48,047 nt of DNA from Verrucomicrobiaceae bacterium. GTDB taxonomy: Bacteria > Verrucomicrobiota > Verrucomicrobiia > Verrucomicrobiales > Verrucomicrobiaceae. Below are positions 1 through 48,047 of the stretch, piece by piece (within the stretch, counting starts at the first letter, position 1; each line of letters starts with the position of its first letter). The stretch is taken from assembly GCA_027487315.1 (NCBI GenBank), contig JAIYDW010000183.1:1-48047 (forward strand). The letters are read 5' to 3'. The notes below the pieces were generated by a model. That model ran no database searches and was not told the DNA's origin. It worked only from the letters and a program-made list of their open reading frames with translations. A program made the position numbers and the translations under genes.

Positions 1-552
1 GTCCTCGCCACCACCATGGGCTCCCTCAGCACCGCCCTGAACTCCCTCGCCACCAGCTACGTCCGCGATTTCCATTTCCACTGGTTCGGTGAACCCGATT
101 CCGACGCCGGCAAAGTCAAGGTCCTGCGTTTCGGCACCGTCCTATTCGCCACCCTCCTCGTCTCCGTCGCCCTCGCCACCGCCTACGTCACCTCCCACAA
201 TCCCCAGTTGCGCATCCTGCCCATCATCCTCGGCATCTTCGGCTACACTTACGGCTCGTTGCTCGGCGTCTTCATGACCGGTCTCTTCACTCGCACTCGC
301 GGAAATGACTTCGGCAATGTCATCGCCATGATCGCCGGCTTCATCGTCGTCGCTTACCTCAGCGGACTCGACAAAGACGTCATGGGCCTCTTCGGCGCCA
401 ACGGCCTTTCACGCCCTGACTGGATGCCCGTCATCGAGTTCCCCTGGCGCATCATGTTCGGCACCATCACCACCTTCACCATCGCCATGATGTTCCGCAC
501 CCCCATCGAGCGCCAACAGCACCTCGACCTCGCCGTCCAAGGCAAAGAGTAA
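1..552 (+). CDS. Sodium:solute symporter (SSS family), C-terminal part, 5' end outside window
   Basis: The reading frame is open from the first base, so this is the C-terminal ~183 residues of a longer protein. The stretch LSTALNSLATSYVRDF matches the conserved late-helix signature of the sodium:solute symporter family, which couples Na+ entry to uptake of sugars, amino acids or related solutes across the inner membrane. At least three hydrophobic segments follow: around VLFATLLVSVALATAYV, the LPIILGIFGYTYGSLLGVFMTGLF pair region, and a last one near FGTITTFTIAMMF. The substrate cannot be told from this part. The gene converges on the Hsp33 gene, with 24 bp between the two stop codons and no clear terminator. 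Family assignment is firm; specificity is unknown. Confidence 0.85.
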   Translation, partial: VLATTMGSLSTALNSLATSYVRDFHFHWFGEPDSDAGKVKVLRFGTVLFATLLVSVALATAYVTSHNPQLRILPIILGIFGYTYGSLLGVFMTGLFTRTRGNDFGNVIAMIAGFIVVAYLSGLDKDVMGLFGANGLSRPDWMPVIEFPWRIMFGTITTFTIAMMFRTPIERQQHLDLAVQGKE

Positions 553-576
553 CGTTCCCGAAAGAGCAACTGCCTC

Positions 577-1374
577 TCAGGGCATCTCCCGCTTCTTCCA
601 CTCCTCAAAGTCATTCTTCTCCGTCCGGTACTTCGCTCCACAGCGCGGGCACTGCATCTGCGCCACCCCATCCTCAAACACAAACGCCAAATCCTCCTCG
701 GACAATCGCGAAATCAAGGGATACAACCGCTCCGCCGAACACCCGCATTCCAGCACATAGCCCCTCGTCTCCAAAAGGGTGAGATGCTCCTTCGTTCCAA
801 GCGCCAGCACGTCCTCAAGCGTCAGCGCCGCCAGCCATTCCTCATCGCAATCCGGTTCCGCCGAGATCTGCACAAATTCCTCATCCGCCAGTCGAAAAAT
901 CCGCGTCAACCGCTGCTCACTCTGCGTGTAAAACGACTCGATCGACGCCAGCACATCCGTCCCCTCCAACTCCACCATGCTCTGCCTCGGCGCCTGACTC
1001 GGCCTTGTCGTTTGCGCGATAAAAAGCGTCTTCCCCGTGTCCCTCACATCCTCCGTGAAAATCCTTCCCGTCACCCGCCCCGGTCGCGTACTCCCCGTCA
1101 CAAACAGATTCATCAGCGGCTTGTGAAAATTCAACGTCCACGCACACCCCTCATCCTGCGGCCTCGAACACAAATGCAGCGTGATCCCCGCCAACCCATC
1201 TTTGAGCATCCCGTCCATCTCCTCCTCATACTTCAACTGATGCTGCATCAAATGCAGGTAATAATCCAAATACATCGGACTGAAACGCCCCCTCACCAGC
1301 AGCGCATTGCGTATCCGCACAAAGTATGAGCGCACCTCCACCACCGAAAGTTCAGGATCCAGCATCTGTGTCAT
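577..1374 (-). CDS. hslO: Redox-regulated chaperone Hsp33
   Basis: Hsp33 is a cytosolic holdase activated when oxidative stress oxidises a C-terminal zinc-binding cysteine cluster. The four zinc cysteines are visible in the usual CxC and CxxC arrangement: ECGCSAERL (C210 and C212) and QCPRCGAKY (C242 and C245). The spacing and the preceding helix-rich linker fit the family, and the length (~265 aa) is near the usual 290. The N-terminal domain is divergent, so the call rests mainly on the redox switch. I start at the ATG at 1374, which has AGG six bases upstream; a GTG at 1416 would add 14 residues. The gene lies 12 bp after the zinc-ribbon gene on the same strand, so the two are probably co-transcribed. 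Confidence 0.85.
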   Translation of the reverse strand: MTQMLDPELSVVEVRSYFVRIRNALLVRGRFSPMYLDYYLHLMQHQLKYEEEMDGMLKDGLAGITLHLCSRPQDEGCAWTLNFHKPLMNLFVTGSTRPGRVTGRIFTEDVRDTGKTLFIAQTTRPSQAPRQSMVELEGTDVLASIESFYTQSEQRLTRIFRLADEEFVQISAEPDCDEEWLAALTLEDVLALGTKEHLTLLETRGYVLECGCSAERLYPLISRLSEEDLAFVFEDGVAQMQCPRCGAKYRTEKNDFEEWKKREMP

Positions 1375-1428
1375 GTCTAGCCTATCCACCCGCAATCCTT
1401 CCCTTTCAAGTCCCACCCGCCATTAGCA

Positions 1429-2133
1429 CTACTCTTCCAAATACAAAATCCGCCCGCAAGACTCGCATTGCGTGATCCCCTCCGCCTGCTTCAAACTCTG
1501 CAATGTCCCGATCACCACCTTCATGTGACACCCCCCGCACATGTCCCCCTGCAAGGGCGCCACCGCCGAATCCCCCTTCTTCTTGAAAATCCGGTCATAC
1601 ATCTCAAGCGTCTCCTCTGGCACTCCCCCGATCAACCCCGCTCGCTCCACCTTCAAATCCCCCAACCGCTTCTGCAACCCCGTCGCCCGCTCTGCCAGCA
1701 TCACGAGTTCCTCATCCACCCGCGCCTGCGTCGCCGCCAGCTTCGCCTGCGCCTCTGACTGCACCGCCTTCGCCGCCTCCAACTTCTCCATCTGCTCCAG
1801 CTCCTTGTCCTCCATCCCGTTGATCTCTTTCTGATACCGCTCCACCTCGTGCCCCAGCGCCTGAAACTCATCGTTCTTCCGCGTCTCAAACTGCTGATCC
1901 TGGATCCGCTTGATCGATGTCCTCCGCGTCCCGATATCCATCTCAATGTTCTTGATCGCCAACTCGATCGCCATCACCCCCGCATGCGCCTTCTCCACCG
2001 CCGCCAAATCCCCGGCTAATTGCGTCTTCGCACGCGACTCCAAATTCGGCACCTCCTTCAAATCCTTCTGAATGTGACGGATTTTTTGATCGCGTTCTTG
2101 GACTTGCAATAGCTTAATGATTTCGGGCAGCAT
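1429..2133 (-). CDS. Coiled-coil protein with C-terminal C4 zinc ribbon (DUF164/zf-RING_7 type)
   Basis: The first ~180 residues are a charged, heptad-like coiled coil rich in Lys, Glu, Ala and Gln. The protein ends in a zinc ribbon with two CxxC pairs, C199/C202 (MCGGCHM) and C223/C226 (QCESCGR). This layout is typical of the widespread DUF164 family, described as predicted nucleic-acid-binding proteins; the precise function is not established. The length (234 aa) is normal for the family. The start codon is ATG with the usual N-terminal theme of 'LLxLQexDxxI', here LLQVQERDQKI. It is probably the first gene of a two-gene unit with hslO. Confidence 0.85.
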   Translation of the reverse strand: MLPEIIKLLQVQERDQKIRHIQKDLKEVPNLESRAKTQLAGDLAAVEKAHAGVMAIELAIKNIEMDIGTRRTSIKRIQDQQFETRKNDEFQALGHEVERYQKEINGMEDKELEQMEKLEAAKAVQSEAQAKLAATQARVDEELVMLAERATGLQKRLGDLKVERAGLIGGVPEETLEMYDRIFKKKGDSAVAPLQGDMCGGCHMKVVIGTLQSLKQAEGITQCESCGRILYLEE

Positions 2134-2298
2134 GATGAGGAAGCCACAGTAAGCCAGCCATCACCCCCAATGGCAAGCCCAAGCTTACCTTCCGCCATTT
2201 CCTCTGGTTTTTACGATCAGTCGAATAACAAAATGTTACCCCAAACCTTGCGTCGCACCGTAAATGACTTTGATTCCCCGTTCAAAAAATCAACTCCT

Positions 2299-3477
2299 AT
2301 GACCCCCTCTCCCACTGTCCAGAAATCCGCTGATCTCCGCGAGTTCCCCGAATTCAGTCTCTCCAGACTCCTCAGCACTGTCTTCGAACCCACCTTCGGT
2401 CGCAAAATCTGCATCCTCATCGACCTCCCCGACCTTGCCGAAGCACGCGGCATGGCCTTCCTCTCCAACCCCGAGCGCAAAGTCCAGCGCCAAGCCTACG
2501 ACCACTTCTACAAAGGCCTCCACGACGGCGTCCTCGAAGAACTCGCTCTCGAAGGCGGTGACATGTTCGCCTACACACAAACCACCGGCAGCAACCTCGA
2601 CATGCCCGACCTCTGCGTCGACATGGAAGGCGTCGAGATGAGCCTCGAAAAAGATGTCTACTCCAACTACGACATCATCCTCTGCATCTCCACCTTCTCC
2701 GCCACCGCCCCCCTCACCGCCCACGCCAAAAAATTCGGTTTCCGCGGTGCCACCCTCCACGGACTCAACGACATCATCCGCAACACCGGCCTCGCCGTCG
2801 ACTACAACGACGTCAGCCGCGACGCTGAAAAACTCCGCCTCGCCATGACCCGCGCCGACTCGGTCGAGATCGACTTCGCCCTCGAATCCGGCGAGGTCCT
2901 CACCGCACGCCTCGAACTCGGTGGCCAGGAAGCCCAAAAAAGCCACGGCCTCTGCCGCGGCGACACCCCCGACATCGCAAACCTCCCCGCTGGCGAAGTC
3001 TACTTCGTTCCCACCAGCGCCGAAGGCTTCTTCCCCATGAAATACGAGGACGGCACCCTCGGCAAACTCACCGTCACCAACGGCTGCATCATCAAAAGCG
3101 AACTCATCTCCGGCGATCCCGCCACCATCGAAGCCCACAACGCCAAACTCTCCGATGACCCCATGACTGGTGTCCTCGGCGAACTCGGCTTCGGCACCCA
3201 GGTCCTCCCCGTCTCCGGCGCTGACATCCAGGACGAAAAAGTCCTCGGCACCTGCCATCTCGCCACCGGGCGCGACGACCATCTCGGCGGTCACATCACC
3301 CCCGACCAATTCAAGCGTCACCAAAACGCCACCCATGATGACATCCTCTTCGCCCCTCACAAAACCCCTAACTTCGACATCAAACAAGTCCGCATGAACC
3401 GGGGTGACCAGCAGGAAATCCTCATCGAGCATTTCCAACCCAGCAAATACCTGCTCAACGCCCTCGCCTCCGAGTAA
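2299..3477 (+). CDS. M29 aminopeptidase-like / NicX-like metalloprotein
   Basis: The C-terminal half carries the signature run of the aminopeptidase T (M29) fold, shared with 2,5-dihydroxypyridine dioxygenases. NLPAGEVYFVPTSAEG supplies a candidate metal-ligand Glu, followed by LGELGFGT, then LGTCHLATGRDDHLGGH and NATHDDILF with candidate His/Asp ligands. M29 members are metal-dependent peptidases, while the related dioxygenases open pyridine rings; the sequence does not decide between these. The N-terminal region (LSRLLSTVFEPTFGRKICILIDLPD) is Rossmann-like and extends further than in classical M29 enzymes. I chose the ATG at 2299 because conserved-looking sequence begins just after it; ATGs at 2170 and 2233 are also in frame. 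A strong hairpin terminator follows the stop. It is transcribed divergently from the zinc-ribbon gene. Confidence 0.65.
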   Translation: MTPSPTVQKSADLREFPEFSLSRLLSTVFEPTFGRKICILIDLPDLAEARGMAFLSNPERKVQRQAYDHFYKGLHDGVLEELALEGGDMFAYTQTTGSNLDMPDLCVDMEGVEMSLEKDVYSNYDIILCISTFSATAPLTAHAKKFGFRGATLHGLNDIIRNTGLAVDYNDVSRDAEKLRLAMTRADSVEIDFALESGEVLTARLELGGQEAQKSHGLCRGDTPDIANLPAGEVYFVPTSAEGFFPMKYEDGTLGKLTVTNGCIIKSELISGDPATIEAHNAKLSDDPMTGVLGELGFGTQVLPVSGADIQDEKVLGTCHLATGRDDHLGGHITPDQFKRHQNATHDDILFAPHKTPNFDIKQVRMNRGDQQEILIEHFQPSKYLLNALASE

Positions 3478-3505
3478 AAAAGCAAGTAACAAGAGTCCTC
3501 CTTGC

Positions 3506-3540
3506 AAGCGGCCCGGATTTCGCCGGGCCGCTTCATTTTC
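3506..3540 (+). terminator. Intrinsic terminator after the M29-like gene
   Basis: A perfect 11-bp stem (3506-3516 with 3523-3533) closes a 6-nt loop and is followed by a short T-rich tail (cattttc). It lies 28 bp after the stop of the M29-like gene and ends only a few bases before the start codon of the next gene. That gene must therefore either start from readthrough or be initiated within the hairpin region. Confidence 0.8.
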
Positions 3541-3543
3541 AGC

Positions 3544-4281
3544 ATGAACATCTACGAAACCGAGCGCCTGCTCCACGAATACCTCCTCTTCCACTTCGCC
3601 ACCCCCGAAGAAATCCTCCCCTGGCCTGACGGACCCCGCTCCGCCCTCAACTTCCCCATCCGCACCGTCCACGACCTTCTCTCCCAGGAGACCCTCCCCC
3701 CTCATCCCACCGCCCTCGACCTTGGTTGCGCCGTCGGACGCTCCAGTTTCGAACTCACCGCCTTCTGCACGAGCGTCGTTGGAATCGACTTCTCACAAAG
3801 CTTCATCGACGCCGCCTCCCACCTCGCCCAAACCCGCTCCCTCCCCTATCGCCGCCACGAGGAAGCCTCTCGCTACACCGACGCCCTCGCCACCGTCCCC
3901 GCTCACCTGCGCACCCAAAGCGCTCACTTCGAACAAGGCGACGCCATGCATCTCCGCTCAGATCTCGGCTCCTTCGACGTCGTCCACGCCGCCAACCTCC
4001 TCTGCCGCCTCCCCGATCCCCTCCTCTGCCTGCAACGCCTCCCAGACCTCGTCAATCCCGGCGGCCAACTCCTCCTCACCACCCCCTGCACCTGGCTCGA
4101 AGAATTCACCCCTCGCGACGCCTGGCCCGCCAACGGCTCCACCTTAGACTGGCTCGAACACCACCTCAGCCCCCACTTCACCCTCGAACAGCGCCTCGAC
4201 ATGCCCTTCCTCATCCGCGAACACTCCCGCAAGTTCCAGTGGTCCGTTGCTCTCGGCACCCGCTGGCGCCGCCACACCTGA
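3544..4281 (+). CDS. Putative 4-mercaptohistidine N1-methyltransferase (OvoA C-terminal type), stand-alone
   Basis: This is a class I SAM-dependent methyltransferase. Motif I is ALDLGCAVGRSSFEL, followed by VVGIDFS, and the DVVHAANLLCRLPDP and NPGGQLLLTTP blocks. The N-terminus (NIYETERLLHEYLLFHF, then LPWPDGPRSALNFPIRTV) is characteristic of the methyltransferase domain that forms the C-terminal part of OvoA, the 5-histidylcysteine sulfoxide synthase of ovothiol biosynthesis; that domain N-methylates 4-mercaptohistidine. Here the domain stands alone (245 aa) and no sulfoxide-synthase domain is in the window. The start is ATG 3544, directly after a terminator hairpin and without a visible Shine-Dalgarno sequence. 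The gene is followed by prmC 79 bp downstream. Family is well supported; the substrate is inferred. Confidence 0.75.
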   Translation: MNIYETERLLHEYLLFHFATPEEILPWPDGPRSALNFPIRTVHDLLSQETLPPHPTALDLGCAVGRSSFELTAFCTSVVGIDFSQSFIDAASHLAQTRSLPYRRHEEASRYTDALATVPAHLRTQSAHFEQGDAMHLRSDLGSFDVVHAANLLCRLPDPLLCLQRLPDLVNPGGQLLLTTPCTWLEEFTPRDAWPANGSTLDWLEHHLSPHFTLEQRLDMPFLIREHSRKFQWSVALGTRWRRHT

Positions 4282-4360
4282 TCAAAACTAACAAAATTTC
4301 CAGTCTGCAGGGTTGGCAGACCTCTCAGGCACGCTAAGGATGTCCGCGTCAGCGCACGCC

Positions 4361-5215
4361 ATGTCCAAAGCCATCCTCCCCACCCTCCAAGCCGGCGCCG
4401 GTTACCTCGCCAAGCACGGAGTCGAAGAGGCCCGCCTCAACATGGAGCACCTACTCGCCCACGTCCTCGACTGCCGCCGACTCGACCTCTACCTTCGCTT
4501 TGGCGAATCCCTCGGTGAACCCGACCTCGCCAAACTCCGCGACCTCACCCGCCGCCGCGCCGAAGGCACCCCTCTCCAGCACCTCCTCGGCACCGTCCCC
4601 TTTGGCGACCTCGAACTCATCACCGACCACCGCGCCCTCATCCCCCGACCCGAAACCGAATACCTCTGCGAAAAACTCGCCCACCGTGCCTCACCCCCCA
4701 CCCGTGTCCTCGACATGGCCTGCGGCAGCGGCTGCATTGGCCTCTATCTCGCCCACGCCTGGTCCAAATCCGGCACCGAAGTCATCCTCGCTGACATCTC
4801 CGAAGACGCTCTCGACCTCGCCCGCCTCAACGCCTCCCGCCTCTCTCTCCTCAACGCCCGCCTGATCCGCAGCGACCTCTTCGAAAAAATCACCGGCACC
4901 TTCGACCTCATCGTCTCCAACCTCCCCTACATCCCCAGTGCCGAAATCCCCACCCTCAGCCGCGAAGTCCGCCGCGATCCCCTCCTCGCCCTCGACGGCG
5001 GCCCCGACGGACTCGACATCGTCCGCCGCCTCATCGACACCTGCCTCCCCTTCCTCAACCCAAACGCCCAACTCGTCCTCGAACTCGGCCAGCACCAACC
5101 CCCCATCGTCGCCGAAATCCTCCAAACCCATCACTGGCAGGACATCGAAATCTGGCCTGATCTCGCCGGCATTGATCGATTCGTCCTTGCCAAGAATCCA
5201 ACTTCCGCCCAATAG
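4361..5215 (+). CDS. prmC: Release factor glutamine N5-methyltransferase
   Basis: PrmC methylates the glutamine of the GGQ motif in peptide chain release factors 1 and 2, using SAM in the cytosol. The N-terminal helical domain (RLNMEHLLAHVLDCRRLDLYL) and the LIPRPETEYL signature are typical, followed by the SAM-binding motif VLDMACGSGCIGLYLA. The catalytic NPPY motif appears as NLPY (residues 187-190), a substitution at the first proline. The C-terminal EVRRDPLLALDGGPDGLDIVRRLI block is conserved. I start at ATG 4361 because family members usually begin close to that residue; ATGs at 4340 and 4313 are in frame. Length (284 aa) is normal. The stop is 5 bp before murA, which suggests co-transcription. 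Confidence 0.9.
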   Translation: MSKAILPTLQAGAGYLAKHGVEEARLNMEHLLAHVLDCRRLDLYLRFGESLGEPDLAKLRDLTRRRAEGTPLQHLLGTVPFGDLELITDHRALIPRPETEYLCEKLAHRASPPTRVLDMACGSGCIGLYLAHAWSKSGTEVILADISEDALDLARLNASRLSLLNARLIRSDLFEKITGTFDLIVSNLPYIPSAEIPTLSREVRRDPLLALDGGPDGLDIVRRLIDTCLPFLNPNAQLVLELGQHQPPIVAEILQTHHWQDIEIWPDLAGIDRFVLAKNPTSAQ

Positions 5216-5220
5216 CTCCT

Positions 5221-6486
5221 ATGGAAAAACTCATCGTCCACGGCGGACAACCCCTAAAAGGCCGCGTCACCATCAGCGGCTCCAAAAACTCCGCCCTCCC
5301 CATCCTCGCCGCCACCTTGCTTACCAAGGATACCTGCACCATTCGCCGTGTCCCCGATCTCAGCGACACCAACTACATGGTCCGCATCCTCGGTGAACTC
5401 GGTGCCGAAGTCGAACGCGCCAGCGGCGTCGTCGTCGTCACCGCCAACAAAATCAAATCCAAGGCCCCCTACGATCTCGTGCGCAAAATGCGCGCCTCCA
5501 TCTGCGTCCTCGGCCCCCTCACCGGCCGCCTCCGCAAAGCCAGCGTCTCCCTCCCCGGCGGCTGCATCATCGGTGACCGCCCCGTCGACCTCCACCTCCG
5601 CGGCCTCGAAGCCCTCGGCGCCTCCGTTCAGGTCGAAGGCGGCGATATCCTCGTCTCCGCCACCCGCGCCAATTTCAAGGGCCGCACCCTCAACCTCATG
5701 GGCAAACACGGCTCCACCGTGCTCGGCACCGACAACATCATGATGGCCGCCACCCTCGCCAAAGGCACCACCATCATCGAAGGCGCCGCCGCCGAACCCG
5801 AAGTCGAAGACCTCGCCAACTTCCTCATCAAAATGGGCGCCAAAATCGAAGGTGCCGGCACCAACCGCATCACCATCGAAGGCGTCAAAGAACTCCACGG
5901 GGCCGAACACACCGTCATCCCCGACCGCATCGAAGCCGGCACCTTCCTCGTCGCAGGCGCCATGATCGGCGACGGCGTCACCCTCAAACAAGTCATCCCG
6001 GAACACCTCCGCGCCGTCACCACCGCCCTCGCCGACTGCGGTTTCAAAATGGAAATCACCAAGGACAGCATCACCATCTACCCCAACCCCAACGCCAAAG
6101 GCTTCTCCCTCACCACCCTCCCCTACCCCGGCTTCCCCACCGACATGCAGGCCCAGTTCTGCGCCCTCGCCTGCGTCATCCCCGACTCCAGCACCATCAC
6201 CGAAACCATCTTCCCCCAGCGCTTCATGCACATCGCCGAAATGAAACGCATGGGCGCCCAAATGACCCTCCAAGGCGCCACCGCCCACATCCGCGGCGGC
6301 ACCCCTCTGAAAAGCGCCCCCGTCATGGCCTCCGATCTCCGCGCCTCCGCCACCCTCGTCCTCGCCGGCCTCATTGCCGAAGGCCAAACCGAGATCCATC
6401 GCCTCTATCACATCGATCGCGGCTACGAACATCTCGACGACAAATTCGCCGCTCTCGGTGCCAAAATGGAGCGCACCAAAGAGTAA
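5221..6486 (+). CDS. murA: UDP-N-acetylglucosamine 1-carboxyvinyltransferase
   Basis: MurA transfers enolpyruvate from PEP to UDP-GlcNAc, the first committed step of peptidoglycan synthesis in the cytosol. The protein is full length (421 aa). It has the N-terminal [20 protein letters not shown] motif with the conserved lysine K22, and the active-site loop [19 protein letters not shown]. Cys115 is present, the residue alkylated by fosfomycin, so the enzyme is not the Asp-type resistant form. The C-terminal [13 protein letters not shown] and [17 protein letters not shown] blocks are also conserved. Its presence indicates a peptidoglycan-containing organism. It starts 5 bp after prmC and is followed by a ferritin gene 49 bp later. 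Confidence 0.97.
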
Positions 6487-6535
6487 ACCCCTCTCCCACC
6501 TCAAACGTAAACCCTTCCACAACCCCAAAAAAATC

Positions 6536-7075
6536 ATGTCCCTTCCCACGAGCCTCCAAGACGCCATCAATGCCCAAATCCGCAACGAACTCCAAGCCCA
6601 CTACAACTACCTGGGCATGAGCGTTCACTTCGGCAACACCGCCTACAACGGCTTCTCCAAATGGTTCCGCCTCCAGGCCGCCGAAGAGTACGCCCACGCC
6701 ATGAAGTTGCTCGACTACCTCAACGCCCGCGACGCCACCATCACCCTCCAAGCCCTCGAAGCCCCCCCAGCCAATTTCGGCGAGTTCCCCATCGAAGTCT
6801 TCCAGGCTTCCTTAACCCAGGAACAAGGCGTCACCCGCCAAATCAACGATCTCTACGCCCTCGCCCAACAAGAGCGCGACTTCACCACCCTCCACTTCCT
6901 CTCCTGGTTCCTCCAAGAGCAAGTCGAAGAAGAAGCTACCGTCAGTGAAATGATCGACCGCCTCAAACTCGTCGGCAAAGACCCCGCCGGCCTCCTCCAA
7001 GTCGACGCCGAAGCCGGCAGCCGCGCCGCCGCCCTCACCCTCCCCAGCACCACCCCCGGCGCCGACGCTACCTAA
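6536..7075 (+). CDS. Ferritin (non-haem, FtnA-like)
   Basis: This 179-aa four-helix protein starts SLPTSLQDAINAQIRNELQAHYNYL, the typical helix A of bacterial ferritin. Helix B contains FSKWFRLQAAEEYAHAMKL, with the ExxH ligands of the ferroxidase centre. Later helices contain LHFLSWFLQEQVEEEATV, with the expected glutamate and glutamine ligands. Ferritins oxidise Fe(II) and store it as a ferric mineral in a 24-subunit cytosolic shell. The start is the ATG at 6536. Its stop codon overlaps, in convergent orientation, the stop codon of the downstream lipoprotein gene by 3 bp. A Fur-family regulator lies 2.9 kb away, but no Fur box could be assigned by eye. Confidence 0.93.
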   Translation: MSLPTSLQDAINAQIRNELQAHYNYLGMSVHFGNTAYNGFSKWFRLQAAEEYAHAMKLLDYLNARDATITLQALEAPPANFGEFPIEVFQASLTQEQGVTRQINDLYALAQQERDFTTLHFLSWFLQEQVEEEATVSEMIDRLKLVGKDPAGLLQVDAEAGSRAAALTLPSTTPGADAT

Positions 7076-7953
7076 CTCCCACCTTCCGGCTTCCCCGGCA
7101 CAGGCAATAACGGAGCCCCTTCCTTCACCGGAGGCGGCTCCTTTTTTTTGACCCCCGCCTCAGGCGCTTTCACCGGCGGCCCCATCAGCCCCTCCCCAGG
7201 CAAATCCAGCGGCATCACATTCACCGCATCCGCCTCTGCCTTCATCTTCTGCCGAATCTCTTCCGGCACCGAATCCGCAGACAATGGCGGCAGCAGCGGA
7301 TTCGGCCCGCTCCCCACCCACGGCCCGCTCATGATCGGCAACACCGGCGGCGCCCCTGGAAAACCCTCATCCGCGCCCCTCTTCTTCCGCATCACCACCT
7401 CCGCCTTACGCACCTCACTCACCATCTCATGCTCATTCGTCACCCGATGCCGCCCAATCACCCGCAGCCGCGTCCCCAGCATGTAAAACACCGTCACATC
7501 ATCCATCCCCTCGACCACACTCCCCCCACGTTGCAGCAACGGCTTCCCCCGCAAAATCAACTCGTCATCAGACAAATACGCCTCCTGACACAGCACCCGC
7601 CCCGACTCCGCAAACTCCATCGCAATAAACACCTTCCCCTTCGCCCTCACCTTCCTCGGCGTCCCGTCCGCCGAAGCCTTCAACACCTGAATCTCATCCG
7701 CCGCCACCCGGAAAAACGGCGGCACCTCCAAACTCTGCGCCGACAACGCCTTCGCCTCCTCCCACGTCATCGTCATCAAAAACGCCAACCCCTCACTCAA
7801 TTCCGCCCCTTCCTCAGTCTTCTCCTTCTTCTCCTTCGCCACCGCTTCCTCGCCGCCCTCTTCAGTCGACTTCGACTGACACCCCAACAACAGCACCAAA
7901 ACAGCGCTCGCGGTTAGAGCCCGTCCCCATCTATGCCATCGATTTCCTGCCAT
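7072..7953 (-). CDS. Predicted lipoprotein, function unknown
   Basis: The N-terminus is a lipoprotein signal: a basic start, a hydrophobic stretch (ALTASAVLVLLLG) and a lipobox ending in LLGC, with the lipidated cysteine at residue 25. It is followed by a Lys/Glu-rich spacer, a central beta-rich region (residues ~65-185, with a DDELILRGKPLLQ stretch reminiscent of LptA/OstA-type repeats) and a Pro-rich C-terminal third. I do not recognise a named family. A role in the cell envelope is inferred from the signal alone. It converges with the ferritin gene and sits 23 bp downstream of folA on the same strand. Confidence 0.75.
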   Translation of the reverse strand: MAGNRWHRWGRALTASAVLVLLLGCQSKSTEEGGEEAVAKEKKEKTEEGAELSEGLAFLMTMTWEEAKALSAQSLEVPPFFRVAADEIQVLKASADGTPRKVRAKGKVFIAMEFAESGRVLCQEAYLSDDELILRGKPLLQRGGSVVEGMDDVTVFYMLGTRLRVIGRHRVTNEHEMVSEVRKAEVVMRKKRGADEGFPGAPPVLPIMSGPWVGSGPNPLLPPLSADSVPEEIRQKMKAEADAVNVMPLDLPGEGLMGPPVKAPEAGVKKKEPPPVKEGAPLLPVPGKPEGGS

Positions 7954-7976
7954 GCTTCACCTCAATCCTACATCGC

Positions 7977-8489
7977 TCACCCACCTTTGCCAGTTCCCTT
8001 TCTGACACGCTCATACCCGACCCAGTCATACCGCGGATTCTCCCCACCACCCCCCTCCCGCCTCGTCATTTCCCATTCACCCGCCTCAACCACCGGAAAC
8101 GCAACCCCGCCTCCCAATCGCTCCTTCACCTCCGTCAAAATCAATTCGTCCGCATACCCCATCGCCGCCTCATAAACCGCCGCCCCCCCACACACCCACA
8201 GCTCGCCACCCCCACCCTCTGCCACCCGCCCCACCGCCTCCTCCACACCGGCCACCCCAGCTCCCTCCCACGGACTCGGTAGCGCCCGCCGCGTCATCAC
8301 CAGCGGCCGATGCTCCCGAAACCACCCCGTCATCTCCTCAAACGTCCGCCTCCCCAGCAGCAACCACCGCCCCGCCGTCAATCGCCGAAAATGCGCCCGA
8401 TCCTCCGGCAAATCCCACGGCACCCCCGTCCCTCTGGAAATGAACCCGTCCGCGGACACCGCCGCAATGATGACCACCCGGACCTTCAC
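7977..8489 (-). CDS. folA: Dihydrofolate reductase
   Basis: DHFR reduces dihydrofolate to tetrahydrofolate with NADPH in the cytosol. The N-terminus (VVIIAAVSADGFISRGTGVPWDLPEDRAHF region) contains the conserved substrate-site block with W and the acidic residue of the LPEDxxxF motif. LLLGRRTFEEM matches the NADPH-binding GRxTxE motif, and VCGGAAVYEAA the GGxxxY loop. Length (170 aa) is normal. The start could be GTG 8489 or GTG 8477; the latter has AAGG five bases upstream. The gene begins only 6 bp from the edge of a 182-bp palindromic repeat, so its leader, and probably its promoter, lie within that repeat. Confidence 0.93.
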   Translation of the reverse strand: MKVRVVIIAAVSADGFISRGTGVPWDLPEDRAHFRRLTAGRWLLLGRRTFEEMTGWFREHRPLVMTRRALPSPWEGAGVAGVEEAVGRVAEGGGGELWVCGGAAVYEAAMGYADELILTEVKERLGGGVAFPVVEAGEWEMTRREGGGGENPRYDWVGYERVRKGTGKGG

Positions 8490-8495
8490 CGCGCC

Positions 8496-8677
8496 TAGCC
8501 TGGATAATTTATGAACATCGTAGCGAAAACGCTCAAAAGCCTGAAGCTGCTAGGCGGGCGCAGTTTTGAAAGGCGGAGTGCATTTGTAAATGCTCGATGC
8601 CTTTCAAAACAAGCCCAACGCAGCAGATTCGGACTTTTGGGCGGTTGCAGTAGATGGCTCATGAATTATTCAGGCTA
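8496..8677. repeat. 182-bp palindromic repeat, copy 1
   Basis: The element begins tagcctgg and ends caggcta. Its 19-bp ends are inverted repeats matching at 17 of 19 positions (8496-8514 and 8659-8677). Inside are nested inverted repeats. An 18-bp stem pairs 14 Watson-Crick and 2 G:T positions. A perfect 12-bp pair, gttttgaaaggc with gcctttcaaaac, encloses a small gcattt/aaatgc hairpin at the centre. The whole sequence can fold into one long hairpin on either strand. A second copy of exactly the same length is at 10401-10582. It encodes no obvious protein. Ends that start and stop with TA would fit a TA-target mobile element such as a Tc1/IS630-type MITE, but this is inference. Confidence 0.9.
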
Positions 8678-8801
8678 GACCGTTTCTCGAAAAGATTGTC
8701 ATTTTGATCCGGCGAGCGCAGTGGCTTCAGTGGCAAGAAAGTCGCGCAGCCCGCCATTAAATCAATAGCGGGCAAGGTGACAAGCATTCCGAGAATCGGT
8801 C
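8678..8801. repeat. 124-bp inverted repeat adjoining copy 1 of the 182-bp element
   Basis: The ends gaccgtttctcg (8678-8689) and cgagaatcggtc (8790-8801) are inverted repeats with one mismatch. The pairing continues inward: ttgtcattttg pairs with caaggtgacaa with two G:T-type positions. An additional short hairpin (cccgc...gcggg, about 8751-8773) lies inside. The element starts at the base after the 182-bp repeat and its right end touches the stop codon of the MBL-fold gene. No coding region is seen. It may act as a transcript-end hairpin for that gene or be a separate repeat family. Confidence 0.6.
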
Positions 8802-9736
8802 TACTTGAACAGCACGGACTCCCCCTCGTCCAGCACCCGCACCTGATGCGCCACCTGCAACCGGTCCGCCTCCGTCCACAACCGTTGCACCGGCTCATGC
8901 AAAGGCTCCCCACCCAGAGGAAACGTATCGTGATGCATCGGCACCAGCGCATCCCCTTCCAAAATCTGAAACGCCTCCAGCGCCTCCTCCGGATTCATGT
9001 GCACCTGCCTCCCCGACGGCGCGTCATACGCCCCGATCGGCATCAGCGCCACATCCACCTTCGCCCGCTTCCCGATCTCACTGAACCCGTCAAACATCGC
9101 ACTATCCCCGCAGTGAAACACCGTCCGCTCCGGCCCCGTGATCAAATACCCCCCAAACTGCCGGTGCGTGTCATGAATCATCCTCGCCCCCCAGTGCCGC
9201 GCCGGCGTCATCGTGATGTGCAAATCCTTGAACCGCGCCATCTGCCATGTGTCCAACTCCACGATCTGTCCAAACCCGCACCGCTTCACCAGCACCCCCA
9301 CCCCCTTCGGCACCACGATCGGCTGCCCATCCGCCAGCTTCCGCAAACTCGGCAAATGCAGGTGATCAAAATGCGCATGCGTCACCAACACCAAATCCAC
9401 CGGCGGCAAATCATGCGGCCATAGCCCCGGCTGCCTCACCCGCTTCACCGGCCCATGCCACAGCGCCCAGTTCGGATCCACCACCACATTCACCGATCCC
9501 ACCTGCAAAAAAAAGCCCGCATGCCCCAGCCACGTCACCCCCACCTCATCCGCCTGCGCCTGCGGCACCGCCTCAAACGCCCTCGCCCGCCGCCGAGGCG
9601 ATAACAACGCCGGTATCAAGACCTCCCCCAAAAACTGCAAATTCCGCTTCCGCCACCCCGGCGTCGGCAACAACCCCACCTGATTCTCCCCCAACTCCTT
9701 CCGACGAAACAGACTCCGCTGTTGGCTCGTGGCCAT
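8801..9736 (-). CDS. MBL-fold hydrolase, NAPE-PLD/UlaG-like
   Basis: The metallo-beta-lactamase signature HxHxDH is present as THAHFDHLH (H120, H122, D124, H125 from this start), preceded by TWLGHAGFFLQ and VVVDPNW. Downstream are PARHWGAR and FHCGDSAMF, typical of the NAPE-phospholipase D-like and UlaG-like branch of two-metal hydrolases, and MPIGAY and PMHHDTFPLGG follow as in that group. The natural substrate is unknown; family members cleave phosphodiester or lactone bonds. I prefer ATG 9736 because AAGGGG lies five bases upstream; ATG 9772 adds 12 residues. It is divergent from the Fur-family gene, with ~190 bp between. No signal peptide is seen, so a cytosolic location is likely. Confidence 0.85.
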   Translation of the reverse strand: MATSQQRSLFRRKELGENQVGLLPTPGWRKRNLQFLGEVLIPALLSPRRRARAFEAVPQAQADEVGVTWLGHAGFFLQVGSVNVVVDPNWALWHGPVKRVRQPGLWPHDLPPVDLVLVTHAHFDHLHLPSLRKLADGQPIVVPKGVGVLVKRCGFGQIVELDTWQMARFKDLHITMTPARHWGARMIHDTHRQFGGYLITGPERTVFHCGDSAMFDGFSEIGKRAKVDVALMPIGAYDAPSGRQVHMNPEEALEAFQILEGDALVPMHHDTFPLGGEPLHEPVQRLWTEADRLQVAHQVRVLDEGESVLFK

Positions 9737-9929
9737 CGCGGCCCCTTCTCGAGACAACGGATCAAAAATCATTGGGGAACAATATCAGACGTGAGAACAA
9801 AAGAGTTTACGACCCACCCCACCCCCTCACAAGCCTCATTTCAGGAATCTTGACCTTTTCCGACCCAATCCCTCCCCAAAACCTCATCTCAGTTGTCAAC
9901 CTCCCAAATCCTGTCTAAGCTCCCTCCTA

Positions 9930-10403
9930 ATGGACGCTCAGATCGCCGAGAGACTCAATAACCACCTCGCCAGCAAAGGCTTGCGACGCACCCGCCAGCG
10001 CGAAGTCATCGTCGACACCGTCTTCTCCTCCGACGAGCACTTCAACGCCGAAGAACTCCTCGACCGCGTCCGTGCCGTCGACCGCACCGTCTCCCGCGCC
10101 ACCGTCTACCGCACCCTCACCCTCATGGTCGAATGCGGCCTCCTCCGCCACGTCGACCTCGGCCGCGAACAAACCTACTACGACCCCAATTTCCTCGACA
10201 AACCCCAGCACAACCACCTCATCTGCATCGACTGCGACCGCGTCGTCGAGTTTGAGGACGAACACGTCGCCCTCCTCAACGACTGCATCACCCGCCGCCT
10301 CGGCTTCCGCCCCCAGATGCAAAGCATGCGCATCGAAGCCCACTGCGACGAACTCGGTCGCAACGGCACCTGCCGCTTCAAAACCGAACGCGCCGCCCGC
10401 TAG
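9930..10403 (+). CDS. Fur-family transcriptional regulator
   Basis: This is a 157-aa metal-sensing repressor of the Fur/Zur/PerR family. The winged-helix part contains LRRTRQREVIVDTVF and SRATVYRTLTLMVECGLL, the DNA-recognition region. The dimerisation part has HNHLICIDCDRVVEFED, with the HNH metal motif (residues 94-96) and the first zinc CxxC (C99 and C102). C139 and C148 near the C-terminus could complete a structural zinc site. Whether it senses iron, zinc, manganese or peroxide cannot be decided from sequence. The ferritin gene at 6.5 kb is a plausible target. Its TAG stop codon is formed by the first three bases of the 182-bp repeat copy 2. Confidence 0.92.
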   Translation: MDAQIAERLNNHLASKGLRRTRQREVIVDTVFSSDEHFNAEELLDRVRAVDRTVSRATVYRTLTLMVECGLLRHVDLGREQTYYDPNFLDKPQHNHLICIDCDRVVEFEDEHVALLNDCITRRLGFRPQMQSMRIEAHCDELGRNGTCRFKTERAAR

Positions 10404-10582
10404 CCTGGGTTATTCATGAAATTCGTTGCGAAAACGCCAGAAAGCCCGTTGATGCAAGGCGGGCGCAGTTTTGAAAGGCTGAGTGCATTTGTAAATGCTC
10501 GATGCCTTTCAAAACAAGCCCAACGCCGCAGACACGGGCTTTCTGGCGTTTGCAGTAGAAGGCTCATGAATAATCCAGGCTA
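10401..10582. repeat. 182-bp palindromic repeat, copy 2
   Basis: Same length and organisation as copy 1. The terminal inverted repeats (10401-10419 and 10564-10582) match at 18 of 19 positions. An inner 18-bp stem is perfect: aaacgccagaaagcccgt pairs with acgggctttctggcgttt. The same 12-bp gttttgaaaggc/gcctttcaaaac pair and the central gcattt/aaatgc hairpin are present. Relative to copy 1, three base pairs in the 18-bp stem differ on both sides while still pairing. The left end supplies the fur-family stop codon, and the right end lies 11 bp before the SH3-like gene. Confidence 0.9.
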
Positions 10583-10593
10583 ACCTCACACTC

Positions 10594-10932
10594 ATGTCCA
10601 CCTACATCGCCACCGCCGACTACGAAGTCATCGACCGCGCCCCCCTCACCCTCGTCGTGGGCGACCTCGTCCGCCCCGGTCAAACAGACACCGACTGGCC
10701 CGGCTGGGTCTGGGTCACCGCCATCACCGGCCGTGGCAGCTATGTCCCCGAGGAAATCCTCACCCCCCAGCCCGACGGCACCGCCCGCGTCACCCAACCC
10801 TTCCACGCCCGCGACCTCACCGTCAAAAAAGGCGACACCATCGAGTCCCTCCGCGAAGTCAAAGGCTGGCACTGGTGCAAAAACGCCACCACCGAAGGCT
10901 GGCTCCCCGCCTACCTCCTCCGCCCGGTCTAA
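10594..10932 (+). CDS. Small protein with two SH3-like domains
   Basis: The 112-aa product reads as two short beta-barrel modules. The first (residues ~3-60) has ATADYEVIDRAPLTLVVGDLV followed by WPGWVWVTAITGRGSYVPEEIL. The second (~65-112) has ALTVKKGDTIESL-type sequence, here LTVKKGDTIESLREVKGW, and ends GWLPAYLLRPV. The ALYDY-like openings, the paired tryptophans and the GWLPxxYL endings are typical of SH3 folds, which bind peptides or cell-wall material. No signal peptide is present, so it is probably cytosolic. The ligand is unknown. Transcription must start within or before repeat copy 2, because its start codon lies 11 bp after that element. Confidence 0.75.
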   Translation: MSTYIATADYEVIDRAPLTLVVGDLVRPGQTDTDWPGWVWVTAITGRGSYVPEEILTPQPDGTARVTQPFHARDLTVKKGDTIESLREVKGWHWCKNATTEGWLPAYLLRPV

Positions 10933-10999
10933 AAAAAGGCCCATGCCCCAGCCTCAAAACCGGAACACGGGTCTCTATCACTGATCTGCCCGGATCGAC

Positions 11000-11338
11000 C
11001 TACTTGGCATCTCCCTTGCCACCCTTACCGCCCTTGCCATCAGGACTGCCTTTGCCTCCCTTGCCACCTTTGCCATCTGGAGATCCCTTGCCGCCAGGAC
11101 CACCCTTGCCCTCACGCATCTTCGCCAAAGCAGCCTTGTCCTCCTCACTGATCGACGCCCGCTCCTTCTCATCCAACTTCTTGTCCCCGTTCGTGTCATA
11201 CTTCTTCATGATCGCCATCATCTCAGGTGAAGGCTTCCCTTTGCCTTTACCGTCCCCTTTGCCCTTGGCTTGAGGTTCAGCGTTGATCGTCACAGCCAGC
11301 AGGCCGATCCCAAATGCGAATAATAGAGCTTTTGTCAT
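11000..11338 (-). CDS. Exported EF-hand protein with Gly/Lys-rich tail
   Basis: The 112-aa protein starts with a signal peptide (TKALLFAFGIGLLAVTINA). One canonical EF-hand loop spans residues 48-59 (DTNGDKKLDEKE), with acidic or polar ligands at positions 1, 3, 5, 9 and 12, so calcium binding is likely. The C-terminal third is low-complexity, built from GKGG and GSPDGKGGKGGK units; the latter occurs twice. Single EF-hand exported proteins of this kind are frequent in Verrucomicrobiota and Planctomycetes, but no function is established. I chose ATG 11338 because it gives the signal peptide. Confidence 0.8.
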   Translation of the reverse strand: MTKALLFAFGIGLLAVTINAEPQAKGKGDGKGKGKPSPEMMAIMKKYDTNGDKKLDEKERASISEEDKAALAKMREGKGGPGGKGSPDGKGGKGGKGSPDGKGGKGGKGDAK

Positions 11339-11462
11339 GTCTTGTTTTGGTTGGTGATGTTCTTGGTTGCCGTTTGCGACAGGCCGTCCACTAAGCGGCG
11401 CACTCTCCCAAACACCGCATCCCGAACAAAGGTGCGAAAATAAAGAAAATCTTCCCAGCTCC

Positions 11463-12137
11463 CTACTTCCGCCGCCCCAAGAAGATCGTATGCACCTTCC
11501 GCTTCGCCTGCGCATACGCTTTCACCGCCTCCACCCTCACCTGAAATCCAGTCTTCACTAACCGCCGAACAAAGGCCGGATCCCCACTCGCCGACCAAAA
11601 CGCCACACACCCGCCCGGCTTCAACACCCTCCCAATCATCGCCAACCCATCCGCCTGATACATCCGCCCATTCCCCTCCTGCACCATCGCCACCGGCCCA
11701 TTGTCCACATCCAGCAAAATCGCATCATACCGCTCCGCCTCCCCCTTCAGCATCAATTCATAAACATCCCCCAGCACCATCCGAACACGCGGCTCATCCA
11801 CCAGCAACCCATTGACCTCCGCCAAGTGTTCCCGATTCCACGCCACCACCTCCGGCAGCAACTCGGCCACCTCGATCAACCCATCCTCACCCAGCAACTC
11901 CAACACCGCCCTCAGCGTGAATCCAAACCCAAGACCCCCAATCAACACCCGCACCCCACGCTTCCCTCGCAATCCCTCACACCCCAACTCCGCCAACATC
12001 CTCTCAGACTCCGGCGCATTCGTCCCCATCAACGCCTGCCCGTTCACTCTCAAGAAGAACTCTTGGCCCCGCCGATGCAGCGTCAGTTTCGCTCCCTCCG
12101 CCGTTTCAGCTTCCGCAATGGTCAAAAAAGGCTGCAC
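11463..12137 (-). CDS. Spermidine-synthase-like SAM-binding protein
   Basis: The 224-aa protein has a Rossmann methyltransferase core: RVLIGGLGFGFTLRAVLELLG is the GGxGxG-type cofactor motif, IEVAELLPEVVAWNREHL the acidic second strand, and YDAILLDVDNGP the strand-4 motif, which carries the D-x-D element seen in spermine/spermidine synthase family proteins. Whether it transfers an aminopropyl or a methyl group is not decidable. The typical N-terminal spermidine-synthase beta-domain is short, so it may be one of the shortened relatives. It lies 8 bp after the DUF1080 gene on the same strand and is likely co-transcribed with it. Confidence 0.8.
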   Translation of the reverse strand: MQPFLTIAEAETAEGAKLTLHRRGQEFFLRVNGQALMGTNAPESERMLAELGCEGLRGKRGVRVLIGGLGFGFTLRAVLELLGEDGLIEVAELLPEVVAWNREHLAEVNGLLVDEPRVRMVLGDVYELMLKGEAERYDAILLDVDNGPVAMVQEGNGRMYQADGLAMIGRVLKPGGCVAFWSASGDPAFVRRLVKTGFQVRVEAVKAYAQAKRKVHTIFLGRRK

Positions 12138-12144
12138 AACACGC

Positions 12145-12933
12145 TCACTTCCCCTCCAGCGACATCAACTCAATCTTCCGAAACCAAACCGGCTGCCCCT
12201 CCGCCTGCAACGCAATGTGACCATACCCCAGCTTCACATTCCCTCCCGCTTCGATCTGATCCGTCGCAGGCGCATTGTTGTTCGTCGGATCCAATTGCGG
12301 ATGCTGATACCGCAACACCTCCACCCCATTCACCCGATGAATGATCTCCTCATGCCCTCTCACCTCCACCTCCGCTAACACCCACTCCTCCGCTGGAAAC
12401 GTCGGCGCGCTCGACTTCACAATGTGCTTCGTCACCAACACCCCACCCATCTCCACATGCGTCCCCGGGGTGCAAAGATTGCCCGTCGACCGCTCCCCCT
12501 TCCCCTCGTCCGCCAAAAACTGCATCTCCAAACTCGCCGGAAAACCCTGGTCAAACCGCATGCTCTGCGGCGGCTGCGCATGCAGCATCACCCCGCTGTT
12601 CAGGTTCACATACTTCGGCGCATCCGCCATCATCGAACCCGTGAACCGATACTCCAACCGCAGCCGATAGTGTGAGTAAGCCAGGTTCGTGTACAAATGC
12701 CCATACTGCTCGTCAAACCGCTCATACCCCTCATATCCCACCTTCAAAATCCCCTCCTCAACCTTAAACGTCTCCGCAAAATTCTCCCCCAGCGGCCGCT
12801 TCGCAATCTTGATTGTCCACCCACTCAAATCCTTCCCATTGAAAATCGGAATCCACTTCGCCTCCTCAGCGGCACTATCGACCGCCAGCAGACAAACAAA
12901 GAGGGCGGCGCAAACAGAAGATGTCGAAGTCAT
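12145..12933 (-). CDS. Exported DUF1080 (3-keto-disaccharide hydrolase family) protein
   Basis: After a signal peptide (MTSTSSVCAALFVCLLAVDSAAEE) the protein contains the DUF1080 signature IFNGKDLSGWTIK, a concanavalin-like jelly-roll fold, with SGVMLHAQPP, LEMQFLADEGKGE and HRVNGVEVLRYQHPQLD following. Family members hydrolyse 3-keto-glycosides or bind carbohydrate in the periplasm. That agrees with the sulfatase genes around it. The start at ATG 12933 gives the signal peptide; an upstream in-frame ATG at 13017 would overlap the sulfatase start and is less likely. It is transcribed divergently from the sulfatase at 13006, with ~70 bp between. Confidence 0.88.
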   Translation of the reverse strand: MTSTSSVCAALFVCLLAVDSAAEEAKWIPIFNGKDLSGWTIKIAKRPLGENFAETFKVEEGILKVGYEGYERFDEQYGHLYTNLAYSHYRLRLEYRFTGSMMADAPKYVNLNSGVMLHAQPPQSMRFDQGFPASLEMQFLADEGKGERSTGNLCTPGTHVEMGGVLVTKHIVKSSAPTFPAEEWVLAEVEVRGHEEIIHRVNGVEVLRYQHPQLDPTNNNAPATDQIEAGGNVKLGYGHIALQAEGQPVWFRKIELMSLEGK

Positions 12934-13005
12934 CTTCACATCATGAACGGGTGGCGCGCGATTCCAAACGGAAGATTTCACCCGTCCCCACGTTACACAC
13001 CCCGC

Positions 13006-14463
13006 ATGAAGCCCCAACTCCTCCTCCTTTCACTGCTCACCCTCGCCTCGACGTCCTTCGCCGCAAAGCCGAACATCCTCTTCCTCCTGAGCGATGACCA
13101 CAGCTACCCCTTCCTCAGCACCTACGGCGACACCAACGTCAAAACACCCACCCTGGATCAAATCGCAGCCGAGGGCATGAAGTTCCATCGTTTCTTCACC
13201 GGAGCTCCTCAGTGCGTGCCCTCCCGTGCCACCCTCATGACCGGACGCTCACCCGTCGCCGCACGAATGACCCGCTTCTCCGCGCCCCTGCCCCGCGACG
13301 AAATCACCCTCCCTGAACTCCTCCGCGACAAAGGCGGCTACTTCACCGGCGTCTGCGGCCGCAGTTTCCACCTCGACGGCTCCAACAAAACCGGTCCCTC
13401 CACCTCCAAGGTCTTTGACGACCACCACTTGAAAACCTTCATCGACCGCGTGGACTCGCTGAACACTTGCTCGGACAACGAAGTGGCCACTCAAGTCGCC
13501 TCCTTTATCGACCAAACGCCCGCCGACAAACCCTTCTTCATGTGGGCGAATTTCAGCGATCCGCATCACGTCTGGAATGCCCCCGCCGAATTCCGTCCCG
13601 ATCCCGCTTCGCTCAAACTACCCGCTCACTTCCCCGATCTACCCGGCGTCCGCGAGCAACTCGCCGACTACTGCGCTGAAGTGAATCGAGTCGATCAAAC
13701 CATCGCAGGCGTGCTCGAAGTCCTCAAAAAACGTGGCCTCATGGAAAACACCATCATTATCTTCTGCGGCGACAACGGAATGGCCATGCCCCACGGCAAA
13801 GGCTCCCTCTACGATCCCGGCTCAAACGTGCCCTTCCTCGTCCGCTGGCCCGGCGTCGTGAAGCCCGGCAGCGACTCTCGGGCACTCGTCAGCGCTGAAG
13901 ACCTCGCCCCCACTTTACTCGCCGCCGCAGGACTCGAGCCCGGCTCCGAAATGAGCGGCGTCAGCTTCTTGTCCCTCCTCAAAGGCGAAACCCACAGACC
14001 AAGAAAACACCTCTTCATCGAGCGCGGCCCGCACGGCTCCGCCCCCGTTCAGGCCGACATGACCAACGCCGGTTTCGACCTCGCCCGCGCCGTGCGCAGC
14101 GACCGCTTCAAACTCATCTACAACTGCACCCCTTGGCTCCCCTACTCACCTGTCGACTCCGCCGGTGGCCAGGCCTGGAAACAAATGCAGGAAGCCAACG
14201 CCGCCGGCAAACTCCCGCCTGGCATGACCGCCACCTACTTCACCACGCCCCGTCCCGTCTACGAACTCTACGACCTCGAAGCCGACCCCGGCGAATTGAA
14301 CAACCTCAGCGGCAACCCCCAACTCGGCGCCACCGAACGCGAACTCCGCACCGCCCTCGCCGAAAAAATGATCCTCGACTGGGACTACCTCCCACTGCCC
14401 GATTTGATGGAAGGCAATGCCAGTGCAGGCGGCGGCAAAAAGGCCAAGGGAAAGAAAAAATAA
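13006..14463 (+). CDS. Exported sulfatase (CVPSR type)
   Basis: This is a type I sulfatase of 485 aa with signal peptide LLLLSLLTLASTSFAA. The formylglycine motif is C70-V-P-S-R within QCVPSRATLMTGR, the cysteine that the maturation enzyme converts to formylglycine. Metal-binding motifs are LLSDDHSYPFL near the N-terminus and FCGDNGMAMPHGKGSLYD late in the catalytic domain. Such enzymes cleave sulfate esters from glycans in the periplasm or outside the cell. The subfamily is not clear; the sequence after CVPSR (SPVAARMTRF) is closer to choline/iduronate-type enzymes. The C-terminus is a short Lys-rich tail (GGGKKAKGKKK). It heads a run of sulfatase genes. Confidence 0.93.
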   Translation: MKPQLLLLSLLTLASTSFAAKPNILFLLSDDHSYPFLSTYGDTNVKTPTLDQIAAEGMKFHRFFTGAPQCVPSRATLMTGRSPVAARMTRFSAPLPRDEITLPELLRDKGGYFTGVCGRSFHLDGSNKTGPSTSKVFDDHHLKTFIDRVDSLNTCSDNEVATQVASFIDQTPADKPFFMWANFSDPHHVWNAPAEFRPDPASLKLPAHFPDLPGVREQLADYCAEVNRVDQTIAGVLEVLKKRGLMENTIIIFCGDNGMAMPHGKGSLYDPGSNVPFLVRWPGVVKPGSDSRALVSAEDLAPTLLAAAGLEPGSEMSGVSFLSLLKGETHRPRKHLFIERGPHGSAPVQADMTNAGFDLARAVRSDRFKLIYNCTPWLPYSPVDSAGGQAWKQMQEANAAGKLPPGMTATYFTTPRPVYELYDLEADPGELNNLSGNPQLGATERELRTALAEKMILDWDYLPLPDLMEGNASAGGGKKAKGKKK

Positions 14464-14488
14464 TCTCTCCACACCCACCTGAATTCAT

Positions 14489-14507
14489 GTGGCTATTCGA
14501 TAGCCAC
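14489..14507. promoter_or_regulatory. 19-bp perfect palindrome upstream of a sulfatase gene
   Basis: The sequence gtggctattcgatagccac has an 8-bp stem and a 3-nt loop. It ends 51 nt before the ATG of the next sulfatase. An identical copy lies 49 nt before the sulfatase start at 24806. It has no T-run after it, so it does not look like a terminator. An operator for a dimeric regulator or an mRNA leader hairpin are the two plausible readings. Confidence 0.6.
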
Positions 14508-14558
14508 TTGAGCATCGGACCTGCAACAAGCCGATGACACCTGCGTTTCCAAGGCACC

Positions 14559-16139
14559 ATGAAACGCTTCTTGTCTTTCCTCCTGCTTGCCCTTTGCAGC
14601 ATCTCTGCAGCAGCCGACAAACCCAACATCATCGTCATCCTCGTTGACGACATGGGCTTCGCTGATCTCGGCTGTTACGGCTCCGAAATCCCCACCCCCA
14701 ACCTCGACGCCCTCGCCGCTGGCGGTCTTCGCTTCACCCAGTTCTACAATACCGCCCGCTGTTGCCCCACTCGCGCCTCCCTCCTCACCGGCCTTTACCC
14801 CCATCAAACCGGAGTCGGCCACATGACCGAGGACAAGGGCGCCCCCGGTTATGCGGGCCGTCTCAATGACTCCTGCGTCACCATCGCAGAAGTCCTCAAA
14901 CCCGCCGGTTACTTCACCGCCATGACCGGCAAATGGCATGTCGGCCAAAACCTCGGCGTCACGCCTAGGGGTCGCGGCTTTGACCGCAGCTTGAACGCAG
15001 CGGCAGGCGGCTTCTACTTCCCTGAATCGGATAAAGCCAAGCTCTTCCTCAACGGTGAGGAAATCAAAAACGATGACCCGCGTCTGCCGCAAAGCTGGTA
15101 CTCCACCGACCTCTGGACCACCTTCGGATTGAAGTTCATCGACGACGCTCTCACCGAAAAGAAATCCTTCTACCTCCACCTCTGCCACAACGCCCCCCAC
15201 TTCCCCCTCCAAGCTCCCGCAGAAGAAATCGCCAAGTTCCGTGGCCAATACAAAATCGGCTGGGGTGCCATCCGCGACCGTCGCTATGCCAAACAGCAAG
15301 AGCTGGGAATCATCGATGCCACTTGGGCCAAATCCCCTCGCCCCAAAGACGTCCAACCCTGGGCCGACGTCCCTGCCGAAGAGCAGGACCGCTTCGACCA
15401 CCTCATGGCCACCTACGCCGCCGTTGTCCACCGCATGGACAAGGCCATCGGCGATCTCGTCTCCGGCCTCAAACAGCGGGGCGTTTTCGAAAACACCCTC
15501 ATCCTCTTCATGTCCGACAACGGCGGCAACGCCGAAGCCGGACCCTCCGGTCGCACCCAGGGCGACCCCACCAAAGCCGACTCCAATTGGTTCTGCGGAG
15601 AAAGCTGGGCCTTCGCCGAAAACACACCCTTTCGCCTCTTCAAACATTACAACCACGAAGGCGGCATCGCCACCCCACTCATCGCTCATTGGCCAATCGG
15701 CATCACCGCCAAAAACGAACTCCGCTCCCACCCCGGCCACCTAATCGACATCATGGCCACCTGCATCGACGTCAGCGGCGCCACCTATCCGCAACAATAC
15801 AACGCCAAACCCATCACACCGCTCGAAGGCAAAAGCCTCGTCCCCGCTTTCAAAAACGATCCCATCTCACGCGATGCCCTCTTCTGGGAACACGAAGGCA
15901 ACGCTGCCATCCGCGTCGGCGACCTCAAACTCGTCCGCCAAAGCCGCACCGGCCCCTGGGAACTCTACAACCTCAAATCTGACCGCACCGAACTCCACAA
16001 CCTCGCCAACGCTCAACCCGAAAAAGCCCAGGAACTCGCCAACCAATGGGAAGCTTGGGCCGAACGCACCCACGTAAAACCGTATCCCATCGAGGGCAAA
16101 GCCAAAAAGAAGGGCAAAGGCAAGAAGAAGGCTGAATAG
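14559..16139 (+). CDS. Exported arylsulfatase (CCPTR type)
   Basis: The 526-aa protein has a signal peptide (FLSFLLLALCSISAAA) and the arylsulfatase N-terminus IIVILVDDMGFADLGCYGSE. The formylglycine cysteine is C68 in C-C-P-T-R within ARCCPTRASLLTG, a CxPTR variant. MTGKWHVGQ carries the substrate-sulfate-binding lysine and histidine, and LFMSDNGGNAE the late metal ligands. Family members hydrolyse sulfate esters. The C-terminus is Lys-rich (GKAKKKGKGKKKAE). AAGG lies just upstream of the ATG. A 19-bp palindrome is 51 nt before the start. It converges with the DUF1592 gene, 8 bp apart. Confidence 0.95.
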   Translation: MKRFLSFLLLALCSISAAADKPNIIVILVDDMGFADLGCYGSEIPTPNLDALAAGGLRFTQFYNTARCCPTRASLLTGLYPHQTGVGHMTEDKGAPGYAGRLNDSCVTIAEVLKPAGYFTAMTGKWHVGQNLGVTPRGRGFDRSLNAAAGGFYFPESDKAKLFLNGEEIKNDDPRLPQSWYSTDLWTTFGLKFIDDALTEKKSFYLHLCHNAPHFPLQAPAEEIAKFRGQYKIGWGAIRDRRYAKQQELGIIDATWAKSPRPKDVQPWADVPAEEQDRFDHLMATYAAVVHRMDKAIGDLVSGLKQRGVFENTLILFMSDNGGNAEAGPSGRTQGDPTKADSNWFCGESWAFAENTPFRLFKHYNHEGGIATPLIAHWPIGITAKNELRSHPGHLIDIMATCIDVSGATYPQQYNAKPITPLEGKSLVPAFKNDPISRDALFWEHEGNAAIRVGDLKLVRQSRTGPWELYNLKSDRTELHNLANAQPEKAQELANQWEAWAERTHVKPYPIEGKAKKKGKGKKKAE

Positions 16140-16147
16140 CCGTGAAG

Positions 16148-18967
16148 CTACCTCGACCTGAAGATCTCACTCATCAAACACTCAACAATGAGCGTTTGCA
16201 GTCCAAGCCCCTCCTTATTCACCCGGTTGTGAATCTCATCGATCACCAGGTCATCTGCGATCTCCATCTGACGACCCGTCGTGTAAGCCAGGCACTGTCG
16301 AATCAAATGCCGAACAAAAGGATCTTCCCGCGTGGTAAGTATCACTTCCTTAAAGCTGGCAAAGTCCTTGTAGGTTTCGCCTGAAGGCAACTCGCCCGAC
16401 GCATCAATCTTGGGCGCCGTTGGTTTCGTCTCTACCGGCACATCCGCCTTGCCCTCTTTCCCCTTCGCTTGATCCGTTTTCTTGGGCTCCTTGGACTTGT
16501 CCCCTTTCGTCTTAGCCTGTTCCAAGCTCTTGGACCCAACCGGCTTGTCTTCTTTGGCATTCTTCTGGTCAGAGCTATTCGCAGGAGTCGATTTCGCCTT
16601 ACCTGGGGCTTCCTCTTTATTCTCTTTCGGCGTCTGCCCCTTCGACTTCTTACCTGCCTCGGTCGCCTTCTCATCCTTCGGCTTTTCTGGTGTGACCTTC
16701 TTCACCTCACGCGTCGGGGCTTTCTTTGGCCCGGGATAACTGCTCCGCCAGCGACCAATCGCATCAAAGGTCTCCAGGCTGAATCCAAGCGGGTCAATCT
16801 TCCGATGACACTCGGCACACGCTGGATCTGCCCGGTGTTTGGCCAGTCGCTCCCGAATGGTCGTCGCCCCGGTGACATCCGTGTCTATCGCTGGCACCAC
16901 ATCAGGTGGCGGCGGTGGTGGAATACCCAAAATGTTCTCACTCACCCACACCCCCCGCGTCACAGGCGATGTCTCCACTCCGTTCGCACTGACCGTCAAC
17001 ACACCCGCCATCCCCAAAAGACCGCCACGTCGCAAACGGTCCTTCAAACTGACCTTCTGAAATCCATCCGCTAACTTCAACGTCTTCTGCTCAGGAAGTT
17101 CATAAAGCATCGCCAGTTTTTTATCCACAAAGGTGTAATCGCTGTCAAGGAACTGAGCCACCGAGCCATTGCTCTCCATCAAATGCCGGAAAAACAAACG
17201 CGCCTCCGCCTTCATAGACGTCGGCAAATCCTCAGCATAATACGCCCGGTTCGTCTCGCGCGGCGGCGGCATGCCGCCGAGATCACGTAAGTTCAGCCAA
17301 CTGTCGAGAAACCCGTCAATGAACCCACTAACACGCTTTTCCGCGATCATCCGCTTCACCTGCTTCCTCAATTCCGCATCCTCGGTGAGCTTCCCACTCT
17401 TCGCCGCTTCCAGCAAAATCTCATCCGGTGGCGTCGCCCAAAGCGCATAGGAAAGACGCGAGGCAAGATCATACGGCTTCAGTGCCTTCTCCCCCTCTTC
17501 GGTGATCTCACTGAGATAAAGGAACGACGGCGAGCACAGGATCAACTTCAACGCATCAAGCGCAGCCTGACGCGGAGTCGCCTTTTCAGCGATACGTCTT
17601 TCATACAGCGCTTTGATCGGCTTCCGATCCTCCTCTACCAGCGGTCGCCGATAAGCCTTCTCTGCAAAGGCACTTAGCTGCTCAATCGCACGCTCCGCCT
17701 TAAACCCCTCTTTCCCAAACACCGCCACTTCCTCAGCACTGCCCCCCGCTTCCGCAATCGGGCCATGTATCTTGACCTCACTGATGCGGATATGCGGCAA
17801 CTTGCCTTCCCTCAGAATGTGCGCCCGTCCCACACCCGAACTTCCCACGTCCCCCTTGAACTCATTCTTGTAAACCTTGTTAATGGTCACCACCGCCGCC
17901 CGGGATTCATAAGGCCCATTTGGGAATATGAACCGGGGAGTCTGCCCCGCCTCCAACCAGACGCGAAAAGTCTTCCGCGTGGGCTTGTCATCCGGCAACG
18001 TCGCACTGGCCAGCAACGGCTCAATCGACTGCGGATAATGAATGTGTCCCTTCGTGATGTCACCCGGCACCAATCCAAGAATAAAAGGTTCCGAAAAATC
18101 GATGCCAAAGATCTTCGGGTCATAATGCGTGTCGCGATGCATCGCTTGCGCCTCCACTTCAATGTCGTAAAGCCCGGAAACCGGCACGCCCTCTAGAAAG
18201 TCCTCAATGTGTCCGTAACCGCCTTGTCGCGTGTCGGAGTTTGGCTGCTCGTAGATGTTGAGATACCGATAGTTGAAGGCCGACTTGTGCGACCCCTGCA
18301 GTTCCTCATACTGCACAAAGTGACCATTAAAGCGCCAATCCTTCGGCTCCATCGCGGGCTTTCCAAGGCGAGTCTCGATCAGGCGATTCGCCGATTGAAA
18401 ATACTGGTCCACCAAAAATCCTGAAGTCACCAGCGACTTGCCAATCGTGTCAATATGCCCGCTCGTCTTCTCCTTCGGAAAATCCGCCGTTAGTCCCAGC
18501 GTATCCACTCGGCGACCAAACAGCACCGCAATCGTATTCTCATACTCCCGGCTGGAAAGTCGCCGCATCACCGTGCGCCCACCCGTGCTCTGTAACTGCG
18601 CATGCGCCGCCACCGTCCCATCACGCAAAGCACGAATCATCCCCAGACGTTCATCATCCGTCGGCTGATCCGCCTTTTTTGGCGGCATCTCCTTGAGCGT
18701 CAACTGATCAATGATATCCCTCGCATCGATCAACTCCGGAACGGACTTCAAAGGAAGCGCAAACTTCTCAAACTCCCGGTCCCCCTTCTGCACATCCGCA
18801 TCGTGACACTCCAGGCAGTACTTGCCCAAAAACTGCTGCACCAGTTTCGGCCCCTCATCAGCGGCCAAAGCAGAGCCGATCAGAAAATGAAACCCAGTCG
18901 CGAAGAACCCCCAGACAAAGCACTGTTTCCTTCTGGGTCTCGCTCGGGTGAAAAACGAAGTCGCCAT
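16148..18967 (-). CDS. DUF1587/DUF1592/DUF1588/DUF1585 cytochrome-like protein with Lys-rich insert
   Basis: After a signal sequence, the protein opens with a CxxCH haem-binding motif, YCLECHDADVQKGD (C51/C54/H55). It continues with the PVC-type modules: DLASRLSYALWATPPDEIL matches DUF1592 and RRGGLLGMAGVLTVSANG with CAECHRKIDPLGFSLETFD matches DUF1588, with a second CxxCH. IDASGELPSG leads into the C-terminal DUF1585 region. These proteins are common in Planctomycetes and Verrucomicrobiota and are suspected periplasmic c-type cytochromes linked to DUF1552 partners; their reaction is unknown. Between the second haem motif and DUF1585 is a ~110-residue Lys/Glu/Thr/Pro insert (nt ~16410-16735). 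ATG 18967 overlaps the upstream stop codon by one base (TGATG), so translation is probably coupled. Confidence 0.9.
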   Translation of the reverse strand: MATSFFTRARPRRKQCFVWGFFATGFHFLIGSALAADEGPKLVQQFLGKYCLECHDADVQKGDREFEKFALPLKSVPELIDARDIIDQLTLKEMPPKKADQPTDDERLGMIRALRDGTVAAHAQLQSTGGRTVMRRLSSREYENTIAVLFGRRVDTLGLTADFPKEKTSGHIDTIGKSLVTSGFLVDQYFQSANRLIETRLGKPAMEPKDWRFNGHFVQYEELQGSHKSAFNYRYLNIYEQPNSDTRQGGYGHIEDFLEGVPVSGLYDIEVEAQAMHRDTHYDPKIFGIDFSEPFILGLVPGDITKGHIHYPQSIEPLLASATLPDDKPTRKTFRVWLEAGQTPRFIFPNGPYESRAAVVTINKVYKNEFKGDVGSSGVGRAHILREGKLPHIRISEVKIHGPIAEAGGSAEEVAVFGKEGFKAERAIEQLSAFAEKAYRRPLVEEDRKPIKALYERRIAEKATPRQAALDALKLILCSPSFLYLSEITEEGEKALKPYDLASRLSYALWATPPDEILLEAAKSGKLTEDAELRKQVKRMIAEKRVSGFIDGFLDSWLNLRDLGGMPPPRETNRAYYAEDLPTSMKAEARLFFRHLMESNGSVAQFLDSDYTFVDKKLAMLYELPEQKTLKLADGFQKVSLKDRLRRGGLLGMAGVLTVSANGVETSPVTRGVWVSENILGIPPPPPPDVVPAIDTDVTGATTIRERLAKHRADPACAECHRKIDPLGFSLETFDAIGRWRSSYPGPKKAPTREVKKVTPEKPKDEKATEAGKKSKGQTPKENKEEAPGKAKSTPANSSDQKNAKEDKPVGSKSLEQAKTKGDKSKEPKKTDQAKGKEGKADVPVETKPTAPKIDASGELPSGETYKDFASFKEVILTTREDPFVRHLIRQCLAYTTGRQMEIADDLVIDEIHNRVNKEGLGLQTLIVECLMSEIFRSR

Positions 18968-20238
18968 CACGCAAAACAACCCGTGCTGCTACCAAACGAA
19001 TCCGTCTCCACTCCCATCTTCTGCGCTATATCCACGAACAGATTGCACAAGGGCACCTTCTTGATTCCCTCACGCGGCACCTCACGAAACTCCCCGTGCT
19101 TGTAACCGCCACCTGCCAGAAGAATCGGCAAATCAGAATTCTTGTGCACGTTCCCATCCCCCATCCCACTCCCAAAAAGCACCGTGGTCGAGTCCAGCAG
19201 CGTGCGCTCGCCATCACTGATCTTCGCCAACCGGGCCACAAACTTCCCGAAATGCTCGATCTGGTATTTCTCTAGCGTTACGAGGTCGGCAATCGCCTCC
19301 GGATCGTTTCCATGGTGAGACAGGCCATGCCAGTCTTTCTTAATGCCAAGATGCTGCGGCATGAAATCCCCACCGATCTCCAAAGTCGCAATCCTAGTGC
19401 TGTCCGACAGCAAAGCCAGCGCGATCATTTCATACAGCATCGGCAAATCTTCCACCGCATTGCGGTTCGCTGGTTTTCCGAAAGGCGCCTTCGGCTTCGC
19501 CTGATTCGTCCAGCGCTGCCGCAGTTCCAACCGCTTTTCCACATCCCGCACCGAAGTGAGGTATTCGTCTAACTTGTCTTTGTCCTCCTGGTTCACCTGC
19601 TTCGAAAGCCGATTGGCCTCCTCCAGCACCGAATCCAAAATGGACGCCTGCACCTGATTCTCCTGCGCACGACGCACCTGCCGCTCCTTCGAATCCGTGA
19701 CAAAAAGCTTCTCAAACAACTCCGCCGGATTCGTCACCGGCGGAACCCGCACGCCAGACTTTGTCCACGCAATCTGGCACCCCCCATGAATTCCCCCTTC
19801 CGAACCCACAGTAAGCGACGGAAAACGCGTCTGAAAACCCACCTCATCCGCCAGATATTGATCAATCGTCACGTTGCCATCAGGCCGGTTCTGCGCCTCC
19901 GAATTCAAAACCCCGGAAAGGAACGAGTGCACCGCAAAGTGCCCTCCCTTCACTCCGTGATCCAATCCCCGATACACCGTCATCTGGTCGCGAACGTCCC
20001 ACAGTGGCTCCAAAAGCGCCGTTTTCTCATAGTCCCGACCCGTTTTTGTCGGAAAAAGCTGCTTCGTCTGATAACCCAGCAAATTACCGATCGCCACAAA
20101 CCGCCGCGCCCCCACGCCTGCTCCTTTTGCAGCTTGCACCGCTGAGTTGCCTCCAACCGACTTCGCCATCAGCGAAGACATGCCCGGCAGAGCAAAGGCG
20201 GTTCCAAGAGAAGTAACGAGAAAATGGCGGCGGTTCAT
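18967..20238 (-). CDS. DUF1552 protein with Tat-type signal
   Basis: The N-terminus NRRHFLVTSLGTAFALPGM has the twin-arginine RRxFL pattern, so export in a folded state is likely. The protein (~423 aa) contains the family-typical VYRGLDHGVKGGHFAVHSFLSGV, SIDQYLA-like VTIDQYLADEVG, LPMLYEMIALALLSDSTRIATLEIGGDF and FGSGMGDGNVHKNSDLPILLAGGG. DUF1552 proteins are almost always encoded next to DUF1592 cytochrome-like proteins in PVC bacteria, as here; their biochemical role is unknown, although their fold resembles sulfatase/alkaline-phosphatase relatives (DUF1501-like). The ATG at 20238 is chosen so that the Tat motif follows at once. It is the first gene of a two-gene operon and faces the sulfatase at 20373 divergently. 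Confidence 0.9.
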   Translation of the reverse strand: MNRRHFLVTSLGTAFALPGMSSLMAKSVGGNSAVQAAKGAGVGARRFVAIGNLLGYQTKQLFPTKTGRDYEKTALLEPLWDVRDQMTVYRGLDHGVKGGHFAVHSFLSGVLNSEAQNRPDGNVTIDQYLADEVGFQTRFPSLTVGSEGGIHGGCQIAWTKSGVRVPPVTNPAELFEKLFVTDSKERQVRRAQENQVQASILDSVLEEANRLSKQVNQEDKDKLDEYLTSVRDVEKRLELRQRWTNQAKPKAPFGKPANRNAVEDLPMLYEMIALALLSDSTRIATLEIGGDFMPQHLGIKKDWHGLSHHGNDPEAIADLVTLEKYQIEHFGKFVARLAKISDGERTLLDSTTVLFGSGMGDGNVHKNSDLPILLAGGGYKHGEFREVPREGIKKVPLCNLFVDIAQKMGVETDSFGSSTGCFA

Positions 20239-20372
20239 AAGAAAGTTCACAGAGACTAACGAATCTGGAACCCCCGCTGTTTCAGGTTAAATGACGGCAA
20301 AAGTGCATTCCAAATAGCCCTCTGTGCAGACCCTTTGAAAACGTCTGCCATCACCAACGTTTCCACACCCCC

Positions 20373-21776
20373 ATGAAATGCCTTCTTCGTTTGCTCATCT
20401 GCACCCTCTCAGGATTTTTGAGCGCTGCTGAACAACCCAACATCGTCGTTTTCATCTCCGATGATCATAGCCAGTTCGACTCGCAGGCATACGGCTCCAC
20501 AGAAGTGCGCACGCCAAACATGGCCAAACTCGCGGAAGACGGCCTGAAATTCACCCACGCTTTTGTCGCCTCGCCATCCTGTGGCCCCAGCCGCACCGCG
20601 ATGCTCACCGGTCTCTGGTCAGCCCGAAATGGAGCCGAAGCCAATCATAAGGCCAAGCGTCCCGAGGTCCCCTCTCTGCCCTCCGTTCTTCGTGACATCG
20701 GTTACGAGGTCGTTGTCATCGGCAAGGTCGCCCATGGCAATTGGGCCCAATTCTATGACTTCGATGCCGTCATTGGCCCACCTGTCGGCATCTCCGACAC
20801 CACCGACGTCGCCAACTTCCTCTACCAGCGCACCTCCAAAAAACCCCTTTGCCTTTTTGTTGGCACCCGCCATCCACACGTTCCTTGGAGCGAAGCCCCA
20901 ACCTACGATCCTGCCCATGTCCAAATTCCCCCCACTCATGTGGATACCGCCGCCACCCGTGCAGAAAGGGCGAAATACCTCACCGATATCACCCATTCCG
21001 ACACGCTTCTCGGCGAGGTACGGACACTCGCTCACGAAAAAATCTCAGGTGACACTCTCTTCATCTACACCGCAGACCACGGCAGCCAGTGGCCCTTTGC
21101 CAAATGGACCCTCTACGACGCCGGCATCCGCACCCCCCTCCTCATCACTTGGCCCGGTACGCTGAAGCCCTCCACTTCCACCGACGCCATGGTCTGCTGG
21201 CCCGATCTGCTGCCAACTTTCATCGAACTCGGCGGCGGCAAGGTACCCGATGGTATCGATGGCCAATCCTTTGCCGGAATCCTTCGCGGCACCACAACCA
21301 AGCATCGCGACCATATCTTCGCCACCCATAGCGGTGATGGCGACTTCAATGTCTACCCTGTTCGCTCCGTCCGCACCCGCGACTGGAAATACATCCGCAA
21401 TCTCCACCCCGAGTTCCAACATCACTCACACATCTCTCGCTCCACCGGCCCCAGCGGACTCGCCTATTGGCAAACTTGGCTCTCCGCCGCCGAAAACAAT
21501 CCATCCGCAGCGGCGACGGTGAAGCGTTTCAGCACCCGTCCCGCCGAAGAACTCTACGACCTCGCTGCTGACCCCAATGAACTCAATAACCTCGCCGCCG
21601 ACCCGAAACACGCCGACCGCCGTGCCAAAATGAGCGGCGACCTGGATGGGTGGATGCAACAACAAGGCGACACCCAAACCGTCTTCGGCACGCCCCTCCT
21701 CCAAGGTGAACCCGTCACGCTGATCAACAAAGAAGAAGGCAAAAAAGCCAAGGCAAAAGCGACCAAACAACCATGA
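20373..21776 (+). CDS. Exported sulfatase, heparan N-sulfatase-like (CGPSR)
   Basis: The 467-aa protein has a signal peptide, then NIVVFISDDHSQFDSQAYGSTEVRTPN and the formylglycine motif C70-G-P-S-R in SCGPSRTAMLTGLW. VIGKVAHGN and FIYTADHGSQWPFAKWTLYDAG follow, with the second set of metal ligands. The DHGSQxPFxKxxLYDxG run is typical of sulfatases resembling N-sulfoglucosamine sulfohydrolase. The C-terminus is again Lys-rich (EEGKKAKAKATKQP). The stop codon overlaps the next sulfatase start (ATGA), so the two are translated together. An N-sulfated or O-sulfated glycan substrate is inferred, not shown. Confidence 0.93.
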   Translation: MKCLLRLLICTLSGFLSAAEQPNIVVFISDDHSQFDSQAYGSTEVRTPNMAKLAEDGLKFTHAFVASPSCGPSRTAMLTGLWSARNGAEANHKAKRPEVPSLPSVLRDIGYEVVVIGKVAHGNWAQFYDFDAVIGPPVGISDTTDVANFLYQRTSKKPLCLFVGTRHPHVPWSEAPTYDPAHVQIPPTHVDTAATRAERAKYLTDITHSDTLLGEVRTLAHEKISGDTLFIYTADHGSQWPFAKWTLYDAGIRTPLLITWPGTLKPSTSTDAMVCWPDLLPTFIELGGGKVPDGIDGQSFAGILRGTTTKHRDHIFATHSGDGDFNVYPVRSVRTRDWKYIRNLHPEFQHHSHISRSTGPSGLAYWQTWLSAAENNPSAAATVKRFSTRPAEELYDLAADPNELNNLAADPKHADRRAKMSGDLDGWMQQQGDTQTVFGTPLLQGEPVTLINKEEGKKAKAKATKQP

Positions 21777-23209
21777 AATTCGCCTTCCTCCTTTCCTTAA
21801 CCTTCACAATCCTCCTCGGTTCATCCGTTGCCGCCGAGTCCAGACCGAACTTCATGATCATCATCGCCGATGATCTCTGCTTGCGCGACCTTGGATACGA
21901 AGGCAGTCCCGATGTCAAAACACCGAATCTCGACAAATTGCGCGCCGAGTCCATGCACCTGCGCGGCATGTTCAACCCGGCAACCTCTTGCTCGCCCACA
22001 CGACACGCACTCTACACCGGTCTCTACCCCATCCGCAGCGGCGCCTATCCAAACCACACGCGAGTCTATGACGGCACCAAAAGCCTCTTCACCCATTTGA
22101 AGGGCGCTGGTTATCGCGTTGCCCTGCAAAACAAATCTCATGTCGGTCCGGCCGCCTCTTTTCCTTATGAGCACATCGAAGGTGCCGACGATCTTTCCGA
22201 GACCACTTCCTTCGTCACTCGCAAGGCCGATCAACCGTGGTTCATCGTCTTCGCCTCCAATGATCCGCATAGCCCATGGTCCCGCGGCCCCTCCTACGAT
22301 CCCGCCAAGATCACGGTGCCTTCCTACTTGCACGACAACTCCATCACCCGTGAAGCCCTCGCCACCTACTTCGGTGAAATCAGCAAACTCGACGAACAAG
22401 TCGGCGCACTCTTGAAAATGCTCGATGACACCAAGCAATCGCAAAACACCATGGTCCTATTCGTCAGCGAGCAAGGCAGCAGTTTCCCTTACGGCGGAAA
22501 ATGGAGCGTCTATGACAACGGCATCCACTCCTCAGCGATTCTGCGCTGGCCCGGCAATGTAAAACCAGGCGCCACCTCAACCGCACTCATGCAATACGTC
22601 GACGTCCCACCGACCTTCCTCGCCGCCGCTGGAATTGACCCCACCAAAATCGATGTCGGCTGCCCTGACGCAAACGGAGCCACCGGCTTTGATGGCCGCA
22701 GTTTCCTGCCCGTTCTCCTTGGGGAGTCGAACACCCTCCGCGATCACGTCTTCGCCCAACACACCACCGTCGGCACAAATGGCGCCATCGGCCCCTATCC
22801 TATCCGGGCCGTGCGCGACACCCGCTATAAGCTCATCCGCAATCTCGCCCCCGAACTCACTTACACCATCGGCGGCCTCCACAAAGGTCAGCCCATCGAA
22901 TCCTGGCAAGCCGACGCAAAAAGCAACCCCTCGCTAGCTGCCCGCGTCATTCACCTCTTCAATCGCCCAGCCGAGGAACTCTACGACCTTGAATCCGACC
23001 CCTTCGAAACAAAGAACCTCGCCTCCGATCCCGCCATGGCGCAGATCAAAACTCGCCTCCAGCATCAACTCGATGCCTGGATGCTTCAACAAAACGACAA
23101 TGGCCTCGCAACCGAAAATCTCGCCAACACCCGCCAAGGCAAAAGCGACGAAGGTGGGCTAAAAGGAAAGAAAAAGGGCGAAGCTAGAAAAAAGCTAAAG
23201 GCTGAGTAA
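21773..23209 (+). CDS. Exported sulfatase, heparan N-sulfatase-like (CSPTR)
   Basis: The start overlaps the preceding sulfatase stop by 4 bp. The 478-aa protein has a signal peptide (FAFLLSLTFTILLGSSVAA), ADDLCLRDLGYEG as the first metal motif, and formylglycine motif C73-S-P-T-R in SCSPTRHALYTGLYP. The second metal motif reads FVSEQGSSFPYGGKW, so the usual Asp-Asn/His pair is Glu-Gln. In the preceding gene the corresponding motif is ADHG. The C-terminal tail is Lys-rich (KGKKKGEARKKLKAE). The pair likely acts on related but not identical sulfated substrates outside the cytoplasm. Confidence 0.92.
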   Translation: MKFAFLLSLTFTILLGSSVAAESRPNFMIIIADDLCLRDLGYEGSPDVKTPNLDKLRAESMHLRGMFNPATSCSPTRHALYTGLYPIRSGAYPNHTRVYDGTKSLFTHLKGAGYRVALQNKSHVGPAASFPYEHIEGADDLSETTSFVTRKADQPWFIVFASNDPHSPWSRGPSYDPAKITVPSYLHDNSITREALATYFGEISKLDEQVGALLKMLDDTKQSQNTMVLFVSEQGSSFPYGGKWSVYDNGIHSSAILRWPGNVKPGATSTALMQYVDVPPTFLAAAGIDPTKIDVGCPDANGATGFDGRSFLPVLLGESNTLRDHVFAQHTTVGTNGAIGPYPIRAVRDTRYKLIRNLAPELTYTIGGLHKGQPIESWQADAKSNPSLAARVIHLFNRPAEELYDLESDPFETKNLASDPAMAQIKTRLQHQLDAWMLQQNDNGLATENLANTRQGKSDEGGLKGKKKGEARKKLKAE

Positions 23210-23263
23210 CCCCATTTCACATAAGCCTTGAAATCAACCTCTCAATCTCACGTTCCCGCACAC

Positions 23264-24700
23264 ATGAAACACCTGCATTTTCTCTCTCTGTTCCTCTGCG
23301 CCCTCGGTGGTTTCACCCATGCCGCCGATGCCGCCAAACCCAACGTCCTCTTCATTGCCATCGATGATCTCAATCATTGGGTCGGCCACTTCGGGCGCAA
23401 CAAGCAAACAAAGACACCCAACATCGACCGTCTAGCTGCAATGGGCGTCAGTTTCACCAACGCACAATGTGCGGCACCCGTCTGCAATCCATCCCGCGCC
23501 GCCCTTCTCAGCGGCAAGCGCCCTGGCACCACAGGAATCTACGACAATAACAATCCTTTTACCAAGGTGCTCACCTCCGACCAGTCCCTTGTCATGCAGT
23601 TCAAAAATGCCGGCTACGACACCCTCGGCACCGGCAAACTCTGGCATGGCGGACTCGGTTGGCCGGAACAGTGGACCACCATTCAGGATGAAACCGTCAA
23701 AAAGGGTAAAGTCAGTGACCGCAGTATCGGCGGCATCGCTTTTGGACCCATCGTCGAAGGTGGAGATGAAGCCGTTTCAGACACCGGAATCGCCGACTAC
23801 GGCATCTCCGAACTCACCAAGCCCCACGACAAACCCTTCTTCCTCACCCTCGGTTTCCACAAACCCCACATGCCCTGGAACGTGCCCCAGAAATACTACG
23901 ACATGCATCCCCTGGCTGACATCCAGCTACCCCCAACCAAAGAAGGCGATCTCTCAGACATCCCCCCGATCGGCCTCAAAATGGCCAAGCCGACCGGCGA
24001 TCACGCCGCAGTTCTGGCCTCCGGTCGCTGGAAAGAAGCCGTGCAGGCCTACCTCGCCACCATCACCTACCTCGATGGCCAGATAGGCCGCGTTCTCGAT
24101 GCCTATGACAAGTCACCCCACAAGGACAATACCATCATCATTCTCTGGGGCGACCACGGCTGGCATCTCGGCGAGAAGGAACACTGGCGAAAATTCGCCC
24201 TCTGGGAGGAAGCCACTCGCGCACCCTTCATTTGGGTTGTCCCCGGTGTCACCAAACCCGGCGGCATCAGCAAAAGTCCCGTCGATTTCATGAGCGTCTA
24301 TCCAACCCTCTGCGAGCTCACCGCTTTGCCAAAACCCGCTTGGCTCGAAGGCGACAACATCAAGCCCCTACTCTCCGATCCCGCTGCCTCATGGACAGGC
24401 GTCGGCATCACCACCTTTGGCCAAAACAACCACGCCATCCGCACCGATCGCTGGCGCTACATCCGCTACGCCGACGGAACCGAAGAACTCTACGATCATA
24501 ACAACGACGAATACGAGTGGACCAACCTCGCCGCCAACCCCGAGCACACCGTTCTCAAAGGCAGCCTAGCAAAGCACTTCCCGACCAACAATGTCCCTCC
24601 CTCATCGACAGGCAAAATGAGCGACTCCGATGGCGCACAAGGCAAGGATTCCGACCCAAAGAAGATAAAGCGAAAAGCCAGGAAAGCTGCCGCCCAGTAG
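23264..24700 (+). CDS. Exported sulfatase, iduronate-2-sulfatase/choline-sulfatase-like (CNPSR)
   Basis: The start at ATG 23264 gives signal peptide HFLSLFLCALGGFTHAADA; an upstream ATG at 23228 is possible. The 478-aa protein has IAIDDLNHWVGHFGRN and the formylglycine motif C74-N-P-S-R in VCNPSRAALLSGKRPGTTG. TGKLWHGG is the lysine-histidine region, and LWGDHGWHLGEKEHWRKFALWE contains late metal and sulfate ligands. This last run is characteristic of the iduronate-2-sulfatase-like branch. The C-terminal tail is basic (SDPKKIKRKARKAAAQ). It lies 55 bp after the previous sulfatase and probably belongs to the same transcription unit. Confidence 0.93.
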   Translation: MKHLHFLSLFLCALGGFTHAADAAKPNVLFIAIDDLNHWVGHFGRNKQTKTPNIDRLAAMGVSFTNAQCAAPVCNPSRAALLSGKRPGTTGIYDNNNPFTKVLTSDQSLVMQFKNAGYDTLGTGKLWHGGLGWPEQWTTIQDETVKKGKVSDRSIGGIAFGPIVEGGDEAVSDTGIADYGISELTKPHDKPFFLTLGFHKPHMPWNVPQKYYDMHPLADIQLPPTKEGDLSDIPPIGLKMAKPTGDHAAVLASGRWKEAVQAYLATITYLDGQIGRVLDAYDKSPHKDNTIIILWGDHGWHLGEKEHWRKFALWEEATRAPFIWVVPGVTKPGGISKSPVDFMSVYPTLCELTALPKPAWLEGDNIKPLLSDPAASWTGVGITTFGQNNHAIRTDRWRYIRYADGTEELYDHNNDEYEWTNLAANPEHTVLKGSLAKHFPTNNVPPSSTGKMSDSDGAQGKDSDPKKIKRKARKAAAQ

Positions 24701-24737
24701 CAAAGCCAATCATAAGGGTGATTCCCCTCTATCGAGT

Positions 24738-24756
24738 GTGGCTATTCGATAGCCAC
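24738..24756. promoter_or_regulatory. 19-bp perfect palindrome upstream of a sulfatase gene, second copy
   Basis: Sequence identical to the copy at 14489-14507, here extended by one further pair (24737/24757) to a 9-bp stem. It ends 49 nt before the ATG at 24806. Conserved sequence plus nearly conserved spacing to two paralogous genes suggests a shared regulatory site. Confidence 0.6.
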
Positions 24757-24805
24757 ATGAGGAAGCGTAACAAAAAGAGCCTGATTCCTTTGCGATACCC
24801 TAGCC

Positions 24806-26251
24806 ATGCTACGCCTTCTCTTCGTCTCCGCTCTTCTCCCTCTGTTCACCGCCCAAGCAGAACGTCCCAATGTTCTCCTGATCCTGGTCGATGACTTGAA
24901 ACCCGCTCTTGGCTGTTACGGTGATTCAGCAGCCCACACACCCAATATCGACCGCCTAGCAGCAAGAGGCATGCGTTTTGATTTGGCCTACTGCAATCAA
25001 GCCGTCTGCGCGCCATCAAGGTTCACCCTGATGCTGGGTTCGCACTCAACCTCCACCGGCCTTTATTCACTAGGCAGTTCACTGCGACAAATCCTGCCAG
25101 AAGCAGTCACCATGCCGCAACACTTCGCCAAGCATGGCGGCTATCGCACCGAATCCATTGGCAAGGTCCTTCACATCGGTCACGGCAACGAAGGAGATCC
25201 AATGTCCTTCAGCGTGCCCCATTTCAAAGATAAGGTCATCGAATACCTCGACCCCGAAAGCACCAACGGAGGTCAACTCACCCGAGAAGAGGCCCTGTTC
25301 ACCAATCAGAAGCTCAACGAAATCAAATCCCTCCCGCGCGGCGCCGCTTTCGAATCGCCTGATGTCGCCGATGAAGACTATGCCGACGGTCGTGTCGCAA
25401 ACGAAACCATCGCACGCCTGCAAGCGGCGCAACAACGACGCAAGCAAAACGGCACTCCCTTCTTCATCGCCACAGGTTTCGTTCGCCCGCACCTCCCATT
25501 CTCAGCCCCAAAAAAGTACTGGGACATGCATGATCCGCAGAAACTACCCATGCCCACCTTCGAAGACCACCCAGTCGGCTCCCCCAAAATCGCCCACAAG
25601 CGCGGTGGCGAGATCGATGCCTACACTCCCGCAACAACCCAAAAGCTCATCCATGGCTACTATGCAGGCACCAGCTTCGTCGATGCCCAAATCGGCAAGG
25701 TGATCGATGAGATGGATCGTCTCGAACTCGCCGGGAACACCATCATCGTGCTCTGGGGAGATCATGGCTTTCACCTCGGAGATCACGGCATCTGGACCAA
25801 GCACACCAACTATGAGCAAGCCAACCGCATCCCCATCCTCATCAGCGCCCCGGGCATTACCCAACCCAATAGCAGCACGCGTCAACTCGCCGAGTCCGTG
25901 GACCTCTTTCCCACGCTCGCCGAACTTGCTCAACTCCCCCCCCCTTCAGGCCCCCAATCCATCGATGGACTCAGTCTCGTGCCCGTCCTCAAAGACTCTA
26001 ATGCCCGCGTGCGCGACCACGCCTTCCACTGCTTCCCCAAACAAACCCTCGGCCGAGCCATCCGCACGGAGCGCTATCGACTCGTCGAATGGAAGCAGCC
26101 AGGCGACGCTCCAAACACCGCCGAACTCGAACTCTACGATTACAACACCGATCCACTAGAAACCAAAAATCTCGTCAGTGAACAACCCGAGATCGTAAAC
26201 CAACTCCGGACCATTCTTGCCAAACATCCTGAAGCCAAAGCGATCAAGTAA
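24806..26251 (+). CDS. Exported sulfatase, iduronate-2-sulfatase-like (CAPSR)
   Basis: The 481-aa protein has signal peptide LRLLFVSALLPLFTAQA, first metal motif LILVDDLKPALGCYGD and formylglycine motif C68-A-P-S-R in VCAPSRFTLMLGSHSTSTG. SIGKVLHIGH and VLWGDHGFHLGDHGIWTKHTNYEQ complete the active site; the latter is a hallmark of iduronate-2-sulfatase-like enzymes. It ends KHPEAKAIK and lacks the long Lys-rich tail of its neighbours. A 19-bp palindrome precedes it by 49 nt. It converges with the GspF-like gene; the 121 bp between the stops hold only a weak 6/7-bp hairpin. Confidence 0.93.
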   Translation: MLRLLFVSALLPLFTAQAERPNVLLILVDDLKPALGCYGDSAAHTPNIDRLAARGMRFDLAYCNQAVCAPSRFTLMLGSHSTSTGLYSLGSSLRQILPEAVTMPQHFAKHGGYRTESIGKVLHIGHGNEGDPMSFSVPHFKDKVIEYLDPESTNGGQLTREEALFTNQKLNEIKSLPRGAAFESPDVADEDYADGRVANETIARLQAAQQRRKQNGTPFFIATGFVRPHLPFSAPKKYWDMHDPQKLPMPTFEDHPVGSPKIAHKRGGEIDAYTPATTQKLIHGYYAGTSFVDAQIGKVIDEMDRLELAGNTIIVLWGDHGFHLGDHGIWTKHTNYEQANRIPILISAPGITQPNSSTRQLAESVDLFPTLAELAQLPPPSGPQSIDGLSLVPVLKDSNARVRDHAFHCFPKQTLGRAIRTERYRLVEWKQPGDAPNTAELELYDYNTDPLETKNLVSEQPEIVNQLRTILAKHPEAKAIK

Positions 26252-26372
26252 AATTCGGCCTAATCCTATCTTTCTGCTGTTATCATAGAGCACCCACTGG
26301 AACACCAGCGGTTAGCTATGGCTAGAAGGGAACGCAGCCCAGTTGCCGCGCCCCCTTCCTCAGCACAATTCG

Positions 26373-27602
26373 TCACCCTTTCTTCCCGAGCACCACATCT
26401 CCGAGACTGAACATCGGGCCGTAGATGGCGTAGATGAGGAAACCCACCAGCACACCCAAAATCATCATGGTCAGAGGCTCAATGATCTTGTCCATCTGAC
26501 TGGCCAATCCATCCAATTCCTCCTCGTAGTCATCGGCGATCTCCGCAAGCATTTCTGTCCCCGTCCCCGTCTCTGCAGAAAGCTCAATCATCCCGCACAA
26601 TGTCCGCGCATCTGGCCCAAGCCAATGAGACTCCATTAGGAATGCCTCATGCAAATTTCGGCCAATATTGATGTGATTGCGCAGCCGTGTGAAAAACTCC
26701 TTGTAATGGTAGTGCCAGGAGGCCCTTGCAGTAATCTCCAGCGCACTGGTCAAACGTACGTTCGAATCCACAAGCATCGCCATCGTCCGAAAACTCGTAG
26801 CGGCAGCCGATTTCCGAACCAGGTTGCCCACAATCGGAAGCTTCAAAATCAGATCCTGAACTCTCGGAATAGCGGTGATCACCCCAAAATTCTGAAACAA
26901 AACATAAAGCCCAAAGAATGGTGCCGCCGCCATGTAAGGCTTCTTCAAGAGCAAGTCCGACAGCCACATCAGCGCTTTGGTTCCCATCGGTAACTCGACC
27001 TTGAAAGACAAAAAGAGTTTACTCATCGCAGGCACGAGCGTGAAACTCATCGCAATAATCACCGCTACAGCCAGCACAATCACCACCGCGGGATAAATCA
27101 TCCCACCCTTCAGTTTCTTGATGATCTTAGATCCCTTCTTCTGTGCAATCCCAATCCGTTTGCACACCCGAGCTAACTGCCCCGCCTCTTCACCTGCCAT
27201 CACAAGAGATAGGATATCATCCGGAAACACATCCGGATACTTGACCATCGAATCACTCAATTTCTCTCCCTGGCTGATTGCAAACACGATCTCGGCGATC
27301 ACGCCTTTGTAGCGCGCCGATTTCATACGATTCACCTGCAATCCCAACGCCTTGGTCAATGTGATGTTTCGTTCCAAACACCTTCCCAACCCAGAGAAAA
27401 GCTGAGCGCGATCCTCCGTCCCCCCTTTGGCCGACGTCATTCTTTGCAGTCTTTCGTCTGCCCCAGTGATATCCTCAACAGTCGCCGTTTCGTTTGACGA
27501 CATCCCACACGCAATCAAGGCCTTCTCGTGAGTATCAGTGTCTACCAACGTGATGGTCGTATGACCCGTATGAACATTTGTGACTTTGACTTTCTTCAGC
27601 AT
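26373..27602 (-). CDS. Type II secretion/type IV pilus inner-membrane platform protein (GspF/PilC-like)
   Basis: The 409-aa protein has two repeated cytoplasmic GspF domains (residues ~65-165 and ~270-370), each followed by a membrane segment: YPAVVIVLAVAVIIAMSFTLV around 170-190 and MMILGVLVGFLIYAIYGPMF near the C-terminus. LSLVMAGEEAGQLARVCKRI and LSAETGTGTEMLAEIADDYEEELD are the conserved family motifs. GspF/PilC anchors the motor ATPase at the inner membrane and drives pseudopilin assembly. It is the last gene of the ten-gene minus-strand operon and lies 21 bp after the GspI/PilV-like gene. A short N-terminal extension before the first domain is not assigned. Confidence 0.92.
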   Translation of the reverse strand: MLKKVKVTNVHTGHTTITLVDTDTHEKALIACGMSSNETATVEDITGADERLQRMTSAKGGTEDRAQLFSGLGRCLERNITLTKALGLQVNRMKSARYKGVIAEIVFAISQGEKLSDSMVKYPDVFPDDILSLVMAGEEAGQLARVCKRIGIAQKKGSKIIKKLKGGMIYPAVVIVLAVAVIIAMSFTLVPAMSKLFLSFKVELPMGTKALMWLSDLLLKKPYMAAAPFFGLYVLFQNFGVITAIPRVQDLILKLPIVGNLVRKSAAATSFRTMAMLVDSNVRLTSALEITARASWHYHYKEFFTRLRNHINIGRNLHEAFLMESHWLGPDARTLCGMIELSAETGTGTEMLAEIADDYEEELDGLASQMDKIIEPLTMMILGVLVGFLIYAIYGPMFSLGDVVLGKKG

Positions 27603-27623
27603 ATGCGATGGTAAAATCAGATT

Positions 27624-28085
27624 TTAGTATTGAGCCGTAATCGAAGGTCGGCAAACGACCAACTCCATTGGACTTCCCTCCTGGCGTCCAGATGGGTTCG
27701 GCGCAATGTTAGCAGACACCCGAACCAAGGCCGCTTGGACCGTTGCGGGCTGACCTGCTGTCCCCACATTGACGGGCCCCTGCGGAAGGAGTACCCCACG
27801 ATCAAAAAGTGCCCCGCTTAAGAACCGGTTTCCATCGGTAGTTGGAAGGATTGCTGCAATCTCAATTGGATCCAATCCCAACTGCCAAAGACGGGCCAAA
27901 TTCTCCTGATAATTTCGTGCCACGGACACTCGGCGCGCCAAATCTTCCTGCAAGCCAACCGATGCCGAGAGGCTCGCCGCTGCGCCCGCTCCAATGGCAA
28001 CGATGGCCCCCGCCGCCAATACCTCAATCAACGAATAGGCACGTGCACTCAGTCGGATTCGGAATAATAAAAACGTGTTCTTCAT
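27624..28085 (-). CDS. Minor pseudopilin (GspI/PilV-like)
   Basis: The 153-aa protein has a prepilin leader of 16 residues ending in RLSARA, followed by YSLIEVLAAGAIVAIGAGAAASL. The Glu at position +5 after the predicted cleavage point is the key conserved residue. The hydrophobic helix and the following coiled region fit a minor pseudopilin, and the short size fits GspI or PilV. Cleavage after Ala rather than Gly is less common but known. It would need a prepilin peptidase, and none is encoded in this window. It lies 14 bp after the GspK-like gene. Confidence 0.8.
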   Translation of the reverse strand: MKNTFLLFRIRLSARAYSLIEVLAAGAIVAIGAGAAASLSASVGLQEDLARRVSVARNYQENLARLWQLGLDPIEIAAILPTTDGNRFLSGALFDRGVLLPQGPVNVGTAGQPATVQAALVRVSANIAPNPSGRQEGSPMELVVCRPSITAQY

Positions 28086-28099
28086 GGCAATATCCTTTC

Positions 28100-29815
28100 C
28101 TAATTCGGTGATACAGTTCCCCCCAAAGGAAGGGCAACATAGGTTTCAAGCCAAGCATCTTTGGGCAACAAACTGCCATACTTCGGTCCAGTTGCCCCAA
28201 CTGGTTCAGGCGTAGCATCCAACGCAAAGGTCAACGCATCCCAAGCTTCATTCCGAGCGAACCCTGAAGCGGATCGACGGCGCTTAAACAACCAATTGGT
28301 CATTACTCCGCCCGTAATTCGCGTATTGTTTGAAGACTTAATATTCACATACATTTCGCGTGACTCATTCACAATGACACCGCGCCAGTTGTACATTCGA
28401 CGCCCACTCTCGAGCACAAAATTACCTTCCCAATTGAGTTCCAGACGATCCGTTACACTCCCCCCTTTCGCCCCCAGCACCCACCGCCTGTTATTCTGAT
28501 GTTCGAATCGGATGTCCTGGACAGGCGAAATCAAGTCACCCGCATTCTTCACAATCAAACAAATCAAGGGCCTAAGTAAGCCAGCGTCAGTAAAAGCCGT
28601 CGACAAGGGGGCTTGGCCGCGAAACACGACCTGATGAATCCGGGTAGTCCCCGTCCCCGCTGTAATGCGAATGTGCGGCAAATTCGGATCATCCATTTTC
28701 ACAAACAAGACGTTCCAAGTCCCGCCAGCCGTCGTAACCAGCGGAGTGGCATTCGTGGGATAAGTAATGCCAACCGTCTCCCCAGGTTGCGGGGGACGCA
28801 AAGGACTGCTCGGAATCTGGCGTTCCACATACAACGGCGGATTCGCACCACCGAAACTGTAATTCGAACTATCGACCGTGACGTAGTTGCCACGTCCCGC
28901 CGCCTGCTCCGCTTCCATGATATGCCAAAGCGAGTTACTTGTGTGACTGTCATTGCGAACCACGTTCAGTTCTCCTTTCCACAATTCGGAGGCGCCGCCC
29001 GAAACACTACCCCCGGTCATCGGAACACCCGCGAGTGTACTTGGAGGCATCCTGGCTCCAGATAAACTGGTTCCCACGACTAGGCGATTTGTCGGATCTC
29101 CAGGAATGACCAATCCCGTGCATCTCCCCGGAATCTGCAATGGATTAGCGGTCGACGAACCGAACAAATCTTCCGGCCGCCTAATCGTCATACGTCCTTC
29201 GACCCGCCAGGCAGCAAAATGCCCCGCCAAGGTGTTATCAAACCACACGTCTAAAAGTTCCGTTTGACCGACTGGCTTACGATATACCGTGAATAGTTCT
29301 CCCCGCAGCGCAGGACAGGCCATTTTCATAAAACCATACAAATTCAATTCATCCTGTTCCAACCCCATCGACACCCCTTCGGCCAATTGGCGACTCAAGA
29401 TCGATCCACCACTCGGCATGACACCTGATGGATTGAACGGAAATACTTTAACGCTATTCGTGGCATCCTCTGAATTCGTGAAGACAGAACCATTCCACAC
29501 GCCCATCGCAACCCCACCCCACTTCAGGCCTCCTGGTCCGACCAGCACACTATCCCAAGTAACAGATTGACTCGCATTAGCCCCATAGCCTCGTTCAAGC
29601 AGAACCTGTCGCCCTATGACTTTGGAATTCTCCAAAGATTGTCTCCTTTTCAGCGCATCTGCCATAAAATTCACCTGCTGCGAACGCGTAGCCATCAGCC
29701 CAACCCAGGCAGACATTATGATTCCCGTCACCACCATCATCATCAGCGCGGCCGCCATCAATGCACCACGACGACTGCGCGTTGCAAAAAGCCAAGATGT
29801 CGAAGGAGCGATCAT
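28100..29815 (-). CDS. Large minor pseudopilin-like protein (GspK/PilX-like)
   Basis: The N-terminus, RSRRGALMAAALMMMVVTGIIMSAWVG, has a basic leader, a Gly before the hydrophobic helix and no Glu at +5, as in GspK, the tip pseudopilin. The helix is followed by ATRSQQVNFMADALKRRQ, a typical amphipathic continuation. The protein is 571 aa, larger than GspK (~300 aa) and PilX, and the long remainder looks beta-rich and is not recognised. Chthoniobacter/Verrucomicrobium 'cassette' pseudopilin-like proteins are a possible relative; this needs a profile search. ATG 29815 gives a normal leader and lies 16 bp after the stop of the upstream pseudopilin gene. Confidence 0.65.
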   Translation of the reverse strand: MIAPSTSWLFATRSRRGALMAAALMMMVVTGIIMSAWVGLMATRSQQVNFMADALKRRQSLENSKVIGRQVLLERGYGANASQSVTWDSVLVGPGGLKWGGVAMGVWNGSVFTNSEDATNSVKVFPFNPSGVMPSGGSILSRQLAEGVSMGLEQDELNLYGFMKMACPALRGELFTVYRKPVGQTELLDVWFDNTLAGHFAAWRVEGRMTIRRPEDLFGSSTANPLQIPGRCTGLVIPGDPTNRLVVGTSLSGARMPPSTLAGVPMTGGSVSGGASELWKGELNVVRNDSHTSNSLWHIMEAEQAAGRGNYVTVDSSNYSFGGANPPLYVERQIPSSPLRPPQPGETVGITYPTNATPLVTTAGGTWNVLFVKMDDPNLPHIRITAGTGTTRIHQVVFRGQAPLSTAFTDAGLLRPLICLIVKNAGDLISPVQDIRFEHQNNRRWVLGAKGGSVTDRLELNWEGNFVLESGRRMYNWRGVIVNESREMYVNIKSSNNTRITGGVMTNWLFKRRRSASGFARNEAWDALTFALDATPEPVGATGPKYGSLLPKDAWLETYVALPLGGTVSPN

Positions 29816-29831
29816 AGGTTGAAAACTCAGT

Positions 29832-30827
29832 TCAGAGAGCTGGAAACATTGGTGTGGTGAACATGAATGACGTCCGCCCACCCATATGATTGTAGGCACG
29901 CCTTGCCTCACGAGGCTGACCACTAAGTGGCAAAGATTCCAAATCCTGCATTGCCGGATCAGGCCACCAGATGAAATAGAACGGCTGCTCAGCTGCGACC
30001 TTGAATCGGTCCTGACCCAGTACACTGTCCTCCACGACCGACCGCTTAACCGCACGATCAAACATGACGAATAATGGACTAAACCCTTCGTTATCAAACT
30101 GAGATGGTGCTGTCACGACCCTCATCGACGGCTCGTAGAATATCTCCCACCCACTTGTAAAAACACTAATCTGAGAACTTATGTTGCTGGGATTAAAGCC
30201 ATATTTTCTCACAGACGCATAGAATCCCCAGGGGCGGGCCGACACCATGCGAATCACATCAATTTCATACGTTGCCACAATTCCAAGCACTTCCGGATTG
30301 GAACTGAATCCAGTCAAAAAAATCGTTGCGTGTGGCGCGGGAGCCGCATTACTCGCGCCAGGATTGCTAGGCACTTCAAATACCCCCGAGGCAGCAGGAT
30401 ACTTCCGAACAAGAAAATCATAAAAGGCACGAGGTGAGTCAATCTGTCCATCGGTATCAGCCTTGTATGGGAACCAGTTAAAGCGCATGGGATTGACCAC
30501 CTGATTTGCCTTGCGATACAAGCAGAACACTGAAGTAGCCCCGATCACATCGCGGTGGAATTCATCCCGCAACTTCTCCGCCCGCGCAACGGCACCATAA
30601 TTCGGTGCCACAGGAATCGTCCGCGTAGCAGGGGCGGAAGAACCATAAAAATTCGCCATCCAGCTCGCAGGCAAAACAACATCAACCGTCTCGTTGATGT
30701 TGGTCCGCCCCGCCATCATCGTCCCATAAGTCACCATCACGCCCGAAAGCACCACCGCCCCAAGCGCTAGCACCATCACAAGTTCAAGAGTAGAAAACCC
30801 ACCCCGACTGGAACAGCGTTTTCTCAT
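29832..30827 (-). CDS. Minor pseudopilin (GspJ/PilW-like)
   Basis: The 331-aa protein has a 10-residue leader ending in Gly, then FSTLELVMVLALGAVVLSGVMV, giving a clear type IV prepilin cleavage and methylation site (G10/F11, Glu at +5). The size and order in the operon fit GspJ or PilW. The globular part after the helix is not recognised. Its start overlaps the stop of the PilP-like gene by 4 bp (ATGA), indicating translational coupling. In type II systems GspI, J and K form the pseudopilus tip; this gene and its two downstream neighbours fit that trio in the order J-K-I. Confidence 0.82.
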   Translation of the reverse strand: MRKRCSSRGGFSTLELVMVLALGAVVLSGVMVTYGTMMAGRTNINETVDVVLPASWMANFYGSSAPATRTIPVAPNYGAVARAEKLRDEFHRDVIGATSVFCLYRKANQVVNPMRFNWFPYKADTDGQIDSPRAFYDFLVRKYPAASGVFEVPSNPGASNAAPAPHATIFLTGFSSNPEVLGIVATYEIDVIRMVSARPWGFYASVRKYGFNPSNISSQISVFTSGWEIFYEPSMRVVTAPSQFDNEGFSPLFVMFDRAVKRSVVEDSVLGQDRFKVAAEQPFYFIWWPDPAMQDLESLPLSGQPREARRAYNHMGGRTSFMFTTPMFPAL

Positions 30828-31558
30828 TTCGGCGCGGGAACTCCTCCTCCTTGATTAAAGAACATGTCCAGCACAGCATCCGCCGCCGATTTCTTCCGCA
30901 CGGCCGATTTTGGTGCCATTGCGGCTTCCTCCTTAGATTCATCGAGCGAAACCGCTTTTTTAGGCTCGACTGGTGCCGGCTCTTCCTCAACTCGCGTTGT
31001 CGCCCGCTCCCCCATCACAGGACTGCCTTCGCTAGGTCCCCGACCGCTCTGGCCTGGCATCGCATACCGAACTGAAGGCTTCATTCTAATTGGCATCAAC
31101 AATGTTCTTGGAGGAAGCCCCGTCTTGGTCTTTTCCATCCAGACAAATTCGATTTGATCTTCCGTAATCGAATTCACTCGAAGCTGCACTGTCTGATCTG
31201 GCATGAAGGGAGGAACAACCATCCCAGCCTGCAAAATCATGTCCCCCAATTGCACACGATATCCCTGTGGCCGAAGCGATGCCCCGACGACCTTCATTGC
31301 AAGAATCAGTTCTTTAATCTTATTCTCCTCACTGTTACTGACGTCTTCTTCCTCAAGTTCCGTTATCGCCACAAAGGGATTCTCCTCTTCTGGCTTTACT
31401 GTCTCGGGCGCTTTCTCGTCTGGGAAGATGAGGGCGTAACTCACCTCGAGGCCTGGATCGACTGGGGCTGCCTCCTGGCCATTCGCCTGGCCGAGAACCG
31501 TCAAAACGACAATTGCGCCTATTACCGGAAGTTTGAAATCTTGTGCCTTGTAAATCAT
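30824..31558 (-). CDS. Exported PilP/GspC-position protein, function inferred
   Basis: The ATG at 31558 is preceded by AAGGAG (31568-31573), nine bases upstream, which decides the start. The protein begins with a hydrophobic segment (LPVIGAIVVLTVLGQANGQ) that reads as a signal peptide or membrane anchor. The middle contains KVVGASLRPQGYRVQLGDMILQAGMVVPPF, which resembles the small beta-domain of PilP/GspC-type proteins (LxxGxxVxxG style) linking the inner-membrane complex to the secretin. The C-terminus is low-complexity and charged. The operon position after PilM, PilN and PilO-like genes supports a PilP-like role, but the sequence match is weak. Confidence 0.55.
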   Translation of the reverse strand: MIYKAQDFKLPVIGAIVVLTVLGQANGQEAAPVDPGLEVSYALIFPDEKAPETVKPEEENPFVAITELEEEDVSNSEENKIKELILAMKVVGASLRPQGYRVQLGDMILQAGMVVPPFMPDQTVQLRVNSITEDQIEFVWMEKTKTGLPPRTLLMPIRMKPSVRYAMPGQSGRGPSEGSPVMGERATTRVEEEPAPVEPKKAVSLDESKEEAAMAPKSAVRKKSAADAVLDMFFNQGGGVPAPK

Positions 31559-31590
31559 ATCAAATATCTCCTTCTCAAATGGGTCTAAAA

Positions 31591-32166
31591 TCACTTTTTC
31601 TTCTTAACTTCCACCCCAAGTGGGTTCACACTAAGATCAAAGACTGCCACCTCTAAGGTCACCTCCATATGCACTTGGCGACCTGTGTTTGCCGCAGATA
31701 TGCGGCAACTCGAAATTCGAACGAGCGGAATCTTCTTCTCAAGACTCCCCAGCCAATTCAATACTTTCGAGTACTCGTCCTCTACAATCAAAGTCGCCAA
31801 AATGCTTCGTGGTCGCATCCGTTCACCGACATTGGCCTTTTCCTCAAACTTTTGGCTAACGACAAACACTCGTGCTTCCCGGGTGTTCGCTTGCACCGCT
31901 GATTCCACTTCCTGCCGCGAAGATAGGCGTTGAATGACTGGTGTCCACGCCACCAAGAATCGCTCCAAATCCTGCGCGTCAGACTTCGCCTTCTCCAAGG
32001 TTATCTTTGCCACATTTGCATCATTAGCTGCCAACTCGGCACTTGCAGCTTCATCATCGGCTGCTTGAATGGCCACCGCTGCCTTCTTATGCACAATTTG
32101 TGCACCATAGGTCACTGCGCCGATGATCATCAGCAGGACAATACACGCCATTTGTTTTCCGTTCAT
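31591..32166 (-). CDS. PilO/GspM-like inner-membrane protein
   Basis: The 191-aa protein has one N-terminal transmembrane helix (ACIVLLMIIGAVTYGAQIV), a coiled-coil (residues ~28-80) and a C-terminal ferredoxin-like alpha/beta region with LIVEDEYSKVLNWLGSLEKKIPLVRISSCRI. The LxxLE...PLxxIxxxxI pattern is typical of PilO and GspM. These proteins form the periplasmic part of the alignment complex with PilN and PilP. It follows the PilN-like gene by 20 bp. Assignment rests on topology, the C-terminal pattern and gene order. Confidence 0.65.
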   Translation of the reverse strand: MNGKQMACIVLLMIIGAVTYGAQIVHKKAAVAIQAADDEAASAELAANDANVAKITLEKAKSDAQDLERFLVAWTPVIQRLSSRQEVESAVQANTREARVFVVSQKFEEKANVGERMRPRSILATLIVEDEYSKVLNWLGSLEKKIPLVRISSCRISAANTGRQVHMEVTLEVAVFDLSVNPLGVEVKKKK

Positions 32167-32186
32167 ATCAGTATTCGTATGAGTTT

Positions 32187-32738
32187 CTATTCGTTTCCAA
32201 AAACTAGGGTCGAACGATAATCGATCATCTCTTGAGTCCGCGCCTGCTGCGGGGAATACGGGCGATAGTTAAGTTTCCCGAAAGCATTTTCGACGGCTGC
32301 AATCTGTGATGCATCCGCACCAGTCAGTCTCATCGAAACATCAATCTGTGAGGGCAGTTGCACGTTGCGATCAAGGGCAAACTCTGCAATTTTAACTTCA
32401 CCTTGAATCGCCCTGGCCGCCTCAACGCAAATCGGTTGTAAGACACGCGTTCCCTCTACCCACTTGGCAACATCTCTTGCCTTCGCAGTCTCAACATCTA
32501 CTTTCAGTTTTTCCTCAGCCAACTTCGCCTTGGTCTCCTCGTGCTCCTTGCGGAGTTGCTCTGAAGTCACGCGCTCCTGTTCAGCCCGTCGAAGGCTCAA
32601 GATGTCCATCGTCACAAAATAGATTCCGCCAACAATCGCAAGATAGAAAGCAATTGGAACGAAGCGAAAGCTACTCGGGAGCCTCCGAGACGCATCGGCG
32701 CGGGGAGATTTGAAATCATGGCAGAGATAGTCACTCAT
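32187..32738 (-). CDS. PilN-like inner-membrane protein
   Basis: The 183-aa protein has a short cytoplasmic N-terminus, a transmembrane helix (FVPIAFYLAIVGGIYFVTM), a long charged coiled coil (residues ~50-95) and a C-terminal domain ending in TQEMIDYRSTLVFGNE. This topology is that of PilN, the partner of PilO and PilM; GspL's periplasmic part is the equivalent in type II systems. The family motif in the PilN cytoplasmic tail (INLLP) is not seen. It sits between the PilM-like and PilO-like genes, which is the conserved order in pilM-N-O-P operons. Confidence 0.62.
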   Translation of the reverse strand: MSDYLCHDFKSPRADASRRLPSSFRFVPIAFYLAIVGGIYFVTMDILSLRRAEQERVTSEQLRKEHEETKAKLAEEKLKVDVETAKARDVAKWVEGTRVLQPICVEAARAIQGEVKIAEFALDRNVQLPSQIDVSMRLTGADASQIAAVENAFGKLNYRPYSPQQARTQEMIDYRSTLVFGNE

Positions 32739-32789
32739 AGTCGGAAATGGCTTTTAAATTCTGTTAAAGGATAAATTCAGGTTGTGGAT

Positions 32790-33659
32790 TCAATAGGTTC
32801 CTATGACCTGCCAAAGCAGGTCTGGCTCGGTTAGATCACGCGCACCAACCTTTTCCAAATGCTCCATCAATTGGCTCCTGAACTTCTCGTCCTGCCCATC
32901 GCTGACGTAATAGACAGGCGTGCCTGGAGGTGCTTTGGCAACGAGTGGGCTCACAATCTGTAACGTCGTTTCGACCATTTCTTGACCTAGGCCTGATCGA
33001 CACCGCAGGTCACGCCACTGACCGTCCTGCTGACAAAGAGCTGCGATAGATCCTTCACAGGAGGCAATCAGCACAAACGAAGCCGGTGCACTTCCACGAT
33101 TCTCGGCGTCCAATTTCATCACCGTGTGCTCCATCATCGCAAACAATCCACTGCACACACGTGCAGGACGTAGGCCGATCGACTTCAAGATGTCCTCGGT
33201 TACCTTGATCATTGAGTCCTCAACCGCAAGGAGCATCGACGTCGCCGCTTCAGGATGGTGACTGATTGCATATCGTTTACCACGGTCAAACTTCGGCCCC
33301 AAAACCGCTCGCGGATTAGTGCGAAGCAGAGAAATGCAATTCTCCCCACGCATCATGTTGTTCTCCAAACTGATGATGAATCGATGGTTGACCGAGACCG
33401 CACACCAACCGCCATCGGTTAGGCCTCGCCACTCATCAGCGCGCTGGGGTGCAACATCCGCAAACTCATCCTCTTGCACCCCTCCATCCACAAGTACACC
33501 CTTCTTATCAATGGCACGCCAGCTAGTCTGGCTGCGGCCAATGTTGATCAAAAGAGACTTTCGCCCCTCAAAACGCTTTGCCCACGGAATATCCGCATCG
33601 TCCACATCTGGGCGGAACGCAGCAAAACTCAATACACTTTTAATTTCTTCAGTTAGCAT
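32790..33659 (-). CDS. PilM-like actin-fold protein, short and divergent
   Basis: The 289-aa protein has no signal or membrane segment. LLINIGRSQTSWRAIDKKG and FVLIASCEGSIAALCQQDGQW are two beta-hairpins like the phosphate-binding strands of actin-type PilM. ITEDILKSIGLRPARV-like sequence (TEDILKSIGLRPARVCSG) matches the helix linking PilM subdomains. The protein is shorter than PilM (~350 aa), and the aspartates that usually bind ATP in the first strand are replaced, so nucleotide binding is doubtful. Its role would be to connect the motor to PilN. It overlaps the PilT-like gene end by 11 bp. Confidence 0.55.
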   Translation of the reverse strand: MLTEEIKSVLSFAAFRPDVDDADIPWAKRFEGRKSLLINIGRSQTSWRAIDKKGVLVDGGVQEDEFADVAPQRADEWRGLTDGGWCAVSVNHRFIISLENNMMRGENCISLLRTNPRAVLGPKFDRGKRYAISHHPEAATSMLLAVEDSMIKVTEDILKSIGLRPARVCSGLFAMMEHTVMKLDAENRGSAPASFVLIASCEGSIAALCQQDGQWRDLRCRSGLGQEMVETTLQIVSPLVAKAPPGTPVYYVSDGQDEKFRSQLMEHLEKVGARDLTEPDLLWQVIGTY

Positions 33660-34710
33660 AGCAGGCAGTTAGTTGTTCTTTAGCAAGGAAATCATACACC
33701 TCATGTTCTTGGTAACCCGTTTTACGGGCAGCAGCCGGCTTCCAGCCATCGGCCAAGCGCATCTGGAGACATCGGTCAAAATTCTGCATCCCTCTCGTAA
33801 ATCCGGCTTCAAGCTCTTGTTCAAGATTCTTGAACTCACCCCGCCGGATCATCCCGCAGACTGAATCATACGGAAGCAACAACTCGTGAATCGGAAACCT
33901 CTTCCCTTTCCCTTCATCAAACATGAGTCGTTGGCACAAAATACCACGAAACGAGTCGGCAAAGGACAATGTCGCATTCTCCATCCGTTCGGAGGGAACC
34001 ATCTTCAAATAGCGAGTCACCGTCTGTGCAGCCGAAGAGGTGTGCAGAGTTGCAACCACCACGTGGCCGGTTTCGGCTGCCTGAAGCGCGATCTCTGCGG
34101 TTTCTCCATCCCGAATTTCCCCCACAAGAATCACATCAGGCGCCTGCCGCAGAGCAGCTCGGAGAGACTTGCCAAAATCGAGTTCATCAGAACCAATCTC
34201 ACGCTGAGACACCAATGATGGCAAATCTGACGGGTAAATGTATTCGATCGGGTCCTCGAAGGTCAGGACGTGCTCCTGCCTTCTCCTCGCTCTTTCAAGA
34301 ATCATCGATGCAATGGTTGTCGATTTCCCAGATCCAGTGGCGCCGCACACCAGGAAGAGACCATTTTTCGCTTCGAGAAAAGCCTTGATCGCTGCAGGCG
34401 GAACCATCAATCCAGTCAGCTCTGGAATTTTTTCTGGCAGCAACCGCATGACCCAACGCGGCCTCCCTCGGGTAACCATCCGGTTGACACGATAACGACG
34501 GCTACCCAGACTCATGGCATAGTCAATGCATCCGGCAGTGAACTCCAAAGGACGCTCCGGCTGATAGACAAAGGAGTCATAACATAACTTCCCGTTACGA
34601 CGATAAGTCAGCGGCTCCCAGGGAGTAACGTAAAAGTCACTCACTCCACCGTCTTTTGACAGGTGCAGAATCCGGTAACCCAGTTGGCTTCTTTCGTTAA
34701 TGTCTTCCAT
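33649..34710 (-). CDS. PilT-like secretion/twitching ATPase
   Basis: The 353-aa protein is a GspE/PilT superfamily ATPase. Walker A is GATGSGKST (residues 123-131), the Asp-box region HVLTFEDPIEYIY follows, Walker B is DVILVGEIRDGETA (192-205), and the His-box is HVVVATLHTSSAAQTV. The N-terminal domain is short, as in PilT/PilU, without the long N1 domain or the tetracysteine zinc motif of PilB/GspE. PilT normally drives pilus retraction, PilB extension; here it is the only ATPase in the locus. It lies 38 bp after the major pseudopilin gene and overlaps the PilM-like gene. Confidence 0.9.
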   Translation of the reverse strand: MEDINERSQLGYRILHLSKDGGVSDFYVTPWEPLTYRRNGKLCYDSFVYQPERPLEFTAGCIDYAMSLGSRRYRVNRMVTRGRPRWVMRLLPEKIPELTGLMVPPAAIKAFLEAKNGLFLVCGATGSGKSTTIASMILERARRRQEHVLTFEDPIEYIYPSDLPSLVSQREIGSDELDFGKSLRAALRQAPDVILVGEIRDGETAEIALQAAETGHVVVATLHTSSAAQTVTRYLKMVPSERMENATLSFADSFRGILCQRLMFDEGKGKRFPIHELLLPYDSVCGMIRRGEFKNLEQELEAGFTRGMQNFDRCLQMRLADGWKPAAARKTGYQEHEVYDFLAKEQLTACYAN

Positions 34711-34748
34711 ATGAATGTGTTTTTGGTGAAATCTGCATCGTTTTCCTG

Positions 34749-36380
34749 CTAACGATCGCTCACGAATCGTGCCCTCAAACTTCCGCTTGCGCTTCCCCCT
34801 TCGAAAACCAAGAAGTCGTTCCCACTGACCACACCAGTGGTCGGGTCACTGCTCTGCCATGAAACTTCTAGTCTATAATTGATCCCATCAATGGCCACGA
34901 CTACATTGGTCTGCGGGTTGCTGAATTTCACGATATCAGCACTTTTGAGTCGGTCAGGGGTGTTTGTGCCCGCCACAAACACAGTGGGTGTGTTGATCGT
35001 TTCCAAATCAATGTTCGCAGTTCCGACGTATGTAGGATTGCTAATGTTCAGGTTTAACTGCAGACGCAACGAATCAGCGCCTGAGTTGTTGAAAATTTCA
35101 CCATTCCGCAAAGAAACATCTGCCAGACTAAACCACTGATTCGGCTGGGCTGCGCTAAAACTCTTCGTCGTCAATTCAATAACGCTTGGCTCTCCCGTGC
35201 TGATGATTTCTCCATTCCCCAAGTCTGTCTGCGTATCACCATGCGTGAATACAATTTTGCCTGGGGTCGACGTATCCGTTGTGAATGTGAGATTTGATCC
35301 ACCCGTAACATTGGTGATCGACGGCTGGAATCCCCCAGTAAAGCCTGATACCAGCCGGAAATACTCATTTCTATTTACATCACTGCTACTAAATGTTGTC
35401 ACCCCAACAGCTGGAAGATTCTGTGCCTCGACCACGTCACCAGGCACGATACTGACCGAGCCTCCGCTCGAGACCTGCCATGCACCTGTTCCCTTTCGAT
35501 ACATTAATACTGAGTCTCCAACCGGAGCCCCATTTGAACTAATACTCACCGAACTTGGAAAGCTGCTGAATGAATACGTACCCCCACTCTGAGTCACAAG
35601 CGGCCTAGGTAATTTAGTCGGCCCCGCTGGCGGATTTGGACCAGATCCACCCCCGGATCCCCCACTTCCACCCCCGCTCCCGCTTCCACCGCCCGAACCA
35701 GCCCCAGACCCAGTTCCCGAAGGAACACTTGGATCAAACGGGTTGTTTAATCCGCCACCGGACAAGTCAGTAGGATTGTAGGGCGTCGTTGTCACTTGCT
35801 GCGTCGGCGCACCCCAGATCCAAGTTGGTCCGCTTGAACTATCAAATTTTACCACTTGGCCCCCCAAGCGGTTCTCTGCTTGTCCCCCATCGTTGGATCG
35901 GCTCGCATCCATGGCAAAACTCATCGCCCCTTGCCTCCCATCATTCACGATGATGAACTGCTGTCTGGTTGCGTCCCAGACCGCTCGAGGCTTCCCTGCA
36001 GAACCACTTCCCATCACTGGGACGATCCGCGCATCCAAAAGTCGTCCAGAAACGGGTCCCGTGTGTGACTTTAGAGTGCTCTCTGGCCGATAGTTCTTTA
36101 GCTTCTCAATCACAAACGTCGCCTGAGTCAAATTCGCAAGACTACCCCCGTCCGCTTTATAAAGACTCACCATCTGATTGAGCTGGCGCACATCGGCCTC
36201 CAACTTCAACTCTCCAACTCTCGTTCCTTGCGACCCATATCGGAGCACCACAACGCTTGTGAGCACTCCCAAGATCGCAATCGTCAAGACCAACTCGACC
36301 AGGCTAAAGCCAGGGAGCTCGGATTTAATTGGCAATGGCGTCTTCACGGTTGTATTATTTACTGTTTTTATAATAAACAC
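34749..36380 (-). CDS. Large GspG-like pseudopilin with Gly/Ser linker and extra C-terminal domain
   Basis: The start is GTG 36380, preceded six bases upstream by AAGGA. The leader ends at G24, and FSLVELVLTIAILGVLTSVVVL follows with Glu at +5, a perfect class III signal. The helix, QMVSLYKADGG and IEKLKNYRPES follow the usual major-pseudopilin pattern. After residue ~205 comes a ~45-residue linker of Gly and Ser (207-255), then a ~290-residue beta-rich domain with SLRNGEIFNNSGADSL and INTPTVFVAGTNTPDRLKSADIVKF. That domain resembles choice-of-anchor K-type sequences, but only loosely. Ordinary GspG is ~145 aa, so this 543-aa form is very large. It heads the operon. Confidence 0.75.
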   Translation of the reverse strand: MFIIKTVNNTTVKTPLPIKSELPGFSLVELVLTIAILGVLTSVVVLRYGSQGTRVGELKLEADVRQLNQMVSLYKADGGSLANLTQATFVIEKLKNYRPESTLKSHTGPVSGRLLDARIVPVMGSGSAGKPRAVWDATRQQFIIVNDGRQGAMSFAMDASRSNDGGQAENRLGGQVVKFDSSSGPTWIWGAPTQQVTTTPYNPTDLSGGGLNNPFDPSVPSGTGSGAGSGGGSGSGGGSGGSGGGSGPNPPAGPTKLPRPLVTQSGGTYSFSSFPSSVSISSNGAPVGDSVLMYRKGTGAWQVSSGGSVSIVPGDVVEAQNLPAVGVTTFSSSDVNRNEYFRLVSGFTGGFQPSITNVTGGSNLTFTTDTSTPGKIVFTHGDTQTDLGNGEIISTGEPSVIELTTKSFSAAQPNQWFSLADVSLRNGEIFNNSGADSLRLQLNLNISNPTYVGTANIDLETINTPTVFVAGTNTPDRLKSADIVKFSNPQTNVVVAIDGINYRLEVSWQSSDPTTGVVSGNDFLVFEGGSASGSLRARFVSDR

Positions 36381-36727
36381 AATATTTCCTTCGAGGCAAA
36401 CATATTTATTAAATTTTACCGTAATTTCTCCACTTCTCAGTCACTTTGGGTTCCAGATATTCTCGACCCCTCCCAAAATCGCTCATCCAACTCTTAATCC
36501 TGCGCCCTTCAGTCCTGCTACCTTCACCAGTTTATTCTTGTCTCCACAACCAAAACCATATCATCAGCACCAAGGTCTCATCAGATTCAAACTTCCCATG
36601 TTTCAAGATTGCCAGCCGTTTCAACCCCTTTATTGACGCAATGGACTGATAGTTTGGAAACTTTTATATTTTTCTCTTGCTTCAATTCAATGCATTAACT
36701 ATAATTATCATATTCTAGGAAATCATT
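36381..36727. other. AT-rich divergent intergenic region between pseudopilus operon and secretin
   Basis: This 347-bp stretch lies between the divergent starts of the pseudopilin and secretin genes. It is visibly AT-rich compared with the flanking genes. The right end holds the secretin promoter and ribosome binding site. On the left an AAGGA (36387-36391, minus strand) precedes the pseudopilin GTG, but I could not place a convincing promoter for the minus strand. No ORF, RNA gene or repeat was seen in the centre. Confidence 0.75.
36677..36705 (+). promoter_or_regulatory. Sigma-70-type promoter of the secretin gene
   Basis: TTGCTT (36677-36682), a 17-bp spacer and a perfect TATAAT (36700-36705) lie just upstream of the secretin gene. 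The sequence AGGA (36717-36720) follows as ribosome binding site, seven bases before the ATG at 36728. Distance to the start codon would give a short leader of about 15 nt. This is the clearest promoter in the window. Confidence 0.7.
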
Positions 36728-38794
36728 ATGCATACTCCATTCATCCGCCGCTCTTTTTTCGCCAGTCTCTTGATGTCGTTGGTTTCCCCAATTCATTTTT
36801 CCTCGGCGAACGAAGGCCTTCGGACCCTCCCTTCGCAATATGAAGCCGAAGCCGCTCGCCTCCGTAATCTCCCCCCCTCCCAATATGATTTCTCAAAAGC
36901 CATCCTCTCAGATGTGCTCAGATTCCTAGCAACCGACGCCGGCCTCTCCTTCTTCTCTCTTCCCGATGACAGCAAAGAAGGGAGCCAGCTAATCACGTTC
37001 TCAATCAACGCGAGCCCTTTTCAAGTTCTCGAAACACTTTGCCGCGCCCATGGACTCGCCATGATCCCAGAAAACGGCATTTGGTACATTCGCCCTGCCG
37101 ACGACCGCGAGCTGCAAGGCAAGTCCTATGAAATTCGCCACAACGCGCTCGAGCGAGTCGAAAAAATCAGCGGATCGGGTGGAGCTAGCACTTCAGGCTC
37201 AGGATTTGGCGGTGGCGGCGCGGGAGGAGGGGGAGGCGGCGGCGGCGGCACTTCAGGCGGACTAAGCCTCCAAGGGCCCACAGACTCATTTGCCGTCAAG
37301 CGCAGCGAAATCATCAACGACATTCGCGCCATCCTAGATCTTCAACCAGAGGAAATGGTACTGAATGCGGCTGCCGGTGGTGGCATGGCGGGCCTCGGCG
37401 GTGGACTCGGTGGAGCCCTCGGTGGCGCCGGAGGCGCCGGTCAAAATCCTGGCGATGCTGGCAGCGCGAATGAACTCAGTGCCACCCGCCAACCCAAGGT
37501 CATTTGGAAATCAGATTCCAATACCCTCTATGTCGTAGCCACCAGACTCCAACACCTTTGGGTCGAAGGCTACCTCCAAGCTGCCGACAAAGTCCAACCT
37601 ATGATCGCGATCGAAGTCAAATTCCTCGAAACCGCCCGCGATCCTCGGCGCGAATTCGGTGTCGACTGGACAGGAACTTTCGAATCTGGGACGTTCCGGC
37701 AAGTTGATAGTTCACAACTCACCACCGACCAAAATGGCGTGACCACTGGTGCCGTAAGGTATAATCAAGTTCCTACCAACGGCGGATATCGCACCGACCT
37801 AGCCCCCCTGCTGACGGGTTTGAATCCTAACGACGTCGCCAGCACTCTCGCCTGGCCACAAAGCAGCATCCTTAGTGCCCAAGACATCAACGTTAAACTT
37901 CGCGCCATGATGCGTGATGAAACCACCACCACCACTTCATACCCCCGGATGGTCACCTTGAACAACCGTGAAGTTCAAATCCGCAGTGTCGTCAATCAAC
38001 CCGTCCTGAGTGCTGCCTCATCTGCTACTCTCGGCACAGGTGCCACAACGACTCAACAAATCGAATATCTCCCGATCGGAACCGTCTTGAACATTCTACC
38101 AAAAAAGATGGAAGGCCAAAAAGTCTACCTCAACATGGCAATCACTGTCTCCACGATCGTGGGCAACGAAGTCATCGCTGGCAACCCCTACCCCGTCGCT
38201 TCCTCACGAGTCTACAGCGCTCCAGTTGAAGTCGACTCGGGTTACACCGTCGCTGTCGGCGGCCTTAACGAAGCGAAAGAACGCGAAGGCGAAACCGGCG
38301 TCCCTTTCCTCAGCAAAATCCCAATCTTGGGCTACGCCTTCAAATACAAAAACCGCGCTCGGAATCAAAAGAACCTCATGCTCTTCATCACCCCGACATT
38401 GATCGACGCCAAACACGGGGGACTCCCTTCCGATCCACAAGCTGTTCTCCCTCAAAAACCTCAAGAATTCATGCCTTCAACGCCTCAAGTCGATCAAGAA
38501 AGTGGCGTGTTACTTGGCGGGGCCGACAGCGTTCCAAACGCCGTCGCATACATGCAGCGCGAATACGGTATCCTTGAGCAAATCCTCAACGAATCCCGCG
38601 CTACCGATGAAGATACCAAAAAACTCACCGAGCTCGGCACCGCTATCGACCATCTCCGCGGTCAAATAGAGTCAATCAAAATCAGCGAACCCCATCGCGC
38701 CGAAGAAATGACGCGCTACGACTTCCAGCTAAAGGAAATCAAAACCAAGATGGTCTCCCTGCGTTATCAAATGTTCAAGCGCAAGTATCTCTGA
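36728..38794 (+). CDS. Secretin (GspD/PilQ-like) outer-membrane channel
   Basis: The 688-aa protein has a signal peptide, an N-terminal N0-like domain (FSKAILSDVLRFLATDAGLSFF), and a further N-domain around VIWKSDSNTLYVVATRLQHLW. The C-terminal secretin core contains VQPMIAIEVKFLETARD, SYPRMVTLNNREVQI and the hallmark VPFLSKIPILGYAFKYKNRARNQ followed by LMLFITPTLID. It forms the outer-membrane gate through which type II systems release substrates or pili emerge. Two Gly-rich inserts are present, residues 149-178 and 217-247. A ~110-residue C-terminal extension is predicted to be helical. It is divergent from the ten-gene pseudopilus operon, with its own promoter, and ends in a terminator. Confidence 0.93.
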   Translation: MHTPFIRRSFFASLLMSLVSPIHFSSANEGLRTLPSQYEAEAARLRNLPPSQYDFSKAILSDVLRFLATDAGLSFFSLPDDSKEGSQLITFSINASPFQVLETLCRAHGLAMIPENGIWYIRPADDRELQGKSYEIRHNALERVEKISGSGGASTSGSGFGGGGAGGGGGGGGGTSGGLSLQGPTDSFAVKRSEIINDIRAILDLQPEEMVLNAAAGGGMAGLGGGLGGALGGAGGAGQNPGDAGSANELSATRQPKVIWKSDSNTLYVVATRLQHLWVEGYLQAADKVQPMIAIEVKFLETARDPRREFGVDWTGTFESGTFRQVDSSQLTTDQNGVTTGAVRYNQVPTNGGYRTDLAPLLTGLNPNDVASTLAWPQSSILSAQDINVKLRAMMRDETTTTTSYPRMVTLNNREVQIRSVVNQPVLSAASSATLGTGATTTQQIEYLPIGTVLNILPKKMEGQKVYLNMAITVSTIVGNEVIAGNPYPVASSRVYSAPVEVDSGYTVAVGGLNEAKEREGETGVPFLSKIPILGYAFKYKNRARNQKNLMLFITPTLIDAKHGGLPSDPQAVLPQKPQEFMPSTPQVDQESGVLLGGADSVPNAVAYMQREYGILEQILNESRATDEDTKKLTELGTAIDHLRGQIESIKISEPHRAEEMTRYDFQLKEIKTKMVSLRYQMFKRKYL

Positions 38795-38834
38795 GTTCTA
38801 TTTCGTTCCAATCCCCACAGCCCAAACAGAATGG

Positions 38835-38868
38835 CCCCGGTGTGATCCAAGTGATCCACCGGGGTTTT
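38835..38868 (+). terminator. Intrinsic terminator of the secretin gene
   Basis: An 8-bp GC-rich stem (ccccggtg at 38835-38842 with caccgggg at 38857-38864) is followed directly by TTTT. It lies 41 bp after the secretin stop codon. Confidence 0.8.
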
Positions 38869-38978
38869 ACTTTAGATGACTTCACTCACATCACAAAAAC
38901 ACCAGTCCCCGCCACATTCGCCGTAGAGTTTAACACCTCGATTCGCTAGCCTTCATCACCAATCAATCAACAATCTCT

Positions 38979-40361
38979 ATGGGCAAAGAATTCAATACCA
39001 CTCCACAGAACGTCCCACACGTTGCCACCAAGTATCGCCGCATCCAAACGGCCATTCCTCATCCAGATTCCGTCGCCACCCTTAATCTACTTCGCAAATA
39101 CGAGCCCCTCTCCATGCGAGGCATGCCGCCCATCGTTTGGGATCACGCTGAGGATGTGTCTGTATTCGACAATTTCGGTAATCAATGGCTCGATTGGTCA
39201 AGCGGCGTGCTTGTCACTAATTCAGGCCATTCCTCCCCCGAAATCTGCGATGCCATTCGCGCTCAGGTCGACAAAAAGCTCCTCCACAACTATGTCTTTC
39301 CCAGCACCGAACGCGCAGAACTTGTTGAACTCATCCATTCCATTTCCCCTGCCGGCCTCGACAAGACATTTCTGCTCTCCACCGGCTCAGAAGCCACGGA
39401 ATGCGCCATCAAACTATCGCGCGCCCACGGCATTAAAGTCGGTGGCAAAGACAAGATCGGCATTGTCGGCTTCGATCGCGGTTACCACGGCCGAACTCTC
39501 GGATCCCAACAAGCGGGAGGCATGTCAGGACAAAAATGCTGGATCGTGAACATGGATCCAGGTTTCGTCATCGCCCCCTTCCCTGATGGCTACTGGGAAG
39601 GTGATTCCAGCTTCGACGCCTTTCTCAAAGCCATCGAAGATTCTGGCATGAAACCCTCACAGATCGCAGGTGTCATGATGGAGAGTTATCAAGGCGTCGG
39701 TCCAGACTTTGCTCCGGTGCCCTACATCGAACAACTCCGTGCCTGGTGTGACGAACATCAGGTCGTGCTCACCTTTGACGAAGTTCAGGCTGGCTTCGGT
39801 CGCACCGGTAAATTCTGGGCCTTCGAACACTACGGAGTCACTCCCGACTTGATCTGCTGCGGCAAAGGCATCTCCAGCGGCATGCCGCTCTCAGCGGTAA
39901 TCGGCCGTGCCGAGATCATGGACCAATTTCCTCCTGGTTCCATGACCAGCACCCACACGGGCAATCCCATTTGCTGTGTCGCCGCCTCCGCTAACATTCG
40001 TAAAATTCTGCGCGACGACCTTCCCGGCAATGCCGCCAAACTGGGACCAATTCTCCTCACAGGGTTGAAGCAAATCCAGACCCAACTTCCGCAGTTCGTC
40101 GGCCACGTCACCGCTGTCGGACTCGTCGGCGGCATGCAAATCGTCAAGCCCGGAACAAAGACGCCTGACCACGATCTCGCCCACCGAATCATCGAACTCT
40201 GCTTTCAGCGTGGCCTGCTTTTTTTCGCCCCTGTCGGAGCTTGGGGGCAGACCGTCAAGGTCAGCCCGCCTCTCACGATCACCCAAGAGGCCCTCGAAGA
40301 AGGCCTAGCTGTCCTCTCCCAAGCCATCACAGACGCCGTCGCAGAACTCACCCGTTCATGA
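38979..40361 (+). CDS. Class III PLP-dependent aminotransferase
   Basis: The 460-aa protein has the class III signature LTFDEVQAGFGRTGKFWAFEHYGVTPDLICCGKGISSG, with the pyridoxal-phosphate lysine at K296 in CGKGISSGMP. The D of FDEVQ is the cofactor-ring aspartate. STGSEATECAIKLSR contacts the phosphate. This type includes 4-aminobutyrate, acetylornithine and 2,4-diaminobutyrate aminotransferases; the substrate here cannot be assigned. No export signal is present, so it is cytosolic. It has its own leader of ~110 bp after the secretin terminator and is followed, 117 bp later, by a sulfatase gene. The link between the two is unclear. Confidence 0.9.
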   Translation: MGKEFNTTPQNVPHVATKYRRIQTAIPHPDSVATLNLLRKYEPLSMRGMPPIVWDHAEDVSVFDNFGNQWLDWSSGVLVTNSGHSSPEICDAIRAQVDKKLLHNYVFPSTERAELVELIHSISPAGLDKTFLLSTGSEATECAIKLSRAHGIKVGGKDKIGIVGFDRGYHGRTLGSQQAGGMSGQKCWIVNMDPGFVIAPFPDGYWEGDSSFDAFLKAIEDSGMKPSQIAGVMMESYQGVGPDFAPVPYIEQLRAWCDEHQVVLTFDEVQAGFGRTGKFWAFEHYGVTPDLICCGKGISSGMPLSAVIGRAEIMDQFPPGSMTSTHTGNPICCVAASANIRKILRDDLPGNAAKLGPILLTGLKQIQTQLPQFVGHVTAVGLVGGMQIVKPGTKTPDHDLAHRIIELCFQRGLLFFAPVGAWGQTVKVSPPLTITQEALEEGLAVLSQAITDAVAELTRS

Positions 40362-40477
40362 TCCAGTGCTAGCGAGCCCAACACTCCACCATCAGATCAC
40401 ACAAAAAAACAACCAAATACCCCTCAATAAACCCAGCCCTTGTTCTTGCATAGTTCAAATGCTAGGAATCGGCGTCC

Positions 40478-41899
40478 ATGCGCGCCACCGCCCTCGCACT
40501 GCTCCTAGCCCCTCTCTTGTCCTCGGTATTGGTTGCTGAGAACAGGACCCGCCCAAACATCGTCTTTATCCTGACCGATAACCAGGGCGCCTGGACCCTG
40601 GGCTGCTATGGCAACAAAGACATCCGCACCCCCCACATCGACCGCCTCGCCTCCGAAGGCGTTCGCTTCACTCGCGCCCTCAGCAGCAACCCCGTCTGCT
40701 CTCCCACCCGCGCCACCTTCCTCACTGGCCTCATCCCCAGCCAGCACGGCGTCCACAGCTTCCTCGACCCCAAATTCATGATGGGCCCCCAGGCCTACAA
40801 CACCCTCGCCGAATTCACCACCCTCCCTCAGATCCTGCAAAAAGAAGGTTACACCTGCGGCCTCAGCGGCAAGTGGCACCTAGGTGCCAATCTCACACCA
40901 GCCCCCGGCTTCTCCTTCTGGGTCACGAAACCTGATGGCTCGACCAAAGAGTTCTACAAACAGCCCATCATCGAAAACGGTCAAATCACCGTCATACCCG
41001 AATACACCACCGAATACTTTACCCGCCGTGGCATAGATTTCATTCAGGCGAACAAAGAAAAGCCTTTCTTTCTTTTCCTCGCCTACAACGGCCCCTACAA
41101 CCTCGGACCCATGATGTCCCGGCCCGCTCGCAATCGCCACGCCCCAACCTACAAAGACCAGCCCTTCCCCAGTTTCCCGCGTGACACCATGCACCCCTGG
41201 CAGCACGCGAACAAATCGTTCCACAATACCCAGACCGCCATCGAACGCTGTGCCTCTGAAACCAGCGGTGTGGACGATGGCGTTGGCAGAATACTCGCCG
41301 AACTCGATCGACTTCAACTATCCGAAAACACCCTCGTCATCTACGCTTCCGACCAGGGCTGGATGGGAGGCCAAAACGGCCTGTGGGGCATGGGCGACCA
41401 CACCCGCCCCATCGGCGCCCATGAACTCATGATGCAAATTCCCTTCATTTTTCGTCACCCCAAACACATCCCATCCGGCCAAACCAGCGATGCTCTCGTT
41501 AGCAACTACGACTTCATGCCCACCCTCCTCGGCTACCTCGCCCTCCCTACAGCAACGATTCCGACATCCCCTGGTCGTGATTTGACGCCAATCCTCCGCA
41601 AAAATGCCCTCCCCGCCGACTGGCAAGACGAAGTCGCTTACGAAATGGAGAACACCCGCGCACTCCGCACCGACCGATGGAAACTCATCGAGCGCCACCC
41701 CAACGGCCCCCACGAATTTTATGACATGACTGCCGATCCCCAGGAGCGTTTCAATCTTTACAATCAGCCCGGCTACGAGCATGAACAAGGCGCTATCCGC
41801 ACCCGACTCCACACCTTTTTCAGAGCCCACACAAATCCCAAATACGATCTCTGGAAAAACGGCACCTCCAAAGCCAGTCTTCATTACACCAAACACTAG
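40478..41899 (+). CDS. Exported arylsulfatase-like protein (CSPTR) with variant metal motifs
   Basis: The 473-aa protein has signal peptide ALALLLAPLLSSVLVA and formylglycine motif C74-S-P-T-R in VCSPTRATFLTGL. LSGKWHLGANL holds the sulfate-binding Lys and His. The first metal motif reads LTDNQGAWTLGCYG, with Asn in place of the usual second Asp, and the late motif ASDQGWMGGQNGLWG has Gln where Asn or His is usual. Such DN/DQ versions occur in some arylsulfatase branches, so activity is likely but not assured. The C-terminus (YDLWKNGTSKASLHYTKH) lacks the Lys-rich tail. The pyruvate kinase gene follows after 31 bp. Confidence 0.9.
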   Translation: MRATALALLLAPLLSSVLVAENRTRPNIVFILTDNQGAWTLGCYGNKDIRTPHIDRLASEGVRFTRALSSNPVCSPTRATFLTGLIPSQHGVHSFLDPKFMMGPQAYNTLAEFTTLPQILQKEGYTCGLSGKWHLGANLTPAPGFSFWVTKPDGSTKEFYKQPIIENGQITVIPEYTTEYFTRRGIDFIQANKEKPFFLFLAYNGPYNLGPMMSRPARNRHAPTYKDQPFPSFPRDTMHPWQHANKSFHNTQTAIERCASETSGVDDGVGRILAELDRLQLSENTLVIYASDQGWMGGQNGLWGMGDHTRPIGAHELMMQIPFIFRHPKHIPSGQTSDALVSNYDFMPTLLGYLALPTATIPTSPGRDLTPILRKNALPADWQDEVAYEMENTRALRTDRWKLIERHPNGPHEFYDMTADPQERFNLYNQPGYEHEQGAIRTRLHTFFRAHTNPKYDLWKNGTSKASLHYTKH

Positions 41900-41930
41900 C
41901 CTCCCCACTCCCTTTTCAACTTTTTCGATC

Positions 41931-43349
41931 ATGTCCAACACACGCAAAACCAAAATCCTCTGCACTCTCGGCCCAGCCACTCAATCGCCCGAACGCATCG
42001 AATCCCTCATTCGCACCGGCGCCGATATCATCCGCCTCAACATGAGCCACGCCTCACATGATTGGACACGCTCTGTCTATCAAAATGTGCGCCAGGCCGC
42101 TGAACGCGCAGGCAAAGACGTCGCCATTTTGATGGATCTCACCGGCCCTTCGATCCGCACGGGCGACCTCGAAACACCCTGGCAACTGAACGTCGGCGAC
42201 CACGTCGAACTCCGCACCAAAGCCGATCTCCCGCCCAACGTCCCCTATTCGGTTGACGTGAACTACGCCGACCTTTGCATGGACCTCAAGCCTGGCAACG
42301 TCATCAACATTGATGGCGGCCTCATCCAAATGAAAGTCCTCTCGGTCGGCGACCGCCGCATCCTCGGTGAGGTCACCACCAAGGGCGAAATGCGCTCCCG
42401 CCGCCACATCAACCTCCCAGGTATCCCCGTCAGACTACCCCCTCTCACCGCCAAAGACTACCTCGACCTCGATCTCGGCATCGAGCTCGGCGTCGACTTC
42501 ATCGCCCTCTCCTTCGCCCGCGAACCCGGTCACATCCAACACCTGCAACTCCTCCTCGAACAAAAAGGCAGCAAAGCCCGCGTCATCGCCAAAATCGAAA
42601 ACCAACAGGCCCTCGATAACATCGATACCGTTGTCGAAGCCTCAGGCGGCATCATGATCGCCCGCGGCGACCTCGGTAGCGAATGCCCGGTTGAAGACCT
42701 TCCCATCATCCAGCGCGACATCATTGAACGATGCTCCTACCACGGTCGAAAAGTCATCGTCGCTACCCAGATGCTCGAAAGCATGATCGAGAATCCCGTC
42801 CCTACCCGGGCCGAAGTCACCGACATCTTCAACGCCGTCATTGAGCAGGTCGACTGCGTCATGCTTTCCGGCGAGACAAGCATCGGCCAATACCCCGACA
42901 AATGCGTCGAAGTCCTCGATACCGTTACCCGTCGCATCGAGCAGCGCTACCCCTCGGGCCGCTTCGCCTCCGATGCCCCGCTCAAAACCAACAAACACAA
43001 AACGGCCAAAGCCGCCATCGTTCTTGCCAACTCCATCCCCGGCTCCAAGCTCATCACCTTTACCCTGCGCGGCGTCATGGCCCACCTTCTCGCCCACCAG
43101 CGCCCCGAGTTCTCGCCCATCTTCGCCTTCACCCCGCACCTTCACGTCAGTCGCATCCTCACCCTCGCCCGCGGCGTTCAGCCCATCCAAATGCCCTTCG
43201 AAAAAGGCGATCCCGAAGCCAACATCCGCTCCGCTCTCGCCATCCTCCGTCAGCGTGATCTCATCAAACCCGGCGACCCCATCGTCATCCTCTCCGACGC
43301 CCTCCACGACGAATCCAATGTCGACGCAATCCTCCTCCGCCAAGCTTGA
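41931..43349 (+). CDS. pyk: Pyruvate kinase
   Basis: Pyruvate kinase makes ATP and pyruvate from PEP and ADP in the last step of glycolysis. The start at ATG 41931 is followed by TKILCTLGPATQSPERIESLI and IIRLNMSHASHD, the conserved N-terminus. AKIENQQALDNID, GGIMIARGDLGSECP and KVIVATQMLESMIENPVPTRAEVTD give the substrate-binding lysine, metal-ligand Glu/Asp and active-site threonine regions. The length (472 aa) is normal and the C-terminal allosteric domain is complete. It follows the sulfatase gene after 31 bp. Confidence 0.97.
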   Translation: MSNTRKTKILCTLGPATQSPERIESLIRTGADIIRLNMSHASHDWTRSVYQNVRQAAERAGKDVAILMDLTGPSIRTGDLETPWQLNVGDHVELRTKADLPPNVPYSVDVNYADLCMDLKPGNVINIDGGLIQMKVLSVGDRRILGEVTTKGEMRSRRHINLPGIPVRLPPLTAKDYLDLDLGIELGVDFIALSFAREPGHIQHLQLLLEQKGSKARVIAKIENQQALDNIDTVVEASGGIMIARGDLGSECPVEDLPIIQRDIIERCSYHGRKVIVATQMLESMIENPVPTRAEVTDIFNAVIEQVDCVMLSGETSIGQYPDKCVEVLDTVTRRIEQRYPSGRFASDAPLKTNKHKTAKAAIVLANSIPGSKLITFTLRGVMAHLLAHQRPEFSPIFAFTPHLHVSRILTLARGVQPIQMPFEKGDPEANIRSALAILRQRDLIKPGDPIVILSDALHDESNVDAILLRQA

Positions 43350-43459
43350 TAGAAGCTCATACGGGTCTAGCCCATCTTGGCTGAATCGAAAAGAAATTCC
43401 GACATCCAAATACAACCTCGACATCTAAAGCTGAACCCATCAATCTCCGGGTTCGTTTG

Positions 43460-44632
43460 ATGAAAAAACTGCGACCGCTTCTCGCCGGACTCCTGCTTGC
43501 TGCCCCCTGGGCCACGGCAGCACCGCGGATGATTAGCTTCGAGTATCCAAATTGCTATTCCTGTCACGTTGCGGTTCAAGGACGCGGCCTTCTCAATGCC
43601 CGTGGCCGGGGGATCGATATCGAGCAGAGCTACTCCGAACTTGATGCCACCGCCGCCCTGTTGGGTGCCCTCGTGAATCCCGAGTTCAATGATGGTTCCT
43701 GGGACGGCAATTTCGGACCAGTGTTAGCTGACTTCGTCGCCACTGGTCGTTACACACACCTTCTAGACGGTTCCAAAGATGACACCACCCTCGCAGCCCT
43801 CTATCGCCAAATCATTTTTTTCGGTTCGGACAAGAAGGTTCGAATCAACATCGAACTAGGCTTTCGGGATTCTGGACTCAACGACCTTCAACTTGGCCCC
43901 TCCATCACCGCCCTCGGCGGAGATCCATTTTTCCTCAAGAAGCTGACTGTCGATTGGCGTTTCCACGGCAAAACAGGAGGAGGCAGCGAACTCTCCATTG
44001 GAAGGGACTATTTGCCTCTGGGGCTGCAAATCGACGACCCAAGCGCGTACATCCTCTCCTTGAACCGAAACGGCGTCTATGACTACCCGTTGCAGGCAAA
44101 ATACTTCATGTGGAGGCGCAGGTGGCTCGCGGCCATCACTGCCTTTACCCCAAGTTTTGATGAACAGATCTCCTCAACAAGGGAGTATGGCGCAGGCACA
44201 ATGTTCGAATACTCTCCAAATGACAAACTGGTCATTGGCATCCAAAGCCTCGCCGGATTCGCCGAACAGGCTGATCGCTACCGCGTCGGTCCTTACGTTC
44301 GCTGGGGCCTCTCTAAAAAGTGGACACTGCTCGCCGAGACCGACTTCACCCATTTTTCCGAAATCAATGCCTCACTTGACAGCGGAAACCAGATCACATC
44401 CTTCCTCCAACTCTTCTACCACCATCGGGAATGGCTCGTCTCCAGCCTCACTCTGAACCATGCCCACTCAGAGCTGTTGTACGCAGGCAAAGAACTCTTT
44501 TCCGGACGTTACCTCCTCAGCGCCCGCATCAGCCGCAACCTCACTTTCGGACTTACGTTTACCGCCGGTGATTCTCAGCGAAACCTGTCGGATGGCAATG
44601 AAGCAGGCCTCTTCGCCGCCATCAAGTTTTGA
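43460..44632 (+). CDS. Outer-membrane barrel with N-terminal CxxCH haem motif
   Basis: After signal peptide KKLRPLLAGLLLAAPWATA, the mature protein starts with NCYSCHVAVQGRGLLNARGRG. This is a CxxCH haem motif followed by the Gly-rich segment seen in a group of porin-like proteins with CxxCHxxxxGxGLxxxYG. The remaining ~330 residues are alternating beta strands with aromatic girdles, and the protein ends in AAIKF, a terminal Phe as in outer-membrane barrels. A haem-bearing barrel could carry electrons across the outer membrane or transport haem-linked substrates. The start is ATG 43460; a TTG at 43457 is adjacent. No partner cytochrome is next to it; hemB lies 1 kb away. Confidence 0.72.
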   Translation: MKKLRPLLAGLLLAAPWATAAPRMISFEYPNCYSCHVAVQGRGLLNARGRGIDIEQSYSELDATAALLGALVNPEFNDGSWDGNFGPVLADFVATGRYTHLLDGSKDDTTLAALYRQIIFFGSDKKVRINIELGFRDSGLNDLQLGPSITALGGDPFFLKKLTVDWRFHGKTGGGSELSIGRDYLPLGLQIDDPSAYILSLNRNGVYDYPLQAKYFMWRRRWLAAITAFTPSFDEQISSTREYGAGTMFEYSPNDKLVIGIQSLAGFAEQADRYRVGPYVRWGLSKKWTLLAETDFTHFSEINASLDSGNQITSFLQLFYHHREWLVSSLTLNHAHSELLYAGKELFSGRYLLSARISRNLTFGLTFTAGDSQRNLSDGNEAGLFAAIKF

Positions 44633-44722
44633 CACCTTCTTACACCGCGCACCGCCAGAGCTGCGCAAGCCCGCCGCATGCTGCCGCGTTCTCTATCTGC
44701 AATCCACGCCAACAAACTCCTC

Positions 44723-45664
44723 ATGCGCCTCCCCATCCTCACCCTCATCCTCACCCTCATCCTCACCCTCGCAGCCATCTCTCACGCTGAACTCACCCAA
44801 GAGCAAAGCCGCGTCCCCCTCGGCACCCCACCCGAAAACACCGACCCCACCGCCGCCAAAATCATCCTCCTCGCGGGCACCCCCAGCAACAAACCGGGCC
44901 AGCACGAATACTTCGCCGGTTGCGCTCTTCTCCGCCACTGGCTAGCCCAGATTCCCGGCGTCGCCCCAGTCATGATCGCCGACGGTTGGCCCCAGGACGA
45001 AACCATCTTCACCAATGCCAAAAGCGTTCTCCTCTTCATGGACGGCGGCAACAAACTCCCCTTCCTCACCCCGGAGCGCCTCGCCCGCATCCAATCCCTC
45101 GCCGACACTGGCACCGGCCTAATTGTCCTCCACCAAGGCATCGACTGCCCACCCGATCTCGCACCCAAGTTCAAACAATGGTTCGGCGCCGTCTTCCAGT
45201 CCGACATCGGCTGCCGCGGTCACTGGGACGTCGACTTCACTGCCATCCCCACCCACGAAACCACCCAGGGACTCACCCCCTTCGCCCTCCCCAAAGACGG
45301 CTGGCTTTACAACCTCCACTTCGCCGAATCCGGCGTCACCCCCGTCCTCACCTGCCTCATGCCCGACACCAGTCGCAAAACCGCCCACGCCAAAGCCAAT
45401 ACCGGACGCCAGGAAACCGTCGCTTGGGCCTACACCCGCCCCAACGGCGGTCGCAGTTTCGGCTTCACTGGCTGCGACCTCCACAGCAACTTCGCCGAAC
45501 CCAACCAGCGCCGCCTCCTCCTCAACGCCCTCCTCTGGACCGCCAAACAACCCATCCCCGAAACCGGCGCCAACAGCACCATCACCCCCGAAGAACTCAA
45601 ACAAAACTGGGACCGCAAACTCTTTCAGGTTAAGACCAAATCCACCGCAAAGAAGGCCCCCTAA
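44723..45664 (+). CDS. Exported ThuA-like protein
   Basis: The start at ATG 44723 gives a Leu-rich signal peptide, RLPILTLILTLILTLAAISHA. The mature protein contains KIILLAGTPSNKPGQHEYFAGC, LLFMDGGNKLPFLTPERL, TGLIVLHQGIDCPP and WDVDFTAIPTHETTQGL. It matches the ThuA (trehalose utilisation) fold, related to class I glutamine amidotransferases. ThuA proteins act on 3-keto sugars in trehalose breakdown; many exported PVC members have unknown substrates. The signal peptide is encoded by three perfect 12-bp repeats. It converges with hemB, overlapping its stop region by 4 bp. Confidence 0.8.
   Translation: MRLPILTLILTLILTLAAISHAELTQEQSRVPLGTPPENTDPTAAKIILLAGTPSNKPGQHEYFAGCALLRHWLAQIPGVAPVMIADGWPQDETIFTNAKSVLLFMDGGNKLPFLTPERLARIQSLADTGTGLIVLHQGIDCPPDLAPKFKQWFGAVFQSDIGCRGHWDVDFTAIPTHETTQGLTPFALPKDGWLYNLHFAESGVTPVLTCLMPDTSRKTAHAKANTGRQETVAWAYTRPNGGRSFGFTGCDLHSNFAEPNQRRLLLNALLWTAKQPIPETGANSTITPEELKQNWDRKLFQVKTKSTAKKAP
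44735..44770 (+). repeat. Three perfect 12-bp tandem repeats in a signal-peptide coding region
   Basis: The unit atcctcaccctc occurs three times without change (44735-44746, 44747-44758, 44759-44770) and encodes the repeated ILTL of the ThuA-like signal peptide. Because the unit is a multiple of three, copy-number change would alter the length of the hydrophobic core without a frameshift. Confidence 0.85.
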
Positions 45665-46641
45665 CGTCCCTTCAACCTCGCCGCCACCGACTTCGCAAAA
45701 TAAGTCAAAATCATATCCGCCCCCGCCCGCTTGATCGCAATCAGCGACTCCATCACCACCTGCTCCTCATTCACCCAGCCAGCCTGCGCCGCCGACTTGA
45801 TCATCAAATACTCACCGCTCACCTGATACGCCGCCAAGGGCAGCATTGTCCTCGCCCGCAGCGCCGCAATGATATCCAGATAAGCCCCTGCTGGCTTCAC
45901 CATCAGCATATCCGCCCCCTCCGCCTCATCGAGTTCCGCCTCCCGAATGGCCTCCCGCACATTCGCCGGATCCATCTGATACGTCTTCTTGTCCCCCGCC
46001 TTCGGAGCCGAATCCAAAGCCCCCCGGAACGGCCCATAGTAGGCACTCGCATACTTCGCCGCATACGACAGAATCCCCACCTCCGTGAACCCCTCTCCAT
46101 CCAGAGCCTCACGCAACGCCGCCACCCGCCCATCCATCATGTCACTCGGTGCCACCATGTCAGCACCCGCCCGCGCATGGCACAAGGCCTGACGACACAA
46201 CACCTCCACTGTCTCATCATTCAAAATTCGACCATCCTCAGAGACCAACCCATCATGCCCATCCGAGTTGTATGGATCCAACGCAATATCCGTCAACACC
46301 GCCAACCCAGGACACGCCGCCTTCAGCGCCCGCACCGCACGCGGAATCAATCCCTCCGGATTCCAAGCCTCCTCCGCCCCGCTCGTCTTCAACTCATCCG
46401 GCACCTTCGGAAACAACACCACCGCAGGCACTCCCAGTTCATAAGCCTCCACCGCCTCCTTCACCAGCCCGCCCAAACTCCACCGCGTGCACCCCGGCAT
46501 CGAAGCAATCGGCGTTTCTTCATCTCCCTCCTGCAAGAACAACGGATAAATCAAATCCCCCGCGCTCAGCACCGTCTCCCGCACGAGCGAACGAACAGAT
46601 TCGGTGCGGCGATTTCGGCGGGGGCGGGCAGGCAGTTCCAT
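45661..46641 (-). CDS. hemB: Porphobilinogen synthase (delta-aminolevulinate dehydratase)
   Basis: HemB joins two 5-aminolevulinate molecules into porphobilinogen, in the cytosolic haem pathway. The two Schiff-base lysines are in SYAAKYASAYYGPFR (K196) and LMVKPAGAYLDII (K249). The metal site sequence is ALDPYNSDGHDG, without the three zinc cysteines of the CxCxxxxxxxHxGxC type. This places it in the Mg2+/K+-dependent class. The length (326 aa) is normal. It converges with the ThuA-like gene and starts 39 bp after the stop of the pseudoprotease gene on the same strand, so it could share a transcript with it. Confidence 0.97.
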   Translation of the reverse strand: MELPARPRRNRRTESVRSLVRETVLSAGDLIYPLFLQEGDEETPIASMPGCTRWSLGGLVKEAVEAYELGVPAVVLFPKVPDELKTSGAEEAWNPEGLIPRAVRALKAACPGLAVLTDIALDPYNSDGHDGLVSEDGRILNDETVEVLCRQALCHARAGADMVAPSDMMDGRVAALREALDGEGFTEVGILSYAAKYASAYYGPFRGALDSAPKAGDKKTYQMDPANVREAIREAELDEAEGADMLMVKPAGAYLDIIAALRARTMLPLAAYQVSGEYLMIKSAAQAGWVNEEQVVMESLIAIKRAGADMILTYFAKSVAARLKGR

Positions 46642-46680
46642 CCCCCAGCATGAAACAAAACCTCCCTCCCCGCAAGCCCC

Positions 46681-47628
46681 TCACTTCCCCCGTCCCGTCA
46701 CAATCCCCGCCAGTTCCACCAGCAACTTCTCCAGCGCCGCATAATACCCCTCATCCCCCATCGCCTCACGACGCCCCTTCAAAGCCTCCAACTCCGTCTC
46801 CAACGCATCCCGCCGCGCCCGCTGTTCCTCCGTCAACCGCTTCTCCTCCTCACCCGGCACCAGCACCACCTGCCGCGCCCGCGCCCCATCCACCGACACC
46901 TTCGTTCCCGCCTTCGGCCTCGTCCCCTCGAACACCTCTGACCGCGTCCCCACCCCGTCCGCATTGTCCTCCACCAGCGCGTGTTCCGTCGAAATCCGCT
47001 CCTCCGTCTCGTAAAAACCCTTCACTTCCGCCGTCGCATGCAAAAACGCCTCCAGCACGCTGACCTGCCCATCCTGATCCACATCCGCCTCCGGCCTCCC
47101 TCCAATCGCCTCCGCAAACGGCTTCCCAAATCGAGTGTAAAAAACCTCATCCCCACTCTTCGTCGCCGTCACCATCACCCGACGTTCCCCCTTCAAAGCC
47201 TTCGCAAACGGCTCGCTCGCCGAACCCGTATGCACAAACACCAACTCACCCGCATATGGCTTCAACACCGTCACCAAATCCTCCGGCATCAAATCCGGTC
47301 CTGTTAGGCTAAACCGCGCCTCTCGACCATCATAAGTCCCATGCCCCACCAGCACCACCCACAACCGCACCGGTCCCGCCTTCACCCATTCCTCTAGCTT
47401 GATCTTCGCCTTGGCCAAACACCCCTCACCCATCTCCGGCCCCACTTCCTCAAAACCAGCTCCCGCCCGCCCCGCAGCCTCTTTCCAAAGCCGCGACTGC
47501 TCCGCAAAATCCCTCCCATAAGCCTCCGTCCCATCCGCCCCGCGAATCACCAACACACGCACCTCCGACTCCGCCGCACCCAGCAGCAGCCCCACACTCC
47601 AAAACGCTAAAACAAGCCACCGTTTCAC
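46681..47628 (-). CDS. Exported caspase-like/C13-like pseudoprotease
   Basis: After signal peptide RWLVLAFWSVGLLLGAA, the protein shows the core of the caspase/legumain (C13) fold: VRLWVVLVGHGTYDGREARFSL with H96 where the catalytic His would be, and VMVTATKSGDEVFYTRFGKPFAEAI typical of C13-like members. The strand that should carry the catalytic Cys reads LVFVHTGSASEPF, with no Cys. ADVDQDGQVSVLEAF resembles an EF-hand-type acidic loop. A coiled-coil follows (residues ~270-300). It is probably a non-catalytic scaffold or regulator in the periplasm. The start overlaps the upstream membrane-protein stop by 4 bp (ATGA), so the two are coupled. Confidence 0.7.
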   Translation of the reverse strand: MKRWLVLAFWSVGLLLGAAESEVRVLVIRGADGTEAYGRDFAEQSRLWKEAAGRAGAGFEEVGPEMGEGCLAKAKIKLEEWVKAGPVRLWVVLVGHGTYDGREARFSLTGPDLMPEDLVTVLKPYAGELVFVHTGSASEPFAKALKGERRVMVTATKSGDEVFYTRFGKPFAEAIGGRPEADVDQDGQVSVLEAFLHATAEVKGFYETEERISTEHALVEDNADGVGTRSEVFEGTRPKAGTKVSVDGARARQVVLVPGEEEKRLTEEQRARRDALETELEALKGRREAMGDEGYYAALEKLLVELAGIVTGRGK

Positions 47629-48047
47629 GCCAGACCCGCCTTTCTACGCAACGCCCACTCTCCCACCAGCAAACCTAACACCAGCAAAAACACCCATCCC
47701 CCATGCCACAGCGGCTCCACCCGCTTGTCCATCACCGGAACATTCAATTCGCCTAACAACTCCGGCAGCCTCGCCATCTCCGCTAAGTTCAGCACCTTCC
47801 CTCCCGTCCCCTCCGCCAACCGTTCCATCCACTCCGTCGCTGGCCGCAAATCCGCCGTGATACCAGGCACCGGATCATGCACCCACCCCGTCACCTTCTT
47901 CCCCATCACCCTCGCCACACCCACCTCCTCAGCCTCCCCCATCTTCTCCACCACCGCCTCCACCCGATAACTCCCCGCCTCCTCATTCACAAACTCCGCC
48001 TCAAACAACCCAGCTTCCCGCAGACTCGGGTCCCCATGCAGCACCAC
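47625..48047 (-). CDS. Membrane protein with C-terminal anchor, N-terminal part outside window
   Basis: Only the C-terminal 140 residues are in the window; the reading frame continues past the right edge. It contains a beta-rich region (GSYRVEAVVEKMGEAEEVGVARV) and ends in a transmembrane helix, WVFLLVLGLLVGEWALRRKAGLA, with basic residues after it. This matches the C-terminus of large PVC membrane proteins with amidotransferase- or VWA-type domains that are encoded with caspase-like proteins in Bat/MoxR-type operons. The domain itself lies outside the window, so the name is left open. Confidence 0.65.
   Translation of the reverse strand: MVLHGDPSLREAGLFEAEFVNEEAGSYRVEAVVEKMGEAEEVGVARVMGKKVTGWVHDPVPGITADLRPATEWMERLAEGTGGKVLNLAEMARLPELLGELNVPVMDKRVEPLWHGGWVFLLVLGLLVGEWALRRKAGLA

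Follow-up and report, generated by a model that had tools for sequence, protein, structure and literature searches.

The locus lies in a window of 48,047 nucleotides, the whole stretch of DNA that was analysed, and contains two closely similar palindromic sequences, copy 1 (8499-8674, plus strand) and copy 2 (10404-10579, plus strand). Both are 176 bp long, run from CCTG to CAGG and belong to the same subfamily (A). Copy 1 is bounded on both sides by CTAG (8495-8498 and 8675-8678, read from the sequence), and copy 2 by CTAG on the left (10400-10403) and CTAA on the right (10580-10583). The insertion point of copy 2 is the stop codon of a Fur-family regulator gene (9930-10403, plus strand), and the next gene downstream encodes an SH3-like domain (10594-10932, plus strand). 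The terminal inverted repeats of copy 2 read CCTGGGTTATTCATGA on the left (10404-10419, plus strand) and, on the minus strand, CCTGGATTATTCATGA on the right (10564-10579).

A 183-nt direct repeat spans both copies in register (window 8496-8677 and 10401-10582) at 86% identity, and repeat analysis of the window found each copy to be an inverted repeat along its entire length. Folded as RNA, each copy formed an end-to-end hairpin, with -95.6 kcal/mol (z -11.1) for copy 1 and -108.3 kcal/mol (z -14.3) for copy 2, and none of 200 shuffles of either equalled it. An earlier note on this DNA had described two hairpin-folding palindromic copies, and this description was borne out: the 19-bp outer stem, the perfect 12-bp inner stem common to both copies (GTTTTGAAAGGC/GCCTTTCAAAAC), the central hairpin and the 18-bp stem free of imperfection in copy 2 were all found. 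For the 18-bp stem of copy 1, the three two-sided changes and the two G:T changes that it reported are present, but two mismatches (A.G and C.A) had been overlooked, so pairing there is incomplete. Rfam models compared with the window gave zero matches at the gathering score.

The search for more copies that the earlier note proposed was successful in both the source genome and its relatives. A BLAST-type search of the source genome (5.87 Mb) returned about 16 places that match the element, and 14 of these were used to build a covariance model. Applied to 68 genomes of the bacterial family, this model detected the element in 14, most of the others being without it; the carriers with names are all Verrucomicrobiaceae MAGs, CE-Jul18-43 and D15.bin.11 among them. 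Matches, with both strands counted, numbered 33 in the source genome, 38 in G001 and 32 in G003. Most copies measure 174-177 bp between CC and GG, derivatives that are shorter (48-120 bp) or longer (237-354 bp) also occur, and the outer stem separates two main subfamilies, GGATNA versus GACCTA/GATCTA. The element also occurs in another family of the order (genome G214), where a 176-bp copy of about 62% identity folds alike (z -10.9). Contig-search matches in other phyla (L097 and L102) were without covariance-model support and were taken as chance. In G214, a draft of about 70% completeness, we also observed 51 matches to the element end, many of them near contig ends (for example L328-L333), which reflect strong multiplication of a related 176-bp element and of an 85-bp derivative.

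The earlier note had placed the ends of the element at TA...TA. The true ends are CCTG...CAGG, so the element proper is 176 bp, and the TA forms the two central bases of a duplicated 4-bp target. The terminal inverted repeats have the form CCTG(4 variable bases)ATTCATGA. With the ends taken as CCTG...CAGG, the left and right flanking tetranucleotides were identical in 33 of 78 copies, whereas 10,000 shuffles averaged 18.2 and never exceeded 29. At 50 independent loci, the identity of the base preceding TA on one side was associated with that on the other (p 1.4e-6), and the base following TA showed a weaker association (p 0.049). Because these bases outside TA are associated, the duplication is a 4-bp YTAR and not TA. 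It is perfect in fewer than half of the copies, and the two sides of copy 2 are one base apart (CTAG/CTAA). Two other loci showed related ends: a contig from a viral collection (L203, 1057-1239) harbours an element of 183 bp that shares these ends, is flanked by CTAG on both sides and has an unlike interior, and L088 (984-1017) holds a remnant of about 30 bp, barely more than both ends fused as a palindrome (CCGGACCTATTCATGAATAGGTCCGG), an extreme internal deletion.

Genomes with and without an insertion were also available for comparison, in line with another proposal of the earlier note. Loci L113 and L111, which come from two genomes, have a copy at the same site as copy 1 and are without an insertion at the site of copy 2, where L113 reads CGCTAACCTGACGC and L111 reads CGCTAAATTGACGC; the window at this site reads CGCTAG-CCTGGG...CCAGG-CTAACCTC. 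The ancestral site of copy 2 is CTAA, and the right duplication of copy 2 is the same as the insertion-free site of L113. Insertion-free orthologous sites also exist for the copies at L015 and L012, with target bases that have diverged. Copy 2 now provides the stop codon of the Fur-family gene (10401-10403), which is TAG here and TAA in the insertion-free sites, and it splits this gene from the next one, which in L113 lies 12 nt downstream of the stop. Across the family, open frames are avoided, with 5 of 50 insertions inside one compared with 67% of background windows, and a gene stop codon is at times used as the target (Fisher p 0.023, open frames of at least 100 codons). No orientation bias towards the neighbouring genes was found (21 to 21).

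Ends of the same kind were found on IS1380 insertion sequences. In G014, a genome of the bacterial family, four complete IS1380 copies have CCCGCATTTCTCATAC ends of the CC..GG type and perfect duplications of CTAG, CTAA, CTAG and TTAG. In G141, an order-level relative, CTAG-CCTGCATTATTCATGA stands immediately 5' of the IS1380 N-terminus, and this end is identical to the element end, including the right repeat of copy 2, at 15 of 16 positions; the G141 contigs stop inside the IS1380 element, as is typical of multi-copy insertion sequences. Genome G002 belongs to the same genus, lacks the 176-bp element and contains an internally deleted IS1380 relic with ends CCTGGATTATTCACGA and CCGGATCTATTCACGA, laid out as TTAG-CCTGGATTATTCACGA, a transposase C-terminus and then CTCGTGAATAGATCCGG-TTAG. 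The left end of this relic is 15/16 identical to the element end, and its C-terminus matches PF13701 at E 2.2e-6, which is under the curated cut-off. IS1380 and piggyBac have 4-bp duplications and CC..GG termini in common (PMC10045372). A search for the IS1380 transposase (PF13701) found none in the source genome or G003 and one weak, below-cut-off match in G001, all three assemblies being draft MAGs, which lose multi-copy insertion sequences. The earlier note had also proposed a search for full-length transposons with the same ends: the 62 end matches in the source genome included no longer autonomous element, and the genomes examined yielded no complete, fully assembled IS1380 bearing exactly these ends; the near-matching IS1380 ends are those of G141 and the G002 relic.

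We conclude that both copies are non-autonomous MITEs of the IS1380 family, presumably mobilised in trans by an IS1380-type transposase, with a probability of roughly 0.92. The repeat family, its ends, its duplication and its past mobility are directly supported by the comparisons above, and from the shared ends and target we infer the IS1380 transposase as the mover. At 176 bp the element is too short for a transposase gene, and it is present in multiple dispersed copies. An IS1380-type DDE transposase would recognise the element ends in trans, and the element would then be inserted at YTAR sites, mostly intergenic. It is an ordinary kind of element, representing a new family of clear origin whose fold is unusually well preserved. 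The earlier note was right in calling it a MITE and wrong in the family, since it proposed a Tc1/IS630 type with a 2-bp TA duplication. That assignment, which we regard as highly improbable, draws on the TA at both ends, on insertion-free orthologous sites whose length fits a TA duplication as well as a 4-bp one, and on the IS630 transposases (PF13358) in 30 of the 68 genomes of the family. However, an association of bases outside TA between the sides is expected only under a four-base duplication. In addition, IS630 was not found in G000, G001, G003, G028, G029, G050 or G099 and is missing from the copy-richest genomes, and ends of this kind were not seen at any IS630 locus that was fetched, whereas IS1380 has them. 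Transposases of the IS5/IS427 type (PF13340), present in some relatives, were rejected as owners of the ends, being missing from the copy-richest genomes and without such ends at the fetched loci.

The two-sided changes that the earlier note saw between two copies proved real across the family. In an alignment of 50 independent insertions, 95.1% of cells were paired, and two-sided change occurred at 26 of 45 pairs, in 241 cells. The paired cells, the two-sided pairs and the two-sided cells were each reached by 0 of 500 shuffles, and slid controls gave 14-45 cells. Counts of this kind are raised by relatedness, and the 45-pair structure itself came from the alignment on which it was tested, but the margin is wide. 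The two arms complement each other almost from end to end, and even highly divergent copies have kept both their pairing and their length. This covariation, directly observed between lineages, was absent within orthologous copies. Nine orthologous sets, with L240/L251 left out, contained 33 stem changes, of which 27 break a pair, 6 keep it and none is two-sided, and random substitution at the transition rate of the flanks would be expected to keep 31% of pairs, with the observed figure no better. The lack of two-sided changes is by itself poor evidence, because few are expected at the low divergence of these sets; more telling is that changes which keep a pair are not in excess. The pair L240/L251 was set apart because its elements differ widely despite orthologous flanks: at one insertion site in two genomes (L240 804-980 and L251 804-979), they differ at 31 aligned positions, 6 of them two-sided, which suggests that one copy was converted, overwritten or replaced.

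The reading in the earlier note that two-sided change means a shape being kept goes too far: the shape is kept among copies that spread, but not visibly once they are inserted, and the fold seems to be renewed in the transposing lineage and is not evidently kept by the host. It is very improbable that the element is a structured RNA under host selection, or else a hairpin for termination or RNA processing, which just happens to be repeated, with the two-sided changes arising from selection on each resident copy. The strong covariation and very stable fold, a length that stays at 176 at about 38% divergence, and the frequent position of copies next to gene ends would all fit such a host function. 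However, the stem changes of orthologous copies mostly break pairs and are never compensated, the distribution is patchy with insertion-free sites, and neither an orientation to neighbouring genes nor an Rfam match was found.

Since pairs are lost from inserted copies about as often as random mutation would break them, the fold is most likely tied to the propagation of the IS1380-type MITE and not to a host service at each site. It may matter for propagation or be regenerated in it, for example through hairpin or cruciform DNA at excision or through arm-to-arm copying at the palindrome. A full-length hairpin might be required for IS1380-type transposition, as a cruciform, single-stranded hairpin DNA or a protective RNA, although we hold this to be doubtful. 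If true, selection on the fold would be confined to the transposing lineage, and the requirement would explain the two-sided changes between lineages, the constant length at about 38% divergence and the free decay after insertion. About equally likely, and likewise put forward only tentatively, is that the element is the same and its two-sided changes are mechanical, produced when replication or repair of the palindrome transfers a mutation from one arm to the other, or when copies convert one another, without any selection on the fold. Consistent with a mechanical origin, resident copies show no preservation of pairing, and the widely different L240/L251 elements within orthologous flanks indicate that a copy can be overwritten or replaced. 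Against it, both subfamilies keep the same asymmetric unpaired stretches (TCGTNGCGA facing GCAGTAGA), which simple symmetrisation would erase, and the orthologous sets yielded no instance of one arm being corrected to match the other.

Compared with known systems, the element resembles IS1380 insertion sequences (PF13701, DDE_Tnp_1_4) in its CC..GG ends, its 4-bp YTAR duplication and the end itself (15/16 identical in G141). Unlike them, it has no transposase gene, measures 176 bp compared with about 1.8 kb, and has an interior that consists of a single long palindrome and shows no recognised similarity to that of IS1380. The hairpin MITEs RUP, NEMIS/Correia, Nezha and ERIC (general knowledge and PMC3733652) are similar in size (70-300 bp), in terminal inverted repeats and hairpin potential, and in being noncoding, intergenic and of high copy number. 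They differ in their ends and transposase family, and for the present element full-length pairing with covariation has been measured over 50 insertions. REP/REPIN sequences with RAYT transposases are also palindromic, intergenic and non-autonomous. However, REPs are 20-40 bp long with GTAG or CGTC tags (PMC3733652), whereas the present element is 176 bp, has a target duplication and carries no GTAG or CGTC tag at its ends; the CCTG...CAGG ends and the duplicated YTAR do not fit a REP/RAYT element.

When a palindrome is repeated, compensatory changes in it do not have to reflect host selection on an RNA, a lesson that rests on covariation being strong between copies and absent within orthologous ones. 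IS1380 also gains a MITE family; the open-access literature searched held nothing relevant on IS1380 MITEs or on MITEs with compensatory changes. With some 50 independent insertions whose ends and target are known, the family also offers material for studying what a full-length hairpin does in transposition. Directly adjoining copy 1, a second, unlike palindrome (AGACCGTTTCTCGA...TTCCGAGAATCGGTCT) occupies window positions 8677-8803; its L111 version has 41 additional bases, and its motif GACCGNTTCTCGAAAAG was seen again in about a dozen other fetched loci.
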